From Actinokineospora baliensis (GTDB lineage Bacteria; Actinomycetota; Actinomycetes; Mycobacteriales; Pseudonocardiaceae): a stretch of 64,000 nucleotides of DNA. The notes beneath the pieces are model-generated. The model was not told the DNA's origin. It searched no databases and saw only the letters and a program-made list of their open reading frames with translations. Shown here piece after piece: positions 1 through 64,000 of this stretch. The stretch covers positions 3,382,501 through 3,446,500 of the forward strand of contig NZ_JAFBCK010000001.1 in assembly GCF_016907695.1 (NCBI RefSeq). The letters are read 5' to 3'. Numbering within the stretch: position 1 is the stretch's first letter; each line of letters opens with the position of its first letter. Both the position numbers and the translations under genes were made by a program.

Positions 1-2841
<2,841 letters not shown>

Positions 2842-2953
2842 AGAGGCTACGCATCCACTGTACGGTGTCTGAGACACCAACCACCCCACCAGGGGCAGAC
2901 CACACGGTACAAGTGTGGGCGCCTAGGTGGGTTGAGGTTGATTGTTTCATAGT

Positions 2954-3070
2954 GTTTCGGCGGTCATAGCGGTGGGGAAACGCCCGGTCCCATTCCGAAC
3001 CCGGAAGCTAAGCCCACCTGCGCCGATGGTACTGCACTCGTGAGGGTGTGGGAGAGTAGGACGCCGCCGG
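2954..3070 (+). rRNA. rrf: 5S ribosomal RNA
   Basis: A segment of about 117 nt begins GTTTCGGCGGTCATAGCGG, contains the diagnostic CCCGGTCCCATTCCGAACCC and GAAGCTAAGCCC blocks, and ends in GTAGGACGCCGCCGGAC, which pairs with the 5' end to form helix I. It lies about 110 nt after 23S, the usual actinobacterial order. Ends are good to a few nt. Confidence 0.95.
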
Positions 3071-3080
3071 ACAATCATTC

Positions 3081-3138
3081 CCGAAAGGGCCTGTGGTGAG
3101 GCACGTGTAACGTGCGTCAGACCACAGGCCCTTTTCGG
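3081..3138 (+). terminator. Intrinsic terminator of the rRNA operon
   Basis: The arm CCGAAAGGGCCTGTGGT (3081-3097) pairs with ACCACAGGCCCTTTTCGG (3121-3138). The loop contains a smaller nested stem, GCACG/CGTGC. There is only a short T run in the 3' arm and no long U tract, as is common in high-GC actinomycetes. It sits 10 nt after 5S. The GTG at 3112 lies inside this structure, which argues against a start there for the next gene. Confidence 0.85.
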
Positions 3139-3183
3139 TGTTGTCGGAGCAAGGTGCGGGTAGCCCGCATGCGGGAGGATCAG

Positions 3184-5706
3184 GTGTCCGAGTTCGGTCG
3201 AGGCAGCGGCGCTGACCGCGGCGACAGAGAACCAGGTCGTCGGCGCGACGCGGGCGACGCCCCCCGACGCGACACGGACCGGGGCGGCGATCGCCGCGAC
3301 AACAAGCGGGACGACCGGGGTGGATTCCGCTCAGGCGGATCCGACCGGGGCGGGTACCGCCCCACCAGCGGTGCAGGTGGCTACCGCACCAGCGACCGCG
3401 ACTCCCGCCCAGGCAGTTCCGACCGCGGCGGCTTCCGTTCCGGTGGCCGCTCCGACGACCGAGGTGGTTACCGCTCGGGCAGTTCGGACCGCAGTGGCTA
3501 CCGCCCCGGCGGGCCCCGCTCGGACGACCGCGATGGTCAGCGTTCCGGCGGTTCCGACCGCGGTGGTTATCGCTCTGGCGGTTCCGACCGTGGCGGCTAC
3601 AAGTCTGACGACCGCGGCGGTTACCGCTCCGGCGGTTCCGATCGCGGCGGCCGGTCCGATGACCGCGGCGGATTCCGTTCCGGTGGTTCGGACCGCGGCG
3701 GCTACCGCTCGAGCGGCTCTGATCGCGGTGGCTACAAGTCCGATGACCGTGGTGGCTACCGCTCGAGCGGTCCTGATCGTGGTGAGCGGTCGAACGACCG
3801 TGGCGGATTCCGATCCGGCGGTTCCGATCGCGGTGCCCGGTCCGATGACCGTGGTGGATTCCGGTCTGGTGGTTCCGATCGCGGTGCCCGGTCTGACGAC
3901 CGTGGTGGATTCCGTTCCGGCGGCTCGGACCGTGGCGGCTACAAGTCCGATGACCGTGGTGGCTACCGGTCGGGTGGTCCTGATCGCGGTGCCCGGTCGG
4001 ATGACCGGGGCGGATTCCGCTCTGGGGGCTCGGACCGTGGCGGTTATCGTCCCAGCGGGTCGCGCTCCGACGATCGTGGCGGCCAGCGTTCCGGTGGGTC
4101 CGACCGCGGCGGGTTCCGCTCGGATGACCGGGGTGGTTCCCGCTCGGGCAGCTCGGACCGCGGTGGCTATAAGTCTGACGATCGTGGTGGTTTCCGGTCG
4201 GGCGGCTCTGATCGCGGCGGCCGTTCTGACGACCGGGGCGGTTACCGGTCTGGTGGTTCCGATCGTGGCGGCTACAAGTCCGATGACCGTGGCGGGTTCC
4301 GCTCGGATCGTGGTGAGCGGTCGAACGACCGCGGGGGTTTCCGCTCTGGCGGTTCCGACCGCGGCGGCCGGTCTGATGACCGCGGTGGTTTCCGTTCCGG
4401 TGCTTCGGACCGTGGCGGTCGGTCTGACGAGCGTGGGGGTTTCCGCTCGGACCGCGGCGCCAGGTCTGATGACCGTGGTGGTTCCCGGTCGGCTGGTTCC
4501 GACCGTGGCGGCTATAAGTCCGATGACCGGGGCGGTGCCCGTTCCGGTGGTTCGGACCGCGGGGGTTTCCGGTCTGATCGCGGTGAGCGGTCGAACGACC
4601 GGGGCGGGTTCCGCTCCGACGACCGCGGGTCCCGGTTCACCGAGTCCGGTGACCGCGCGGGTTCCCGTGGTGGCAGCCGCACGGATGACCGTGGTGGCTC
4701 GCGGTCCGAGGAGCGGGGCGGGTTCCGGTCGTCCGGGCGCGGGCACTTCCGTGCCGACGACGCCGAGAAGCCGAAGGTCGAGAGCACTGATGCGGTCGAC
4801 ACGCCGTCGGTGGAGTCCGATGACGCTGGGCAGGACCGCCGCGTCGTCGAGGTGACCGGGCGGCGGGAGCCGCGGGCGCGGGCCGACGAGCGGGATGTGG
4901 AGCCGGTCGAGTTCGGGCCGAAGCTGCCCGAGGGCGCCGACTATTCCGCGCTCGACGTGGAGGCCAGGGCCGGGCTGCGCAGCCTGCCCAAGTCGCTGGC
5001 CGAACTGGTCGGCAAGCACCTTGTGGCGGCCGGGATGCTCATCGACGAGGACCCGGAGCGGGCGCTTGTGCACGCCAGGTTCGCGCGTGAGCGGGCGTCC
5101 CGGGTCGCCATCGTGCGCGAGGCCGCCGGGCTGACCGCCTACCACGCGGGGGAGTGGGCCGAGGCCCTCTCCGAGCTGCGCGCGGTCCGGCGGATGAGCG
5201 GCGGCGACACCCACATCGCGATCATGGCCGACTGCGAACGCGCGCTGGGCAGGCCGGAGCGGGCCTTGGAGCTCGCCAAGGAAGCCGGGCGCGACCTGCC
5301 GCCGGACGTGGCCGTCGAGCTGCGGATCGTCAGCGCCGGTGCGCGCCGCGACATGGGCCAGTTGGACGCCGCGGTCGTGGGTCTGCAGGGCCCCGACCTC
5401 GAGCCCAAGCGGCGGGACCCGTGGAGCGCGCGGCTGTTCTACGCCTACGCCGACAACCTTGCCGCCGCCGGGCGCACCGAGGAAGCCATCCGCTGGTTCC
5501 TCAACGCCGCCCAGGCCGATGACGACGAGGACACCGACGCCGCCGAGCGCGCCTTCGAACTCGGTGCCGACGAGTCCGAGATCGCCGCCGCCCTCCCCGC
5601 GGAGACCGTCGAGGTCGACGACTCCGACGAATCTGATGAGGATTCCGCGGAAGCACCCGACGCCGCGGCTGAGAAGTCGTCGAACGGGGTCGCGCTGGAT
5701 GGGTGA
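3184..5706 (+). CDS. RG/RGG-repeat protein with C-terminal TPR-like domain (Rv1691 position)
   Basis: Product of 840 aa from GTG 3184, chosen because GGGAGGA (3173-3179) is well spaced before it and the upstream GTG 3112 lies inside the rRNA terminator. Residues ~30-530 are a low-complexity array of units such as SDRGGYRSGG and SDDRGGFRSGG, with about 39 exact DRGG words. Codons for identical units differ at third positions. Residues ~560-800 form a helical domain with TPR-like motifs (VHARFARERASRVAIVREAAG; AGRTEEAIRWFLNAAQ), followed by an acidic tail. The M. tuberculosis gene at this syntenic place is a ~250-aa TPR protein of unknown role, so the repeat arm is an N-terminal addition. RGG arms in other proteins bind RNA or drive condensates; a role here is inference. 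The stop overlaps the HAD gene start. Confidence 0.85.
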   Translation: MSEFGRGSGADRGDREPGRRRDAGDAPRRDTDRGGDRRDNKRDDRGGFRSGGSDRGGYRPTSGAGGYRTSDRDSRPGSSDRGGFRSGGRSDDRGGYRSGSSDRSGYRPGGPRSDDRDGQRSGGSDRGGYRSGGSDRGGYKSDDRGGYRSGGSDRGGRSDDRGGFRSGGSDRGGYRSSGSDRGGYKSDDRGGYRSSGPDRGERSNDRGGFRSGGSDRGARSDDRGGFRSGGSDRGARSDDRGGFRSGGSDRGGYKSDDRGGYRSGGPDRGARSDDRGGFRSGGSDRGGYRPSGSRSDDRGGQRSGGSDRGGFRSDDRGGSRSGSSDRGGYKSDDRGGFRSGGSDRGGRSDDRGGYRSGGSDRGGYKSDDRGGFRSDRGERSNDRGGFRSGGSDRGGRSDDRGGFRSGASDRGGRSDERGGFRSDRGARSDDRGGSRSAGSDRGGYKSDDRGGARSGGSDRGGFRSDRGERSNDRGGFRSDDRGSRFTESGDRAGSRGGSRTDDRGGSRSEERGGFRSSGRGHFRADDAEKPKVESTDAVDTPSVESDDAGQDRRVVEVTGRREPRARADERDVEPVEFGPKLPEGADYSALDVEARAGLRSLPKSLAELVGKHLVAAGMLIDEDPERALVHARFARERASRVAIVREAAGLTAYHAGEWAEALSELRAVRRMSGGDTHIAIMADCERALGRPERALELAKEAGRDLPPDVAVELRIVSAGARRDMGQLDAAVVGLQGPDLEPKRRDPWSARLFYAYADNLAAAGRTEEAIRWFLNAAQADDDEDTDAAERAFELGADESEIAAALPAETVEVDDSDESDEDSAEAPDAAAEKSSNGVALDG

Positions 5707-6682
5707 TCGACTGCTCGACGGTTACGACGCCCTGCTGTTCGACCTCGACGGCACCGTGTACCGCGGTGGCGAGGCGATCAGCGGGGCGGCCGGGGCCATC
5801 GCGGCGGCCAGGGCGGACGGCACCACCGTCCGCTTCGTCACCAACAACGCCTCCCGCTCACCGGCCCAGGTCGCCGACCACCTGGTCCAGTTGGGTGTTC
5901 CGGCCGAACCGGGCGAGGTGAGCACCAGCGCCCAAGCGGCTGCCGCCGTGCTCGCCGCTCGGTTGAGCCCCGGCGAGCACGTCCTGGTCCTCGGCACCTC
6001 CGCGCTCGCCGCGGAGGTCACCGCCGTTGGCCTGGTCCCCGTCCGCACCGCCGACGGGGTCGCCGCTGTGGTGCAGGGCCTGTCGCCTGACCTGAGTTGG
6101 CGCGACCTGGCCGAGGCGGCGGTGGCGATCAACGCGGGCGCGCTGTGGGTCGCCTGCAACGTCGACCGGACCCTGCCCACCGAGCGCGGCCTGCTGCCCG
6201 GTAACGGGTCCCTCGTGCACACGCTGCGGTACGCGACCGACCACGAGCCCGAGGTGGCGGGCAAACCCGCGACCCCGCTGATGGCCGAGTCCGTCCGCGC
6301 CGCCGACGCCCGGCGCCCGCTGGTGATCGGCGACCGGCTCGACACCGACATCGAGGGTGCCGTGGCTGCGGGCCTGGACTCCCTCCTGGTCCTCACCGGC
6401 GTCTGCACCGCAGCCGACCTGCTCGCCGCGGGCCCCGAGGCCAGGCCCACCTACCTCGCCGCCGACCTCACCGCGATCACCGCCCCCGTCGCCGACCTCG
6501 AGATCGGCCCCAAACCCGGGTGGCACCTGCGCGAGGAGAACGCCACCCTCACCCCCACCGGCGACGGCGACCCGCTCGACCTCCTCCGCGCCCTCTGCGC
6601 CGCCACGTGGGCCGCCCCCACCCCACCCCAAATCCTCGGCGACCACCCCGCCCTCGCCGCCCTCGGCCTCACCCCCCGCTGA
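5699..6682 (+). CDS. HAD-IIA phosphatase, likely glycerol-3-phosphate/p-nitrophenyl phosphatase
   Basis: A 327-aa haloacid dehalogenase superfamily hydrolase of the NagD/PGP type. Motif I is FDLDGTVYRGG (nucleophile D15, acid D17), motif II is RFVTNNASRS, the cap and lysine region includes GKPATPLM, and motif IV is VIGDRLDTDIEGA. The Mg2+-dependent enzyme removes phosphate from small phosphoesters; its syntenic M. tuberculosis homolog Rv1692 was reported as a glycerol-3-phosphate phosphatase in lipid recycling, and the same substrate here is inference. The ATG at 5699 overlaps the previous stop by 8 nt, indicating co-translation with the repeat protein. No gene is seen in the C-rich 409 bp that follow. 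Confidence 0.92.
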   Translation: MGDRLLDGYDALLFDLDGTVYRGGEAISGAAGAIAAARADGTTVRFVTNNASRSPAQVADHLVQLGVPAEPGEVSTSAQAAAAVLAARLSPGEHVLVLGTSALAAEVTAVGLVPVRTADGVAAVVQGLSPDLSWRDLAEAAVAINAGALWVACNVDRTLPTERGLLPGNGSLVHTLRYATDHEPEVAGKPATPLMAESVRAADARRPLVIGDRLDTDIEGAVAAGLDSLLVLTGVCTAADLLAAGPEARPTYLAADLTAITAPVADLEIGPKPGWHLREENATLTPTGDGDPLDLLRALCAATWAAPTPPQILGDHPALAALGLTPR

Positions 6683-6976
6683 GCCTGCTCGACTTGACCC
6701 GGCGCAACGCAGCCCAGGCCAACATCGAGAGCGCCTTGTCCGCTGGCGCCGACTCCCCACAGTGCCAGCGCGTCCACCAAGGCCATCGCGGCCCCACCTT
6801 CTGCGCGCTGTCCCCACCACGCGCCCCCAGTGGGGCGGCACACACCTGAGCGCGTACACCAAGCCATTTGCGCGGTCCACCGCCGACCACAAGCCCTCCC
6901 GCACGCTGCCCCACCACCGCCTTTCACACCCTCATCCACAACCCCCCACCCCATCCACAGCACACCCACACCCCTC

Positions 6977-7003
6977 TTGACACCCCCTCCCATCGGATAG
7001 GCT
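6977..7003 (+). promoter_or_regulatory. Candidate promoter for the small ORF-tlyA-nadK operon
   Basis: TTGACA at 6977-6982 and TAGGCT at 6998-7003 with a 15-nt spacer, which is slightly short. They lie in the otherwise featureless 6683-7097 interval, which is C-rich, contains no plausible gene and shows no strong terminator. A second weak pair is TTGGGC 7057 with TAGCGT 7080. Confidence 0.45.
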
Positions 7004-7097
7004 CGAACAAGGGCACCCAGACCCCGGGTGGGTGGGCGCCACCACGCGAGTTGATCTTGGGCAGTGGTCACCCGTCGGATAGCGTGCAGGAGTGCAG

Positions 7098-7286
7098 GTG
7101 GAGTTCACCCCTACCCCGGGGCCCGTGCCAGGGCCGCCGCGGGAACCGGCTCGGGACGAGGCCATTGACGCGGCGGTGGCCGGGCTCGAGGGGCTCGGGT
7201 CGGTGCCGGTGGCCGAGCACGTCGAGCGGTTCGACGCGGTGCACATCGCCTTGACGGCCGCTCTGGCCAGCATCGACAAGGTCTGA
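7098..7286 (+). CDS. Small conserved protein (Rv1693 position)
   Basis: A 62-aa product from GTG 7098, preferred because AGGAG (7088-7092) precedes it by 5 nt; GTG 7092 in the same frame is the alternative. The N-terminus is proline-rich and the rest forms a helix ending ERFDAVHIALTAALASIDKV. M. tuberculosis has a similarly tiny conserved ORF (Rv1693) between the HAD phosphatase and tlyA, which supports this being a real gene. No catalytic motif or membrane segment is seen and the function is unknown. It ends 4 nt before tlyA, so it is probably the first gene of that operon. Confidence 0.75.
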   Translation: MEFTPTPGPVPGPPREPARDEAIDAAVAGLEGLGSVPVAEHVERFDAVHIALTAALASIDKV

Positions 7287-7290
7287 GACG

Positions 7291-8097
7291 GTGCCCAGGA
7301 GGGCGCGCTTGGACGCCGAACTGGTCCGCAGGGGCTTGGCCCGTTCCCGCGACCACGCCAGTGAGCTGATCGCCGCGGGGCGGGTCACCATCCGCGGCAC
7401 CGTCGCCAGCAAGGCCGCGACCGGGGTGGAGACCGACGCCGCCGTGGTGGTCAAGGATGTCGACGACGACCCCAACTGGGCTTCCCGGGGGGCGCACAAG
7501 CTGATCGGCGCGCTCGACGCCTTCGCCGTGCCGGTCGAGGGGCGTCGCTGCCTGGACGCGGGGGCGTCCACCGGGGGGTTCACCGACGTGCTGCTGCGCC
7601 GCGGGGCCGCCCAGGTCGTGGCCGCCGACGTGGGCCGGGGGCAGTTGGTGTGGCGGCTGCAGAACGACGAACGGGTCGTGGTCAAGGACCGCACCAACGT
7701 CCGCGCGATCACCGCCGAGGACATCGACGGGCCGGTGGACCTGGTCGTCGCCGATCTATCGTTCATCTCCGCGCGCCTGGTCATGCCCGCGCTGCACAGC
7801 TGCCTGCGCGACGGCGGCGACCTGCTGCCGATGATCAAACCGCAGTTCGAGGTCGGCAAGGAGCGCCTCGGCGCGGGCGGTGTCGTGCGGCAGCCCGAGC
7901 TGCGGGTCGAGGTCGTGTCCCGGGTGCTGGTGGCCGCCGGTGAGCTGGGGCTGCGGCTGCACGGCGTGGTGGCCAGCCCGCTGCCGGGGCCCTCGGGCAA
8001 CGTCGAGTACTTCGCCTGGCTGCGCCGGGGGGAGCCCGTCGCGGACACCGAGGTGACCGCCCTGGTCGAGACCGCCGTGCAGGAGGGACCGCAGTGA
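7291..8097 (+). CDS. tlyA: TlyA family rRNA (cytidine-2'-O)-methyltransferase
   Basis: 268 aa. An S4 RNA-binding domain (residues ~5-65, LDAELVRRGLARSRDHASEL) precedes an FtsJ/RrmJ-type Rossmann methyltransferase. The SAM motif is CLDAGASTGGFTDVLL and the expected K-D-K-E catalytic set is visible in RGAHKL, VVADLSF and MIKPQFEVGKE. TlyA 2'-O-methylates cytidines in 16S and 23S rRNA, which is required for capreomycin/viomycin binding in mycobacteria. The GTG start lies 4 nt after the small ORF and the stop overlaps nadK by 4 nt (GTGA), so translation is coupled. Confidence 0.95.
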   Translation: MPRRARLDAELVRRGLARSRDHASELIAAGRVTIRGTVASKAATGVETDAAVVVKDVDDDPNWASRGAHKLIGALDAFAVPVEGRRCLDAGASTGGFTDVLLRRGAAQVVAADVGRGQLVWRLQNDERVVVKDRTNVRAITAEDIDGPVDLVVADLSFISARLVMPALHSCLRDGGDLLPMIKPQFEVGKERLGAGGVVRQPELRVEVVSRVLVAAGELGLRLHGVVASPLPGPSGNVEYFAWLRRGEPVADTEVTALVETAVQEGPQ

Positions 8098-8984
8098 CGG
8101 CACAGCGCGAGATCCTGCTGGTCGTGCACACCGGCCGGGCGGACAACCGGCGGGTGGCCGAGAAGGTGGCCAGCTGCTTCGCCGCGGCCGGGGTGCGGCT
8201 GCGGGTGGTCGACGACGAAGCCCCCGACCTGGACCCGTCCTGCTACACGCGGGTCGTGCCGCTGGGCCCGGACGCCGCCGTGGGCACGGAGCTGGTGTTC
8301 GTCCTCGGCGGGGACGGGACGCTGCTGCGCGCCGCCGAGCTGGCCCACCCGGCCGGGGTGCCGGTGCTGGGCGTCAACCTGGGCCGGGTCGGGTTCCTGG
8401 CCGAGGCCGAGTCCGACGCGCTCGAGGAGACCGTGCGGCTGGTCGTCGAACAGGGTTACCTGGTCGAGGACCGGATGACCGTCGACGTCACCGCGCGGCT
8501 GGGTGACGAGGTCCTCGCCGACACCTGGGCGCTCAACGAGGCCAGCGTGGAGAAGAGCAGTCGCGAGCGGATCCTGGACGTGCGCATCGACGTCGACGGC
8601 CGCCCGGTGTCGTCCTTCGGCTGCGACGGCGTGCTGTGCGCCACACCGACCGGGTCCACCGCCTACGCCTACTCCGCGGGCGGACCCATCGTGTGGCCGG
8701 ACGTGCAGGCCATGCTGGTGGTCCCCAGCAACGCGCACGCCATGTTCGCCCGGCCGCTGGCGGTGTCCTCCCGTTCGGTGGTCGGCATCGAGGTCGACCC
8801 CGACGGCCAGCCCGCTGTGCTGTGCTGCGACGGGCGGCGGACCTTCGGCATCCCGCCGGGCGCGCGCATCGAGGTGCGCGGCGGTCACCAGCCGATCCGG
8901 CTGGCCAGGCTGCGCGACGAGACCTTCACCGAGCGCCTCGTGGACAAGTTCGACCTGCCCGTGCACGGGTGGCGCAGCCGATGA
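8094..8984 (+). CDS. nadK: NAD kinase
   Basis: 296 aa, standard length for bacterial NAD kinase (ATP or polyphosphate + NAD+ to NADP+). The catalytic GGDG lies at residues 72-75 (FVLGGDGTLL). The NAD-binding stretch includes NLGRVGFLAE, LNEASVEK and the glycine-rich PTGSTAYAYSAGGPI. GTG 8094 overlaps the tlyA stop, and the order tlyA-nadK-recN matches M. tuberculosis Rv1694-Rv1696. Confidence 0.96.
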   Translation: MTAQREILLVVHTGRADNRRVAEKVASCFAAAGVRLRVVDDEAPDLDPSCYTRVVPLGPDAAVGTELVFVLGGDGTLLRAAELAHPAGVPVLGVNLGRVGFLAEAESDALEETVRLVVEQGYLVEDRMTVDVTARLGDEVLADTWALNEASVEKSSRERILDVRIDVDGRPVSSFGCDGVLCATPTGSTAYAYSAGGPIVWPDVQAMLVVPSNAHAMFARPLAVSSRSVVGIEVDPDGQPAVLCCDGRRTFGIPPGARIEVRGGHQPIRLARLRDETFTERLVDKFDLPVHGWRSR

Positions 8985-9023
8985 TCCTGTGGACGGCCGC
9001 TTACCGCTGTCGCCGCGAGCCGC

Positions 9024-9029
9024 TAGGGT
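9024..9029 (+). promoter_or_regulatory. -10 box of a leaderless recN promoter
   Basis: TAGGGT ends 7 nt before GTG 9037, placing the transcription start at or next to the start codon. No Shine-Dalgarno sequence precedes the GTG. No LexA box of the TCGAAC-N4-GTTCGA type is visible here, although recN is SOS-controlled in many bacteria. Confidence 0.5.
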
Positions 9030-9036
9030 GCGCCCT

Positions 9037-10833
9037 GTGCTAGCCGAGATGCGCATCCAGGACCTCGGCGTGATCGACGAGGCCACGCTCGAACTGCACC
9101 CGGGGTTCACCGTCGTCACGGGTGAGACCGGCGCGGGCAAGACGATGGTGGTCACCGGCCTGCACCTGCTCTCCGGGGGCAGGGGCGAGGCCTCGCGGGT
9201 CCGCAGTGGGAAGCCCAAGGCCGTGGTCGAGGGCCGCTTCGAGGAGCTGACCGGTACTCCGGCGGCCGTCGTGGCGACCGAGGCGGGCGCCGAACCCGAC
9301 GACGACGGCAGTCTGATCACCCTGCGCAGCGTCAGCACCGACGGCCGCTCCCGCGCCCACGTCGGGGGCCGCTCGGTCCCGGTCGGGGTGCTGCAGGACC
9401 TGGCCGAGCAGCTGATCGCGGTGCACGGGCAGAACGACCAGCTGCGGCTGCTGCGGCCTGCCGAGCAGCGCGCCGTGATCGACCGGTTCGCCGGTACCGA
9501 GATCTCGGGCGTGCTCGCCGAGTACCGGTCGGTGCGCGAGCAGTGGCTCGCGGTCACCGCCGAGCTCGACGACCGCACCAAGCGGGCGCGGGAACTGGCC
9601 CGCGAGGCCGAGATCCTGCGGATGGGCCTCGACGAGATCACCGCCGTCGACCCGCAGCCGGGCGAGGACACCGAGCTGGTCGAGCAGGCCCGCAGGCTGG
9701 CCGACGCCGACCAGCTGCGCGAGGCCGCGACCGGCGCGAGCTACGCGGTCTCCGGGTCCCCCGACGGCGACCCGGACGTGCCGGGCGCGCTCGGGCTGAT
9801 CGGCGAAGCGCAGCGGCGGGTGTCCTCCTCGGAAGACCCGAGGCTGCGCGAGCTGGAGTCGCGGCTGACCGAGGCCGCCGTGCTGCTCACCGACGTGGGC
9901 GCCGAGCTGACCGCCTACCTCGACGGCCTCGACGCCGACCCGGCCGCGCTGGAGCGGGTGCTGGCGCGCCAGGCCGAACTCAAGTCGCTGACCCGCAAGT
10001 ACGCCGCCGACGCCGACGGCGTGCTGGCCTGGGCGCGCGACGCGGTCGACAAGCTGTCCGGGCTCGACACCTCCGAGGAGGCGCTCGGCGAGCTGGCCGC
10101 GCGCAAGAAGGAGTTGGCTGTCCGGCTCGGTGAGCTGGCCGCGGCGCTGACCGAGGCCAGGTCCGTGGCCGCGGAAGCGCTGGCCAAGGCCGTCACCGAC
10201 GAGCTCGGCGGCCTGGCGATGGGCCAGTCCAGCGTGCAGATCTCGGTGCGGCCCCGCCCGGCCGAGGCGGGTGACCCGGTGGCGATCGAGGTCAACGGGG
10301 TAGCCATGCACGCCGGAGCCGACGGCGTCGACGACGTGGAACTGCTGCTGGTCGCCCACGACGGCGCGCAGCCGCTGCCGGTGCACAAGGGCGCCTCCGG
10401 CGGTGAGCTCTCGCGGGTCATGCTGGCCATCGAGGTCGTGCTCGCGCACACCGACCCGGTGCCAACGCTGGTGTTCGACGAGGTCGACGCGGGCGTCGGC
10501 GGCCGCGCGGCGGTGGAGATCGGCCGCAGACTGGCCCGGCTCGCCCGCAGCCACCAGGTGATCGTGGTGACCCACCTGGCCCAGGTCGCCGCCTTCGCCG
10601 ACCGCCACCTCATCGTCGACAAGGGCATCCACGGCGGCGTCACCCGAAGCGACGTCCGCACCCTCGGCGACGACGAACGCGTGGTGGAACTCGCCAGGAT
10701 GCTGGCGGGCATGGAGTCCACCGAGACCGGCCGAGCCCACGCCGAAGAACTCCTAGGCCTAGCCGACGGCGAAAAACACGACTGGAAACTCACCGGCAAA
10801 CCCAGGCCACAGCGCAAGAAGCGCCAGTCCTAG
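9037..10833 (+). CDS. recN: DNA repair ATPase RecN
   Basis: 598 aa from GTG 9037 (MLAEMRIQDLG, as in mycobacterial RecN). It is an SMC-like ABC ATPase acting in double-strand-break repair. Walker A GETGAGKT is at residues 29-36; HGQNDQLRLL follows, then a coiled-coil middle (~165-420), the ABC signature GASGGELSRVML, Walker B TLVFDEVDAGVGG and the switch histidine in VVTHLAQVAAFADRH. Length and motif order are normal. It is preceded by a leaderless-type -10 box and followed by the unusual palindrome array at 10900-11868. Confidence 0.96.
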   Translation: MLAEMRIQDLGVIDEATLELHPGFTVVTGETGAGKTMVVTGLHLLSGGRGEASRVRSGKPKAVVEGRFEELTGTPAAVVATEAGAEPDDDGSLITLRSVSTDGRSRAHVGGRSVPVGVLQDLAEQLIAVHGQNDQLRLLRPAEQRAVIDRFAGTEISGVLAEYRSVREQWLAVTAELDDRTKRARELAREAEILRMGLDEITAVDPQPGEDTELVEQARRLADADQLREAATGASYAVSGSPDGDPDVPGALGLIGEAQRRVSSSEDPRLRELESRLTEAAVLLTDVGAELTAYLDGLDADPAALERVLARQAELKSLTRKYAADADGVLAWARDAVDKLSGLDTSEEALGELAARKKELAVRLGELAAALTEARSVAAEALAKAVTDELGGLAMGQSSVQISVRPRPAEAGDPVAIEVNGVAMHAGADGVDDVELLLVAHDGAQPLPVHKGASGGELSRVMLAIEVVLAHTDPVPTLVFDEVDAGVGGRAAVEIGRRLARLARSHQVIVVTHLAQVAAFADRHLIVDKGIHGGVTRSDVRTLGDDERVVELARMLAGMESTETGRAHAEELLGLADGEKHDWKLTGKPRPQRKKRQS

Positions 10834-10899
10834 CACGGGGCCCAGCCAACGCGAAGAACCAGCCTCGGCCGCTGCTCTCGGAGGCCGCTGCCTCTAACT

Positions 10900-11043
10900 G
10901 CTTGATGGGGCGGACTTGTTTGTGCGGGGCCCCTGCGCCAGTCGTGGCAGGACCGCAAAGCTGGGGCCGAAGAGCGTGGCCCTGCAGCGAGGCAAGGCTA
11001 CGACTGGCGCTCCCCCGCGCAAAACAAGTCCGCCCCATCGAGC
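10900..11043 (+). repeat. ~145-bp palindromic element, copy 1 (subfamily A)
   Basis: A near-complete inverted repeat of 144 bp. The outer arms are GATGGGGCGGACTTG and CAAGTCCGCCCCATC, inner arms such as GCGCCAGTCGTGGCAG and CTACGACTGGCGC also pair, and the apex is GGGGCCGAAGAGCGTGGCCC. It lies 66 bp after recN and is preceded by a conserved CTCGGAGGCCGCT flank. Frames across it are open only because of composition and encode no recognisable protein. Confidence 0.9.
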
Positions 11044-11157
11044 CGCCGCGCCCAGCCCCCCGGGCTGGCCCGCCTCCCGAGTTGGCCCGCCCAGCCCGGC
11101 CGCCCGGGCCGGCCCTGCCTGCCTCACCGCTGCTCTCGGAGGCCGCTCGCTCTAACT
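11044..11157 (+). repeat. C-rich short tandem repeats between palindromes 1 and 2
   Basis: Degenerate ~20-bp units of the type AGCCCCCCGAG(C/T)TGGCCCGCC are repeated with drift and end in the CTCGGAGGCCGCT flank of the next palindrome. The plus strand is strongly C-rich. No gene is seen. Confidence 0.75.
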
Positions 11158-11301
11158 GCTCGATGGGGCGAACTTGTTTTGCGCGGGGCCCCTGCGCCAG
11201 CCGTGGCAGGACCGCAAAGCTGGGGCCGAAAAGCATGGCCCTGCAGCGCGCAACGCTACGACTGCCGCTCCCCCACGCAAAACAAGTCCGCCCCATCGAG
11301 C
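11158..11301 (+). repeat. ~145-bp palindromic element, copy 2 (subfamily A)
   Basis: 144 bp in the same orientation as copy 1 and the closest match to copy 3. The left arm reads GGGGCGAACTTG while the right arm keeps CAAGTCCGCCCC, leaving one mismatch in the outer stem. The apex GGGGCCGAAAAGCATGGCCC can pair GGGCC with GGCCC. Confidence 0.9.
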
Positions 11302-11423
11302 CGTCACACTTAGCCCTCGAGCTGGCCCGCTCAAACCAGCCCCCGAGCCAGCCCGCCCAACTCAGCCCCCCGAGTCAGCCGCGCCAGCCCCGCCACTGCT
11401 CTCAGAGGCCGCTCACTCCAACT
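11302..11423 (+). repeat. C-rich short tandem repeats between palindromes 2 and 3
   Basis: Units resembling GAGCCAGCCCGCCCAACTCAG are repeated with drift, then the CTCAGAGGCCGCT flank precedes the next palindrome. No coding signal. Confidence 0.75.
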
Positions 11424-11568
11424 GCTCGATGGGGCGAACTTGTTTTGCGCGGGGCCCCTGCGCCAGCCGTGGCAGGACCGCAAAGCTGGGGCCGAAAAGC
11501 ATGGCCCTGTCCGCGCAGAACGCTACGACTGCCGCCACCCCACGCAAAACAAGTCCGCCCCATCGAGC
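11424..11568 (+). repeat. ~145-bp palindromic element, copy 3 (subfamily A)
   Basis: 145 bp in the same orientation as copies 1 and 2. It differs mainly just after the apex (CCCTGTCCGCGCAGAACGC instead of CCCTGCAGCGCGCAACGC). The outer arms are as in copy 2. Confidence 0.9.
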
Positions 11569-11720
11569 CGCCGCGCCCAGCCCCCTGAGCTGGCCCACCC
11601 AACCCAGCCCCCCGAGTTGGCCCGCCTGGCCCAGCCTCCCGAGCCAGCCCGCCCAACTCAGCCCCCCGAGCCGACCCCGCCAGCCTCACCACCGCTCCTC
11701 GGAGGCCGCCCGCATGCTCT
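11569..11720 (+). repeat. C-rich short tandem repeats between palindromes 3 and 4
   Basis: The longest spacer array, with about six drifting ~20-24-bp units built on CAGCCCCCCGAG(C/T)(T/C)GGCCCGCC and ending in CTCGGAGGCCGCC. No gene. Confidence 0.75.
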
Positions 11721-11868
11721 GCTCGATGGGGTGGACCTGTTTTGTGTGGGGGAGCGGCACCCGTAGCCTGACCGGCGGCTGGCTGGGCCGTCCCTTTGGC
11801 CCCCAGCTTTTCAGGCCCAGCATGGGTGTCGCAGGGGCCCCGCACAAAACAGGTCCACCCCATCGAGC
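11721..11868 (+). repeat. ~145-bp palindromic element, copy 4 (subfamily B, flipped core)
   Basis: 148 bp. Both outer arms carry the B-type changes: GATGGGGTGGACCTG on the left and CAGGTCCACCCCATC on the right. The divergent core runs in the opposite direction to copies 1-3, although the left flank keeps its orientation. It is followed at 11894 by CAATGCCGCAGGCGAGCCGA, a short repeat also found beside copy 5. Confidence 0.88.
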
Positions 11869-11999
11869 CCACCCACACCACCGCGATCCAGAGCAATGCC
11901 GCAGGCGAGCCGACCCCCGAAGCCGCCAACGCTGCTCCATTCAGGCGCACCCGGCGTGGCGTTCGGACTATCGCCCGCCGGTTTGTCACCATCGGCCGC

Positions 12000-13184
12000 A
12001 TGAGATTCCCGGGATTGCTCAGCCGCTCCCAGTCGCCGCGGCCGGGGATCACCGGTCCAGCCAGGGTCGACCGGCGCACCGGTGACCTGCTGCGACGGCT
12101 GTCCCCCGGTGACGTCGTGGTGCTTGACCACCTCGACCTCGACCGGGCCACGGCCGACGCGTTGCTGCGCGCCGAGGTGGCGGGTGTGGTCAACGCGTCG
12201 CCGTCGATCTCGGGGCGCTTCCCGAACCTGGGGCCCGAATTGCTGGTCAACGCCGGGGTCCCGCTGATCGACGCGGTGGGGCAGGAGGCGCTGCACACGA
12301 TCAAGGAGGGCAGCAAGCTCCGGCTGCACGAGGGCGCGGTCTACCACGGTGACCGGGAGGTGGCCAGCGGCACCAGGCAGACCCCGGAGACCATCGCCGA
12401 CCAGATGATCGAGGCCAAGGCCGGGATGTCGGCGCAGTTGGAGGCGTTCTCGGCCAACACCATCGAGTTCCTCCGCCGCGAGCGCACCATGATCCTCGAC
12501 GGGATCGGCGTGCCGCAGGTGCCGGTGGCCATGCGCGGCAGGCAGGTCGTGGTGGTCGCCCCCGGGGTGGACCACGTCGAGGACCTGCGCGGCCTGCGCC
12601 GCTACATCGCCGAGCACCGGCCGGTGCTGATCGGCGTGGAGTCGGGGGCGGACGCGGTGCGCGCGGCGGGCCACCGGCCGGACGTGATCGTCGGCGACCC
12701 CGACGGCATCTCCACCGACACCCTGCGCGGTGGGGCCTGGGTCGTGGTGCCTGCCTACGTCGACGGGCACGCACCCGGTCTCAACCGGGTGCAGGACCTG
12801 GGTATCGAGGCGGTCACCTTCCCGGCGTCGGGCAACGCCGAGGACCTGGCGCTGCTGCTGGCCGACGCGCACGAGGCGAGCCTGGTGGTGGTCGTGGGGT
12901 TCCAGGCGACGCTGCGCGAGTTCCTCGACCGGGGGCGCTCGGGGTCCAACCCGTCGACCTTCCTGACCCGGCTCAAGCTCGGCGGCAAGATCGTCGACGG
13001 CAAGGCGGTGGCCACCCTGCACCGCAGCCGGGTCTCCGCGGCGGCCGTGGCGATCATGGTCGGCGCCGCGCTGCTCGCCATCACCGCCGCCATCGCGGTC
13101 TCCGGGGTCGGCGCCGCCTACGCGGGCTGGTTCGCCGACACCGCCGACGCGGTGTTCTCCTGGGTCAAGGGGCTGTTCACGTGA
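12000..13184 (+). CDS. steA: SteA-like cell-envelope/division protein (Rv1697 family)
   Basis: 394 aa from ATG 12000. It combines a thiamin-pyrophosphokinase-like Rossmann domain (VVVVAPGVDHVEDL, LIGVESGADAVRAAGHRPDVIVGDPDGIS) with one C-terminal membrane helix (AAAVAIMVGAALLAITAAIAV), leaving a short external tail. The homologs SteA/SteB of Corynebacterium glutamicum form a complex linked to cell separation and envelope integrity; the same role here is by homology and synteny. The stop overlaps the steB GTG by 4 nt. It is separated from recN by the palindrome array, the main departure from the mycobacterial layout. Confidence 0.85.
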   Translation: MRFPGLLSRSQSPRPGITGPARVDRRTGDLLRRLSPGDVVVLDHLDLDRATADALLRAEVAGVVNASPSISGRFPNLGPELLVNAGVPLIDAVGQEALHTIKEGSKLRLHEGAVYHGDREVASGTRQTPETIADQMIEAKAGMSAQLEAFSANTIEFLRRERTMILDGIGVPQVPVAMRGRQVVVVAPGVDHVEDLRGLRRYIAEHRPVLIGVESGADAVRAAGHRPDVIVGDPDGISTDTLRGGAWVVVPAYVDGHAPGLNRVQDLGIEAVTFPASGNAEDLALLLADAHEASLVVVVGFQATLREFLDRGRSGSNPSTFLTRLKLGGKIVDGKAVATLHRSRVSAAAVAIMVGAALLAITAAIAVSGVGAAYAGWFADTADAVFSWVKGLFT

Positions 13185-14122
13185 TCTCGCTGCGCTACCA
13201 CATCACCTCCATCGCCGCGGTCTTCCTCGCCATCGCCGTGGGCGTGGTGCTCGGGTCGACCACGCTGAGCCGGTCGCTGCTGTCCGGGCTCACCACGGCC
13301 AACACCGACCTGGGCACCCAGGTGACGCGGCTGGAGCAGGACCGCAACGCGCTCAACGCCCGCCTCGCCGACGGCGACTCCTTCGCCGGGGTGGTCGGCC
13401 CGCTCGCGGTGCGCGGCGCGTTGGACAAACGAACGGTCGTGCTTGTCACCACCGCCGACGCCCGCCCGGCGGACCGGGACGCGGTGAAGGGCTTGGTGGC
13501 CACCGCGGGCGGCAGCGTCACCGGTGAACTGCAACTCACCGACGCCTTCGCCGACCCGGCCAAAGCCGACCAGCTCAAGGAGATTGTCATCAGGTTGCTG
13601 CCCGCCGGGGTGCAGTTGCCGACCGCGACCGACCCGGGCACCCTCGCGGGCGGTCTGCTCGGTCCGCTGCTGCTGATCAGCGCGGCGACCAACGAACCGC
13701 AGGCCTCGCCGGAGGAAACCGCCGCCGCGTTCGCCGGTCTCACCGAAGGCGGGTTTCTCACCGCGCCGCCGGACGTGAAACCCGCTCAGCTGGCGGTGAT
13801 CCTGACCGGGGGAACGTCCACAGGGGAAGACGCGGGCGACCGCGCGGCCACGATCGCCCGGTTCGCCGCACAGGTCGACCGCTCCGGTGCGGGCGCGGTT
13901 CTGGCCGGTGGCGCGGGATCGGCCGACGGCGCGGGGGCGATCGGCGTGGTGCGCGCGGACACCGCGGCGACCTCGATCTTGTCCACTGTGGACAACGTGG
14001 ACACGCCTGCCGGTCGCGTGGTGGTCATCCTCGCGCTCGCCGAGCAGGTCGCGGAGAAGGCCGGTCGCTATGGCAGCGCTGGCAACGCGCAAGCCCCGGC
14101 GCCCGGCGCGCCCGTCGGGTAA
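13181..14122 (+). CDS. steB: SteB/MctB family envelope protein (Rv1698 family)
   Basis: 313 aa. One N-terminal membrane helix (ITSIAAVFLAIAVGVVLGSTTL) is followed by a coiled-coil (residues ~35-65) and a large extracytoplasmic domain with an Ala/Gly-rich end. The family (DUF3186) includes Rv1698/MctB, reported in copper handling, and C. glutamicum SteB, the SteA partner. Overlap with steA (GTGA) supports a stoichiometric pair. The gene carries the 17-bp perfect palindrome TTGTCCACTGTGGACAA at 13979-13995, one of eight iterated palindromes in the window. Confidence 0.87.
   Translation: MISLRYHITSIAAVFLAIAVGVVLGSTTLSRSLLSGLTTANTDLGTQVTRLEQDRNALNARLADGDSFAGVVGPLAVRGALDKRTVVLVTTADARPADRDAVKGLVATAGGSVTGELQLTDAFADPAKADQLKEIVIRLLPAGVQLPTATDPGTLAGGLLGPLLLISAATNEPQASPEETAAAFAGLTEGGFLTAPPDVKPAQLAVILTGGTSTGEDAGDRAATIARFAAQVDRSGAGAVLAGGAGSADGAGAIGVVRADTAATSILSTVDNVDTPAGRVVVILALAEQVAEKAGRYGSAGNAQAPAPGAPVG
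13979..13995. repeat. Iterated palindrome TCCACTGTGGA, longest copy
   Basis: A 17-bp perfect palindrome within steB. The 11-bp core TCCAC(A/T)GTGGA also occurs at 17223, 24707, 39694, 39745, 46680, 56703 and 57754, both inside and between genes and in more than one reading frame. Confidence 0.85.
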
Positions 14123-14252
14123 CGCCCTCACTCGCGCGAGTGAGACCGTCGCTGGCGGTCATGAGCCTGCCTCACCAACGAGGGAAAGTCAGTCCCGGAC
14201 GGGTAAGGACCATGATCAGCTGGTCATTTTCCGACCTCCGCGACCGATGTCG

Positions 14253-14281
14253 CCCGTGGCGGAAGTTCGTTCCGCCACGGG
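14253..14281 (+). promoter_or_regulatory. Perfect 12-bp inverted repeat ahead of the secreted-protein gene
   Basis: CCCGTGGCGGAA (14253-14264), loop GTTCG, then TTCCGCCACGGG (14270-14281), ending 5 nt before the AAGGA ribosome-binding site of the next gene. It could be an operator or an mRNA hairpin affecting translation. It is unlikely to be the steB terminator because it abuts the next ribosome-binding site, but that is not excluded. Confidence 0.6.
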
Positions 14282-14297
14282 AGGTCAAGGAGTGAAC

Positions 14298-14957
14298 ATG
14301 GGGCACATCACCTCGGCGCGCGGCGCCATCACCGCGGCGGCCGCGTTCGCCGCGCTCGTCGCGGTCGCCACACCCGCGTCGGCGACGGCCACGTCGCCGG
14401 GCACGGCATCGGTCGGCTCGGCCAGCTTCGCCCGGTTGGGCGTTCCGGTCACGGTGGCGCCCATCGCGCAATGCGCGGTCACGGGCCCGACCACGGCCAC
14501 CTCGGGTGCCGTCACCGCCAGCGGTGTCCGCTTCGGCGGCGGCAACTCCAGTTGCACCACCAGAGTCGTCGACGAGGACGCGGGCCTGACCGAGACCAAG
14601 TCGGAGGCCAACGGCACCAACTTCGAGCTCTCCGCGCTGGTGCTGCTCGGCGGACCGCGGCTCAAGATCGGCACGTGGAAGGTGACCTGCGTCGCCGACA
14701 ACGACGGGTCCACCGCGGGCTGGTCCTTCGGGGGGCTCACCGGCCTGACCGCGCTGCCCAACCCGCTGCCGACCAACTACGTCCGCGAGCTCAAGGGCGC
14801 GCTCAACGAGACCCTGGCCACGATCACCTTCAAGGAGGTGACCACGCCGCCGGACGGCAGCATCACGCTGAACGTGGCGCACATCCGGTTCCTGCCGCCG
14901 TCGGGCTACACCGGCGACGTCATCGTCGGCGCGACCGCCTGCTCGCCGACGCCGTGA
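14298..14957 (+). CDS. Secreted protein of unknown function
   Basis: 219 aa from ATG 14298, seven nt after AAGGA; GTG 14292 is in frame but too close to it. A signal peptide is clear (RGAITAAAAFAALVAVATPASA, cleavage near residue 29). The mature part is Ser/Thr/Gly-rich, looks like a beta-rich extracellular domain and has four cysteines (AQCAVT, SSCTT, VTCVAD, TACSP) that could form two disulfides. I do not recognise the family with certainty; it loosely resembles small actinobacterial exported proteins of the choice-of-anchor type. It sits between steB and pyrG, where M. tuberculosis has no gene, so it is an insertion into the conserved block. Confidence 0.8.
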   Translation: MGHITSARGAITAAAAFAALVAVATPASATATSPGTASVGSASFARLGVPVTVAPIAQCAVTGPTTATSGAVTASGVRFGGGNSSCTTRVVDEDAGLTETKSEANGTNFELSALVLLGGPRLKIGTWKVTCVADNDGSTAGWSFGGLTGLTALPNPLPTNYVRELKGALNETLATITFKEVTTPPDGSITLNVAHIRFLPPSGYTGDVIVGATACSPTP

Positions 14958-14962
14958 CCCGG

Positions 14963-14996
14963 CCGCGGTCCCGCCGTGGCGACACGGCGGGACCGC
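14963..14996 (+). terminator. Intrinsic terminator after the secreted-protein gene
   Basis: A perfect 15-bp stem, CGCGGTCCCGCCGTG / CACGGCGGGACCGCG, with a GCGA tetraloop, starting 5 nt after the stop. It has no U tract, which is usual in this group. Confidence 0.75.
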
Positions 14997-15036
14997 GCGG
15001 GGGCGTGGGCTCGCCGGAGCGGGCCGCGGCTGGTGT

Positions 15037-15042
15037 TAGCAT
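15037..15042 (+). promoter_or_regulatory. Candidate -10 box for pyrG
   Basis: TAGCAT, predicting a transcript start near 15049 and a ~75-nt leader with a small GC stem around CGCGGTCTCGCAAGCCGCG. The start-site sequence (CCCCGTGG) does not look like the G-run used for reiterative-transcription control of pyrG in some Gram-positives. Confidence 0.35.
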
Positions 15043-15123
15043 GAAACCCCGTGGACCGGCGCGGTCTCGCAAGCCGCGACCAGCGCGACAACACCACCGC
15101 GACCTCTGACCACGGGAGCTCTC

Positions 15124-16820
<1,697 letters not shown>

Positions 16821-16824
<4 letters not shown>

Positions 16825-17447
16825 GCACCAACCCCGGCAGCCACACCTTCGACGTGGTGTCCACCCGCGACATCCACGTCGGCCGCATCCTGGCCCTGCG
16901 CCTCGACGAGGTCGCCATGCCCGGCGGCGGCACCGCCAACCGCGAGGTCGTCGAACACCTCGGCGCGGTGGCCGTGGTCGCCCTCGACGCCGACGGCGCG
17001 GTCACCCTGATCCACCAGTACCGGCACCCGGTCAGCGCCCGCCTGTGGGAACTGCCCGCCGGACTGATCGACCACGCCGAGGAAGACCCGCTGGCCGCCG
17101 CCAAACGCGAACTGGTCGAGGAAGTCGGCCTCACCGCCACGGACTGGTCGGTACTGGCGGACATCGCGGTCTCCCCGGGCTTCACCGACGAGGCGGTACG
17201 CGTGTACCTGGCCACTGGGCTGTCCACTGTGGACCGTGTGGTGCTTGGGGAGGAGGAGGCCGACCTCGTGGTGGCCAAGGTGCCCCTCGCCGAAGGCCTC
17301 CGCCGGGTGCTGGCCGGTGAGATCACCAACGCGGCGGCGGTGGCTGGGCTGCTCGCGGCACACGCGGTGATCACGGGTGCGGTCGAGGCGCGGCCTGCGG
17401 ACGCACCGTGGGATGGCCGCCCGGAGGCGTTCGCACGTAGGCGCTGA
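16821..17447 (+). CDS. Nudix hydrolase, ADP-ribose pyrophosphatase (Rv1700 family)
   Basis: 208 aa. The Nudix box reads [18 protein letters not shown] followed by VEEVGL, with one residue more than the textbook spacing between Gly and Glu, as I recall for M. tuberculosis ADPRase. It should hydrolyse ADP-ribose to AMP and ribose 5-phosphate with Mg2+. GTG 16821 overlaps the pyrG stop by 4 nt. The last ~35 codons ([20 protein letters not shown]...PEAFARRR) are echoed at least four more times as decayed copies in the gene-free 17448-18481 stretch. It carries one iterated palindrome at 17223. Confidence 0.93.
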
Positions 17448-18481
17448 CCGCCGCGGTGGGGCGGTGTCGCTTCGGCGACGGCACGGGTTTGCGGCGGTGG
17501 CTGGCCTTCCTGCTCGCCGCGCACGCGGTGATGACGACGGGTGTCGTTGAGGCTTGGGCTGCGGACGCGTGGTGGGAGGCGCGGCCGGAGGCGGTCGCGT
17601 GCAGGCGCGACTTGGCCGCGGGGTGGGTTGCGATTGCGGGTGATCGCCCGGGCGTGGACGCACGACTGGTTTGTGCCGCGGTGGCCGGGTTGCTCGCGGC
17701 GCATGCGCTGATGACGGGTGGTCGAGGCGCGGCCTGCGGACGCACCGTGGGAGGGCCGCCCGGAGGCGCTGACCGCTGCGGTGGGGCGGTGTCGCTTCGG
17801 CTGCGGCACGGTTTGCGGCGGAAGCGTTGATCGCTTGGGTGCGTGGTTCGCACGACTGATCCGGTGCGGCAGTCGCTGGCCCGCTCGCCGCGCACGTGGT
17901 GACGACGGGTGCGGTTGGGGCGTGGCCTGCGGACGCGTCGTCGAAGGCCGGCCGGAGGCGTCGCACGCAGGCGCTGGTCGGTGCGGTCGGGCGGCGGCAA
18001 CGCGACTGCGCTGCCGGGGTTGCGGTGCGGATGTCGCGAAGTCGAGTCGGCAGGAGCCGGTGACGGCTGGGTGCTTGGCCACCCGGTCGAGCCAGTGTGG
18101 CGGCGGTCGCCGGGCTGCTCGCCACGCGCGTGGGGACTGCGGGTGTGGTTGAGGCGCGGGCTGCGGACGCGCCGTGGGATGGCCGCCTGGAGGCGTTCGC
18201 GCGGGCACTGATCGCTGCGATGGGACGGTGTCGCGCTGCTCTGCCTGCGGGGGCGAGGCGGTGGCGGTGGTTGGCTGGCCGCGTGACTGATTCGGTGCGG
18301 CGGTCGCCGGACTGCTCGCCGGACTGCTCGCCGGAGTGCTTGGCCGCGAGGCCGGGCCTGCGCCGATGCGGTGGTGGTGTCGCTTGTGGCGGCGGTCGCC
18401 GCGCTTGTGGGACTGCGGGTGTGGTCGAGGCGTGCCCAGCGCGCACGGAGGCCCGGTTGCGCTGGCACCGACCGTGGCGGG
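17448..18481 (+). repeat. Array of degenerate copies of the Nudix gene 3' end
   Basis: No intact gene in 1 kb. Segments matching the last ~120 bp of the Nudix gene and its downstream GCGGTGGGGCGGTGTCGCTTCGG recur near 17500-17617, 17676-17812, 17867-17998 and 18098-18245, with shorter remnants near 18296-18343 and 18390-18452. Copies retain words such as CTGCTCGC, GCCTGCGGACGC, GCGGAGGCG and GGCCGCCCGGAGGCG but carry indels and frame breaks. They look like serial partial duplications that are decaying. Short open frames across them are accidental. Confidence 0.75.
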
Positions 18482-18985
18482 TCAGTCGCGGAGGCGGCGG
18501 CCTTCGGCGTCGTGGCCGCCGTTGGCCAGGAGGATCACGCCGTCTATCAGGCACCAGATGCCGAAGCCGCCGCAGGTGAGGAGTTGGGCTATGGCCATGC
18601 CGTAGTGGCCTGTGTAGAAGCGGCCCGCGCCGAAGGGGAGCAGGATCTGCAGCAGGCCCGCGACCACCTTGGACCGGTACGAGTACACCTCGACGTACGG
18701 GGTCGGGGCGTGCTGCGGGTAGGCGGGCATCACGACCGGGGCCGGTGTGGCCCAGGTCGGGGGCACCAGGAACGGCGGGTGCGGTGCGGGCAGGTCGGCG
18801 AACAGCACCCGCAGGTCGGCCCTGGTCACCGCGGCCGAGGCGTCACCGACCCGCTGTTCGTACTCGTCGATCGGTAACCGGCCCTGGGCGAAGTGCTCCC
18901 CGAGCGCGCGCATCGCGTCTTCGCGTTCGGTCGTGCCGACGCGCACGCCGTCGGGGCCACCTGGTGCGCTCACGCCGTCCACCAT
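18482..18985 (-). CDS. DUF1707 + TM2 domain membrane protein
   Basis: 167 aa. The N-terminal DUF1707 module (residues ~10-65: RVGTTEREDAMRALGEHFAQGRLPIDEYEQRV, here given in outline) is followed by a Pro-rich linker and a C-terminal TM2 domain of two membrane helices (VVAGLLQILLPFGAGRFYTG and GMAIAQLLTCGGFGIWCLID). DUF1707 proteins are common small actinobacterial membrane proteins of unknown role. The ATG start has GGAG about 10 nt upstream. It is transcribed divergently from xerD with a 47-bp gap. The 3' end meets the Nudix-tail repeat array. Confidence 0.85.
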   Translation of the reverse strand: MVDGVSAPGGPDGVRVGTTEREDAMRALGEHFAQGRLPIDEYEQRVGDASAAVTRADLRVLFADLPAPHPPFLVPPTWATPAPVVMPAYPQHAPTPYVEVYSYRSKVVAGLLQILLPFGAGRFYTGHYGMAIAQLLTCGGFGIWCLIDGVILLANGGHDAEGRRLRD

Positions 18986-19020
18986 ACGTGGTCATCTCCG
19001 GCCTGTTCGGCGGTTGCGAC

Positions 19021-19026
19021 TAGGCT
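19021..19026 (+). promoter_or_regulatory. -10 box of a leaderless xerD promoter
   Basis: TAGGCT followed by six nt and then ATG 19033, with no ribosome-binding site. This is the typical actinobacterial leaderless arrangement. Confidence 0.6.
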
Positions 19027-19032
19027 CCCGGC

Positions 19033-19962
19033 ATGGTGAGGGGCAACCCGGTGGAGTCGGTGCTGCGCGGCTACCTCGACCACCTCGCCATCGAGCGCGC
19101 CACCGCGGCCAACACCCTCGACAGCTACACCCGCGACCTGCTGCGCTACCTCGACCACCTGGCCGCGCAGGGGGTTGGTGAGCTGGGTGCGGTCACCGAG
19201 CGGCACGTGCTGGACTTCCTGGTCCTGCTGCGCGAAGGCGACCCGGACCACCCCCCGCTCGCCGCCTCCTCCGCGGCGCGGGCCGTGGTGGCGGTGCGCG
19301 GGCTGCACCGCTTCGCGGTCCGGGAAGGACTCGTGGAGCACGACGTGGCGCGTGCGGTGAAGCCGCCGACCCCGCCGCGGCGGTTGCCCAAGGCGCTGCC
19401 GGTCGACGACGTGTTGCGCCTGCTGGAGACCCCGCCCGGTGATGGGCCGGGGACCCTGCGCGACCGGGCGCTGCTGGAGGTCCTCTACTCCACCGGCGCC
19501 CGCATCTCGGAAGCCGTCGGGCTCGACCTCGACGACATCGACACCACCGAGCGCACGGTCCTGCTCGACGGCAAGGGCGGCAAGCAGCGGCTGGTCCCGG
19601 TCGGACGGCCCGCGCTGGCCGCGGTCGACGCCTACCTGGTGCGCGCCAGGCCGGAGCTCGCGGCCGCTGGCCGGGGCACCCCGGCGGTGTTCCTCAACCG
19701 GCGCGGTGGGCGGCTGTCGCGGCAGAGCGCGTGGACCGCGCTGAAGGTCGCCGCCGAGCGGGCGGGCATCACCTCGCCGGTCTCGCCGCACACGTTGCGG
19801 CACTGCTTCGCCACGCACCTGCTCGAGGGCGGGGCCGACGTGCGGGTGGTGCAGGAGCTGCTCGGGCACGCCTCGGTGACGACAACCCAGATCTACACGC
19901 TCGTGACGGTGACCACCCTGCGTGAGGTCTACGCCACCGCGCACCCGAGGGCGCTCGGCTAG
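19033..19962 (+). CDS. xerD: Tyrosine recombinase XerD
   Basis: 309 aa. An N-terminal SAM-like core-binding domain (residues ~5-100) is joined to the catalytic domain. The catalytic set is visible as Arg in [12 protein letters not shown], Lys in [12 protein letters not shown], His and Arg in [17 protein letters not shown], His in LLGHASV and Tyr in [10 protein letters not shown]. With XerC it resolves chromosome dimers at dif. Synteny with Rv1701 between the Nudix and parA/scpAB genes supports housekeeping XerD rather than an element integrase. Confidence 0.94.
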
Positions 19963-19989
19963 TCGAGCCCCGCTGGCAGCGGTTGAGGT

Positions 19990-20016
19990 GAAAACCGCGG
20001 AAGTCAACCTGTTTTC
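19990..20016. promoter_or_regulatory. Candidate operator upstream of the ArsR-type gene
   Basis: GAAAAC (19990-19995) and GTTTTC (20011-20016), a 6-bp inverted repeat with a 15-nt spacer, just upstream of a -10-like TACTCT (20031-20036). It lies in an AT-richer patch that stands out from its surroundings, consistent with autoregulation by the following gene. Confidence 0.35.
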
Positions 20017-20055
20017 GATGATCCTTCCCCTACTCTGTTCGGCCGGAGGTGCGCG

Positions 20056-20379
20056 ATGGGCGCGATGGGCGAGGTGGACGAACCTGGGACGCTGCGGCTG
20101 ACCCTGCCGGAGGTGCTGCACGCGCTCAGCGACCCGACCAGGCTGGCCGTGGTGGCGCAGCTGGCGGGCGCGGGGGAGCTGTCGTGCGGCACCCTGCACG
20201 TCTCGGTGGCCAAGTCGACGCTGTCGCAGCACCTGCGGGTGCTGCGCGAGGCGGGGGTGACCCGCACCCGCCGCGACGGCAACCAGCGTTGGCTCTCGCT
20301 GCGCCGCGACGACCTGGACCTGCGGTTCCCCGGTCTGCTGGAGTCGGTGCTGGGGTCGGTGGCCCGGGCCGAGCGCTGA
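20056..20379 (+). CDS. ArsR/SmtB-type winged-helix regulator
   Basis: 107 aa from ATG 20056, seven nt after GGAGG. It is a winged helix-turn-helix: LHALSDPTRLAVVAQLAGAG then VAKSTLSQHLRVLREAGVTRTRRDGNQRWLSL. The CxC metal site of ArsR is not evident; the only cysteine is in ELSCGTLHVSV, so a non-metal signal is likely. No obvious target neighbours it, since xerD is upstream and parA downstream; self-control through the inverted repeat at 19990 is inference. Confidence 0.85.
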   Translation: MGAMGEVDEPGTLRLTLPEVLHALSDPTRLAVVAQLAGAGELSCGTLHVSVAKSTLSQHLRVLREAGVTRTRRDGNQRWLSLRRDDLDLRFPGLLESVLGSVARAER

Positions 20380-20441
20380 TCCGCGGTCGCCGGTGGGGCT
20401 TGACAGGTCACGACGGGTGTGGCGTGTCGCGGCGAGCCGCG

Positions 20442-20470
20442 TTGGTCGCTGACCGGCGCCCGCTTACGCT
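20442..20470 (+). promoter_or_regulatory. Candidate promoter for parA-RHH-scpA-scpB-rluB
   Basis: TTGGTC (20442-20447), a 17-nt spacer and TACGCT (20465-20470), 40 nt before ATG 20511, which itself has AAGGAG at the right distance. All five following genes overlap end to start, so one promoter could serve them. Confidence 0.45.
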
Positions 20471-20510
20471 GCGCGTGACAGCAACGCAGGCGACAAGGAG
20501 CTAGATCGCC

Positions 20511-21449
20511 ATGTCGACACTTCCGCACGGGCGGGTGGTGGACCACGGCGCGGTGGAGCTGAGCATCGCCCCCCGGGCCGCCTCCGACGCCGACGACGAC
20601 GGACCGGAGGAGCTCGCCGCCGGGGCGGGCCCTACCGGCCGCCCCAAGCGGCACATCCCCGAGCCCGCGCTGCTCGAGCACCACGGCCCGGCGCGGGTGC
20701 TGGCGATGTGCAACCAGAAGGGCGGCGTCGGCAAGACGACCTCCACGATCAACCTGGGTGCCGCGCTGACCGAGTTCGGCCGCCGGGTGCTGCTGGTCGA
20801 CTTCGACCCGCAGGGCGCGCTGTCGGTCGGCCTCGGCATCCCGGCGCACCAGCTCGACCGCACCATCTACAACGTGCTCATCGAGCGTTCGGTCGGCATC
20901 GAGGACGTGGTCCTGCGCACCGGCGTGGAGAACATGGACCTGCTGCCCAGCAACATCGACCTGTCCGCCGCCGAGGTGCAGCTGGTCTCCGAGGTCGGCC
21001 GCGAGCACTCGCTGCTGCGCACCATCCGCCCGGTGCTCGACGCCTACGACTACATCCTGGTCGACTGCCAGCCCTCGCTCGGCCTGCTCACCGTCAACGC
21101 GCTGGCCGCCGCCGACGGCGTGCTGATCCCGCTGGAGTGCGAGTTCTTCAGCCTGCGCGGGGTGGCGCTGCTGATCGACACCATCGACAAGGTGCGCGAG
21201 CGGCTCAACCCGAAGCTGGAGATCACCGGCATCCTGGCCACCATGTTCGACCCGCGCACGCTGCACTCGCGCGAGGTGATGGCGCGCGTGGTGGAGGCGT
21301 TCAAGGACACCGTGTTCGACACCGTGATCAACCGGACCGTGCGCTTCCCGGAGACCACCGTGGCTGGCGAGCCGATCACCACCTGGGCGCCGCGCTCGGC
21401 CGGGGCCAAGGCCTACCGCCAGCTCGCCCGCGAGGTGATCGCCCGGTGA
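20511..21449 (+). CDS. ParA-family ATPase (Rv1708 position)
   Basis: 312 aa. After a ~60-residue variable N-terminus, the deviant Walker A KGGVGKTT is at residues 70-77, with Walker A' LLVDFDPQGALSVGLGI and Walker B YILVDCQPSLGLLTVNAL. The motif order is that of ParA/Soj partition ATPases. It heads the scpAB operon, as in mycobacteria, and is distinct from the parA beside oriC. Its 3' end overlaps a small RHH gene by 4 nt (GTGA), suggesting an ATPase and DNA-adaptor pair. Confidence 0.92.
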   Translation: MSTLPHGRVVDHGAVELSIAPRAASDADDDGPEELAAGAGPTGRPKRHIPEPALLEHHGPARVLAMCNQKGGVGKTTSTINLGAALTEFGRRVLLVDFDPQGALSVGLGIPAHQLDRTIYNVLIERSVGIEDVVLRTGVENMDLLPSNIDLSAAEVQLVSEVGREHSLLRTIRPVLDAYDYILVDCQPSLGLLTVNALAAADGVLIPLECEFFSLRGVALLIDTIDKVRERLNPKLEITGILATMFDPRTLHSREVMARVVEAFKDTVFDTVINRTVRFPETTVAGEPITTWAPRSAGAKAYRQLAREVIAR

Positions 21450-21700
21450 CGCAGCTGTTCGACCCGGTCCCCCACGGCACCCCCAGGCAGAAGCACAGCT
21501 CGAAGATCACCGTCTACGTCTCCGACGAGGAGTTGCTCGCCCTGGAGCAGGCCAGGCTCACCCTGCGCGCGGGCTTCGGCGTCGCCGTCGACCGGGGTCG
21601 GGTGGTGCGCGAGGCGGTGGCCACCGCGCTGGCCGACCTCGCCGAGAACGGCGCCGACTCGGTCCTCGTGCGCAGGCTGCGCCAGGACGGCGGCCGGTGA
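21446..21700 (+). CDS. Small ribbon-helix-helix-type protein
   Basis: 84 aa from GTG 21446. The pattern SSKITVYVSDEELLALEQA fits the beta-strand and first helix of a ribbon-helix-helix fold, and a second helix follows (RVVREAVATALADLAENGA). Such proteins often act as centromere-binding partners of ParA ATPases (ParG and omega types), but a partition role here is inference. The gene overlaps both parA and scpA by 4 nt, so it is made with both. Confidence 0.75.
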   Translation: MTQLFDPVPHGTPRQKHSSKITVYVSDEELLALEQARLTLRAGFGVAVDRGRVVREAVATALADLAENGADSVLVRRLRQDGGR

Positions 21701-22512
21701 CCGAGCTCGACCCGGCCGCCGGAACCGGCCGCTTCACCGTGCGGCTGTCGAACTTCGAGGGACCGTTCGACCTGCTGCTGCAGCTGATCTCCCAGCACCA
21801 GATGGACGTCACCGAGGTCGCGCTGCACCGGGTCACCGACGACTTCATCGCCCACATCCGCTCGCTGGGCGAGGACTGGAACCTCGACGAGACCACCGAG
21901 TTCCTCGTCGTCGCCGCGACCCTGCTCGACCTCAAGGCGGCCAGGCTGCTGCCCGCGGGCGACGTGGAGGACGAGGACGACCTGGCGCTGCTGGAGGCCC
22001 GCGACCTGCTGTTCGCCCGGCTGCTGCAGTACCGGGCGTACAAGCAGGTCGCGGCGCTGTTCAGCGAGCTGGAGGCCGGGGCGCTGCGCCGCTACCCGCG
22101 CTCGGTGGCCCTGGAGGACCGCTTCCAGCAACTGCTCCCGGAAGTCATGATCGGCGTCGACCCGGCCCGCTTCGCCCAGATCGCGGCCGCGGTGTTCCGC
22201 CCCAAACCACCGCCCGCGGTGTCGCTGGACCACCTGCACATGGGCAAGGTGTCGGTCCGCGAGACCGCCGCCCTGCTGCGCGCCCGGCTGGCGGAGGTGG
22301 GCCGCGCCACCTTCGCCGACCTGGTGGCCGACTGCGAGCACACGATCGAGGTCGTCGCCCGGTTCCTGGCCCTACTGGAGCTCTACCGGGAGGCGACCGT
22401 GCTGTTCGAACAGGACGACCCCCTCGGCGAACTGCGCGTGGAGTGGACCGGCGGCGCCCTGACCGAGGTGGCGGCGACACCGGTGTCGACCGAGGACGAG
22501 GACTATGGCTGA
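21697..22512 (+). CDS. scpA: Segregation and condensation protein A
   Basis: 271 aa, the kleisin subunit of the SMC-ScpAB condensin. The N-terminal signature RLSNFEGPFDLLLQLISQHQMDVTEV and the helix LVVAATLLDLKAARLLP are typical. The C-terminal winged helix lies around residues 185-250 (VSVRETAALLRARLAEVGRATFADL). GTG 21697 overlaps the RHH gene and its stop overlaps scpB. Confidence 0.94.
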   Translation: MTELDPAAGTGRFTVRLSNFEGPFDLLLQLISQHQMDVTEVALHRVTDDFIAHIRSLGEDWNLDETTEFLVVAATLLDLKAARLLPAGDVEDEDDLALLEARDLLFARLLQYRAYKQVAALFSELEAGALRRYPRSVALEDRFQQLLPEVMIGVDPARFAQIAAAVFRPKPPPAVSLDHLHMGKVSVRETAALLRARLAEVGRATFADLVADCEHTIEVVARFLALLELYREATVLFEQDDPLGELRVEWTGGALTEVAATPVSTEDEDYG

Positions 22513-23356
22513 CGACAAGACCCCGACCGACTCCGAGCTGGGAGTTGTGGTCATATCCGACACCCCGGTGCACCCGGCGGTCGAGCACCCTGTGGGGGAG
22601 GAGCCGCTCGGGGGTGGGGCAGGAGCCGAGGAGCCCGCGGCTGTTGATCATGTGATCGTGGACTCAGCGGAGGCCGGGCAGGCCGGGGCTGATCCGGCTG
22701 TCGTGCGGGACCACCCCGAGGCGGAAGGCGACCAGGGCGACCAAGGCGCGACAGGCGCTGAGGGGGAGCCTGACGCTGATCTGGTGCAGACCGGGGCGGG
22801 GTTTCCCGATCTGACCGAGGACGCGGACTTCGAGGCCGCGTTGGAAGCGTTGTTGCTGGTCGTGGACTCCCCGGCGGAAGAGGAGTTGCTGGCCACCGCG
22901 ACCGAGCAGCCGGTTCGGCGGGTGCGGGAGGCGCTGCGGCGGATCGCGGGGCGCTACACCGAGGCGGGCAGCGGGATCGACCTGCGCCGGGTCGGTGAGG
23001 GGTGGCGCTTGTTCACCAGGGACCGGTTCGCGCCCGTGGTGGAGAAGCTGTTGCTCGACGGGCAGCGGGCGAAGCTCACCAGGGCCGCTTTGGAGACATT
23101 GGCGGTCATCGCCTACCGTCAGCCGGTGACCCGGTCCCGGGTCGCCGCGGTGCGCGGGGTCAACGTCGACGGTGTCATCCGCACGCTGGTGGTGCGCGGG
23201 CTGATCGAGGAGACCGGGACCGATCCCGAGACGGGTGGGATCCTGTACCGCACGACCGAGTTGTTCCTGGAGCGGTTGGGCTTGTCCTCGCTGGAGGACC
23301 TGCCGCCCATCGCCCCGTTGCTGCCAGAAGTGGATGCGATCGACGATGTCAACTAG
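22505..23356 (+). CDS. scpB: Segregation and condensation protein B
   Basis: 283 aa. The first ~95 residues are an acidic, low-complexity extension not present in short ScpB proteins. Two winged helices follow (FEAALEALLLVVDSPAEEELL; LTRAALETLAVIAYRQPVTR; VRGVNVDGVIRTLVVRGLIEE). It binds ScpA and stimulates SMC. ATG 22505 overlaps scpA by 8 nt and the stop overlaps rluB by 11 nt. Confidence 0.92.
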   Translation: MADDKTPTDSELGVVVISDTPVHPAVEHPVGEEPLGGGAGAEEPAAVDHVIVDSAEAGQAGADPAVVRDHPEAEGDQGDQGATGAEGEPDADLVQTGAGFPDLTEDADFEAALEALLLVVDSPAEEELLATATEQPVRRVREALRRIAGRYTEAGSGIDLRRVGEGWRLFTRDRFAPVVEKLLLDGQRAKLTRAALETLAVIAYRQPVTRSRVAAVRGVNVDGVIRTLVVRGLIEETGTDPETGGILYRTTELFLERLGLSSLEDLPPIAPLLPEVDAIDDVN

Positions 23357-24083
23357 CCAGGACGGTGTCCGGCTGCAGAAGGTCCTCTCCAGTGCCGGGG
23401 TGGCCTCGCGCCGGGCCGCCGAGGACCTCATCGACCAGGGCCGGGTGAGTGTCGACGGCGAGGTCGTGCGCGAGCAGGGCATGCGGGTGGACCCCGACCA
23501 GGTCGTCATCCACGTCGACGGGGTGCGGGTGGTGGTCCGCGAGGACCGGGTCTACCTCGCGCTGAACAAGCCGCGCGGGGTGCACAGCACCATGGAGGAC
23601 GACCGCGGTCGCCCCTGCGTCGGCGACTACCTGCGCGGCCGCGCCGACAAGCTGTTCCACGTGGGGCGGCTCGACGCCGAGACCGAGGGCCTGCTGCTGT
23701 TCACCAACGACGGCGACCTCGCGCACCGGCTCATGCACCCCTCCTTCGAGGTGCTCAAGACCTACCTCGCCGAGGTGCCCGGCCCGGTCGCCCGCGACGT
23801 GGGCAGGCGGCTGCGTGAGGGCGTCGTGCTCGACGACGGTCCCGCGCGGGTCGACTCGTTCCGGATGGTCGACAGCTACGCGGGCAAGGCGCTGGTCGAG
23901 TTGGTGCTGCACGAGGGGCGCAAGCACATCGTGCGGCGGATGCTCGAGGAGGTCGGCCACCCGGTGCTCAAGCTGGTGCGCACCCAGATCGGCGAGGTCC
24001 GGCTGGGCAACCAGCGGCCGGGGTCGATGCGGGCGCTCAACCGCACCGAGGTCGGCGCCCTCTACTCCGCCGTGGACCTCTGA
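23346..24083 (+). CDS. rluB: Pseudouridine synthase RluB/RsuA family
   Basis: 245 aa from ATG 23346. An S4 RNA-binding domain (VRLQKVLSSAGVASRRAAEDLI) precedes the RsuA-type catalytic domain; the catalytic Asp is in HVGRLDAETEGLLLFTNDG, with further motifs HPSFEVLKTYLAEV and EGRKHIVRRMLEEVGH. It probably modifies 23S rRNA helix 89-92. It closes the block syntenic with Rv1708-Rv1711. Confidence 0.92.
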   Translation: MSTSQDGVRLQKVLSSAGVASRRAAEDLIDQGRVSVDGEVVREQGMRVDPDQVVIHVDGVRVVVREDRVYLALNKPRGVHSTMEDDRGRPCVGDYLRGRADKLFHVGRLDAETEGLLLFTNDGDLAHRLMHPSFEVLKTYLAEVPGPVARDVGRRLREGVVLDDGPARVDSFRMVDSYAGKALVELVLHEGRKHIVRRMLEEVGHPVLKLVRTQIGEVRLGNQRPGSMRALNRTEVGALYSAVDL

Positions 24084-24144
24084 GTCCGGTCGAATCGGAC
24101 ACACGCGACAGCGCGGGCGCGGGATCCGGTCGTGCCGCGCCGCC

Positions 24145-24156
24145 CGGTGATCACCG
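24145..24156. promoter_or_regulatory. 12-bp palindrome just before the DUF1015 gene
   Basis: CGGTGATCACCG is a perfect palindrome ending 10 nt before ATG 24167. An overlapping ACCGAT...ATCGGT pair spans the start codon. It could be an operator or could fold over the initiation region. Confidence 0.35.
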
Positions 24157-24166
24157 ATGGGGCACG

Positions 24167-25336
24167 ATGATCGGTATGACCGAGTGGGTTCGCCCGATCA
24201 CACGGGGGTGGCTGGTCCGGGCCGAGGTGCCGGGACCGGACGTCGACGAGTTCGCTGACGCCGACCGGGTGGTGGCGGCGCTGGCGCGGCCGGGGACCGG
24301 TGGGTCCCTGCTGGCCGTGCAGCACCCGCACCGCACACCGGCCGCGCTGGCCGCCGGGCGCGGGCTGCTCGACGTGCTCGCCGAGGCGAGGCGGACGTTG
24401 CGGGACCTGGAGCGCACCGCGTACCGGCCGGTCGTCGACGTGATCGCGCCCTACCGGGTGGACGGTCCGGACGGGTCGGCGACCGGGGTGCTGTGCATGG
24501 TGGACCCCGCCGCGGTCGGCGCCGACGGCGTGTCCTGGGTGCGCCACAGCGAACAGGTCTACCCGGACGTCGTCGCCGAGCGGGCCGCCGTCCTCACCGG
24601 ACTCGGCTGCGCCACCAGCGCCGCCCTGCTGATCCCGGTCACCGACGGGGAGTTGCTCACCGACACCGTCGACCAGGCGATCGCCGCGGCCGGGGCGCCC
24701 GCCGTCTCCACAGTGGACTCAGCCGGGCGGCGGCACCGGGTGTGGCTGCTCGGGCCGGGTCCCATCCGCGACGCCGTGCTGTCGGTGGTGGCCGCGCGGC
24801 CGTTGATGGTCGCCGACGGCAACCACCGGGTCGCCGCCGCGGCCGCGGCCGATCTGGGTGGGCTGCTCGCGTTGGTCACCGCCGGTCCCGGCTTGCGCAT
24901 CGGCGCTTACCACCGCGTCCTCACAGGTACCGGGCTCGACGCGGACGCGTTGGCCACCGCCTGGCGCTCGGTCGGTGTGGAGGTTCGCGAGGTGCCCGCG
25001 GCGGACCCGCCCGCGCACCCCGGTTCGGTGGTCGTCGAGTCGCACGGCCGGTTCCTGTGCCTGGACCTTCCACCGTCCACAGCGCTCGACCACGCCCAGG
25101 TCGAACAGCTCCTGCTGCACGACGCGCTGCGCCTGGACCCGGAAGGACCGCACGTGCGGCCGCTGCCGGAAGGGCGCACCCCGGACGTCGAGGTCGACGC
25201 GGTGCTGCGGTTGGCGCCCGTCCCGCTCGCGCAGGTGCTCGCCGTGCACGCCGCCGGTGGGCGGATGCCGCGCAAGAGCACCTACTTCACGCCGAAACCG
25301 CGCAGCGGCCTGCTGCTGGCCGACCTGGACCGCTAG
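24167..25336 (+). CDS. DUF1015 family protein
   Basis: 389 aa (or 386 aa from ATG 24176). DUF1015 hallmarks are present: VIAPYRVDGPDGS near residue 88, the central VADGNHRVAAAAAADLGG and the C-terminal MPRKSTYFTPKPRSGLLL. The family is widespread and often linked genomically to serine metabolism, but its reaction is not established. It has no operon partner and converges on khtU with a 4-bp overlap. One iterated palindrome lies at 24707. Confidence 0.85.
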   Translation: MIGMTEWVRPITRGWLVRAEVPGPDVDEFADADRVVAALARPGTGGSLLAVQHPHRTPAALAAGRGLLDVLAEARRTLRDLERTAYRPVVDVIAPYRVDGPDGSATGVLCMVDPAAVGADGVSWVRHSEQVYPDVVAERAAVLTGLGCATSAALLIPVTDGELLTDTVDQAIAAAGAPAVSTVDSAGRRHRVWLLGPGPIRDAVLSVVAARPLMVADGNHRVAAAAAADLGGLLALVTAGPGLRIGAYHRVLTGTGLDADALATAWRSVGVEVREVPAADPPAHPGSVVVESHGRFLCLDLPPSTALDHAQVEQLLLHDALRLDPEGPHVRPLPEGRTPDVEVDAVLRLAPVPLAQVLAVHAAGGRMPRKSTYFTPKPRSGLLLADLDR

Positions 25337-26511
25337 GCCGTCGCCGGTCGCGGCTTGCCCATGAACACCCGGGTGACCGGCTCGACCACGCGGGCCGCGA
25401 CCGGGCCGAGGATGGCCATCAGCAGCACGTAGGCGGTGGCCAGGGCGGCCAGTTGCTTGTCGACGGCGCCCGCGCTGACCGCCAGGCCCGCGATGACGAT
25501 GGAGAACTCGCCGCGGGCCACCAGCGCGGCGCCCGCCCGCGCTCTGCCGAGCGTGGAGATGCCCTGCCTGCTCGCGGCGAACCAGCCGGTGCCGATCTTG
25601 GTGGCGGTGGTCACCACGGCCAGCGCGATGGCGAAGCCCAGCACCGGCGGGATGCTGCTGGGGTCGGTGTTGAGGCCGAACACCACGAAGAACATCGCCG
25701 CGAACAGGTCCCGCAGCGGTTCGAGGAGCTTGGTGGCGTTCTCCGCCGTGGACCCGGAGATCGCGATGCCCAGCAGGAACGCGCCCACCGCCGCCGACAC
25801 CTGCAGCTGCGAGGCCAACCCGGCCACCAGAAGCGCGGCACCGAGCACGCGCAGCAGGAACACCTCCGGCTCGGGACTGTCCACCAGCACCGAGACGTAC
25901 CGGCCGAACCGCAGCGCCACGACGAGGACAACGGTCACGGCCACCAGCGCCACACCGACGGCGGTGAGGCCGCCGAGCAGCGTCGCCCCGGCCAGCAGCG
26001 CGGTGAGGATCGGCAGGTACACCGCCATCGCCAGGTCCTCGAACACCAGGATCGACAGGACCACCGGGGTCTCCCGGTTGCCCAGCCTGCCCAGGTCGCC
26101 GAGGACCTTCGCCACGATGCCCGACGACGAGATGTAGGTGACGCCCGCCATCGCCAGCGCGCCCACCGGCCCCCAGCCCAACCACAGCGCCACCGCGGCG
26201 CCGGGCAGGGCGTTGAGCACGATGTCGACCACGCCCGCCAGCCAGGACCGCTTCAACCCGGTGACCAGCTCGGCCGCCGAGTACTCCAGGCCCAGCAGGA
26301 GCAAGAGCAGGACGACGCCGATCTCACTGGCGATCGCGGTGAAGCCCTCGATGCCTTCTAAAGGGACCAGCCCGCCCGCGCCGAACGCGAGCCCGCCGAT
26401 CAGGTACAGCGGGATCGGGGACACGCCGATGCGCCAGGCCAGCCTCCCGAGCACACCCAGCCCGAAGAAGACCGCACCCAGCTCGATCAACGAGATGGAG
26501 GAATCGTGCAA
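25333..26511 (-). CDS. khtU: CPA2-type K+/H+ antiporter (KhtU/KefB-like)
   Basis: 392 aa, an integral membrane protein with about 11-12 hydrophobic helices. Family marks include GLEYSAAELVTGLKRSW, the SSSGIVAKVLGDLG segment, VFEDLAMAVYLPIL and ARGEFSIVIAGLAVSAG. The C-terminal RCK/TrkA-N domain of KefB is absent; that role falls to the small gene upstream at 26525-26998, 13 nt away, as in KhtTU systems. Exports K+ in exchange for protons. Confidence 0.9.
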   Translation of the reverse strand: MHDSSISLIELGAVFFGLGVLGRLAWRIGVSPIPLYLIGGLAFGAGGLVPLEGIEGFTAIASEIGVVLLLLLLGLEYSAAELVTGLKRSWLAGVVDIVLNALPGAAVALWLGWGPVGALAMAGVTYISSSGIVAKVLGDLGRLGNRETPVVLSILVFEDLAMAVYLPILTALLAGATLLGGLTAVGVALVAVTVVLVVALRFGRYVSVLVDSPEPEVFLLRVLGAALLVAGLASQLQVSAAVGAFLLGIAISGSTAENATKLLEPLRDLFAAMFFVVFGLNTDPSSIPPVLGFAIALAVVTTATKIGTGWFAASRQGISTLGRARAGAALVARGEFSIVIAGLAVSAGAVDKQLAALATAYVLLMAILGPVAARVVEPVTRVFMGKPRPATA

Positions 26512-26524
26512 CTGCCTGACCCCG

Positions 26525-26998
26525 TCAGCCGCGTTCGAGGACTTCGGCGGCCTTGGCCAGGCCGTCGGCGGTGCCGACCGTGACTAACAGGTCGCCCCCG
26601 CCCAACGCGAAGTCCGGCTGCGGCGACGGGTGCACGGTGCCCGCGCGGACCACCGCGACCACCGAGACCGCCGTGCGCGTGCGCAGCGCCGTGTCGCCGA
26701 GCGTGCGCCCGTCGTAGGGCGAGTTCGGGGCGATCGGCAGCTGCCGGGTGCTGACCCCGGGCGCCTGGTCGCGCAACTGGGCGACCAGGTTCGGCGCGCC
26801 GAGCAGGTTGGCCAGCGCGGCCGACTCCTCGACGGTCAGCGGGATCGACGCGACGCAGGAGTCCGGGTCGTCCTGGCGGGACACCACCAGGTCGAAGTGC
26901 CCGTCCCGGTGCGTGATCACCCCGATCCGGCGCCCGGTCCTGGACACGAAGTCATGACGGGTCCCGATACCCGGCAGCGGGGTCACCTCGACGTTCAC
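26525..26998 (-). CDS. khtT: Antiporter regulatory subunit, KhtT-like with TrkA-C domain
   Basis: 157 aa from the GTG giving MNVEVTPLPGIG; the adjacent in-frame GTG at 27001 is equally possible. The KhtT-type N-terminal domain (TRHDFVSRTGRRIGVITHRDG) is followed by a TrkA-C/RCK-C domain (PNSPYDGRTLGDTALRTRTAVSVVAVVR; FALGGGDLLVTVGTADGL, in outline). In KhtT and related proteins this domain senses pH or c-di-AMP and gates the antiporter. Same strand as khtU and 13 nt upstream, forming a two-gene operon. Confidence 0.88.
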   Translation of the reverse strand: MNVEVTPLPGIGTRHDFVSRTGRRIGVITHRDGHFDLVVSRQDDPDSCVASIPLTVEESAALANLLGAPNLVAQLRDQAPGVSTRQLPIAPNSPYDGRTLGDTALRTRTAVSVVAVVRAGTVHPSPQPDFALGGGDLLVTVGTADGLAKAAEVLERG

Positions 26999-27036
26999 CA
27001 CACCACCGTAACAAGCGAAGTGCCCGTTTCGTTCCC

Positions 27037-27591
27037 TCAGCCCCTGGCGCGCCCCGGTCCGAACAGCTCCCACAGCCGCGGCAGCCTGGCCCGCACCTGC
27101 GCCTCGTCCTCGATGTCCCACTCGGCGTCGGCCGGGCGCCCCTCCCGCGCGGGCGGCACCGCCAGCTCGCGGCCGGTGACCTCCTGGTGCGCCTCGTGCG
27201 CGGCGAAGTCCAGGCTCTCCCACTCCGGCCAGTCCTGGTCGGACCACTCCCGCATCGGCCTGGCCGCCAGCGCCCGCACCGCGGGCACCTCCGCCAGGCT
27301 GTCCGGCTCGACCACGGCCCGCTCGAACACCCCGCGACCGAGCGTCAGCAGCCACAACTGGAAGTAGCAGAACCCGTCGCCGGAGCACCCCTCCTCGATC
27401 AGGTGCGCCGCCGCCCACATCGTCCAGGTGTCGGCCGACCGCCGAACCCCGGCCAACCGACCGGCGAAGTCCACCACCTCCGCCACCGGCAACCGGGTCA
27501 GCTCCTCGGCCAACCACTCGCTCTGCTCATCACGATCCCCCGGCTGCTCCGTCGTCCTGCTGATCAACTGCCAGAACGCCTCGTCGGTCAT
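27037..27591 (-). CDS. DUF4240 domain protein
   Basis: 184 aa from the ATG of MTDEAFWQLISRT; a GTG 21 nt upstream is an alternative. The N-terminus matches the DUF4240 pattern (DEAFWQLI...EWLAEELTRLPVAEVVDF). It is Trp- and Glu-rich, soluble and has no catalytic motif I recognise. DUF4240 proteins are scattered among actinomycetes as lone genes; the function is unknown. Confidence 0.75.
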   Translation of the reverse strand: MTDEAFWQLISRTTEQPGDRDEQSEWLAEELTRLPVAEVVDFAGRLAGVRRSADTWTMWAAAHLIEEGCSGDGFCYFQLWLLTLGRGVFERAVVEPDSLAEVPAVRALAARPMREWSDQDWPEWESLDFAAHEAHQEVTGRELAVPPAREGRPADAEWDIEDEAQVRARLPRLWELFGPGRARG

Positions 27592-27659
27592 GGGGTGATC
27601 ATGCCGGTCCACCCCGACACCGGGGAACGACCATGATCATCGAGGCTGGGCGGCGGGTG

Positions 27660-28748
27660 TCAGCGGAAGAGGTGGCGGGCGATGATCTCGCGTTGGATCT
27701 CCGAGGCGCCCTCGTAGATGCGGGGGGCGCGGACCTCCCGGTAGAGGTGTTCGAGGAGGTGGCCGCGTTCCAGGGCTCGGGCACCGTGCACCTGGATGGC
27801 CAGGTCGACGGCGGTTTGGGCGGTTTCGGTGGCGAAGAGCTTGGCCATCGCGGAGAGGTGGCCGGTGGTGCCGGGGGCGGTGTCGTAGGCGGTGGCGGCG
27901 TTGTGCACCAAGAGGCGGGCGGCGTGGATGCGGGTCGCCACGTCGGCCAGTTGGTGGGAGATCCCCTGGAAGGCGGACAGCGGCTTGCCGAACGCCTGGC
28001 GGGCGGCGGCGTGCGCGACGGCGGCGTCGAGGGCGGCCTGGGCCATGCCCACGGCGAAGGCGCCGACGCTGGGGCGGAACATGTCGAGGGTGCGCATGGC
28101 CACCGACCAGCCGCCGTTGACCTCGCCGAGGACGTTGGCGCGCGGGACGCGGACCCCGGTGAAGCGAAGACGGCCGATGGCGTGCGGGGCCAGCAGGTCC
28201 AGCGGGTCGCCGTCGAGGCCGGGGGAGGTGCCGGGGACGGCGAAGGCCGTGATGCCCTTGGCGCCGGTGTCGGCGGTGCGGGCGAACACGGAGTAGACGT
28301 CGGCCTCGGGGGCGTTGGAGATGTAGGTCTTCTCCCCGGTGAGGACGAAGTCGTCCCCATCGGCCGTGGCCAGCAAACCCAGGTGGGCGGCGTCGGAGCC
28401 CGCGTCGGGCTCGGTCAGCGCGAACCCGACGGCCGCGTCACCGGCGGCGATGCGGGGGATCCAGGTGTCGACGGTCTCCGGGGAGCCCGCGAGCAGGATC
28501 GGGTACGCGCCTAGGCCCTGCAGAGCGAACGCGGTCTCTGCCTCGGTGCAGTACCTGGCCAGCGCCTCGCGGATCTCGCACAGGGCCATGGCCTTGGCGG
28601 GGCCGTCGCCGAAGATCTCGGCGAGGACGCCGTGGTCGGCGAGTGCTTTGAGCAGGGGTCGGTTCAGGCGGCCGGGGGCGCCGGTTTCGGCTGCTACTCG
28701 GAGTGGGCCTTGGGCGAGGTGTTCGCACCGGGTGCGGAGGTCAGTCAC
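27660..28748 (-). CDS. Acyl-CoA dehydrogenase, last gene of the aminobenzoate cluster
   Basis: 362 aa from the GTG at 28748 (MTDLRTRCEHLAQG). This start is favoured because the ancestral junction copy at 28858 shows ridA ending TGA inside GTGACCGACCTC, i.e. this gene once started at that GTG. ACAD hallmarks: FALTEPDAGSDAAHLG, VLTGEKTYISNAPEADVY, RQAFGKPLSAFQGI, and IYEGASEIQREIIARHLF with the usual C-terminal signature. An FAD flavoprotein oxidising acyl-CoA to enoyl-CoA; here probably a ring-cleaved or alicyclic intermediate downstream of 2-aminobenzoyl-CoA (inference). The upstream 110 bp are a tandem duplication of the ridA/ACAD junction. Confidence 0.9.
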   Translation of the reverse strand: MTDLRTRCEHLAQGPLRVAAETGAPGRLNRPLLKALADHGVLAEIFGDGPAKAMALCEIREALARYCTEAETAFALQGLGAYPILLAGSPETVDTWIPRIAAGDAAVGFALTEPDAGSDAAHLGLLATADGDDFVLTGEKTYISNAPEADVYSVFARTADTGAKGITAFAVPGTSPGLDGDPLDLLAPHAIGRLRFTGVRVPRANVLGEVNGGWSVAMRTLDMFRPSVGAFAVGMAQAALDAAVAHAAARQAFGKPLSAFQGISHQLADVATRIHAARLLVHNAATAYDTAPGTTGHLSAMAKLFATETAQTAVDLAIQVHGARALERGHLLEHLYREVRAPRIYEGASEIQREIIARHLFR

Positions 28749-28896
28749 GGGGATCACCGCCGTTCCGGAGAGTTCGTTGAGCTATCGGGGATGCCGCCCT
28801 CGATCGCTGTCCGAAGTGGAGTCTGGTCGGGTCGTTCGCGCCGGGTGCGGAGGTCGGTCACGGGATCACCGCCGTTCCGAGGAGTTCGATGAGCGC
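28719..28896. repeat. Tandem duplication (~114-bp period) of the ridA/ACAD junction
   Basis: 28719-28782 and 28833-28896 are imperfect direct repeats sharing, for example, CCGGGTGCGGAGGTC and ATCACCGCCGTTCCG. On the minus strand both copies read E-L-(L/S)-G-T-A-V-I-P then T-D-L-R-T-R. In the right copy the VIP codons are followed by the ridA stop; in the left copy one extra C removes that stop. The homology continues into about 25 codons of the ACAD N-terminus (TPLRTAIEGG versus GPLRVAAETG). Confidence 0.8.
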
Positions 28897-29259
28897 TTCC
28901 TCGTCGAACAGCGACGTGACGCCGAAGAGGGCCACTGCTGGGTAGTGGCGGCCGAAGTGCTTGCGCCACAACGGGCCCAGCTCGGGCAGGGCCGCCTTGT
29001 ACGCACGCACGTCGGTGACGTAGATGAGCAGTGAGACCAGGTGTTCCGCTGTCGCGCCGGAGGCCGCGAGCGCGGCGACGACGTTGGCTGCCGCCTGGTC
29101 GAATTGGTCGGCCATGGTGGTGCCGACGATGGCGCCGGTGCTGTTCTGGGCGGTTTGGCCGCCGAGGTGCACGGTGCTGCCGGGGGCGGCGACGACGGCG
29201 TGGGCGAAGCCGACCGGGGGGGCCAGGTCGGGCGCGGTGACGATCCGGTGCGGGGTCAT
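28858..29259 (-). CDS. RidA/YjgF family enamine/imine deaminase
   Basis: 133 aa, the usual RidA length. Motifs: VHLGGQTAQNSTG near the N-terminal third, QFDQAAANVVAALAASGA, HLVSLLIYVTDV and YPAVALFGVTSLFDEEALIEL; the conserved Arg of canonical RidA (R105 in E. coli) appears replaced in VALFGVTSL, so it belongs to a divergent Rid subfamily. Rid proteins hydrolyse reactive enamines/imines to ketones. The product of the two-domain monooxygenase/reductase in this operon is expected to be an enamine, so a pathway role is plausible (inference). ATG overlaps the enoyl-CoA hydratase stop (ATGA). Confidence 0.87.
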   Translation of the reverse strand: MTPHRIVTAPDLAPPVGFAHAVVAAPGSTVHLGGQTAQNSTGAIVGTTMADQFDQAAANVVAALAASGATAEHLVSLLIYVTDVRAYKAALPELGPLWRKHFGRHYPAVALFGVTSLFDEEALIELLGTAVIP

Positions 29260-30074
29260 CGGCCGGTCCACTTGGGTGCGCGGCCCGCTTGCCACGCCGC
29301 GTAGAACTCGGCGTGGTCGGCTGACTTCATCAGCAGGGCCTGGCTCACGGCCTCCAACTCGATGGCCGTCGCGAGGTCCACGTCCTGCTCCCTGGTCAGC
29401 AGCACCTTGGTCGTCGAGTACGCCAGCGCCGGGCCGTCGGCCAGGCGCCGGGCCAAGGACGTCGCCGCCGCGGGGAGGTCGTCGACGATGGTGCCCAGGC
29501 CCAGTTGTTCGGCCCGGACGGCGTCGACCTTGTCGCCGAGGATGAGCAGCTCCGTGGCGCGCCCGAGCCCGATCAGCCGGGGCAGCAGGTACGCCGAGCC
29601 CATGTCGGCGCCCGCGAGGCCGACCTTGGTGAACAGGAACGCGAACGCCGCTTCCCTTGCCAGCAGGCGGAAGTCCGCAGCAAGTGCCAGCACAGACCCC
29701 GCGCCCGCGGCGATCCCGTTGACCGCGGCGATCACCGGCATCGGGCACTCCCGCAGCGCCCGCACCACGGCCCCCGTCATCCGGGTGAACTCCAACAACT
29801 GCGCGGCGTCCATGGCCCGCAGCGCGCCGATGATCTCCTCGACGTCGCCGCCCGAGCAGAACCCTCGGCCGTTGCCGCGCAGCACCAACACCTTCGCGTC
29901 ACCCCGGTGCGGCAACTCGGCGACGAGGTCCCGCAGGTCCGCGTACGCCTCGAAGGTGAGCGCGTTGAGCTTCTCCGGCCGGTCCAGCGTCACGGTCGCG
30001 ACCCCGTCCTCGACCGAGAACCCGAAGTGCGACCACGACCCGGTGACACCAGCCGACGCCCGGAAGGGGCTCAT
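29256..30074 (-). CDS. Enoyl-CoA hydratase/isomerase family protein
   Basis: 272 aa crotonase-fold enzyme. Visible: VTLDRPEKLNALT, oxyanion-hole LVLRGNGRGFCSGGDVEEI, VIAAVNGIAAGAGSVLALAADFR and FTKVGLAGADMGSAYLLPRLIG. One of the two glutamates of classical hydratases is replaced in the GLAGADMG loop, so it may be a variant hydratase, isomerase or hydrolase (e.g. acting on an alicyclic CoA thioester). It lies 13 nt after the SDR gene on the same strand. Confidence 0.88.
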   Translation of the reverse strand: MSPFRASAGVTGSWSHFGFSVEDGVATVTLDRPEKLNALTFEAYADLRDLVAELPHRGDAKVLVLRGNGRGFCSGGDVEEIIGALRAMDAAQLLEFTRMTGAVVRALRECPMPVIAAVNGIAAGAGSVLALAADFRLLAREAAFAFLFTKVGLAGADMGSAYLLPRLIGLGRATELLILGDKVDAVRAEQLGLGTIVDDLPAAATSLARRLADGPALAYSTTKVLLTREQDVDLATAIELEAVSQALLMKSADHAEFYAAWQAGRAPKWTGR

Positions 30075-30087
30075 CGCTGACCTCCGC

Positions 30088-30774
30088 TCACTGAACTCCT
30101 CCTCCGTCGAGCACCAAAGACTGCCCGTTGACCGCCCCCGCCTCGGCCGAGGCCAGGAACCACACCGCGAACGCGACCTCTTCCGGCTCCAGCAACCGCC
30201 CCAGCGGCGACGCCCCGGCCAGGGCGGCCTCCGCGTCGACCGGGGACCGGCCAGTGCGCTCCGCGATCACCCGGGTCGCCTCCGCCACGATGTCGGTGCG
30301 GGTGAACGTCGGGCACACCGCGTTCGAGGTCACGCCCGTGCCCGCCACTTCCGCGGCCACCGCCCGCATCAAGCCGACGGCGGCGTGCTTGGCGGCGGTG
30401 TACGCCGCCGTGTAGCGCTGCCCGACCTTGCCCGCGGTGGACGCGACGAACACGATCCGACCCGTGTCACGGGCCAGCATCCCCTCCAGCACGGCCCGCG
30501 TGCACAGGAAAGCGCCCAGCGCGTTGACGTCCTGTTGGTCCCGCCACTGGTCGAGCGTGGTCTTCACCAGGGGGGCGCTGGAGGCGATACCGGCGTTGTT
30601 CACCAGCACGTCCACCGGCCCGATCCCGGCGAACACCGCACCCACCGCGGCCTCGTCGGTGATGTCGCAGTCGGCCCGGCCCAGGGCGATGACCTCGTCA
30701 CCGGCGGCCCGGAACCGGGCGGCGACGGCCGCGCCGATGCCCCTGGTGCCGCCGGTGACCACAACACGTCTCAT
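30088..30774 (-). CDS. Short-chain dehydrogenase/reductase
   Basis: 228 aa from the ATG of MRRVVVTGGTRGIG (cofactor motif TGGTRGIG). Other motifs: VLVNNAGIASSAP, catalytic Ser in VFVASTAGKVGQ and YTAAYTAAKHAAVG (YxxxK), and the PG-like loop AVCPTFTRTDIV. Probably a 3-hydroxyacyl-CoA dehydrogenase in this operon (inference from neighbours). Its ATG overlaps the ligase stop by 4 nt. Confidence 0.9.
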   Translation of the reverse strand: MRRVVVTGGTRGIGAAVAARFRAAGDEVIALGRADCDITDEAAVGAVFAGIGPVDVLVNNAGIASSAPLVKTTLDQWRDQQDVNALGAFLCTRAVLEGMLARDTGRIVFVASTAGKVGQRYTAAYTAAKHAAVGLMRAVAAEVAGTGVTSNAVCPTFTRTDIVAEATRVIAERTGRSPVDAEAALAGASPLGRLLEPEEVAFAVWFLASAEAGAVNGQSLVLDGGGVQ

Positions 30775-32303
30775 GTGGACACATCCAACGTGCGCAGCGC
30801 CCTGCGGTCCAGCTTGCCGTTGGTGGTCCTGGGCAGTTCGGTCACGAACACCACCCGTTCGGGGGTTTTGTGCGGGGAAAGCCGCTCCCGGACGTGGCGC
30901 CGCAGGTCGTCCTCGGTCACCCCGCCAGAGCTGACCACGAACGCGTGCGGCCGGATCAGCCCGCCCCGCTCGTGGCCGAGCACCGCGCACTCCACCACCT
31001 CCGGGTGGCCGATCAGGCAGTGCTCGATCTCGCTGGGCGCCACCCAGATCCCGCTCACCTTCAGCAGGTCGTCCGCGCGGCCGCGGTAGTGGAACGCGCC
31101 GTCGGGGTCCCGCACCACCAAGTCTCCCGTGTGGACGGTGCCGCCGCCGGGGAAGGTGACCGCGGAGCGCTGGGGGTCGCCGACGTACTCCGTGGCCGCG
31201 GTGTCACCGGTGATCTCCAGGGTGCCCACCTCGCCGTCGGGCAGCGTGGCTCCGTCGGGGTCGACGACGCGCGCCGAGTAGCCGGGGACCAGGGTGCCGA
31301 TGCTGCCCGGGACCGTCGCGCCGGGGCGGTTGGAGATGTAGATGTGGTAGGCCTCCGACGAGCCGATGCCGTCGACGACCTCAACGCCGAACGTGGTGTC
31401 CCACTTGCGGTGCAGTTCCGGGGGTAACGCCTCGCCTGCCGAGGTGCACAGCCTCAGGCAGCTCAGGTCCTGCTCGGCGGCCAACGGGTGCGCCACCATC
31501 GCGGCCATCATCGTCGGGACGTTCACCAGGACCGTCGGCCGGTGCTCGGCGATCAACGCGAACACCCGCTCGGGCGTGGTGCGTTCGGGGAACACGATCC
31601 CGGCGCCGCCGACCCCGAAGGGGAACAGCGCGGTCAGGTCCCTCGCGTAGCCGAAGAACAACTTCGGTACGGGTAACACGATGTCGTTCTCGGTGAGCCC
31701 CAGCACTTGTTCGGCGTACCAGTTGTGGCTGTTGAGCGGGCTGCGGACGGTGTGCGGGCACGCCTTCGGGGTTCCCGTGCTCCCCGTGGTGAACTTCCAC
31801 AGCACCACGTCGTCCTGATCGCGCGGCACAGCGTCTAAAGTGGACTCAGCATTGGCCGCCAGTGCGTCGAAGTCGTGCTCGTTGGCCTGTAACTCCAGGT
31901 CGGCTGCACCGACGACGAGCACGTGCCGCCCCTGAGTACCCGCTTCCCGTAACCGATCCAGGGTCAGGGGGTCGGCTACCACCACGGAAGCTTCCGTATA
32001 GCCGAGGAAGTAGGCGTAGTCCTTTGCTGTCAAGAACGTGTAGACCTCTGCCGTCACCGCGCCGATCTTCTGCGCCCCGAACCACGTCGCGACGAACTCG
32101 ACGCCGTCGGACAGGGCAAGGAGCACGCGGTCGCCCGGGCGCACCCCGAACGACAGCAGGACGTTGCCGACCCGGTTGGTCGTGGCGGCGAGGTCGGCGT
32201 AGCTGCAGTGGCCGGTCGGGCCGAGCAGGGCTGGGCGGTCCGACCGGCCGAGGTCGATGTTGCGGTCGAGGAAGTGGCTCGCGAGGTTGAGCTGGTGGGG
32301 CAC
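30771..32303 (-). CDS. Benzoate/2-aminobenzoate-CoA ligase family protein
   Basis: 510 aa, ANL superfamily. Core motifs: WKFTTGSTGTPKACPHT (P-loop), GSSEAYHIYISNRPG (A5), TGDLVVRDPDGAFHYRGRAD (A7/A8) and PRTTNGKLDRRAL with the adenylation Lys. Length and the short HxxH-like start MPHQLNLASHFLDRN match the benzoate-CoA ligase family, which has small C-terminal domains. In this cluster anthranilate is the expected substrate, giving 2-aminobenzoyl-CoA with ATP and CoA; substrate is inference. GTG start with AGGAG 5 nt upstream. Confidence 0.9.
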   Translation of the reverse strand: MPHQLNLASHFLDRNIDLGRSDRPALLGPTGHCSYADLAATTNRVGNVLLSFGVRPGDRVLLALSDGVEFVATWFGAQKIGAVTAEVYTFLTAKDYAYFLGYTEASVVVADPLTLDRLREAGTQGRHVLVVGAADLELQANEHDFDALAANAESTLDAVPRDQDDVVLWKFTTGSTGTPKACPHTVRSPLNSHNWYAEQVLGLTENDIVLPVPKLFFGYARDLTALFPFGVGGAGIVFPERTTPERVFALIAEHRPTVLVNVPTMMAAMVAHPLAAEQDLSCLRLCTSAGEALPPELHRKWDTTFGVEVVDGIGSSEAYHIYISNRPGATVPGSIGTLVPGYSARVVDPDGATLPDGEVGTLEITGDTAATEYVGDPQRSAVTFPGGGTVHTGDLVVRDPDGAFHYRGRADDLLKVSGIWVAPSEIEHCLIGHPEVVECAVLGHERGGLIRPHAFVVSSGGVTEDDLRRHVRERLSPHKTPERVVFVTELPRTTNGKLDRRALRTLDVST

Positions 32304-32313
32304 CGGACTCCTC

Positions 32314-33063
32314 TCAACGCACCTGGTCGTGGATGGCCTCGACCAGCAGGGCTGTCAGGCTCTCGAACGTCTCCCGCCCCTCCGCGGCGGTCGCTTCGGC
32401 CGGGGCGCCGCAATAGGCGTCGACCATGCCCATCTCGACGAACCCGGTTGTTCCCGCTCCCATCGCCGCGGGCATGTCCACCCGCAGCGCGGGCAGAGCG
32501 GCCATGGTGTCGGTGTCGACCAGTTCGGGGCGGTCGGCCAGGACGAGCGAGGTCTCGTAGCGGCCGGCGTGGCAGGACCCGGACTGGAACTCCTCGGTCA
32601 GCCGCGCGACCGCGGCGCGGCGCAGCAGGTCGAGGTACCCGGTCCGGATCCCCTTGTCCGCCAACGTCTTCACCGCCGCCCGCAACGCGCCGACGTGGGC
32701 GGGCTCGAAGTGGTTGTTCACCACGACCACGCGGGTGAACCCCTGCGCGGCCAGCGATGAGCAGATCTCGACGACCAGCGAACCCAGTGTCGTGGCGCTG
32801 ATCCCGACCGCCCCGGCGAACGCAGAGCCGAACTCCGTCACCCCGTAGGACAACGCGGGCAGGATCTTGACCGTGACCACCGGGTCGTCGGCGAGCCGGT
32901 CCGCCGCCCGCTGGCACATGCCCGCGGAGATGAGCGGATCGGTGTCCAGCGGCGCGTGCGGGCCGTGCGGTTCGACCGCCCCCACGGGCAGCAGCAACAC
33001 GGGTGTCCGCTCGCGCAGCGCGGCCGCCTGTGGCGAGGTCAAGTCGGCGAACCGGTGGCTCAT
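32314..33063 (-). CDS. Creatininase-family amidohydrolase
   Basis: 249 aa from the ATG that overlaps the monooxygenase stop (ATGA). Metal-ligand motifs of the family are present: VGAVEPHGPHAPLDTD (Glu, His, Asp), VNNHFEPAH and SGSCHAGRYETSL (His, Glu). The family hydrolyses C-N bonds in creatinine, and includes the FAPy deformylase ArfB and MftE. No arylformamidase (KynB) is present beside the tryptophan dioxygenase and kynureninase genes, so this enzyme is the best local candidate for removing formate from N-formylkynurenine. That is an inference to test. Confidence 0.88.
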   Translation of the reverse strand: MSHRFADLTSPQAAALRERTPVLLLPVGAVEPHGPHAPLDTDPLISAGMCQRAADRLADDPVVTVKILPALSYGVTEFGSAFAGAVGISATTLGSLVVEICSSLAAQGFTRVVVVNNHFEPAHVGALRAAVKTLADKGIRTGYLDLLRRAAVARLTEEFQSGSCHAGRYETSLVLADRPELVDTDTMAALPALRVDMPAAMGAGTTGFVEMGMVDAYCGAPAEATAAEGRETFESLTALLVEAIHDQVR

Positions 33064-34979
33064 GGCCCCTCCGTCAGCACGCACAGGTCCGCCCGTCCCG
33101 CCGCGACGATCGTGTTGACCTCGTCGAACGTGGTCAGGTAGCCGCCGACCAGCGTCGGGATCCCCGCCTCGTTGCGCACCCGGTCCGACAGTGTGGTCAG
33201 GTAGCCGCGGCGGTAGTCGGGCCGGAAGTCCGGCAGGGTGTGCCCCGCGCGGACGTGCACGAGATCGGTGCCGTGCGCCCGCAGTTGCGCGGCGAAGGCG
33301 ATCCCGTCGGCGACGGTCGTCCCGCCCGGCGCCCAGTCCGTCACCGCCAGCCGCACCGACAGCGTGTGCGGGAACGCGGCGCGCACGGCGTCGAGCACGG
33401 CCAGCGGGAACCGGTGCCGCTCACCCCACTCGTCGGTGCGCCGGTTGGTCAGCGGCGAGAGGAACCCGGCCAGCAGGTGCCCGTCGGCCATGTCCAGTTC
33501 CAGCAGGTCGAACCCGTCCTCGGCGGCCCGCGTGGCGTGCTCGACGAACGACCGCAGCACCGCGTCGAGGTCGGTCAACTCGGTCGGTACGGGCGCGAAG
33601 GGGCCGTAGGGGACCGGCGAGGCCGCCACGCAAGGCGCACTCGCCCTGGCGCCAAGGTGTGTGAGCCGCAGCCCCAGGTGCGCGTCGGTCTTCGACCGGA
33701 CCGCGCTCGACCAGACATGGGCCGCGGTCGTGTCGCCGACGTCCACCGGCCCGGCAAGCACCAGCCCGAACCCGTCGGCCGCCCGCGCGGTCGCTTCGTC
33801 CGGTGTGGACACTTCGGCGACCACCCGGTTCGGCAGGTCGCCGAATGGCGCGAACACCGGCGGCGCGGCGATCGCCCGGCCCGCGAACCACGAGTCGATC
33901 CGGCGGACCAGGCCCGGGTCGCGCTGCGCCAGGTTCGCGTGCGTGACCCTGCCGCTGCGGGTGAGCAGGTTGACCGCGAACTGGATCGGCTCGAACCCGG
34001 TGTAGTGCGCCGTGCGGCTGAAGTACCCCGCGCTCTCGGCCGCCGCCTGCTGGAACCGCTCCACCACCGGCTGCCGCTGCAGTTCGTAGTCGGTCAACGC
34101 CGCGTCCAGCGTCGGCTCGGTCGCCAGCGAGGCGGCCAGCGCGATCGCGTCCTCCATCGCCAGCTTGGTGCCGGAGCCGATGGAGAAGTGCGCCGTGTGC
34201 GCGGCATCGCCCAGCAGCACCAGGTTGCCCTTGTGCCAGGTCGGCGTGTGCACCAGCGGGAAGTCCAGCCACAGCGACCGGTTGGACCGCAGCCGCGCGC
34301 CACCCAGGTCTTCGGCGAAGAGCCGTTCGCAGAACGCGATGCTCTCCGCCTCGGTCGCGGTGTCGAGCCCGGCGCGCTGCCACACCGGCTGCGCGCACTC
34401 GACGATCCAGGTGCTGGTCCGCTCGTCGAACGGGTACGCGTGCGCTTGGAACAGGCCGTGTTCGGTGTCGCGGAAGGCGAAGGTGAACGCGTCGAGCACC
34501 AGGTCGGTGCCGAACCACACGTACTTGCAGCCCTGCGGCGTCACCTTCGCCCGGAAGTGCCGCTGCCGGGTCTTGCTGTTGGCCCCGTCGGCCGCGACCC
34601 GCAGGTCCGCCTCCGGCGGCTCCTCGAGTTCGCTGCCGAAGCGCAGGTCGGCGCCCAGTTCGCTGGCCCTGGTGCGCAGGATCGACAGCAGGTGCCTGCG
34701 GGCGATGGCGGTGAACGAGTGCCCGCTCGAGCGGACCACCTCGTCGCGGTAGCGGATGTCGATGCGCGACCAGCGGGCGAACGAGTCGGTGATCTCCGCG
34801 TGTGTCTGCGGGTCCGCGTCGCGCAGCGCCTCCAGCGTTTCCTCCGAGAACACCACGCCCCAGCCGAACGTCGCGTCCGGGGCGTTGCGCTCGTGCACCG
34901 CGACCGCGTGGCCCGCTTTGCGCAGCAGGATCGCCAGGTACAGCCCCGCCGGGCCCGCGCCGAGGATCGAGACGTCCAT
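33060..34979 (-). CDS. Bifunctional 2-aminobenzoyl-CoA (or salicylyl-CoA) monooxygenase/reductase
   Basis: 639 aa in two parts. Residues 1-~370 are a group A FAD monooxygenase: GAGPAGLYLAILLRKAGH (dinucleotide fold), VAADGANSKTR (DG motif) and GNLVLLGDAAHTAHFSIGSG (GD motif). Residues ~390-639 are an old-yellow-enzyme-like part (FDLLELDMADGHLLAGFLSPLTNRRTDEWG, here in outline; SVRLAVTDW) ending with a TIM-barrel-like segment. This architecture matches 2-aminobenzoyl-CoA monooxygenase/reductase of Azoarcus evansii and the related salicylyl-CoA 5-hydroxylase. With kyn genes and a ligase around it, aminobenzoyl-CoA is the likelier substrate. The OYE part is shorter than stand-alone OYEs. Confidence 0.9.
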   Translation of the reverse strand: MDVSILGAGPAGLYLAILLRKAGHAVAVHERNAPDATFGWGVVFSEETLEALRDADPQTHAEITDSFARWSRIDIRYRDEVVRSSGHSFTAIARRHLLSILRTRASELGADLRFGSELEEPPEADLRVAADGANSKTRQRHFRAKVTPQGCKYVWFGTDLVLDAFTFAFRDTEHGLFQAHAYPFDERTSTWIVECAQPVWQRAGLDTATEAESIAFCERLFAEDLGGARLRSNRSLWLDFPLVHTPTWHKGNLVLLGDAAHTAHFSIGSGTKLAMEDAIALAASLATEPTLDAALTDYELQRQPVVERFQQAAAESAGYFSRTAHYTGFEPIQFAVNLLTRSGRVTHANLAQRDPGLVRRIDSWFAGRAIAAPPVFAPFGDLPNRVVAEVSTPDEATARAADGFGLVLAGPVDVGDTTAAHVWSSAVRSKTDAHLGLRLTHLGARASAPCVAASPVPYGPFAPVPTELTDLDAVLRSFVEHATRAAEDGFDLLELDMADGHLLAGFLSPLTNRRTDEWGERHRFPLAVLDAVRAAFPHTLSVRLAVTDWAPGGTTVADGIAFAAQLRAHGTDLVHVRAGHTLPDFRPDYRRGYLTTLSDRVRNEAGIPTLVGGYLTTFDEVNTIVAAGRADLCVLTEGP

Positions 34980-35788
34980 CAGAGCGCCTCGATGAGCCGG
35001 TCGAGGTCGGCCAGGTCGAGCGTGGTGGGGAACAGGACCAGCTCGTCGCAGCCCGCTTCCTCGTAGCCGCGCAGGTAGTCCTTGATGGCCCGCTCGCTGG
35101 TCAGCGCGCCCGCCGCGATCTTGTCGGCGAACGGCCCGGTGAAGGCGTAGTAGTCGCGCAGGTAGTCCTGCCCGCGGTCGGGCTCGCTCAACGCGAGATA
35201 TCCCTGCCCCCACAACGCGGGGGTGCCGGTGCGGCCGTGGTCGTACCAGGCGGCCCTGGCCTTGGTCGCCGCGGAGGCGAACGCGCGCGGCGGACCACCG
35301 CCGTGGGCGTACCCGTCGGCGTAGCGGGCCATCCGCGCCAACGCGGTGCCGGATCCGCCGCCGACCAAGATGTCCACATCGGACAGACCGCCGTCGCGCA
35401 GGTGGGCCAGTTGCGTGGACAGGGCCGCGCCCCTGGTCTTCGGGTCGACCCCCGCCGCCGCGTAGTCGTCCTGCCTGGCGCCGATGCCGAGACCGAGGGT
35501 GAACCGCCCGCCGGAGACCTCGTGCAGCGACTGGGCCTGCTTGGCCAGCACGCCGGGGGAGCGCAGCGGGCCGATGGCGATCATCGTCGCCAGCCCGATC
35601 CGCTCGGTCACCGCCGCCGCGGCGGCCAGCGTGATGAACGGGTCCACGCTGTCGTAGCGCAGCCGGTCGAGCACGGCCAGCGTGCTGAAACCGCCCGCCT
35701 CCGCGCGCCGCGCCCACTCGAGCAGCACGCCGCGATCACGGGCGGGAACCGTGTTGGGGAGTCCGATACCGACCTTCACCAGCGTCAC
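34979..35788 (-). CDS. LLM-class (luciferase-like) flavin/F420 oxidoreductase
   Basis: 269 aa from the GTG of MTLVKVGIG (266 aa if started at VKVGIG). TIM-barrel luciferase-like pattern: KVGIGLPNTVPARDRGVLLEWARRAEAGG (in outline), LDRLRYDSVDPFITLAAAAAVTERIGLATM and GRFTLGLGIGARQDDY. Such enzymes use F420 or FMN; the cofactor cannot be read here. It is the first gene of the minus-strand operon and is separated from paaX by an overlapping divergent promoter. It could reduce or oxidise a ring intermediate of the pathway (inference). Confidence 0.85.
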   Translation of the reverse strand: MTLVKVGIGLPNTVPARDRGVLLEWARRAEAGGFSTLAVLDRLRYDSVDPFITLAAAAAVTERIGLATMIAIGPLRSPGVLAKQAQSLHEVSGGRFTLGLGIGARQDDYAAAGVDPKTRGAALSTQLAHLRDGGLSDVDILVGGGSGTALARMARYADGYAHGGGPPRAFASAATKARAAWYDHGRTGTPALWGQGYLALSEPDRGQDYLRDYYAFTGPFADKIAAGALTSERAIKDYLRGYEEAGCDELVLFPTTLDLADLDRLIEAL

Positions 35789-35818
35789 ACCCTCGTGGCC
35801 GTGGTCACCGGGGCAAAA

Positions 35819-35854
35819 CGTTACGGTTGACCCGGCTGAGGTGTCAACTAAGCT
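35819..35854. promoter_or_regulatory. Overlapping divergent promoters with an inverted repeat (likely PaaX operator)
   Basis: GTTGAC (35826-35831) and GTCAAC (35843-35848) form an inverted repeat. The left arm gives a plus-strand -35 TTGACC with a 16-nt spacer to -10 TAAGCT (35849-35854), 7 nt before GTG 35862. The right arm gives a minus-strand -35 TTGACA with a 17-nt spacer to GTAACG (35824-35819). A regulator bound to this repeat would cover both -35 boxes. Confidence 0.6.
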
Positions 35855-35861
35855 CATCCCC

Positions 35862-36659
35862 GTGTTCGACGCAGCCCCGCAGGACCTCGTGCTGACCATC
35901 CTCGGCGCCCACCTGCGCCCCCGCGAGCGCACCACGGTGTGGTCCGGCGGCCTGGTGGCGCTGCTCGGCGAGTTCGGCTCCACCCCCGGCGCGGCCAGGG
36001 TCGCGCTGACCCGGCTCGTCCAGCGCGACCTGCTGGAACGGGTCCGCGACGGCCGGATGGTGCACTACCGGGTGACCCCCCGCGCGGCCGCCGTGCTCGC
36101 CGAGGGCGACCGGCGCATCTTCACCCTGGGCACCCGCTCCGGTGCCCCCGGCCAGTGGACCGTGCTCTGGCACGCCATCCCCGAGGACCAGCGCCTCGCC
36201 CGCGCCCGCCTGGTCCGCAGGCTGCGGTTCCTCGGCTTCGGCTCGGTGCAGGACGGCACCTGGCTGGCCCCCTACGACCGGGCCGAGGAGGTCGCCGCGC
36301 TGCTGGCCGACCTCGGTGTCACCGCGCACGCGGGCGTGCTGGTCGGCGCGCCCGCCGCGGTCCCGCGCTTCGCCGACTTCATCAGCCGCGTGTGGGACCT
36401 CGCCGCGCTGGAGCGGCGCTACCGCGACTTCGTCACCGACTTCAGCGGCCGACCGGCCGCCGACCCGGCCACCGCGTTCGGCTTACGCGTGCGGCTCACG
36501 CACACCTACCGCCAGTTCGCGCTGCTCGACCCGGAACTGCCCGAGGACCTCGTGCCGCCGCCACCGCACCGCGCGGCCGCGGTCGAGCTCTTCCACACCG
36601 CCTACCCCGCGCTGGCCGAGCAGGCCCAGCGCCACTTCGACGGAGCGATGACCCCGTGA
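35862..36659 (+). CDS. PaaX-family transcriptional regulator
   Basis: 265 aa from GTG 35862, which appears leaderless. N-terminal winged helix (VLTILGAHLRPRERTTVWSGGLVALLGEFG, in outline; GAARVALTRLVQRDLLERVR), central PaaX domain (WTVLWHAIPEDQRLARARLVRRLRFLGFG) and C-terminal PaaX_C domain (RYRDFVTDF...FRQFALLDPELP-type). PaaX represses phenylacetate catabolism in response to phenylacetyl-CoA; here an aryl-CoA such as 2-aminobenzoyl-CoA would be a logical effector (inference). It overlaps the dioxygenase gene by 4 nt. Confidence 0.9.
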   Translation: MFDAAPQDLVLTILGAHLRPRERTTVWSGGLVALLGEFGSTPGAARVALTRLVQRDLLERVRDGRMVHYRVTPRAAAVLAEGDRRIFTLGTRSGAPGQWTVLWHAIPEDQRLARARLVRRLRFLGFGSVQDGTWLAPYDRAEEVAALLADLGVTAHAGVLVGAPAAVPRFADFISRVWDLAALERRYRDFVTDFSGRPAADPATAFGLRVRLTHTYRQFALLDPELPEDLVPPPPHRAAAVELFHTAYPALAEQAQRHFDGAMTP

Positions 36660-37486
36660 CCGCACCCCAGCACACCACCCCTGACAGCACCGGCCCCGCC
36701 GACACACAGGCGGCGCTGACGTACACGTCGTACCTGGCCCTCGACGAGGTCCTCTCCGCGCAGCGCCCGCGCTCCGACGAGCACGACGAACTGCTGTTCA
36801 TCGTCATCCACCAGGTCTACGAGCTGTGGTTCAAGCAGATCCTGCACGAGCTGGCCCGGCTGCAGGCGGTGCTGGCCAAGGGCGACACCGCCCACGCCAC
36901 CCGGGTGCTGCGCCGGGTGCTGACCATCCTCAAGGTGATCGTCGCCCAGATCGACGTGCTGGAGACGATGACCCCGCGCCAGTTCACCACCTTCCGCGCC
37001 CGCCTCGACGCCTCCAGCGGCTTCCAGTCCGCCCAGTTCCGCGAGCTGGAGGCCGTGCTGGGCCGCCGTGACCGGCGGGCGTTCGCGCACTACCCCGAGG
37101 GCGGCGACCAGCGCGCCGCCATCGCCGACGCGATGGCCAGGCCGTCGCTGTTCGACTCGTTCCTGGCCTACCTCGCCATCCACGGCTACCAGGTCCCCAC
37201 CGACCTGCTCGACCGCGACGTGAGCGAGGCGTCGGTGCCCTCGCCCGAGCTGCAACAGGTCCTGCTCGCCGTCTACGCCGACGACTCGGGGCCCTCCACC
37301 GTCGCGGAGTACTTGGTCGACCTCGATGAAGGTCTACAGGAGTGGAGGTACCGGCACGTGAAGATGGTCGAGCGCACGATCGGCGCCAAGCAGGGCACCG
37401 GTGGGTCGGCGGGAGCGGCGTACCTGCGCGGCACCCTGTTCGACCCGGCTTTCCCGGACCTGTGGGCCGTGCGGAGCGAGCTGTGA
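36656..37486 (+). CDS. kynA: Tryptophan 2,3-dioxygenase
   Basis: 276 aa heme dioxygenase converting L-tryptophan to N-formylkynurenine. Signature LTYTSYLALDEVLSAQRP and DELLFIVIHQVYELWFKQILHEL (heme/substrate region), PRQFTTFRARLDASSGFQSAQFRELE, and WRYRHVKMVERTIGAKQGTGGSAG with the proximal His. GTG 36656 overlaps paaX (GTGA) and the stop overlaps kynU (GTGA), so the three genes are co-translated. Confidence 0.96.
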   Translation: MTAPQHTTPDSTGPADTQAALTYTSYLALDEVLSAQRPRSDEHDELLFIVIHQVYELWFKQILHELARLQAVLAKGDTAHATRVLRRVLTILKVIVAQIDVLETMTPRQFTTFRARLDASSGFQSAQFRELEAVLGRRDRRAFAHYPEGGDQRAAIADAMARPSLFDSFLAYLAIHGYQVPTDLLDRDVSEASVPSPELQQVLLAVYADDSGPSTVAEYLVDLDEGLQEWRYRHVKMVERTIGAKQGTGGSAGAAYLRGTLFDPAFPDLWAVRSEL

Positions 37487-38643
37487 GCGCCGCGGACCTC
37501 GCCGCCCACTACACCCGGTTCGGGGTGGCCGACCGGCTGCTGCTGACTGGGCACTCGCACCAGGCGTGGCCGGATGTGGCGCTGCAGGGGCAGATCGAGG
37601 CCTTCGACGACGCCGCGCTCGCCGTGGACGAGAAGTGGGGGCGCGCCTTCGCCAAGGCGGACCGGCTGCGCGCGGCCTACGGTGAGCTGGTCGGCGACCC
37701 CGGCGGCGACATCGCGCTGGGCGCCAACACCCACGAGCTCGTCGTCCGGTTCCTGTCCGCGACCGACATCACCGGCCGCCCCAAGCTGGTCACCACCGAT
37801 GGCGAGTTCCACACGCTGCGCAGGCAGTTGGGCAGGCTCGCCGAGGAGTTCGTCCGGATCGTGCGGGTTCCGGCCGAACCGGCGGACACCCTCGCCGAGC
37901 GCCTGGCGTCCGAAGTGGACGACCGCACCGCCGCCGTTCTGGTGTCCTCCGTGCTGTTCGAGACCGCGCGGATCGTGCCGGGACTGGCCGCCGTGGCGAC
38001 CGCCTGCGAGCGGCACGGCGTCGAGCTGCTGGTCGACGCCTACCACGCGCTCGGCGTCGTCCCGTTCAACCTCGACGGCCTCGCCGACGCGTGGGTGGTC
38101 GGCGGTGGCTACAAGTACCTGCAACTGGGTGAGGGCAACTGCTTCCTGCGGCTGCCGCCGCACGCCCAGCACACCCGTCCCGTGATCACCGGCTGGTACG
38201 CCGAGTTCGCCGCGCTCGCCGACGAACGGGACCCCACCCTCGTCGCCTACGGGCCGGGCGCGACGCGCTTCGCCGGGGCCACCTACGACCCGACCAGCCA
38301 CTACCGGGCGGCCAGGGTGCTGGACTTCTTCGCCGAGCAGGACCTCACCCCGACCCGGCTGCGGGAGATCTCCCTGCACCAGAACGGCGTGCTGGCCTCG
38401 GCGTTCGACGAGCTGGGGCTGCCCGACGAGGTCGTCACCCGCGACCGCGACACCCCGCGCACCGCGTTCGCCGGGTTCCTGTCACTGCGCGCGCCGCGAG
38501 CGCAGGAGTTCCAACGCGCGCTGGCCGAGCGCGGTGTCCTCACCGACAGCCGGGGCGAGCACCTGCGGTTCGGGCCCGCGCCCTACCTGCGCGACGACCA
38601 ACTGCGGGCGGCGGTGGCCGCGCTGGGGGAGATCGCGAGCTGA
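37483..38643 (+). CDS. kynU: Kynureninase
   Basis: 386 aa fold-type I PLP enzyme that cleaves kynurenine to anthranilate and alanine. Visible: LTGHSHQAWPD, GANTHELVVRFLSA, SSVLFETARIVPGL, VDAYHALGVVPF with the PLP Asp, and WVVGGGYKYLQLGEGNCFLR with the Schiff-base Lys. Slightly shorter than the ~415-aa classical enzymes. It supplies anthranilate for the CoA ligase encoded divergently. No kynurenine 3-monooxygenase is in the window, which fits the anthranilate branch. Confidence 0.92.
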   Translation: MSAADLAAHYTRFGVADRLLLTGHSHQAWPDVALQGQIEAFDDAALAVDEKWGRAFAKADRLRAAYGELVGDPGGDIALGANTHELVVRFLSATDITGRPKLVTTDGEFHTLRRQLGRLAEEFVRIVRVPAEPADTLAERLASEVDDRTAAVLVSSVLFETARIVPGLAAVATACERHGVELLVDAYHALGVVPFNLDGLADAWVVGGGYKYLQLGEGNCFLRLPPHAQHTRPVITGWYAEFAALADERDPTLVAYGPGATRFAGATYDPTSHYRAARVLDFFAEQDLTPTRLREISLHQNGVLASAFDELGLPDEVVTRDRDTPRTAFAGFLSLRAPRAQEFQRALAERGVLTDSRGEHLRFGPAPYLRDDQLRAAVAALGEIAS

Positions 38644-38650
38644 GCGGGCC

Positions 38651-38681
38651 GCCACCCGGCGACTTAGGATCGCCGGGTGGC
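38651..38681. promoter_or_regulatory. 12-bp perfect inverted repeat over the CDF -10 box and start codon
   Basis: GCCACCCGGCGA (38651-38662), loop CTTAGGA, TCGCCGGGTGGC (38670-38681). The -10 box TAGGAT (38665-38670) lies in the loop and GTG 38677 in the right arm, six nt after the -10, so transcription should start at the GTG. This may be an operator; as RNA it could also end kynU transcripts, since it begins 7 nt after the kynU stop. Confidence 0.6.
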
Positions 38682-39684
38682 ACCAGACACCCAGTCCCAC
38701 GGCGGGGAGAGCACGCTCACGGTGGTGCTCGCCGGATCGGTGAACCTGCTGATCGCGGTGCTCAAACTGGTTGCCGGGCTGATCACCGGCTCGGCGGCGA
38801 TGCTCTCGGAGGCGGTGCACTCGGTCGCCGACACGATCACCGAGGTGCTGCTGCTCACCGCGCTGAAGGTCTCCCGGCGCCCGGCCGACCGCACGCACCC
38901 GTTCGGCTACGGCAAGGCCCGCTACTTCTGGTCCCTCCTCGCGGCGGTCTCGATCTTCGCCTCCGGCTCGATGTTCGCGCTCTACGAGGGCGTCGCCACC
39001 GTGTTCGGCGCGGAAGAGGACCAGACCGCGCCCGTGGTGGCCTACGTCGTGCTGGCCGCCGCGTTCGCCCTGGAATCGGTGTCCTGGGCCCAAGCCCTGC
39101 GCCAAGTGCGCCGCGACGCCGCCGACCAGGGCCGGACCCTACGCGCCCAACTGCGCCACAGCGACGACCCCACGGCCACCACCGTGTTCTACGAGGACTC
39201 CGCCGCGCTATCGGGCCTCCTGCTCGCCTTCGCCGGCGTAGGCCTGCATCACCTCACCGGCGACGCCATCTGGGACGGCATCGCCTCCATCGCCATCGGC
39301 CTGCTGCTCGCCGGGGTGGCGTTTCTGCTCGGCAGGGCAAACGCCGCACTGCTCATCGGCCGCCAAGCCGCCCCCGACCTGGTCTTCGGAGTGCGCGACC
39401 ACCTCTCGGCCGCCCCCGAGATCGACGCGGTGGTGGACCTGCAAACCATGCTGATCGGCACCGACAGCGTGCTCGTGTGCGCCCGCGTCGACTTCGACGA
39501 CACCCTCACGGCGGGGGAGCTGGAACGGGTCTGCGTGCGGCTGGCGGCGGAACTACGGGAGAAGCACCCGGACGTCAGTGAGGTGTTCCTCGAACCGGTG
39601 CCGCGCTCGGACGCCGACCTGCGCGCGGCGGTGCTCGCCCGCTACGGCCCCAGGAAGGGGCAGTCGGGCCGGTTGAGCCAGTAG
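38677..39684 (+). CDS. Cation diffusion facilitator family transporter
   Basis: 335 aa. Six predicted membrane helices; metal-site motifs in helix 2 (AMLSEAVHSVADTITEVLLL, H and D residues) and helix 5 (LLAFAGVGLHHLTGDAIWDGIASIAIGL, in outline). A C-terminal cytoplasmic domain of CDF type follows (EIDAVVDLQTMLIGTDSVLVCARVDFD, in outline). Metal is not readable; Zn2+, Mn2+ or Fe2+ export is typical. The leaderless promoter is embedded in a perfect palindrome, suggesting tight control. Confidence 0.9.
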   Translation: MAPDTQSHGGESTLTVVLAGSVNLLIAVLKLVAGLITGSAAMLSEAVHSVADTITEVLLLTALKVSRRPADRTHPFGYGKARYFWSLLAAVSIFASGSMFALYEGVATVFGAEEDQTAPVVAYVVLAAAFALESVSWAQALRQVRRDAADQGRTLRAQLRHSDDPTATTVFYEDSAALSGLLLAFAGVGLHHLTGDAIWDGIASIAIGLLLAGVAFLLGRANAALLIGRQAAPDLVFGVRDHLSAAPEIDAVVDLQTMLIGTDSVLVCARVDFDDTLTAGELERVCVRLAAELREKHPDVSEVFLEPVPRSDADLRAAVLARYGPRKGQSGRLSQ

Positions 39685-39693
39685 GTCCGACAG

Positions 39694-39755
39694 TCCACAG
39701 TGGAGTTGACTCAACCGCCTCCGCGGTTTCGGTCCGCCCTGTTGTCCACAGTGGA
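39694..39755. repeat. Two iterated palindromes TCCACAGTGGA in an intergenic gap
   Basis: Copies at 39694-39704 and 39745-39755, both followed by G(T)T/GT and 51 bp apart. They lie in the 181-bp convergent gap between the CDF gene and the ATPase gene; nothing else is seen in the gap. Confidence 0.8.
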
Positions 39756-39865
39756 GTGATCGGGTATCGCGGGCTGGTCGGTTGGCGCTGCGGTCGACGG
39801 TGGGGTGGTCGGGTGATGTCTCCGCGCTGGTTCGCCCGCTGGGGTCTCCGGGCCAGTCAGACCGG

Positions 39866-40309
39866 TCAGTCGGTGCTGCGGTCGGCGGTGGAGTGGCCGG
39901 AGCGGTCGCTGGTGGTGTCTTCGCGGGCGAACCAAGCCGTGAACGTCGTGCGGCCGTCGGTCACCGAGAGGTTCACCTCCTCGGCCAGTGCCCGCACGAT
40001 CGCCATCCCGCGCCCGGCCAGCACCACCCCCGACGCCGGTACCCGCCAGCCGATCTCGTCGACCACGGTCACCACGACGACCTCGTCGTCGACGTGGGCG
40101 CTCACCCCGAGCACCGCGGTGCGTTCACCGCCGCGGCCGCCGTTGGCTATCGCGTTGCTCATCGCCTCGTCGGCCGACCACACCGCGTCCTCGCACGTGC
40201 CTTCAGGCACCCCTGCCGTGGTCAACCAGTCCCGCAGCGCGTGCCGCGCGAAGTGCAGCTGCCCCGGCTCGGCGGGCACCGTCACCGCCCACACCGCCAC
40301 ATCCGTCAT
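39866..40309 (-). CDS. Anti-sigma-factor-type ATP-binding protein (HATPase_c_2)
   Basis: 147 aa GHKL-fold domain. N box CEDAVWSADEAMSNAIANGG, G1-like VVDEIGWRVP and G2-like LAGRGMAIVRALAEEVNL are visible. It lacks a receiver or sensor domain, as in RsbW/SpoIIAB-type serine kinases and actinomycete ATP-binding regulators. No sigma factor or antagonist adjoins it, so its partner is unknown. Confidence 0.85.
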   Translation of the reverse strand: MTDVAVWAVTVPAEPGQLHFARHALRDWLTTAGVPEGTCEDAVWSADEAMSNAIANGGRGGERTAVLGVSAHVDDEVVVVTVVDEIGWRVPASGVVLAGRGMAIVRALAEEVNLSVTDGRTTFTAWFAREDTTSDRSGHSTADRSTD

Positions 40310-40364
40310 GCATCGGGAATACCTCGACCGCCGGGGGTGAAACGGTCGCGTGGTGGTGAACCCG

Positions 40365-41276
40365 TCACGCGGCGTCGGTGCCGACCAGTTCCGAGCGGTG
40401 TTCGCGCAGCGCCAGCAGCAGCCCCTGGGTGGTCGACCACGGGCTGACCACGACCGCGTCGTGCCCGGTGACCTCCATCAACGCCCGCGCGGCCACCGCG
40501 CCCGCCAGCGACTGCTCGGCGCGGTGCCGGGAGATGCCCGGCAGCTTCGCCCGCCGCCGCGCCGACAACCGGGCCAGGCGCGGGATCCAGCGGTCCAGGT
40601 CGGTCACCCGCAGGGTGCGCCTGCCCGCGAGCTTGGCCAGACCGCCGAACACCTTCGAGCACCCCACCGCGCGGCCCCGGTGCAGCGCGGCCAGGTCGTC
40701 TTCGGTGAGCGCGCGCCGGATCAGCTCGGCCACCTCGGCTTCGCGGTGGACCAACCCCAGCGCGGTCAGCGTGCGCGCCCCGTAGGGCAGCGACTCGGCG
40801 ACCAGCGGCTCGTCCGCGGCCCCGGTGGCCACCTCCACGGTCCCGCCGCCCACGTCGAGCACGGTCAGCGTGCCCTCCTTGCCCGACCAGCGGCGCGCCG
40901 CCAGGTAGGCGAGCTGTGCCTCCTGCTGGCCGGTGAAGGTCCGCAGCACCACCCCGGTGCGCCTGGCGATGCGCCGCACCACCTCGTCGGCGTTGGCCGC
41001 GTCGCGGACCGAGGAGGTGGCGAACGGCACGAACTCGCCGATCGGCAGCCCAGCGCGCCGCGCCCGGCCGCGCACCGCCGCGATCGCCGCGGCGATGGCG
41101 TCGACGCCCTCGGCGCGCAGCCGCCCGGAGGCGTCGAGGCCGCGGTCGAGGCGCAGCCGGACCTTGTCCGAGTACAGCGGGGTCAGCGGGGCGTTCTGGT
41201 CCGCCGCGACGACGAGCAGGTGCGCGCTGAAGCTGCCGACGTCGAGCACACCGACGGTGTCGAGCTGTGGGCGCAT
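40365..41276 (-). CDS. Ppx/GppA phosphatase family protein
   Basis: 303 aa, ASKHA fold. Motifs: VGVLDVGSFSAHLLVV (phosphate-1), FATSSVRDAANADEVVRRI, GQQEAQLAYLAARRW, VLDVGGGTVEVATG (phosphate-2) and PYGARTLTALGL. It corresponds to the short actinobacterial exopolyphosphatase/pppGpp hydrolase type (~300-330 aa). Which substrate it prefers cannot be told from sequence. It lies 55 bp after the divergent regulatory gap, on the same strand as the anti-sigma-like gene. Confidence 0.88.
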   Translation of the reverse strand: MRPQLDTVGVLDVGSFSAHLLVVAADQNAPLTPLYSDKVRLRLDRGLDASGRLRAEGVDAIAAAIAAVRGRARRAGLPIGEFVPFATSSVRDAANADEVVRRIARRTGVVLRTFTGQQEAQLAYLAARRWSGKEGTLTVLDVGGGTVEVATGAADEPLVAESLPYGARTLTALGLVHREAEVAELIRRALTEDDLAALHRGRAVGCSKVFGGLAKLAGRRTLRVTDLDRWIPRLARLSARRRAKLPGISRHRAEQSLAGAVAARALMEVTGHDAVVVSPWSTTQGLLLALREHRSELVGTDAA

Positions 41277-41454
41277 CGCTGCTTCCTGTCCGGGTCCGGC
41301 GTTGGTGATATGCCTCTTATGTCAGTGGTATGGGGGTAATTGTTACTCGCCGCCGCGAGTTGGCAAATCCACCGAACCTGTACGGGTGTCGTCGACCAGT
41401 GTAAACGGGCCTTCCGGACACCGCCGAAACCCGATCGGGCGAGGTCGGTCGCGG

Positions 41455-41460
41455 TATACA
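41455..41460 (+). promoter_or_regulatory. Candidate -10 box upstream of the LigD-type polymerase gene
   Basis: TATACA in an AT-richer stretch of the 222-bp divergent gap; it would give a ~32-nt leader. A weaker CACAGT (41487-41492) sits six nt before GTG 41499 in the leaderless position. Confidence 0.35.
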
Positions 41461-41498
41461 GTGGAATTCCGCCGTCACCCCTGTGGCACAGTGGGTGG

Positions 41499-42458
41499 GT
41501 GACGAGCGACGAGAACCGCGACGGTGTGTCGCTGACCAACCTCGACCAGCCCCTGTTCGACGGAGCGGACGCCACCAAACGCACCCTCGTCGACTACCTG
41601 ACCGCCGTGGCCGAGCGGATGCTGCCCGGCCTGCGCGAGCGGCCGCTGTCGGTGGTGCGGATCCGCCCGGGGCAGCCGCCGTTCATGCAGAAGAACACCC
41701 CGAAGTACACCCCGGAGTGGGTGCGCACCACCCGGCTGTGGGCCGAGAGCAGCAAGCGCGAGATCAACTACGTGGTGTGCGATGACCGCAAGACCCTGGT
41801 GTGGCTGGGCAACCAGCGCGCGGTCGAGTACCACGTCCCGCTGTTCCGCTCCGACGACAACCGCCAGCGGCACCTCGTGCTCGACCTGGATCCCCCACCG
41901 GAGGCCGGTTTCGACGCGGTCGTCGCCGCGGCCGCCTTGGTGCGCCAGGCGTTGACCAACGACGGGCTCGCCGCCGCCGTGAAGACCAGTGGCTCCAAGG
42001 GTGTCCACATCCTGGTACCCCTGAACCCCGCCGACGCCGACGACATCGCCGCCGCCACCCGCGCCCTGGCCGCCCGCGCCGAACGCCTCGACCCCACCAC
42101 CGCCACCACCGCCTACATCAAGGACGACCGCCACGGAAAGGTCTTCCTCGACTCCACCCGGGCCTACGGCGCCACCATCGCCGCCCCCTACAGCCCCCGA
42201 ATCCGCCCCGGCGTCCCGGTCTCCTTCCCCGTCCCGTGGGACGACCTCGACCGGGTCACCCCCGCCGACTTCACCATCCGCACCGCCCTGGACCTCCTCG
42301 GCGACACCGACCCCTGGTCCGAGCTGATGCCCACTCCCCAATCCCTCCCGGAAGACCTGGTCGCCGAAGGCCACACCATCCCGGTCGCCCGCGTCCAAGC
42401 CATGCACGAGGGCAAACGCCGCGCCAAAGCGCGCGAGGCGGCGGAGAAAGAGAAGTAG
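41499..42458 (+). CDS. Stand-alone LigD-type polymerase/primase domain protein (Prim-Pol)
   Basis: 319 aa from GTG 41499. Archaeo-eukaryotic primase fold of the LigD PolDom: PPFMQKNTPKYTPEW near the N-terminus, catalytic LVLDLDPPPEAGFD (two Asp), nucleotide site KTSGSKGVHILVPL, and KDDRHGKVFLDSTRAYGATI with APYSPRIRPGVPVSFPV after it. Extends or fills ends in NHEJ-type and other repair. No ligase, nuclease or ku gene adjoins it. It ends exactly where the convergent TlpA gene ends. Confidence 0.9.
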   Translation: MTSDENRDGVSLTNLDQPLFDGADATKRTLVDYLTAVAERMLPGLRERPLSVVRIRPGQPPFMQKNTPKYTPEWVRTTRLWAESSKREINYVVCDDRKTLVWLGNQRAVEYHVPLFRSDDNRQRHLVLDLDPPPEAGFDAVVAAAALVRQALTNDGLAAAVKTSGSKGVHILVPLNPADADDIAAATRALAARAERLDPTTATTAYIKDDRHGKVFLDSTRAYGATIAAPYSPRIRPGVPVSFPVPWDDLDRVTPADFTIRTALDLLGDTDPWSELMPTPQSLPEDLVAEGHTIPVARVQAMHEGKRRAKAREAAEKEK

Positions 42459-43016
42459 TCAGGGCGCCGACTCGTTGGCGACCGCCCGCACGACCGGAAC
42501 CAGTTCAGACCGCAACAGCCCACCCACGAACAACGACGCGACCCGATGCTCCCTATCGAGCACAAGCGTCGTCGGCACGGCCACGCTGCGGTACTTCTTC
42601 AGCTTCAGCATCGTGCGCGCGGCCGGATCGTAGATCGAGCCGTACGGCACCCCTCGGTCCCGCACGAAATCCACAGCGAACCCCCGATCGTTGTCCCGGA
42701 CATCAATCCCGAGAAACTCCACCGGCAGATCCGCCACCTCCTCCCGAGCCCCGATCAGGTGCTCGGTCTCGCCCCGGCAGGGACCGCACCAGGCCCCCCA
42801 GATGTTGACCACCACGACCTCGCCGGAGAAGTCCCCCAACGACACAGCCGTCCCCGGGGACAACAGGCTCTCGCCACTGAGCTCCTCGATGGCAACCCGG
42901 TCGCCCGCAGGGATGATCGCACCATTGACGTTGCCCACGCGCGCAGTTTCCGATTGCGTCGACGAACAACCTGAAACAACCGCCAAAATCGCCAATGCGA
43001 CTACCCGCGCTCGCAT
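42459..43016 (-). CDS. TlpA/ResA-like thioredoxin lipoprotein
   Basis: 185 aa from ATG 43016, preferred because GGGGGG precedes it; an in-frame GTG/ATG lies 21 nt upstream. Signal peptide with lipobox VVSGCSS, so membrane-anchored outside the cytoplasm. The thioredoxin fold carries WGAWCGPCRGE (CxxC) and the cis-Pro in SVAVPTTLVLDRE. It probably reduces extracytoplasmic disulfides, e.g. in cytochrome c maturation, though no ccs genes are nearby. Upstream lies the fifth palindrome. Confidence 0.92.
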   Translation of the reverse strand: MRARVVALAILAVVSGCSSTQSETARVGNVNGAIIPAGDRVAIEELSGESLLSPGTAVSLGDFSGEVVVVNIWGAWCGPCRGETEHLIGAREEVADLPVEFLGIDVRDNDRGFAVDFVRDRGVPYGSIYDPAARTMLKLKKYRSVAVPTTLVLDREHRVASLFVGGLLRSELVPVVRAVANESAP

Positions 43017-43059
43017 TGCCCCCCGAACTGATCCCATTTCTCACATTCTAGCGGACGCC

Positions 43060-43193
43060 AGAAGTTCCGGTACCAACCCAGCCCCCGAGCCGGCCCGCCC
43101 AAACCCAGCCCACCGAGCCAACCCCGCCAACCCACCCCACCGAGCCGACCCACCCAGCCCAACCACCGCCCCCGGAAGTCGCTGGTGCCAACT
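43060..43193. repeat. C-rich short tandem repeats beside palindrome 5
   Basis: Drifting units such as CCAGCCC(C)CCGAGCCGGCCCGCC and CCCACCGAGCCAACCCCGCC, the same type as those at 11044-11720, ending with CGGAAGTCGCTGGTGCC, a relative of the CTCGGAGGCCGCT flank. No gene. Confidence 0.7.
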
Positions 43194-43338
43194 GCTCGAT
43201 GGGGTGGACCTGTTTTGTGTGGGGGGACGATAGTCGTAGCCTTGCCTCGCTGCAGGGCCATGCTTTTCGGCCCCTGCTTTGCGGTCCTGCCACGACTGTC
43301 GTAGGGGCCCCACGCAAAACAGGTCCACCACATCGAGC
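43194..43338. repeat. ~145-bp palindromic element, copy 5 (subfamily B, flipped core)
   Basis: 145 bp, 31 kb away from the other four copies. Outer arms GATGGGGTGGACCTG and CAGGTCCACCACATC. Its core, read on the minus strand, matches the plus-strand core of copies 1-3 (e.g. GGCAGGACCGCAAAGC, GAAAAGCATGGCCCTGCAGC), whereas its left flank keeps the plus orientation. It lies in the gene-free 43017-43427 gap. Confidence 0.9.
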
Positions 43339-43360
43339 CTGCACTCAAATCGCGGATCGG

Positions 43361-43412
43361 CGCGCGATGCCGAAGGCGAGCCGACGATCCGATGCAATGC
43401 CGAAGGCGAGCC
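43361..43412. repeat. Two tandem copies of ATGCCGAAGGCGAGCCGAC
   Basis: Copies near 43367-43385 and 43398-43416, each preceded by GC or CA. A third copy with one change is at 11896 beside palindrome 4. It is found only next to the flipped (B) palindromes. Confidence 0.75.
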
Positions 43413-43427
43413 GACCAGGACCCCGAA

Positions 43428-43745
43428 TCACCCGCGCGACACATCCCGATAATGGAGCCAGAACGTGTGGGCGTCGAGCACGTGCAGCCCCTGCCTCCCG
43501 AAGACGAGGAACCCGCTCAAGCGCAGCGGATGAGCGCCGGTCTGGTCGGTGAGGACGCCTGTTGGGGGGTGGTCTGTGGTGTCGATGCCGAAGGTGACCT
43601 CTGGGGCGACCTTTCCCTGTTGGCGCAGGGCGGTGACCCACTGGCTGATGGCGGGCAGGGTCGACGGATCGGTGTAGTGCGCTGCCTGGACCGGGGTGGG
43701 CCAGGGTAGGTAGTACCTGGCCACGGTCCCCTTGGAGCCTCTCAC
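43428..43745 (-). CDS. Small protein of unknown function under a LexA-type box
   Basis: 105 aa from GTG 43745. Soluble, rich in aromatic and His residues (ARYYLPWPTPVQAAHYTDP; HVLDAHTFWLHYRD); no known motif recognised. The promoter is unusually clear: -10 TAGACT ends 7 nt before the GTG (leaderless) and a perfect palindrome TCGAACACGTGTTCGA, matching the mycobacterial SOS box, covers the -35 region. That argues it is a real, DNA-damage-inducible gene. It lies between palindrome 5 and the BAHD-like gene. Confidence 0.7.
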   Translation of the reverse strand: MRGSKGTVARYYLPWPTPVQAAHYTDPSTLPAISQWVTALRQQGKVAPEVTFGIDTTDHPPTGVLTDQTGAHPLRLSGFLVFGRQGLHVLDAHTFWLHYRDVSRG

Positions 43746-43752
43746 GGACCCG

Positions 43753-43758
43753 AGTCTA
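43753..43758 (-). promoter_or_regulatory. -10 box of the LexA-box gene
   Basis: Minus-strand TAGACT, then seven nt, then the GTG start at 43745; no ribosome-binding site. The -35 position falls in the LexA-type palindrome. Confidence 0.6.
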
Positions 43759-43767
43759 GCAGCTCAC

Positions 43768-43783
43768 TCGAACACGTGTTCGA
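43768..43783. promoter_or_regulatory. Perfect LexA (SOS) box
   Basis: TCGAACACGTGTTCGA, a 16-bp perfect palindrome fitting the actinobacterial/Gram-positive consensus TCGAAC-N4-GTTCGA. Its centre lies about 30 bp before the predicted start of the 43428-43745 gene and overlaps that promoter's -35. It is 3 bp beyond the end of the BAHD-like gene, which it cannot control. Confidence 0.75.
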
Positions 43784-43786
43784 ACG

Positions 43787-45139
43787 TCAGGCCAACTTGC
43801 GGATCTCCCCGGCCAGCGCGGGCAGCTCCTCCGCCGGGTCCCGGTACCGGTGCAGGGCCGCACGCCCGGCCTCGCCGCGCAGCACCGTGGCCAGGCGGGC
43901 GGGGACGGCGATGGTGAACAGGAGGCCGCGGTTGTCGAACCCCTCCACGACCCAGGCGACCCAGGGCAGTTGCAGGTTGGAGGTGGGGCTGAAGAACACC
44001 GGCTGCTTGCCGTCGAAGGTGACGTCGTAGATGCCGAAGCGGCTCCAGTTGGTGATGGTGAAGGTGCGCTGGTCGGGGTCGAAGCCGACCGGGACGCACT
44101 CGCCGAGCCGGGAGCGGCCGATGGACTCCAGGAACGCCCGGTTGGCCCGCAGGTTGAGCTGCGCGCGCGGGAAGTCGGCCACCGCGTCGCGGATCAGCCC
44201 GGCGATGACCTCGGCGGGGGCGTCGGGCGGGCAGGTCACGAACATCTCGCCGACGAGGTTGCCGATGACGCCCTCGTCGAGGCCGAGGAAGCGGCGGACG
44301 TTGACCGGCATCGCGATCGACCGCGCGGCCCCGGTGTCGCCCGCCAGCGCGCGCACCGCGTTCGTCACGTGGCCGCACAGCACGTCGTTGACCGACAGCC
44401 GCCGCCCCGCCGCCGCGCTGACCTCCTCGCGCAGCCGGGCGATCTCGGCGTCGGTGAAGTACACCTGGACCGTGCGGTTGGCCCGCACCGCGCCCTGGAA
44501 CTCCGCGCCGATCCGCTCGGCCTGCTCCGGGGTGGGCAGCCGGAACCCGGGGCGGCCGGAGTCGGTCGGCGGCAGCACCTCGTCGAGGAAGCCGTCCGGG
44601 TCGGTGAGCAGGGTGATCGCGGGCGGCTCGGTGCCCTCGGTGGCCGCCGACCAGGCCCGGACCAGGAACATGAAGCTGGCCAGGTCGCCGACGGAGTGGT
44701 GGAACGAGCAGCCCAGGGCCGAGGTGCCGTCGGCGAGCACGGTCAGCCGGACGGTCAGCAGCGGGTGCCCGCCCTGGCGCGCCTCCCGCGCCTGGACGTG
44801 GTCGACGAAGTCGGCGCCGGGCAGCGTCACCCGGCCGATCGCCTTGGGCAGGGTCTCGTCGAGGTCGTAGACCTCCAGCGGGATGCCCGAGTCGTCGCAG
44901 ACGATCTCCAGGACGTCGCCGGTGGTGCGCAGCCGCCCGGCGAAGGCGGGCACCGCGGCCAGCGCCCTCGCCAAGCCGTCGGCGAGGCGGTCGGGGTCGG
45001 GCGTGTGCGGGAAGAAGAACACCACCGACACCGGGACGTCGGCGATGACGGTGTCGGTCACCCCGCAGGTGATCACCGTCCCCGGTGCCGATCCGACCCG
45101 GACGGTCCGCGTCGAACGCAGGTGGGGCCATCCGCTCAT
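43787..45139 (-). CDS. BAHD-like acyltransferase (transferase family PF02458 type)
   Basis: 450 aa from ATG 45139 (AAAGGA about 9 nt upstream); an in-frame upstream start is unlikely. The catalytic HxxxD is in GCSFHHSVGDLASFMF (second His). Toward the C-terminus, ITNWSRFGIYDVTFDGKQPVFF resembles the DFGWG region of plant BAHD enzymes in position. The two-lobed chloramphenicol acetyltransferase-like fold also resembles NRPS condensation domains, so a condensation-like enzyme is the alternative. Substrates cannot be told; no biosynthetic partner adjoins it. Confidence 0.75.
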   Translation of the reverse strand: MSGWPHLRSTRTVRVGSAPGTVITCGVTDTVIADVPVSVVFFFPHTPDPDRLADGLARALAAVPAFAGRLRTTGDVLEIVCDDSGIPLEVYDLDETLPKAIGRVTLPGADFVDHVQAREARQGGHPLLTVRLTVLADGTSALGCSFHHSVGDLASFMFLVRAWSAATEGTEPPAITLLTDPDGFLDEVLPPTDSGRPGFRLPTPEQAERIGAEFQGAVRANRTVQVYFTDAEIARLREEVSAAAGRRLSVNDVLCGHVTNAVRALAGDTGAARSIAMPVNVRRFLGLDEGVIGNLVGEMFVTCPPDAPAEVIAGLIRDAVADFPRAQLNLRANRAFLESIGRSRLGECVPVGFDPDQRTFTITNWSRFGIYDVTFDGKQPVFFSPTSNLQLPWVAWVVEGFDNRGLLFTIAVPARLATVLRGEAGRAALHRYRDPAEELPALAGEIRKLA

Positions 45140-45224
45140 CGCTCGGGTCCTTTCCCAGGTGGGTTGGGGGAACCGTAGATCAGCGGGACCCGGCCCGACA
45201 GACTCCATTCGTCCTACGCGGCAA

Positions 45225-45255
45225 GGGGTCCCCGGCGGCATCCGCCGGGGACCCC
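45225..45255 (-). terminator. Intrinsic terminator after the chitinase gene
   Basis: Perfect 14-bp stem GGGGTCCCCGGCGG / CCGCCGGGGACCCC with a 3-nt loop, starting 15 nt after the chitinase stop on the minus strand. Confidence 0.75.
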
Positions 45256-45270
45256 GTTACGCCACTTGTC

Positions 45271-46566
45271 CTAACAGGACAGTTCGCGGTGCAGTGCCTT
45301 GATCAGTTCGCCGTCGCTGGTGTCGGCGTCGAGCGACCAGATCATCGCCCCGCCCAGGCCCTGGGAGTTGATGTAGCGGGCCTTGCGGCGCATCTCGGTC
45401 GGGTCGTCGTAGGTCCAGAAGTTGGTGCCGTCGTAGAGCCAGGCGTGCCCGGCCTTCTCGTCGCGGTAGACCTTGTAGCCGCCGATGCCGACCTTGGTCT
45501 TGAGGACCTTGTAGTCCTCGCTGCCCGCCTCCCAGGTGGCCGGGGCGGGCCCGGTCGCCTTCTGGTAGAGGCCGTTGTTGACGTTGGCGACGCCGGTCCA
45601 GCCGCGCCCGAAGAACGGCACGCCGAGCACGAGCTTGTCGCGCGGGGCGCCGCGGGAGACGTAGGCGTTGACCACGACCTCGGTGCTGAAGCCGGGGGCC
45701 GGGGTCGGGTCGCCCTTGCCGGTGCGCAGTGCCGACTGCTGGTTGGTGGTCGGGTCCCAGGTGCCGTGGTAGTCGTAGCCCTGCAGGTTCCCGAAGGTCA
45801 GCAGTCGCAGCACCTTCGCCACCTCGAAGCCGGAGTTGATCTCCCGGGTGTTCGCGGGCAGGTACGCGGTCAGGTCGGCGCCCTTGGGCAGCTGGCGGCG
45901 GTACTCCTCCATCAGCTTGGTGTAGTTGGCCTTGTCCTCGGGCCTGCTGATGTTGCCGGGGTCGCCCGCGGTGCTGTTGGGCCACTCCCAGTCCAGGTCG
46001 ATGCCGTCGAACACGCCAGCGGCGGCGCCGCCCGGCGCGACGTTGCCCTTGATCCACTGGTCGACGCAGGACTTCACGTGCGCCTTGCGCGACTCGGGGG
46101 TGAGCGCGGCGTTGGAGAAGTACTTCGAGCCCGACCAGCCGCCGAGCGAGATCAGCACCCGCAGCTTCGGGTACTTCTTCTTGAGCTTGCGGATCTGGTT
46201 GAGATTGCCCGACAGCGGCTGGCCCGCGACATCGGCCACCCCGTCGACGCTCTGCGCGGCCTCGAACGGCTTCTGGTAGTCGGCCCAGGCGTCCGAGGCG
46301 ACGCAGTTGCCCTGCGCGTCGAGGAACCCGAACGCGTAGTTGAGGTGGGTCAGCCGGGCGGCGGTGCCGCTGGTGTCCAGGTCGCGGATGGTGAAGTTGC
46401 GGCCGTAGATGCCCCAGTTGGTGAAGTACCCGATCACCCGGTCCTTGCTGTGGCCGTGGCCACCGCGGTGGTCGGGGTGCGCCTGGGCCTGGGGCGCCAC
46501 CACCACCGCGGTGGCCACGGCCACCCCGGTGAGCAGCGCCGCGGCGCGCCATCGTTTCGCCGACAT
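45271..46566 (-). CDS. Secreted family 18 chitinase
   Basis: 431 aa. Signal peptide (RAAALLTGVAVATAVVVAPQAQA, cleavage near residue 29) followed by a single GH18 barrel. The catalytic signature is FDGIDLDWEWP (DxxDxDxE); LISLGGWSGS, LQGYDYHGTWD and GGAMIWSLDADTSDG are other barrel motifs. No carbohydrate-binding domain is present. It hydrolyses chitin outside the cell. A DasR-type operator at 46606 lies 40 bp upstream, indicating GlcNAc-responsive control. Confidence 0.94.
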   Translation of the reverse strand: MSAKRWRAAALLTGVAVATAVVVAPQAQAHPDHRGGHGHSKDRVIGYFTNWGIYGRNFTIRDLDTSGTAARLTHLNYAFGFLDAQGNCVASDAWADYQKPFEAAQSVDGVADVAGQPLSGNLNQIRKLKKKYPKLRVLISLGGWSGSKYFSNAALTPESRKAHVKSCVDQWIKGNVAPGGAAAGVFDGIDLDWEWPNSTAGDPGNISRPEDKANYTKLMEEYRRQLPKGADLTAYLPANTREINSGFEVAKVLRLLTFGNLQGYDYHGTWDPTTNQQSALRTGKGDPTPAPGFSTEVVVNAYVSRGAPRDKLVLGVPFFGRGWTGVANVNNGLYQKATGPAPATWEAGSEDYKVLKTKVGIGGYKVYRDEKAGHAWLYDGTNFWTYDDPTEMRRKARYINSQGLGGAMIWSLDADTSDGELIKALHRELSC

Positions 46567-46605
46567 AGTTCTCCCTCGCTGACGAGCGGTCCGGACACCG
46601 CCATG

Positions 46606-46617
46606 TGGTCTGGACCA
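46606..46617. promoter_or_regulatory. DasR-responsive element (dre-like) upstream of the chitinase gene
   Basis: TGGTCTGGACCA differs at one position from the core TGGTCTAGACCA recognised by the GlcNAc regulator DasR in Streptomyces, and sits 40 bp before the chitinase ATG. A related half site GGTCCGGAC lies at 46588-46596. The gap also holds an iterated palindrome at 46680. Confidence 0.7.
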
Positions 46618-46679
46618 AACTAGGGGCAGTCGGAGTGCGCAGCTACGGCCGAACGGCGCAATTCGGGCGCGGGCACCAA

Positions 46680-46690
46680 TCCACTGTGGA
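46680..46690. repeat. Iterated palindrome TCCACTGTGGA between chitinase and membrane-protein genes
   Basis: An intergenic copy, 104 bp before ATG 46794. It shows that the motif is not confined to coding sequence. Confidence 0.8.
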
Positions 46691-46793
46691 CCACCTGAGG
46701 AAATCCCAGGGTTTCGGTACCCCTGTGGGGGGACGAGGCGGACTGGGGTTCGACCTACCTTCGTTTCCCATGGTGCAACGGGGAGTTGTGGGA

Positions 46794-47690
46794 ATGGTGT
46801 CGCAGGTGTGGGCGGCCGTGCGGCCGCAGGGGGGTGCGCAGCGCTTCCTCTGGTGGTGCGGTGCGCTGCTGCTGGCCTCGGCGGTGGTGCACTCGGTGGT
46901 GGCCGTCGTGGACGGCACGCCGTGGCTGGGCTCGGTCAGCTGGCGCAAACCGATCGTGTTCGGCGCGTCGTTCGGGTTGCTGGCGTGGTCGGTGGTGTGG
47001 GTGTTGCGCAACATGCGTGAACGGTGGCTGAGGTGGCCGGTGGTGGTGCTGCTCGGCGGGTTCGCGCTCTTCGAGGTCGGACTCATCTCGATGCAGGTGT
47101 GGCGCGGTCAGCCCTCGCACTTCAACAACCACTCGCCCTTCGACGAGAAGGTGTTCGAGCTGATGGGCCAGAGCGTGCTCGCGATCGCCACGGCGATCGG
47201 CTTGCTGCTGGTGTGGGCGGTGTTCGACCTGCGCGGCTCCGCCGTCGTGCGCGTCGCGGCGTTGGCGGGCATCGTCGCGCAGGTGGTGGCCGGGTACATC
47301 GGGACCCAGCTCATCGCCGAAGGGGACAAGGTGGTCGCCGCGACCGGCCACGTGCCGGAGGACTTGGTGTTCGGGGCGGCGGGTAGCGCGAAACTGGCCC
47401 ACGCCATCGGCATCCACGGCATCCAGGTGCTCGCGGTCCTGGCGATCTTGTTGGAGGGCACCAGGTTGGCGCCGCGGGCCAGGCTCGCGGCCATGCTGAT
47501 CGCGACGGTCGGCTACACCGCCGCCTACGCCGCGGTCACCCTGACCGCCTACGACGGTCGACCGTGGACGGACCCGACCGTGGCGCTCGGCGCGCTGGGC
47601 CTGTTCGGCGTGGTAGGAGTTGCGGTGGGGTACCTGCGGGCCTTGATGGCTAGGGATGTGGCGGATGAGCGGTCGGTGGTGGTTGCTTGA
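46794..47690 (+). CDS. Polytopic membrane protein of unknown function
   Basis: 298 aa from ATG 46794, eight nt after GGGGAG. About seven or eight hydrophobic helices (e.g. LWWCGALLLASAVVHSVVAVV; IVFGASFGLLAWSVVWVL; VLAIATAIGLLLVWAVF). A polar loop contains WRGQPSHFNNHSPFDEKVF, with several His and Asn residues that recur in families handling small ligands. I do not recognise the family. The stop lies inside the next gene, a sensor kinase, so it may belong to that two-component system. Confidence 0.8.
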   Translation: MVSQVWAAVRPQGGAQRFLWWCGALLLASAVVHSVVAVVDGTPWLGSVSWRKPIVFGASFGLLAWSVVWVLRNMRERWLRWPVVVLLGGFALFEVGLISMQVWRGQPSHFNNHSPFDEKVFELMGQSVLAIATAIGLLLVWAVFDLRGSAVVRVAALAGIVAQVVAGYIGTQLIAEGDKVVAATGHVPEDLVFGAAGSAKLAHAIGIHGIQVLAVLAILLEGTRLAPRARLAAMLIATVGYTAAYAAVTLTAYDGRPWTDPTVALGALGLFGVVGVAVGYLRALMARDVADERSVVVA

Positions 47691-48669
47691 CGGGGCCTTG
47701 GCCGTCGCGGCGTTCGCCGCGATGGCCGCGGTCGGTCCCGGACCGTGGTGGCTGGCCGCCGCGGTCGCGGCGGGTCTGGCGCTGCGCAGGCGGATGCCCC
47801 TGATCGGGTATCTGCTGGGCACCGCGGCGCTGATGGGCGGGGGACTGCTCGGCGTGGCGGACCCGATCGCGCCGTACGCGAACCTCCTGGGTATGCACGC
47901 GCTGGGCGCCTACGCGCCGGTCCGGCGGGCGTTGTGGGGTCCGGTGCTCGTGCTGCCCGGGGTGCTGGCCTACTACGCGCACCTGTCCGAGCCCGCGGTG
48001 ACGGTCACGGGCACGATGTTCTTCTGGCTGCTGGCCTGGGCGGTCGGGTTCGGGACGGCGCGCTCGCGCGAACGCGCCTCGCTGATGCGGCGGGCCGCGG
48101 TGGCCGAGGAGCGGACCAGGATGGCGCGGGAGCTGCACGACCTGGTCGGGCACACGGTCAACGTGATGCTGGTGCAGGCGGGGGCGAGCCGGGTCGTGCT
48201 GGACAAGGACCCGGACAAGGCGCGGGAGTTGCTGGCCGGGGTGGAGCGCACCGGCCGGGAGGCGCTGGAGGAACTCGACCGGGTGCTCGCCGCGCTGCGC
48301 ACCGAGGACCCGGACCTGGGCAGGCTGGCGGCGCGGATGGCGGAGGTGGGGATGGCGGTGGACCTGCGGGTCGAGGCGGGCGGCCTGCCCGGTCCGGTGG
48401 AGTTCGCGGTGTACCGGATCGTGCAGGAGGCGCTGACCAACGCGCTGACCCACGGCGGGGCCAGGTCGGCGACGGTGTCTGTGGTGTCCTCCGGGGCCGG
48501 GGTGGCCGTCGAGGTGTGCGACCGGGGGCGTGGCCCGCGGCCGGGGTACCGGGTCGGGCGCGGCCTGACCGGGATCACCGAGCGCGCCGAGGTGTTGGGC
48601 GGGACGGTCGTGCACGGAGGGGGTGACGGGGGCGGGTTCACCGTGCGGGTCCTGCTCCCGCTCGCGTGA
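47665..48669 (+). CDS. Two-component sensor histidine kinase (NarL/DesK type)
   Basis: 334 aa from ATG 47665 (ATG 47656 is an alternative). Four or five N-terminal membrane helices without a sizeable external domain, then HisKA_3 with the H box MARELHDLVGHTVNVMLVQ, and a GHKL ATPase (N box YRIVQEALTNALTHGG; G box RGLTGITERAEVLGGTV). It phosphorylates the response regulator encoded next. It overlaps the membrane-protein gene by 26 nt. Confidence 0.92.
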   Translation: MSGRWWLLDGALAVAAFAAMAAVGPGPWWLAAAVAAGLALRRRMPLIGYLLGTAALMGGGLLGVADPIAPYANLLGMHALGAYAPVRRALWGPVLVLPGVLAYYAHLSEPAVTVTGTMFFWLLAWAVGFGTARSRERASLMRRAAVAEERTRMARELHDLVGHTVNVMLVQAGASRVVLDKDPDKARELLAGVERTGREALEELDRVLAALRTEDPDLGRLAARMAEVGMAVDLRVEAGGLPGPVEFAVYRIVQEALTNALTHGGARSATVSVVSSGAGVAVEVCDRGRGPRPGYRVGRGLTGITERAEVLGGTVVHGGGDGGGFTVRVLLPLA

Positions 48670-48680
48670 AGGGGGATGGC

Positions 48681-49343
48681 GTGATCAAGGTCGTGCTCGC
48701 CGACGACGACCCGCTGCTGCTCGCGGGCGTGCGGGTGGTGCTGGGCACCGCGGGCGACATCGAGGTGGTCGGCGAGGCCGGTGACGGGGTCGCCGCGGTG
48801 GCGGCGGCCCGCGACCTGGAGCCGGACGTGCTGCTGGTGGACGTGCGGATGCCCGGCCACGACGGGGTCGAGGTCACCAGGCGGGTGGTGTCGGCGAACC
48901 CGTCGACCGCCGTGCTGGTGCTCACGACCTTCCGGCACGACGAGTACGTCTGGGGCGCGTTGCGCGCGGGCGCGCGGGGTTTCCTGCTCAAGCGCGCCTC
49001 CCCGGAGCGGCTGATCGACGCGGTGCGGGTGGTGGCGCTGGGGGAGACCGTGCTGGACCCCGCGGTCACCGGCGACCTGGTGGACCGCTTTGTGCGGCGG
49101 GTGCCCGCGCCGGTGACCGATGCCCGGCTGGCCAGGTTGACCGACCGCGAGACCCAGGTGCTCAAGCTGATCGCGTTGGGGCACAGCAACCCCGAGATCG
49201 CCGTGGCCCTGGTGATCGCGGAGTCGACGGCCAAGACGCACGTCAAGCGGGTGCTGGCCAAGATCGGCGTCCGCGACCGGGCCAGCGCGGTGGTGCTGGC
49301 TTACCGGACCGGGCTGGTGGTGCCCGGCGAATCCACGGCGTAG
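48681..49343 (+). CDS. NarL/FixJ-type response regulator
   Basis: 220 aa from GTG 48681, chosen for the GAAGGGGG site just upstream; GTG 48666 overlaps the kinase stop and would add five residues. Receiver domain with acidic pocket VVLADDDP, phospho-Asp in LLVDVRMPGHDG and Lys in GFLLKRAS; C-terminal LuxR helix-turn-helix (LTDRETQVLKLIALGHSNPEIA). Its 3' end overlaps the convergent pip gene by 43 bp. Confidence 0.93.
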   Translation: MIKVVLADDDPLLLAGVRVVLGTAGDIEVVGEAGDGVAAVAAARDLEPDVLLVDVRMPGHDGVEVTRRVVSANPSTAVLVLTTFRHDEYVWGALRAGARGFLLKRASPERLIDAVRVVALGETVLDPAVTGDLVDRFVRRVPAPVTDARLARLTDRETQVLKLIALGHSNPEIAVALVIAESTAKTHVKRVLAKIGVRDRASAVVLAYRTGLVVPGESTA

Positions 49344-50272
49344 CGGTCTAGGGCCGCCTGCTTGAGGCGGTCGAACTCCGCGCTGCCCGTGTGCCCGGCG
49401 TCCTCCACCACGACTAGTTCCGCGTCGGGCCACGCCTTCGCCAGCGTCCACGCGACCTCCACCGGTCCGCCGATGTCGTGGCGGCCGTGCAGGATCGTGC
49501 CGGGGATGCCCGCCAGCCGGTGGGCGTCGCGCAGGAGTTGACCGTCTTCGAGCCACGCCCGGTTGGACCAGTAGTGGGTGACCAGCCGGACCATGGTGTG
49601 CTGGGCCGCGGTCGGTCGGCTGCTGTAAGGCAGGGTGTCGCCGCGGGGTTCCAGTGAGACGACGGTGTCCTCCCACGCGGTCCAGTCCCGCACGGCCTTC
49701 TCGCGCACAGCGGGGTCCGGATCGGACACCCGCTCGAGGTAGGCGGCGATCACGTTGTCGGCGTGGGAGACGCCCGCGCGGAAGCGTTCCAGCGCTTCGG
49801 GGAAGAACACCCCGACGCCGGCGGTGATCCACTCGAAGTCGGCGTACCGGGAGGTCGTCGCCGCGCTCAGCACGATCTCCGTGACGCGCTCCGGGAACCG
49901 TTGCGCGTAGGCGAGGATCAGTGTGGACCCCCAGGAGCCGCCGGAGAGCAGCCAGCGGTCGATGCCCAGGTGCTCGCGCAGCAGTTCCATGTCGGCGACG
50001 AGGTGGTGGGTCGTGTTGTGCGTGAGGTCTGTGGTGTGGTCGCCCGCGTCGGGTGTGCTGCGGCCGCACCCGCGCTGGTCGAACTGGACGATCCGGTAGC
50101 GGGCGGGGTCGAAGTAGTCGCGGCTGTGGCGGTTGAGCCCTGATCCCGGCCCGCCGTGCACGATCAGCGCGGGCTTGCCGCCGGGGTTCCCGGACTCCTC
50201 CCAGTGCACCTGGTGGCCCTGGCCGACGTCGAGGAGTCCGTGCGCGCGTGGTTCACCGTGGGGGTACGACAC
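49301..50272 (-). CDS. pip: Proline iminopeptidase (alpha/beta hydrolase)
   Basis: 323 aa. Oxyanion motif VHGGPGSGLNRHSRDYFDP, family mark QFDQRGCGRSTPDA, nucleophile elbow LSGGSWGSTLILAYA, catalytic Asp in ILHGRHDIGGP and His in VEDAGHTGSAEF. It releases N-terminal proline from peptides. The GTG start is leaderless: minus-strand TAGATT at 50284-50279, then six nt, then GTG. Confidence 0.94.
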   Translation of the reverse strand: MSYPHGEPRAHGLLDVGQGHQVHWEESGNPGGKPALIVHGGPGSGLNRHSRDYFDPARYRIVQFDQRGCGRSTPDAGDHTTDLTHNTTHHLVADMELLREHLGIDRWLLSGGSWGSTLILAYAQRFPERVTEIVLSAATTSRYADFEWITAGVGVFFPEALERFRAGVSHADNVIAAYLERVSDPDPAVREKAVRDWTAWEDTVVSLEPRGDTLPYSSRPTAAQHTMVRLVTHYWSNRAWLEDGQLLRDAHRLAGIPGTILHGRHDIGGPVEVAWTLAKAWPDAELVVVEDAGHTGSAEFDRLKQAALDRYAVDSPGTTSPVR

Positions 50273-50278
50273 CCCGTC

Positions 50279-50284
50279 AATCTA
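50279..50284 (-). promoter_or_regulatory. -10 box of a leaderless pip promoter
   Basis: Minus-strand TAGATT, six nt before the GTG at 50272. It lies in the 33-bp gap after the alkyltransferase gene, so pip need not depend on read-through. Confidence 0.5.
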
Positions 50285-50305
50285 ACAGCACTGTTGCATC
50301 TAGGG

Positions 50306-50836
50306 TCACACCAGTGTCGACCCCTCCAGGGTGAGCAGGTGCCGCTTGGCGGGCAGGCCGCCGCCGTAGCCGATGAGGTCGCCGGTGGCGCCGATGACCC
50401 GGTGGCAGGGGATTATGATCGAGATCGGGTTGCGGCCGTTGGCCATGCCGACCGCGCGCGAGGCCGTCGCGGTGCGCCCCAACTGGTGGGCGAGCCCGCC
50501 GTAGGTGGTCGTGTGGCCCCACGGGATGGTCGTCAGCGCCTGCCACACCTGCCGCTGGAACGGTGTCCCGCGCGGCGCCAAGGGCAGGTCGAACTCGCGC
50601 AGTTCGGCGCCGAAGTACGCCGCCAGCTGGGCCTTCGCCGCGCCGAACTGGCCGGCGTCGGACACCCAGTCCGCGCCGATCCCGGCGAAGTGCCGGTGCT
50701 CGACCCCCATGTACAGACCGGTGATCGCCTCCCCGTCGCCGGTCAGCAGCAGCTCGCCGACGGGGGAGTCGACCGTGCAGTAGCGGGTCGGGCCCGTCAG
50801 CGGGTCGGCCAGGGTGACGGGGTGGGACAACGGCAC
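50306..50836 (-). CDS. ogt: Methylated-DNA--[protein]-cysteine S-methyltransferase
   Basis: 176 aa from GTG 50836 (GAGGA five nt upstream). The active site is IIIPCHRVIGATGDLIGYGGGLPAK in outline, with the acceptor Cys in PCHRV. Helix-turn-helix part GTPFQRQVWQALTTIPWG. It repairs O6-alkylguanine by suicide transfer. It lies 32 bp after the Ada-AlkA gene on the same strand, forming an alkylation-repair operon. Confidence 0.95.
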   Translation of the reverse strand: MPLSHPVTLADPLTGPTRYCTVDSPVGELLLTGDGEAITGLYMGVEHRHFAGIGADWVSDAGQFGAAKAQLAAYFGAELREFDLPLAPRGTPFQRQVWQALTTIPWGHTTTYGGLAHQLGRTATASRAVGMANGRNPISIIIPCHRVIGATGDLIGYGGGLPAKRHLLTLEGSTLV

Positions 50837-50868
50837 GGAGGTCCTCGTTTCGACTGCGGTCTTCAAGG

Positions 50869-52329
50869 TCAGCCTGGCAGGAAGTTGATCGGGTGGTCGC
50901 CGGTGGCCCACAGGTACTGCACCGCGTAGGAGCGCCACGGCCGCCACGCCGCCGCGCGGGCGGTCAGAGCGGCGGGCGCGGTGGGTAACCCCAAGGCTTC
51001 GGCCGCTACCCGGATCCCCAGGTCGCTGGCGACGAACGCGTCCGGGTCGCCGAGCGCGCGCATGGCGATCGTCTCGACCGTCCACGGTCCGATCCCGGGC
51101 AGCGCCGCCAGGTCCTCGCGCGCGGCCAGCCAGTCGCCGCCCGGCGACAGGTCGATGCGGGGCAGCGCCGCGACCAGCCCCAGCAGCGTCGCCCGGCGCG
51201 ACCGGGGGAAGGCCAGCGTCTCCGGGTCGATCTCGGCCAGCGCCGCCACGTCCGGGAACAGGTGCGTCAGGCCGCCGCCCGCGTCGGTGATCGGCTCGCC
51301 GTGCGCGAGCACCAGCCGCGCTGCGTGCGTGCGGGCCGCCTGGGTGGACACCTGCTGACCCAGGACCGCGCGCACCGCCATCTCGTCGCCGTCGACCGTG
51401 CGCGGGACCCGCCTGCCCGGCGTGCCCCGCACCAGCGGCGCCAGCACCGGATCGGCGGCGAGCAGGTCGTCGACAGCCACCGGGTCGGCGTCGAGGTCGA
51501 GCAGGCGCCTGCACCGGCTGATCGCGACCGACACGTCGCGCAGGTCGGTCAGGGCCAGTTCGCAGCGCACGTGGTCGGCGGCGGGCCGCAGGCTCACCAC
51601 CCCCGGCCCGTTCGGCAGCCGGACCGTGCGCCGGTAGGCACCCTCGCGCCACTCCTCGACCCCGGGGACGGCGGTGGCGGCGAGGTGGCCGAACACGTTG
51701 TCCGGGGCGAACGGCGCCCGCACCGGCAGCCGCACGGTCAACCCGCCCGACACCGGCACCGCATCGCGCGCGGCCCGCCTGCGCAGGTCGGTCGGCGAGA
51801 GCGCGAACACCTCGCGCACGGTGTCGTTGAACGTCCGGATGCTGCCGAACCCCGAGGCCATCGCCACCTCGGTCATCGGCAGCGCGCTGGTCTCGATCAG
51901 CACCCTCGCGGTCTGCGCGCGCTGCGCCCTGGCCAGCGCCAGCGGCCCGGCGCCCAGTTCCGCCCGCAGCTGCCGCTCCACCTGCCGCACGCTGTAGCCC
52001 AGCCGCGCCGCCAGGGCGGGCACCCCGCCGGTGTCCACCACGCCGTCGGCGATCAGCCGCATCGCCCGGCCGACCAGGTCCGCTCGCTCGTTCCACAGCG
52101 GCGACCCCGGCGAGGCGTCGGGCCTGCACCGCTTGCACGCGCGGAACCCGGCCCCCTGCGCGGCGGCCGCGCTCGGGTAGAACCGCATGTTGCGCGCCTT
52201 GGGCGGCACCACCGGGCAGCTGGGCCTGCAGTAGATGCCGGTGGTGAGCACGGCGGTGAAGAACCAGCCGTCGAACCGCGCGTCCCGCGACTGCACGGCC
52301 CGCACGCACCGCTCGGTGTCGGAGTGCAT
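50869..52329 (-). CDS. Ada-type regulator fused to AlkA-type DNA glycosylase
   Basis: 486 aa. Residues ~8-75: Ada zinc domain with four Cys (LTTGIYCRPSCP, FRACKRCRPD), the first being the methyl acceptor. Residues ~85-185: AraC helix-turn-helix pair (ALAARLGYSVRQVERQLRAELG). Residues ~200-486: AlkA_N plus HhH-GPD glycosylase with LPGIGPWTVETIAMRALGDPDAF and the catalytic Asp in FVASDLGIR. The fusion senses alkyl damage, activates transcription and excises 3-alkyladenine. The O6-transferase domain of E. coli Ada is supplied by the neighbouring gene. Confidence 0.94.
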   Translation of the reverse strand: MHSDTERCVRAVQSRDARFDGWFFTAVLTTGIYCRPSCPVVPPKARNMRFYPSAAAAQGAGFRACKRCRPDASPGSPLWNERADLVGRAMRLIADGVVDTGGVPALAARLGYSVRQVERQLRAELGAGPLALARAQRAQTARVLIETSALPMTEVAMASGFGSIRTFNDTVREVFALSPTDLRRRAARDAVPVSGGLTVRLPVRAPFAPDNVFGHLAATAVPGVEEWREGAYRRTVRLPNGPGVVSLRPAADHVRCELALTDLRDVSVAISRCRRLLDLDADPVAVDDLLAADPVLAPLVRGTPGRRVPRTVDGDEMAVRAVLGQQVSTQAARTHAARLVLAHGEPITDAGGGLTHLFPDVAALAEIDPETLAFPRSRRATLLGLVAALPRIDLSPGGDWLAAREDLAALPGIGPWTVETIAMRALGDPDAFVASDLGIRVAAEALGLPTAPAALTARAAAWRPWRSYAVQYLWATGDHPINFLPG

Positions 52330-52629
52330 GTGCCCAGCATCGCCGGTCGCCACCGCCGACTCCAGCGGGAAAACGACATCATGCTCGTCCGCGCTGCGCC
52401 GCCCGGGTGGCAGGTGCCCCCGGAATACCCTTTTGGCCCAGCGGAACACCATTTCCGGCTACCGAACGTGCGGAACTTCGGCCCGTTCCTGGAATTCCGC
52501 CACAACCATTGTCGGTGGTGGACTTGGGAAACGGATCGCGGGTTTGTCGCTGGATCGTGTCGCGGTCGACGGGAATGGGTAACGGGGCCCGCCGGGGTCA
52601 CGATGCCTTCTCGAACGAAAGGAGACGCG

Positions 52630-53937
52630 GTGACCCGAGAACAGGTGCTGCTGGTGCACCCGGGAATCTACGACGAGGGCAATCCGCTCGCGTTCCCGCC
52701 GTGGGGCGCGATCACGATCGGGCACGCCGTGCGCGCCGCCGGGCACGACGCGCGGGTGCTCGACCTCAACGGCGCCGACCCCGCCGCCCACCTCGACGCC
52801 GCGCTCGCCGCGCAGCGGCCCACCGTCGTCGGGGTGACCGCCAAGCAGGGCGTGGCCGCCCGCCGGTTCCGCGCCGTGGTCGACCACCTCGCCAGGGTCG
52901 CTCCGGACATCCCCGTCGTCGCCGGTGGACCGCTGGTCAGCACGTTCCCCGACCCCAGGGCGCTGATCTGGACCGGCGTGCACACCCTGGTGCTCGGCGA
53001 CGGCGAGCAGGCGATGGTGTCCTGGCTGGCGCGCCGCCCGCGCCCCGGCGGGCTCGTGCACGGCGCCGAACCGCCCACCCTCGACGACGTCGGGCTGCCG
53101 TCGTGGTGGCCGGGGCTGGCCGACTACGTGCACCCGGCGAGCAGCTGGCCGAACATGGCCGTTCCGGGAATCCACGTGGCGTCGGCGCGCGGCTGCACCA
53201 GGCGCTGCACCTTCTGCTACCTCAACGCGCAGTACCCGAACGCGCGGTTCCGCTACGTCTCCGCCGGGAAACTGCACGACGACCTGGTGGAACTGAACGC
53301 GGTGACCGGCGCCCGCGGATTCTACTTCGTCGACGACTGTTTCATCGACGCCCGGCAACGGCGGGTTCGCGACTTCTGCGCCCGCGCGATCACCCACGGC
53401 GGCGGATTCCGCTTCGGCTGCGACGTCCAGTTGTCCGATCTCGACCGGTATCCCGACCTGCTCGCGCTCATGCACCGCGCGGGCTTCCGCGCCCTTTATG
53501 TCGGGATCGAGTCCGCCTCGGCGCGGACCAGGACCCGGTTGGCCAAGGGGCGGCTGCGCGGCGAGATCACCGACGTGCTCAACCGCGCGATCGACCTCGG
53601 GTTCGTGCTGCGCGCCTCGATCGGCATCGGCTGGCCGGGTGAGGACGCCGCCGACGCCCGCGCCACCCTGGACCTGATCGACGCGGTGCCCCGGCTGGCC
53701 TTCGACGCGTTCCGCTACTACCCGCTGCCGCACACCCCGCTCGGCGAGCTCTCGCACTGGGCCCGCGCCCGCAACCGGATGAGCCCGGTCGAGGTGTCGG
53801 CGACGGCGCTGCAGGACTACTCCGACCACAACGACAACCACTCCGCGATCCCCACCGCCGACTACGAGGCGCTGTGGACCCAGTTGCGCCACCGCGAGGA
53901 CGAGCGCCTCGCCGCCTACTTCGCCACCGAGCGCTGA
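52630..53937 (+). CDS. B12-binding-type radical SAM enzyme
   Basis: 435 aa from GTG 52630, after AAAGGAGA. An N-terminal cobalamin-binding-like Rossmann domain (residues ~1-160: EQVLLVHPGIYDEGNPLAFP; GHAVRAAGHDARVLDLNG; VVAGGPLVSTFP) precedes a radical SAM domain with the CxxxCxxC cluster in SARGCTRRCTFCYLN, then FYFVDDCFIDARQ and YVGIESASARTRTRLAKG. Such enzymes methylate or rearrange unactivated carbons in natural-product pathways. It heads a three-gene run with an ATP-grasp/decarboxylase fusion and a transglutaminase-like protein. Substrate unknown. Confidence 0.9.
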   Translation: MTREQVLLVHPGIYDEGNPLAFPPWGAITIGHAVRAAGHDARVLDLNGADPAAHLDAALAAQRPTVVGVTAKQGVAARRFRAVVDHLARVAPDIPVVAGGPLVSTFPDPRALIWTGVHTLVLGDGEQAMVSWLARRPRPGGLVHGAEPPTLDDVGLPSWWPGLADYVHPASSWPNMAVPGIHVASARGCTRRCTFCYLNAQYPNARFRYVSAGKLHDDLVELNAVTGARGFYFVDDCFIDARQRRVRDFCARAITHGGGFRFGCDVQLSDLDRYPDLLALMHRAGFRALYVGIESASARTRTRLAKGRLRGEITDVLNRAIDLGFVLRASIGIGWPGEDAADARATLDLIDAVPRLAFDAFRYYPLPHTPLGELSHWARARNRMSPVEVSATALQDYSDHNDNHSAIPTADYEALWTQLRHREDERLAAYFATER

Positions 53938-53948
53938 AGGGGACACCG

Positions 53949-56189
53949 GTGTCGACCACCCCCACCGTCGTGCTGTCCGGCGTGCACTCCGGCCCCAACC
54001 CCTCACCCGGCCTCGGCCTGGCCAGGTCGCTGCGGCTGGCCTGGCCCCGGCTGCGGCTGGAGGCGCTGGACTACTCGCCGCGCTCGACCGGGCTCAGCGC
54101 CTCGGAGTTCGACCGCACGCACATCCGCCCCGGCTGGCACACCGCCGACCTCGGCGCGCTGTGCACGGGCCTGGTGTCGATCGTGGAGTCGACCGGCGCG
54201 GTCTTCCTGCCGGGGCTGGACCTGGAGGCCGCGCTGCTCGCCGAGCGCGTCCCCGGCCACCCGGCGCTGCTGCTGCCGCCCGCCGCCGCGTTCGACGTGG
54301 TCGCCAAGCCGGGGGAGACCGCCGCGTCGCTGCTGGGCCTCGCGGTGCCGGAGCACCGCTTCGCCGAGGGCGTCGAGGACGCCGCGGACTTCGCCGCCAG
54401 GCACGGGTGGCGGATCTGGGTCAAGGGACCGCGCTACGAGGCCGTCGCCGCCACCACCCGCGCCGAGTTGGCCGCCGCGCTCGAGCGGGTGCGCGCCACC
54501 TGGGGCGCGGAGTGCCTGCTGCAACGGCACGTCGCGGGCACCGAGGAGTCGGTGGTGTTCGCCGCGCTCGACGGTGAGCTGCTCGGCGCCTGCGCGATGC
54601 GCAAGACGATGGTCACCAGCGAGGGCAAGACCTGGGCGGGCGCGGTCGACCACCTCGACCACGCCACCCGCGCCCGGTTGATCGACCTCGTCCGGGTGAC
54701 CAGGTGGACCGGCGGCGGTGAGGTCGAGTTCGTCCGCGAGACCGACACCGGGATCCCCTACCTGCTGGAGGTCAACCCGAGGTTCCCGGCCTGGATCCAC
54801 GGCGCCACCCTGGCCGGGGTCAACCTGCCCGCCCGGCTCGTCGCCGCCGCGACCGGCATCCCCCGCGGCGAACGGGAGAAGGCGCACTCCACCGGGTTCG
54901 TCCGGGTCGTCGAGGAGATCCCGGCGGGCCCGCACGCCACCGGTGCCGTCCCGCTGGCCCACCGCGTCGTCGCCTCGGAACCCGCCGCGCTCGGCAAGCA
55001 CCCGTCCGGCATGCCGGTGCTCTCCCGCAGGCTCACCCCGGCCCGACCGCGGCCGAGACCCACCCCCGTCGACCCGGTCCGCGCCGCCGACATCGCCGCC
55101 GCGCTGGTGGTCGACCCGTACGAGTCGCCAGCCAGGGTCCTGTTCGGCGGGGTGCTCGACCGGGGCCTCGACCGGCTCGCCGCGGTGTGCCGCGACGTCG
55201 AGGACGCCACCGGCGTGCCGACCCGGTTCGCCTACTCGGTCAAGACCAACCCGGACCCCAGGGTGCTCGACGCGGTGCTGCGCCGGGGCGCGCTGGTCGA
55301 GGCGATCTCGCAGGCCGAGGCCCGCCGCTGCGCCGAGGCCGGGTTCCCCGGCGACCGGGTGGTGCTCGGCGGCCCGGCGAAGTGGTGGCGCTTCGACGGC
55401 GGCCCGGTCAAGTTCGGCGCGGTGTTCTGCGACTCGGTCACCGACCTGGAGCGCACCGTCGACCTGCTCGCCCAGGGCGCGGTGTACGCCGACGTGGTCG
55501 GTCTTCGTCTGGCCCCGCCCACGGTCGCCTCCCGCTTCGGCGTCGACCTCACCTGCCCGCGCGCCTACCGGCGCGTCGCCGAGGTGCTGCGCGCCGCCCC
55601 CCTCGGCCGCATCGGGCTCCAGTTCCACCACGCCGCCAGCCAGATCGGGCTGCGCGCCTGGCTGCGCGAGTACACCGCGGCGATCACCGTCGCCGCCGAT
55701 CTGCTCGCCCGCGTCGACGTCCGAGCCCGCTGCGTCGACCTCGGCGGCGGCTGGCCACCCGGCCTCTCGCGCGCGGAGCTGGGCAGCCAGCTGACCAGGG
55801 CGAGCCGGGTGGCGGTGCGCGAACTCGGCTCGCTGGACCAGGTGCTGTTCGAACCGGGCAAGTACCTGGTCGAGCGGGCGATGGCGGTGTTCACCACCGT
55901 GCTCGACGTCCGCGACGGCACGCACGGGCGCGCCGCGGTGGTCGACGCCTCGATCGCCGAACTGCCCGACTGGGTGTCGCACCCGCACCCGGTGCTGTGG
56001 CGGGCCCCCGGAGCCGGTTGGCGCAGGTTGCCCGCCGGGGACGAGTCGGTCCTCGGTCGGCTGTGCATGGAGCACGACCGGCCGCGCGCCGGAATCACCC
56101 TGCCCGAGGGCATCGCCCCGGGCGACCACCTGCTGTTCCTCGACGCGGGCGCCTACGACGCCAGCATGAGCTACCGGTTCGGAGTGTGA
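53949..56189 (+). CDS. ATP-grasp ligase fused to a PLP-dependent (fold III) decarboxylase
   Basis: 746 aa from GTG 53949 (GAAGGGGA upstream). Residues ~1-330: ATP-grasp of PylC/carboxylate-amine-ligase type (RIWVKGPRYEAV, LLQRHVAGTEESVVF, metal motif LLEVNPRFPAWIHG). Residues ~380-746: DapDC/ODC-type decarboxylase with Schiff-base Lys in FAYSVKTNPDP, FHHAASQIGL, GGWPPGLS, LFEPGKYLVERA, catalytic Cys in GRLCMEHD and the end LFLDAGAYDASMSYRF. Both halves look catalytically complete. It may join an amino acid to a carboxylate and decarboxylate it; substrate and order are unknown. Twelve nt from the radical SAM gene. Confidence 0.88.
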   Translation: MSTTPTVVLSGVHSGPNPSPGLGLARSLRLAWPRLRLEALDYSPRSTGLSASEFDRTHIRPGWHTADLGALCTGLVSIVESTGAVFLPGLDLEAALLAERVPGHPALLLPPAAAFDVVAKPGETAASLLGLAVPEHRFAEGVEDAADFAARHGWRIWVKGPRYEAVAATTRAELAAALERVRATWGAECLLQRHVAGTEESVVFAALDGELLGACAMRKTMVTSEGKTWAGAVDHLDHATRARLIDLVRVTRWTGGGEVEFVRETDTGIPYLLEVNPRFPAWIHGATLAGVNLPARLVAAATGIPRGEREKAHSTGFVRVVEEIPAGPHATGAVPLAHRVVASEPAALGKHPSGMPVLSRRLTPARPRPRPTPVDPVRAADIAAALVVDPYESPARVLFGGVLDRGLDRLAAVCRDVEDATGVPTRFAYSVKTNPDPRVLDAVLRRGALVEAISQAEARRCAEAGFPGDRVVLGGPAKWWRFDGGPVKFGAVFCDSVTDLERTVDLLAQGAVYADVVGLRLAPPTVASRFGVDLTCPRAYRRVAEVLRAAPLGRIGLQFHHAASQIGLRAWLREYTAAITVAADLLARVDVRARCVDLGGGWPPGLSRAELGSQLTRASRVAVRELGSLDQVLFEPGKYLVERAMAVFTTVLDVRDGTHGRAAVVDASIAELPDWVSHPHPVLWRAPGAGWRRLPAGDESVLGRLCMEHDRPRAGITLPEGIAPGDHLLFLDAGAYDASMSYRFGV

Positions 56190-56190
56190 G

Positions 56191-56733
56191 ATGACCCGAC
56201 CAGGCCACCCGCCGCGGGCGAAGGTGCCCGACCAACCGCCGTCCACCCTGACCGAGCACCCGGACTGCGTCGCCTGCGCCGACACCAGGTCCTGGCTGCT
56301 GGCCCACGACCGCGCCGAGGCGACCCCGGCCCGCGAGTGGGACACCACCACGTTCGGGCTGGGCTGGCTGTTCCGCTACTTCCGCTGGGGGCCCAGCCGC
56401 TGGCCGTTCGCCTGGTGCGACGTGCCGGGCGCAGCGCACCTGGACTGCGGCGTGCTCGCCTGCGTCGCGGGCATGGTGCTCACCGCGCGCGGGCTGCGCG
56501 TCGAACGGGTCCAACTGGTCGAGCGGGCCGCGGTGGAGGAGACGGCGCTGTGGCGGGCGAGGTGGCGCGCGGCGGGGTGCCCGCACGACTGGATCCTGTC
56601 CGACCGCGAGGTCTACCACGAGGTCCTGCTGGTGCACGCCGAGCAGGAGCCGGTGCTGTTCGACCCCACCGAGCTGCGCCAGGTCGGCCAGGGCCGCGAC
56701 CGTCCACTGTGGATGCGTCAATGGGTGTGGTGA
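56191..56733 (+). CDS. Transglutaminase-like cysteine protein, probable third gene of the cluster
   Basis: 180 aa starting one nt after the preceding stop. A Cys-His-Asp set of transglutaminase-like order can be read: HLDCGVLACVAGMVL (Cys), EVYHEVLLVHAEQEPVLFDPTEL (His, then Asp-Pro-Thr), in outline. Two further cysteines (PDCVACADT) near the N-terminus could bind metal. It has no membrane segment. The assignment to the fold is tentative; it may cyclise, transfer or hydrolyse the product of the two upstream enzymes. An iterated palindrome lies at 56703. Confidence 0.7.
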   Translation: MTRPGHPPRAKVPDQPPSTLTEHPDCVACADTRSWLLAHDRAEATPAREWDTTTFGLGWLFRYFRWGPSRWPFAWCDVPGAAHLDCGVLACVAGMVLTARGLRVERVQLVERAAVEETALWRARWRAAGCPHDWILSDREVYHEVLLVHAEQEPVLFDPTELRQVGQGRDRPLWMRQWVW

Positions 56734-56793
56734 CGCCCGTGGCGCGAAAGGTGGGACACCCGTCGTTGACGACTTCGCCGGGCACCGAACACG

Positions 56794-57771
56794 ATGGATC
56801 ACGTGCACAACGTCCAGCTGATGCTCTACGACGGCGTCAAGGGCCTCGACGTGGTCGGCCCGGCCGAGGTGTTCGCCTCGGCCAACGGCGTGCTCGCCGA
56901 GCGCGGCAGGGCCCCGGCGTACGCGATCAGCACCGGCAGCCTGGGCGCGGTGACCGTGCGGACCTCCTCGCGGCTGCGGCTGACCCCCGACATCGACCTC
57001 GACGGCGCGCCCGCGCCGGACACCCTGCTGGCCCCCGGCGGCTGCGTGCCGGGTGAGCTCGACCTGTCACTGGTGTCGTGGCTGCGGACCGCCGGATCCC
57101 GCGCCGGTCGGCTGGTGTCGGTGTGCACCGGGGCTTTCGTGCTCGCCGAGGCCGGGCTCCTCGCCGGGCGCCGGGCCACCACGCACTGGGCCTACTGCGC
57201 GGACCTGGCCGAACTGCACCCGGACGTCACGGTGGTCGCGGAGCCGATCTTCGTGCGCGACGGCCACATCGCCACCTCGGCCGGGGTGACCGCGGGCATC
57301 GACCTGGCGCTGGCGCTGGTGGAGGACGACCTCGGGCGCGAGGTGGCGCTCATGGTCGCCAGGCACCTGGTGGTGTTCCTGCGCCGACCGGGCAACCAGG
57401 CCCAGTTCAGCGCCCAGATGTCGGCGCAACTCGCCCACCGCGAGCCGTTGCGCGACGTGCAGCGCTGGATCACCGAGCACCCCGAGGCCGACCTGTCGGT
57501 GGCCGCGCTGGCCAGGCACGCCAGGCTCTCCCCGCGCCACTTCACCCGGGCGTTCACCCGGGAGGTGGGGGTGGCGCCCGGCCGCTACGTCGACCAGGTC
57601 CGGCTGCAGGCGGCCAGGCTGCTGCTGGAGGACACCGACGACAGCGTCGCCAGGGGCGCCCGCGCCTGCGGCTACGGCACGCCGGAGGCGATGCGCCGCG
57701 CGTTCCTGCGCGCGCTGCAGGTGGGTCCCGCGGAATACCGCCGCCGCTTCACGTCCACTGTGGAGCGCTGA
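56794..57771 (+). CDS. GlxA-family AraC-type transcriptional regulator
   Basis: 325 aa. N-terminal DJ-1/PfpI-like domain (LMLYDGVKGLDVVGPAEVFASAN; LAPGGCVPGELD; nucleophile-elbow-like VSVCTGAFVLAEAGLLAGRRAT) and a C-terminal AraC domain (VAALARHARLSPRHFTRAFTREVGVAP). GlxA-type regulators usually control catabolic or secondary-metabolism genes. It follows the cluster by 60 bp on the same strand, so it may control it, but that is inference. One iterated palindrome overlaps its last codons (57754). Confidence 0.92.
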   Translation: MDHVHNVQLMLYDGVKGLDVVGPAEVFASANGVLAERGRAPAYAISTGSLGAVTVRTSSRLRLTPDIDLDGAPAPDTLLAPGGCVPGELDLSLVSWLRTAGSRAGRLVSVCTGAFVLAEAGLLAGRRATTHWAYCADLAELHPDVTVVAEPIFVRDGHIATSAGVTAGIDLALALVEDDLGREVALMVARHLVVFLRRPGNQAQFSAQMSAQLAHREPLRDVQRWITEHPEADLSVAALARHARLSPRHFTRAFTREVGVAPGRYVDQVRLQAARLLLEDTDDSVARGARACGYGTPEAMRRAFLRALQVGPAEYRRRFTSTVER

Positions 57772-57797
57772 CCAGAAGACCGATCCGCGCTGGGGGT

Positions 57798-57836
57798 GCG
57801 CCCCGGCTCCCGGGGTGTTTTCCGGGGCCGGGGCGC
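57798..57836 (+). terminator. Intrinsic terminator after the GlxA-type gene
   Basis: GCGCCCCGGCTCCCGG (57798-57813) pairs with CCGGGGCCGGGGCGC (57822-57836) with one bulge, and TTTT in the loop. It starts 26 nt after the stop. Confidence 0.65.
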
Positions 57837-57889
57837 GATCGGGACCGCTTGACGCCATTCGGGGGTACCTGCACCGGTGGTGTTTCTTC

Positions 57890-58114
57890 TAGCGTGGCCC
57901 GCGATCGCCCGCCTGACCGTGTTCGCCCGACCGGTTCCCGTGGTGCCGGTCCTGGGTGCGAGTCACGGCCGTGGGGCGGCTTATGCCCAGGCCGCCCCAC
58001 GCCCGCGGTCACCGTCACCGGGGTGGGTGAGGCTGCTGGCGTCCGCCCTCTGTGGACGGTACGACTCGGGGTGCCGCCTGGATCCGCGGTGCCACCTCCC
58101 CGAGGAGCAGTCCG
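57890..58114 (+). promoter_or_regulatory. Long structured leader of the SGNH hydrolase gene
   Basis: From -10-like TAGCGT (57890-57895) to the start codon there are about 215 nt without a credible ORF. Two clean hairpins are visible: GACCGG/CCGGTC (57929-57951) and an 11-bp perfect stem CGTGGGGCGGC/GCCGCCCCACG (57970-58001). The ribosome-binding site GAGGAG lies at 58102. It does not match a riboswitch class I know. The length and hairpins suggest a cis-acting leader. Confidence 0.35.
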
Positions 58115-59104
58115 ATGACGCGTGCCCACGCCAGAATCGCCGCCGTGCTCGCCGTGACCCTGGCCGCGAGCGTGCCAGCCCTGCCCTCGCAGGCGGCCCC
58201 CGCCGCGCCGCTGCAATGGGTCGCGCTGGGGGATTCCTACGCCGCGGGCGCGATTCCCGCCGCCGGGGTGGAGCTGCCCGTGCCGGGTGGGCGCGACGGC
58301 TGCGGCAGGACAGCGGGTTCCTACCCGGAAGTGCTGCGCGAGCGGCTGGCGCAGCAGTACGACCTCACCAACGTCACCTGCGCGGGCGCGACCATCGCGA
58401 ACCTGTACGACCAGTCGCAGGAACCCACCGGGTACAACCTGCCGTTCTTCGACGTGTTCGACCCCGACTACCCGTTCCCCCTGGTGCCACCGCAGATCTC
58501 CGCCATCCCCGAGAGCGCGAACCTGGTGACGATCGGCGTCGGCGGCAACACCTTCGGGTTCGCGGAGTTGGTCTACGCGTGTCTGCAGTTGGGCAGCATC
58601 TCGGACAAGGACCTCGACCACCCCTGCACCGACTACTTCACCTCCGGCGGTGACGGCGTGCCCACCGTCACCGAGCGGCTCACCACCGTCAGCCAGGAGT
58701 ACGGCGACCTGATCGAGATGATCCGCGCGGTGGCGCCCAACGCCACCGTGGTCGCCGTCGGCTACCCGTCGATCATCCCCGAGGACGTCAACACCTGCGC
58801 GTACGGGACCGACCCGCGGGCGCTGCGCAACTTCGCCACCGCCACCTACCCGGACCTGCGGTGGCTGCGCTCGGACGTGCTGGAACGGCTCAACCAGGTG
58901 ATCGCGCAGCAGGCCGCGGTGCACAACGCGGTGTACGTGGACACCTACGCCGCCACGTTGGGGCACGACGTGTGCAGGCCCGACGGGGCCAACTGGGTGG
59001 AGGGCATCGTGGACCGCTCCGGTGGCTGGGCGCTGATCCACCCCAACGCGGCGGGCCACCAGCGGGTCGCCGACGCCATCGAGGCGGTCCTGCCGCGCCG
59101 GTAG
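58115..59104 (+). CDS. Secreted SGNH/GDSL-type hydrolase
   Basis: 329 aa from ATG 58115. Signal peptide (RIAAVLAVTLAASVPALPSQA, cleavage near residue 29). Block I is WVALGDSYAAGA with the catalytic Ser; block II Gly lies near TCAGAT; block III is IGVGGNTFGF, with Asn of GGN kept; block V is LIHPNAAGHQRVADAI with the catalytic His, while the usual Asp three residues before it is missing (ALIH), as in lipases that use another acid. Six or more cysteines suggest disulfides, as in Streptomyces SCO1725-like esterases. Substrate unknown. Confidence 0.9.
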   Translation: MTRAHARIAAVLAVTLAASVPALPSQAAPAAPLQWVALGDSYAAGAIPAAGVELPVPGGRDGCGRTAGSYPEVLRERLAQQYDLTNVTCAGATIANLYDQSQEPTGYNLPFFDVFDPDYPFPLVPPQISAIPESANLVTIGVGGNTFGFAELVYACLQLGSISDKDLDHPCTDYFTSGGDGVPTVTERLTTVSQEYGDLIEMIRAVAPNATVVAVGYPSIIPEDVNTCAYGTDPRALRNFATATYPDLRWLRSDVLERLNQVIAQQAAVHNAVYVDTYAATLGHDVCRPDGANWVEGIVDRSGGWALIHPNAAGHQRVADAIEAVLPRR

Positions 59105-59236
59105 TGCTGACTCGGGCTCGCTTCTCGGGTCTGGGCTGCCGACACCCGGCGTACCGACCTTCGGCTTGCCGCCCTTGACCGTGCGCGGCCCGTCCCCGAA
59201 TGCTGGACGGGTCCGCGCGTGGGAGGGAGACGGTCG

Positions 59237-60265
59237 GTGCGTGCCGTGGTGTTCGAGCAGTTCGGCGAGGACCCCTGGGTCGAGACGGTTCCCGACCCCA
59301 CCCCGTCCCCGCGCGGGGTCGTCATCAGCGTCGCGGCGACCGGCCTGTGCCGCAGCGACTGGCACGGCTGGATCGGGCACGACCCGGACATCCGGTTGCC
59401 GCACGTGCCGGGGCACGAGCTCGCGGGCACGGTCGCCGCGGTGGGCGCGGGGGTGAGCCGGTGGCGCGAGGGCGACCGGGTGACCGTGCCGTTCGTCTGC
59501 GCGTGCGGGCGGTGCCCGTCCTGCGCGGCGGGCGACCAGCAGGTGTGCGAACGGCAGACCCAGCCCGGCTTCACCCATTGGGGATCGTTCGCCGACTACG
59601 TCGCGGTCGAGGACGCCGAGGTGAACCTGATCGGGCTGTCCGAGGACATGCCGTTCGCGACCGCGGCGGGACTCGGTTGCCGCGTCGCGACGGCTTTTCG
59701 CGCAGTGATCGCGCAGGGCCGGGTGGCACCGGGGGAGTGGGTCGCCGTGCACGGGTGCGGCGGCGTTGGGCTCTCCGCGGTCGCTGTGGCGGTCGCTGCC
59801 GGAGCCAGGGTGCTCGCGGTCGACATCTCGTTCGCGGCGTTGGAGATGGCGGCATCGCTGGGCGCGGTGTCCTGCCTCAACCCGGTGACAACCGTAGACA
59901 TACCGTCGGCGATCGTGGACGCCACCGGCGGCGGGGCACACCTGTCACTGGACGCCCTAGGTAGCCCAGCCACGTGCGCGGCGTCGATCACCTGCCTACG
60001 CAGACGCGGAAGGCACGTGCAGGTGGGCCTGTTGCCCAAGGACCCGCCGGTACCCATGGCGCGGGTGATCGCCTACGAACTCGAGTTGCTCGGCAGCCAC
60101 GGCATGCCCGCCCACGCGTACCCGGAGATGATGTCCATGGTGTCCACCGGCATCCTCCGCCCCGACCTGCTCATCACCCGCACGATCCCGCTGGACGACG
60201 CGCCGTCCGCGCTGACGGCCATGGGCAACACCCCGGGCAACGGCGTCACCATGATCGAACCCTGA
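59237..60265 (+). CDS. Zinc-dependent alcohol dehydrogenase
   Basis: 342 aa from GTG 59237 (GGGAGGGAGA upstream). MDR superfamily: catalytic zinc [10 protein letters not shown] and PGHELAG, structural zinc [20 protein letters not shown]-binding [26 protein letters not shown] in outline. It oxidises an alcohol or reduces an aldehyde with NAD(P)(H); preference cannot be told. Lone gene, converging on the response regulator that follows. Confidence 0.92.
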
Positions 60266-60281
60266 CCGCCCGTCGGGGCCT

Positions 60282-60929
60282 TCAGACGCGGCCGGTCTCG
60301 TAGGCCCACATGGCGACCTCGACGCGGTTGCGGGCGCCGAGCTTGCGCATGAGGTTGGCCAGGTGGGCTTTGACGGTGCTCGGGGTGATGTGGAGCTCGC
60401 CCGCGATCTCGGTGTTGGTGCGGCCCTGCGCCACCGGCACGAGGACTTCCTCCTCGCGGGCAGTGAGCGGCTCTACCGGCTGCCTCGGCGAGGAGGGTCG
60501 TTCGTGGGCGAACGCCGCGAGCAGCCGGACGGTCACGCTGGGCGCGATCAGCGCCTCGCCGTCGGCGGCGGCGTGGATGGCCTGGGTCAGCAAGGCGGGT
60601 CCGGCGTCCTTGAGCAGGAACCCGCGGGCACCCGCTTTGAGCGCCCCGTGGACGTACTCGTCGAGGTCGAAGGTCGTGATGACCACGATCGGCAGGGGAT
60701 CGGCGACATCGGGACCCGCGAGCCGCCGGGTGGCCTCGATGCCGTTCATCAGCGGCATCCGGATGTCGAACAGGCCGACGTCGGGGCGCAGGTCCAGCGC
60801 CAGGCGGACGGCCTCGCGCCCGTCGGCGGCCGCGCCGACCACGTCGATGTCGGGTTGGGCGTCGAGCAGCATGGCCAGCCCGGTGCGCACGATGGGCTGG
60901 TCGTCGGCGATGAGGACCCTGATGCTCAT
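60282..60929 (-). CDS. NarL-type response regulator of the second two-component pair
   Basis: 215 aa. Acidic pocket VLIADDQP, phospho-Asp in VGLFDIRMPLMNG, Lys in GFLLKDAG; C-terminal LuxR HTH (LTAREEEVLVPVAQGRTNTEIA; TPSTVKAHLANLMRKLGA). Its ATG overlaps the kinase stop (ATGA), so both are co-translated. Confidence 0.94.
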   Translation of the reverse strand: MSIRVLIADDQPIVRTGLAMLLDAQPDIDVVGAAADGREAVRLALDLRPDVGLFDIRMPLMNGIEATRRLAGPDVADPLPIVVITTFDLDEYVHGALKAGARGFLLKDAGPALLTQAIHAAADGEALIAPSVTVRLLAAFAHERPSSPRQPVEPLTAREEEVLVPVAQGRTNTEIAGELHITPSTVKAHLANLMRKLGARNRVEVAMWAYETGRV

Positions 60930-62071
60930 CGGGGCGTCCCGGTTCGGGGCAGGACCGCCTCCACCCGCCAGCCCCGCTCGGCGGCGGGGCCCGCGTGGAA
61001 GGTGCCGCCGAGCAGCGCGGCGCGCTCCCGCATGCCCACCAGGCCGTAACCCGCTGGGGAGCGCCCACCTGCGGCGGAGCCGTCGTCGTCGACGGTCAGC
61101 CGCACCCGGTCGGCATCACCCGTGACGGCGACGGTGACCCGGGTCGCGTGCCGGGCGTGCCGCCGGGCGTTGGTGATGGACTCCTGGACCAGGCGGTAGA
61201 CCGCGGCCCCGACCGCCGGGCTGAGGTCGTCGAACTCGCCGCGCAGCGTCACGTCCACGCGGGGACGCGTCTGGCCTCCGGTGGCGAGCCGCTCGACCTC
61301 GGCGACGCCGGGCTGCGGCGCGAACTCGGTGTCCTGCGCGGCGCGGAGCACGCCCACGATGGCGCGCATCTCGGCGAGGGTGCGGGTCGCCGCGTCCTCG
61401 ATGGTGGCCAGGGCCTCGACGGCCCGCTCGGGGTGGGTGGCCGCGACGGCACGCCCCGCTTGGGCCTGGATGGTGATGCCCGAGACGTGGTGGGCGACGG
61501 TGTCGTGCAGTTCGCGGGCGAGCTGTTCGCGCTCGCGGGCCTTGGCCTGGTCGATGTCGCGGACGCGGATCTTCGTGCCGTAGCGGACCGCGGCGCCGAG
61601 CGCGGCGGCGAACAGGAAGAACGCGTACCCCGCGACCGTGTCCTCCAGGCTGGTCGGGTCGGCGACGAAGGTGATGGCCAGCCACAGCAGGATGAAGCCG
61701 AAGCCGCTCGCCGCTTCGCGGCCGGAGCCCCACCGGAACAGGGCGTAGGTCAGGACCAGCGTCGCGGAGGTGCTGTTCAGCAGGGTGCCCTGCGACCCGG
61801 TGAAAAGCCTGACGAGGTCGACGACGGTCAACGTGCTGAACGCGACCGCGACAGCGGCGAGCGGGTGCGTACGTCGCCACGGCAGGGGGCCGAGGACCGC
61901 CAGCACCACGAGCAGCAGCAGCGGGCGTGGCGCCAGACCCTCGCGAAGCACCACTTCCACCAGGGACCAGCAGACCAGTACCGCGACCAAGGCCCAGTCC
62001 TGCGGCCTCCGCTGCGGGGCGTGCGCGGGACGGGGTTCGGCCCACAGCGAGCGGAGTGCGTTGGTGGCCAT
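60926..62071 (-). CDS. Two-component sensor histidine kinase
   Basis: 381 aa. About five or six N-terminal helices (residues ~25-165) with no large sensor loop, HisKA_3 H box LARELHDTVAHHVSGITIQAQ, N box YRLVQESITNARRHARHA and G box YGLVGMRERAALLGGTF. The start is leaderless: minus-strand TAGGCT, six nt, ATG. It lies beside a small membrane-protein gene transcribed the other way. Confidence 0.93.
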   Translation of the reverse strand: MATNALRSLWAEPRPAHAPQRRPQDWALVAVLVCWSLVEVVLREGLAPRPLLLLVVLAVLGPLPWRRTHPLAAVAVAFSTLTVVDLVRLFTGSQGTLLNSTSATLVLTYALFRWGSGREAASGFGFILLWLAITFVADPTSLEDTVAGYAFFLFAAALGAAVRYGTKIRVRDIDQAKAREREQLARELHDTVAHHVSGITIQAQAGRAVAATHPERAVEALATIEDAATRTLAEMRAIVGVLRAAQDTEFAPQPGVAEVERLATGGQTRPRVDVTLRGEFDDLSPAVGAAVYRLVQESITNARRHARHATRVTVAVTGDADRVRLTVDDDGSAAGGRSPAGYGLVGMRERAALLGGTFHAGPAAERGWRVEAVLPRTGTPR

Positions 62072-62077
62072 CTGGTC

Positions 62078-62083
62078 AGCCTA
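62078..62083 (-). promoter_or_regulatory. -10 box of a leaderless promoter for the kinase-regulator pair
   Basis: Minus-strand TAGGCT followed by GACCAG and then the ATG at 62071. Identical in layout to the xerD promoter. Confidence 0.6.
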
Positions 62084-62232
62084 AGCGGCCCGCGCGGTCG
62101 GCGTATCCGTCGAAAGTACAAGAGCCCGGCTGTGCCAATGGCCAGGTCGAATCAGGCTCCGCGGCGGATGTATCCGCCGCGGCCATCCGTGAGAGTTGGA
62201 GCATCCACCCGATCGAGTCAGGGAGCACCGTG

Positions 62233-62700
62233 ATGAGGACGTCTCAATCCCCCACCGCACTGGAGAACCCGTCGTCGTCGCCGGGCGCGCTGGAAGACCA
62301 GCGCGTGTCCGTGCGGACCAAGCTCGCGGCGGCGTGGGCCAGCCTCATGTCCCTCTACATCTACGTCGACTACCTCGCCCTGTACAAGCCCGGCTTCATC
62401 GACGAGATCCGGGGCGGCTCCGTCCACGACTTCGACACCGGGCCCACCTTCGTCGGCCTCTCGATCACGCTCATGTCCATCCCGGCCGTGATGATCCTGC
62501 TGTCCACGGTGCTGCCCGCCAGGGCCAACCGCGTCACCAACCTCGTCGTGGCGGTGCTCTACATCCCCGTCACGGTGTACAACGTGGCGGGCGAGCCGTG
62601 GAGCTACGGCTACTTCTACGGTTTCTCCATCGGACTCGAGTTGCTGATCCTGGCCTTCGTCCTGCGCTCCGCCTGGGCCTGGCCGCGCCGGACGCACTAG
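62233..62700 (+). CDS. Small four-helix membrane protein (DUF6326-like)
   Basis: 155 aa from ATG 62233, seven nt after GGGAG; the adjacent GTG 62230 is in frame. Four hydrophobic helices (WASLMSLYIYVDYLALYKP; FVGLSITLMSIPAVMILLS; VTNLVVAVLYIPVTVYNVA; GYFYGFSIGLELLILAFVL) after a ~30-residue polar N-terminus. It resembles a family of small uncharacterised membrane proteins; function unknown. Lying divergent to a two-component pair with no other partner, it is a candidate target of that pair (inference). Confidence 0.85.
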   Translation: MRTSQSPTALENPSSSPGALEDQRVSVRTKLAAAWASLMSLYIYVDYLALYKPGFIDEIRGGSVHDFDTGPTFVGLSITLMSIPAVMILLSTVLPARANRVTNLVVAVLYIPVTVYNVAGEPWSYGYFYGFSIGLELLILAFVLRSAWAWPRRTH

Positions 62701-62732
62701 CCGCGCCGGACCCACTAGCCGCGCTGGTCGCT

Positions 62733-63761
62733 CTAGCCGCCGAACTCCGCGCGGACCTGCGGGAGCACCTCGGTGCCCAGCAACTCGATGGCGGCCATGA
62801 CCTGCTTGTGCGGCACGCCGGACCAGTCCATCTGCATCGCGTAGCGGTCGGCGCCGACCAGCTTGCCGACGCTGATCATGCGGTCGGCGATCTCGGCCGG
62901 GCTGCCCGCGAACAACGCCTGGGCGTTGTGCGCGTAGGCGTCGTAGTCGGCGCGGGACGGAACGCTCCAGCCGCGGGAGCGGGCGCCGTACTTCATGGTC
63001 TCCAACCAGTACGGGTAGAACGTGTCCTTGGCCTCTTGCGACTTCTTTGAGATGAAGCCAATGGCGCCCATCGTCACGTGCAGTCCGGTTTGGCCGGTGC
63101 TCTCGCCCGCGCGCCTATAGAGGTCCACGAGTGGGGCGAACCGTTCCGGCTGACCGCCGATGACCGCGTAGACCACCGGTAGACCCAACAGTCCCGCTCG
63201 GACGGACGACTGCGGGTTGCCGCCGGTGCCGACGGAGATGCGCAGGTGCTCGCCGTAGGGCCGCGGCAGGACGTGCGCGTCCTCCAGCGGCGGCCGGAAC
63301 CGGCCGGACCAGGTGATCGGGTCCTCGCGGTCCAGGTGCAGCAGCAGGGCCAACTTCTCGTCGAACAGGTCGTCGTAGTCGCCCAGGTCGGCGCCGAAGA
63401 GCGGGAAGGACTCGGTGAACGACCCGCGGCCCGCGAGCAGCTCGGCGCGGCCCCGGCTGAGCTGGTCGAGCGTGGTGAACTGCTGGTAGAGCCGGACCGG
63501 GTCCTCGGTGCTGAGCACGGTCACCGCGCTGCTGAGCGTGATCCGCTCGGTGACCGCGGCCGCGGCGGCGAGCACGGTGCCGGGGTTGGAGATGGCGTAG
63601 GTGTCGAGGTGGTGCTCGCCGAGCCCGTAGAACGACAGGCCGAGCTCGTCGGCGAGCCTGATGCGTTCGAGGGTGTTGGCGAGCGCCTCGGCCACCGAGA
63701 CCTGCTCGCCGGTGACCGGGTCGGGGTGGCGGTCGGCGAAGCTGTAGATGCCGAGTTCCAT
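62733..63761 (-). CDS. Luciferase-like monooxygenase (LLM class)
   Basis: 342 aa from ATG 63761, five nt after GGAGG; ATG 63773 is an alternative. Bacterial luciferase-like TIM barrel: MELGIYSFADRHPDP, LGLSFYGLGEHHLDTYAISNPG, ITLSSAVTVLSTEDPVRLYQQF and RAELLAGRGSFTESFPLFG. FMN- or F420-dependent; substrate unknown. Divergent from the MarR-type gene that follows, with an operator-like palindrome between them. Confidence 0.9.
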   Translation of the reverse strand: MELGIYSFADRHPDPVTGEQVSVAEALANTLERIRLADELGLSFYGLGEHHLDTYAISNPGTVLAAAAAVTERITLSSAVTVLSTEDPVRLYQQFTTLDQLSRGRAELLAGRGSFTESFPLFGADLGDYDDLFDEKLALLLHLDREDPITWSGRFRPPLEDAHVLPRPYGEHLRISVGTGGNPQSSVRAGLLGLPVVYAVIGGQPERFAPLVDLYRRAGESTGQTGLHVTMGAIGFISKKSQEAKDTFYPYWLETMKYGARSRGWSVPSRADYDAYAHNAQALFAGSPAEIADRMISVGKLVGADRYAMQMDWSGVPHKQVMAAIELLGTEVLPQVRAEFGG

Positions 63762-63781
63762 GCGGGCCTCCATTCGCCTTA

Positions 63782-63794
63782 TGATGACACATCA
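63782..63794. promoter_or_regulatory. Operator-like palindrome between the LLM and MarR-type genes
   Basis: TGATG-ACA-CATCA, a perfect 5-3-5 inverted repeat in an AT-rich patch. It lies 20 bp before the LLM start and 29 bp before the MarR-type start, the usual place for a MarR operator. Confidence 0.5.
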
Positions 63795-63823
63795 ACAAAT
63801 CGCGGGAGCGGAGGCCCCTCCGG

Positions 63824-64000
63824 ATGTGGCTCGACGAGCGCGAATCCCGGGTCTGGCGGGCCCACCTGGCCCTGCACCGCGACCTCCAGGCCGTCCTGGA
63901 ACGCCGCCTCACCCGCGACAGCGGCCTGTCCCTCGCCGACTACGCCCTCCTGGTCCCCCTCTCCGAGTCCGCCGACGGCCTCGTCCGAGCCCGAGACCTG
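63824..64000 (+). CDS. MarR-family regulator, 3' part beyond the window
   Basis: 59 codons are visible from ATG 63824 (GGAGCGGAGG upstream), running open to the window end. The start MWLDERESRVWRAHLALHRDL, then LERRLTRDSGLSLADYALLVPLSES, is the typical N-terminal dimer helix and first DNA-binding helix of actinobacterial MarR proteins. It probably controls the divergent luciferase-like gene (inference). Confidence 0.85.
   Translation, partial: MWLDERESRVWRAHLALHRDLQAVLERRLTRDSGLSLADYALLVPLSESADGLVRARDL

Follow-up and report, generated by a model that had tools for sequence, protein, structure and literature searches.

A radical SAM gene beside an ATP-grasp/PLP-decarboxylase fusion and its transglutaminase-like partner in Actinokineospora baliensis: a candidate module for a small acylated amine

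The window, a stretch of 64,000 nucleotides from the 7.68 Mb, one-contig genome of Actinokineospora baliensis, carries three genes on its plus strand spanning positions 52630 to 56733, which encode a B12-binding radical SAM protein, a fusion of an ATP-grasp domain with a predicted PLP-dependent decarboxylase, and a small transglutaminase-like protein, as shown in Table 1. All three were found where the initial annotation had placed them, and of the gaps of 12 and 1 nt that it had given, the second was right (fusion to transglutaminase-like gene, 1 nt) and the first is 11 nt. A ribosome-binding-like aaaggaga lies just 5' of the radical SAM start, and the leader separating this gene from a divergent neighbour, Ada/AlkA-looking in our reading of the sequence, contains the motif GGGTAAC about 50 nt 5' of the start in all seven aligned leaders (the window and six congeners), which may represent a promoter or operator. 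The downstream neighbours encode a DJ-1/PfpI-AraC regulator, a GDSL hydrolase and a zinc alcohol dehydrogenase. Ribosomal RNA, comprising a 23S cut at its 5' side and a 5S, was also observed at the beginning of the window, fitting the lower G+C of its first 4 kb.

Table 1. Features of the locus, in window coordinates
Feature	Position	Strand	Size	Remarks
Ribosomal RNA, 23S (5' cut) and 5S	1-3072			
Ada/AlkA-looking gene	start 52452	-		Upstream; our reading of the sequence
Leader	52453..52629	+		Separates the radical SAM gene from its divergent Ada/AlkA-looking neighbour
GGGTAAC motif	52577-52583			Possible promoter or operator
Radical SAM gene, B12-binding	52630..53937	+	435 aa	GTG 52630 to TGA 53937
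CxxxCxxC motif	53194-53217			Within the radical SAM gene
ATP-grasp/PLP-decarboxylase fusion	53949..56189	+	746 aa	GTG 53949 to TGA 56189
ATP-grasp half	53949..54953	+	residues 1-335	Predicted ligase
Alanine-racemase-fold PLP decarboxylase half	55044..56186	+	residues 366-746	Predicted decarboxylase
Codon of Lys432	55242-55244			PLP lysine
Codon of Cys706	56064-56066			Putative catalytic cysteine
Transglutaminase-core-like gene	56191..56733	+	180 aa	ATG 56191
Codon of Cys86	56446-56448			Member of the proposed triad

Against their congeners, dN/dS ranged from 0.18 to 0.37 for the radical SAM gene (six compared), from 0.19 to 0.48 for the fusion (seven compared) and from 0.08 to 0.44 for the transglutaminase-like gene (five compared), with no internal stops in any of them; values of 0.08 to 0.48 over 18 comparisons, together with the lack of internal stops, indicate that the three genes are real and constrained.

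The radical SAM protein matched the Pfam families Radical_SAM (PF04055, 50.9 bits, cut-off 29.5) and B12-binding (PF02310, 51.6 bits, cut-off 32.1), and the three cysteines of its CxxxCxxC motif (Cys199, Cys203 and Cys206 in P0001 numbering, counted from base 52600) are invariant in 36 aligned sequences. Among 8000 candidates scored, 53 proteins formed its orthologue group (E≤1.3e-72), the next match standing at 3.6e-15, and the group displays an invariant DDC at residues 245-247. By sequence profile the radical SAM core, and partly the B12-binding part, matched the B12-dependent enzymes 9ccb (the best, E 4e-15), OxsB, NocN and TokK, as well as AprD4. Unlike these known B12-dependent enzymes, the window protein falls below every NCBIfam cut-off: the best score was that of the RiPP enzyme ApyD (85 bits, far under its cut-off of 750), and the C- or P-methyltransferase families (ApyD, PhpK, HpnR, KedN5 and others) were all far below. 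The reaction of B12 radical SAM families is often a C-methylation.

The fusion yielded 424 matches at E≤0.001 among 8000 candidates scored, the best 120 of which (the window's own included) cover 92% or more of the query, with identities of 36-100%, and carry source names such as several actinobacteria, Chthoniobacterales, Pyrinomonadaceae, Syntrophomonadaceae, a Pseudomonas and a Bathyarchaeia archaeon. The residue counts that follow refer to these best 120 of 424 and include the decayed Actinokineospora inagensis protein (P0009), which was also kept in alignment A1; the structure, the profile run against the PDB and the list of invariant residues were derived from alignment A3, 60 of the 120 without P0009. 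The N-terminal half matched Pfam ATPgrasp_Ter (PF15632, 36.7 bits, cut-off 29.1), a domain found at E≤0.01 in 25 of 25 fusion domain sequences, and it retains E258, E260, N276 and R278 in 120/120 fusions; the domain match and the conserved metal and ATP residues mark it as a predicted ATP-grasp ligase. Its sequence-profile matches in the PDB are weak (best E 0.0019), and the fold matches of the whole fusion, among those listed, fall on the decarboxylase half. The latter half matched Orn_Arg_deC_N (PF02784, 45.2 bits, cut-off 23.4), with Orn_DAP_Arg_deC (PF00278) at 20.1 bits under its cut-off of 23. The PLP lysine Lys432, the stacking His560, the putative catalytic Cys706, Asp710 and Tyr736 are kept in 119 of the 120 fusions, Glu635 and Gly637 in all 120, and Lys638 in 111. 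On its domain match, PLP lysine, stacking histidine and catalytic cysteine, this half can be placed among the alanine-racemase-fold PLP decarboxylases. The motifs of the set are intact, as had been read from the sequence itself.

Cys706 is followed by Met707, Glu708 and Asp710, the methionine being present in 119/120 of these best fusions, and the resulting loop CMEHD differs from the CESGD of diaminopimelate decarboxylase and the CTPED of BtrK and resembles the CMQHD of N-citrylornithine decarboxylase. The fusion family profile built from 60 sequences likewise placed N-citrylornithine decarboxylase first among PDB sequences (E 7.5e-44, 153 bits), followed by diaminopimelate decarboxylase (1.4e-33) and BtrK (3.6e-33), with two antizyme inhibitor sequences lower in the list.

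The third protein matched no family in Pfam and NCBIfam scans. It showed a soft fold match to the transglutaminase type, with the pseudomurein endoisopeptidase PeiP as the best, and across 49 relatives Cys86 and His143 are invariant and Asp158 is kept in at least 90%; on these grounds it was assigned as transglutaminase-like, with Cys86-His143-Asp158 as a proposed triad in the order of the transglutaminase-core superfamily. The nearest described enzymes for comparison are those of the transglutaminase core, TGase, TglA, PeiP/PeiW, the GdmF amide synthase and arylamine N-acetyltransferase. A protein-database search with this sequence returned only six relatives, by a method that needs shared exact words.

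Seventy-eight fusion loci were assembled (76 came from scanning named genomes, to which the window and a Streptomyces plasmid were added), spanning nine phyla by source assignment, which may be wrong for MAG loci such as those of Spirochaetia and Kiritimatiellae; L033/L034 and L065/L066 are near-copies, and L089 and L090, which are contigs of the same MAG, each contain one end of a single protein. A transglutaminase-like gene lies directly downstream of the fusion at 68/78 loci, a count taken from 337 ORFs ending just 3' of the fusion, and a search of all ORFs recovered these genes again, along with artefacts from other frames that overlap the fusion. The ten remaining loci are of different kinds: in four (L049, L076, L086, L089) the contig ends no more than 36 bases from the fusion; two are from Actinokineospora and keep the radical SAM gene and a full-length fusion without the transglutaminase-like gene (L026, L030); and in L084, L091, L094 and L097 tblastn for this gene found nothing significant. 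The fusion matches of L091, L094 and also L056 are split over two ORFs, and that of L097 covers only the decarboxylase half. In 8 of 26 loci tested out of the 68, an ATG of the second gene overlaps the fusion end by exactly 20 nt, giving a picture of translational coupling. The conserved unit is the fusion with the transglutaminase-like gene, not the three-gene set. In an even draw of 396 genomes across the phylum, neither the fusion nor the radical SAM protein reached E≤1e-50 outside the window's own genome.

A radical SAM gene stands beside the fusion at 10/78 loci, which were found via the fusion, so that counts of adjacency outside the 200 relatives carry a bias; as stop-to-stop fusion ORFs overlap it in L022, L024 and the window, the radical SAM gene was counted from the all-ORF search. 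The initial annotation had described enzyme types that rarely meet, which holds for the radical SAM enzyme and fails for the fusion and the transglutaminase-like gene, which are usually together. Within Actinokineospora a tighter pattern was observed: among 16 genomes, including the window's own, the fusion occurs in eight, the radical SAM gene in seven and the transglutaminase-like gene in six, both of the latter being absent from all eight fusion-less genomes, and the radical SAM gene lies within about 55 bases of the fusion in all seven genomes having both. Outside the genus the three genes occur together in Nocardioides potassii, Mycobacterium sp. 236(2023) and a Spirochaetia MAG, where the order is fusion, transglutaminase-like gene, radical SAM gene, unlike that of Actinokineospora. 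The outcome named in the initial annotation as a refutation, that relatives would not conserve the three genes together, was thus not seen outright; two congeners (L026 and L030) have the radical SAM gene and the fusion without the transglutaminase-like gene. No clean empty site was found in six of the eight fusion-less congeners, in which an alkA-ogt-looking pair is present, the set does not occur within about 9 kb, and the other flank differs too.

The only fusion-bearing congener without the radical SAM gene, A. inagensis (G008; L028:10001-12121), retains the transglutaminase-like gene (dN/dS 0.26 against the window) and a fusion in which the PLP Lys432, His560 and Cys706 are replaced, as are the ATP-grasp residues Lys219 and Lys227, with E258, N276 and Lys159 retained. 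This fusion match has no internal stop codon, and its dN/dS against the window (0.37) is not above that of some intact fusions (0.40 to 0.48), so the decay may be recent. The coincidence of radical SAM loss with a degraded fusion supports a shared module. Overall, the evidence supports the three genes forming one biosynthetic unit, and in this lineage the radical SAM enzyme very probably works in the same pathway as the core pair.

Elsewhere other genes take the place beside the fusion. Oxygenase-like genes were observed at 24 loci, urea-transporter-family genes at 16, the radical SAM gene at 10 and desaturase-like genes at three, together 53/78 loci; no locus has two of these four partners, and 25 have none, 11 of them with less than 1 kb on one side. 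On a quick tree of 69 fusions the partner labels are clustered (14 changes, compared with 38 when shuffled), so that the mutual exclusion may only reflect common descent. The oxygenase-like family, of about 220 aa (e.g., L043:7924-8583), was found in Acidobacteriota, Verrucomicrobiota and Alphaproteobacteria as 31 stretches in the 24 loci, doubled in some, and in the 17 stretches aligned H125-x-D127, H175 and R188 are invariant. It had no Pfam match, and a PDB sequence search gave nothing of note (best E 0.33); from its residues we would guess a 2-oxoglutarate oxygenase, and the HxD...H...R pattern is perhaps that of an undescribed oxygenase family. TauD-type genes also lie within 1.8 kb of the fusion in three loci. 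The urea-transporter-family genes (e.g., L064:12884-13831; L062:12572-13822; L057:12719-13813), with PF03253 above its cut-off in three of three tested, occur in Streptomyces, Collimonas, Pseudomonas, a Chloroflexi MAG, Bdellovibrionota and a proteobacterial MAG, and perhaps hint at transport of a small, neutral compound, an amide or something urea-like. The desaturase-like gene of three Streptomyces loci, annotated as a fatty acid desaturase in the Streptomyces plasmid, scored 25.7 bits in Pfam, below the cut-off of 29.7, in the one tested. On the opposite strand near the fusion, a small protein that looks to us like a papain or C39 peptidase was noted in L064 (9391-9843) and six more loci, mostly of Bdellovibrionota; the one tested reached no Pfam cut-off.

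As to the chemistry, PMC7857480 describes, for rhizoferrin (FigA/FigC, also FslA/FslC) and for SbnH of staphyloferrin B, acylation of a side-chain amine followed by decarboxylation with an alanine-racemase-fold PLP enzyme; it further describes that basic-amino-acid decarboxylases have an acid beside the catalytic cysteine, gripping the side-chain amine, and, in section 8, that this acid, which contacts the amino group on the side chain of the substrate, is replaced by methionine. Met707 likewise occupies the position at which an acid would grip a free side-chain amine, which suggests that in the fusion, too, acylation would precede decarboxylation. Judging from its family, the ATP-grasp half would activate a carboxylic acid with ATP and form an amide with an amino acid at its side chain, so that the alpha-amine and the alpha-carboxylate stay free; the PLP half, by its active site and the family-profile match, would then strip the alpha-carboxylate of the acylated amino acid, giving an N-acyl diamine or a similar amide derived from an amino acid by decarboxylation. 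The Cys86-His143-Asp158 protein might transfer the acyl unit to another acceptor, or hydrolyse it, and in this lineage the B12 radical SAM enzyme would modify an unactivated carbon, with other partners in other lineages. That the core performs this acylate-then-decarboxylate chemistry appears to us about evenly balanced, and a biosynthetic module for a small acylated amine is a plausible reading of the gene set with much the same standing. The single pathway with ligation and decarboxylation proposed in the initial annotation survives in so far as both steps are predicted within one protein that has a radical SAM partner, and not as a conserved three-gene unit.

The comparison with the siderophore enzymes has its limits. 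As with FigC, the best PDB match of the fusion profile, the active-site loop carries the common Cys-Met pair; unlike rhizoferrin and staphyloferrin B, where the ligase is a separate NIS synthetase, the ATP-grasp domain is here fused to the decarboxylase. A Pfam scan of the three proteins for an NIS-type pathway listed ATP-grasp and no IucA/IucC, and unlike FigC/FslC the fusion reaches only 39.7 bits against the FslC model (NF041039, cut-off 500), the window's sequence taken singly being nearer to diaminopimelate decarboxylase. The fungal E-64 cluster, as described in PMC12568646, comprises four genes (Cp1A-D) for an Fe(II)/2-oxoglutarate oxygenase, a Pfam-less protein, which we infer to be an ATP-grasp ligase, a PLP decarboxylase and an adenylate-forming amide synthetase; it differs from the window set in being fungal, in a decarboxylase that is dispensable in a heterologous host, and in that the word 'fusion' does not occur in that text. 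In the open-licence PMC literature, judged from titles and the beginnings of abstracts, no description of the fusion or of the set was found, in line with the earlier statement that it is not recognised from a described natural product. The enzyme logic has precedents in rhizoferrin and staphyloferrin B; the novelty lies in the fusion to an ATP-grasp domain, the transglutaminase-like gene that usually goes with it, and a third enzyme that can be exchanged.

In butirosin biosynthesis BtrJ is an ATP-grasp ligase, BtrK a PLP decarboxylase and BtrH a cysteine acyltransferase, acting on a carrier-bound substrate. The same combination of ligase, decarboxylase and cysteine acyltransferase logic could be read into the present set, in which the ATP-grasp half would attach glutamate or aspartate, via the carboxylate of its side chain, to the thiol of a carrier or to a small amine, the PLP half would make a GABA- or beta-alanine-type unit, and the transglutaminase-like protein would pass it to an acceptor. 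The Btr proteins are separate, unlike the fusion; the family profile favours N-citrylornithine decarboxylase, which has the same methionine, over the BtrK type (153 against 118 bits); and no carrier gene was noticed beside the window set, nor any recurring one on inspection of the neighbour clusters listed, from which ORFs below 70 aa were excluded, so that this reading is rather unlikely. Less probable again is a peptide-modifying pathway, whose substrate would be a small gene-encoded peptide that the ATP-grasp half extends by further residues, or that the transglutaminase-like protein cleaves or cross-links, and that the radical SAM enzyme modifies; the ApyD score and the PeiP fold match speak for it, whereas the gaps of the operon leave no space for a peptide gene, no conserved reading frame was apparent by eye in the gapped leader alignment of seven genomes, and no small gene recurs among the same neighbour clusters.

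The fusion might also be a decarboxylase of a free, diaminopimelate-like amino acid whose ATP-grasp domain serves a separate role. Diaminopimelate decarboxylase, the name given in some source databases, comes first in the single-sequence, NCBIfam and fold comparisons, and it was nevertheless dropped as the function on the LysA model (TIGR01048, 65.3 bits, cut-off 297.9) and on the methionine, not an acid, beside the cysteine; the fusion is, moreover, patchy in the genus and rare in the phylum, unlike lysine biosynthesis, and we regard this reading as very improbable. The idea that the radical SAM gene is an unrelated neighbour of a pathway made by the two-gene core only, for which its few loci speak, as does a fusion-bearing genome of the host's own order (G172) with the core pair and no radical SAM gene, is held to be equally improbable, given its association with the fusion in four lineages and two gene orders, its presence in seven of eight fusion-bearing and none of eight fusion-less genomes of the genus, the sharp score gap of its orthologue group, and the 14/53 orthologues that apparently, by eye, share a genome with one of the best 120 of 424 fusions. 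That the PLP half is a racemase, an epimerase or another enzyme of the alanine-racemase fold, a family that does include racemases, is scarcely credible for a half predicted to be a decarboxylase, in which the active-site set from His560 to Tyr736 is conserved and whose nearest folds, among those listed, and nearest sequences are decarboxylases.

Returning to the acylate-then-decarboxylate reading, its full form is put forward tentatively, as less likely than not: a carrier-free, multi-phylum module in which the fusion acylates and then decarboxylates, the transglutaminase-like protein transfers, and lineage-specific partners (B12 radical SAM, oxygenase-like or desaturase-like) finish an undescribed family of amides, some of them moved by urea-transporter-family proteins. 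If this is true, a chemistry known from a few siderophores would here be contained within one fused enzyme and its usual partner, and it would occur in actinobacteria, acidobacteria, verrucomicrobia, proteobacteria and bdellovibrios, a small-molecule class of common soil and water bacteria that would have been missed, its genes being labelled diaminopimelate decarboxylase or hypothetical protein. An answer on one fusion would bear on the others, up to 424 matches, the best 120 of which are near full length.
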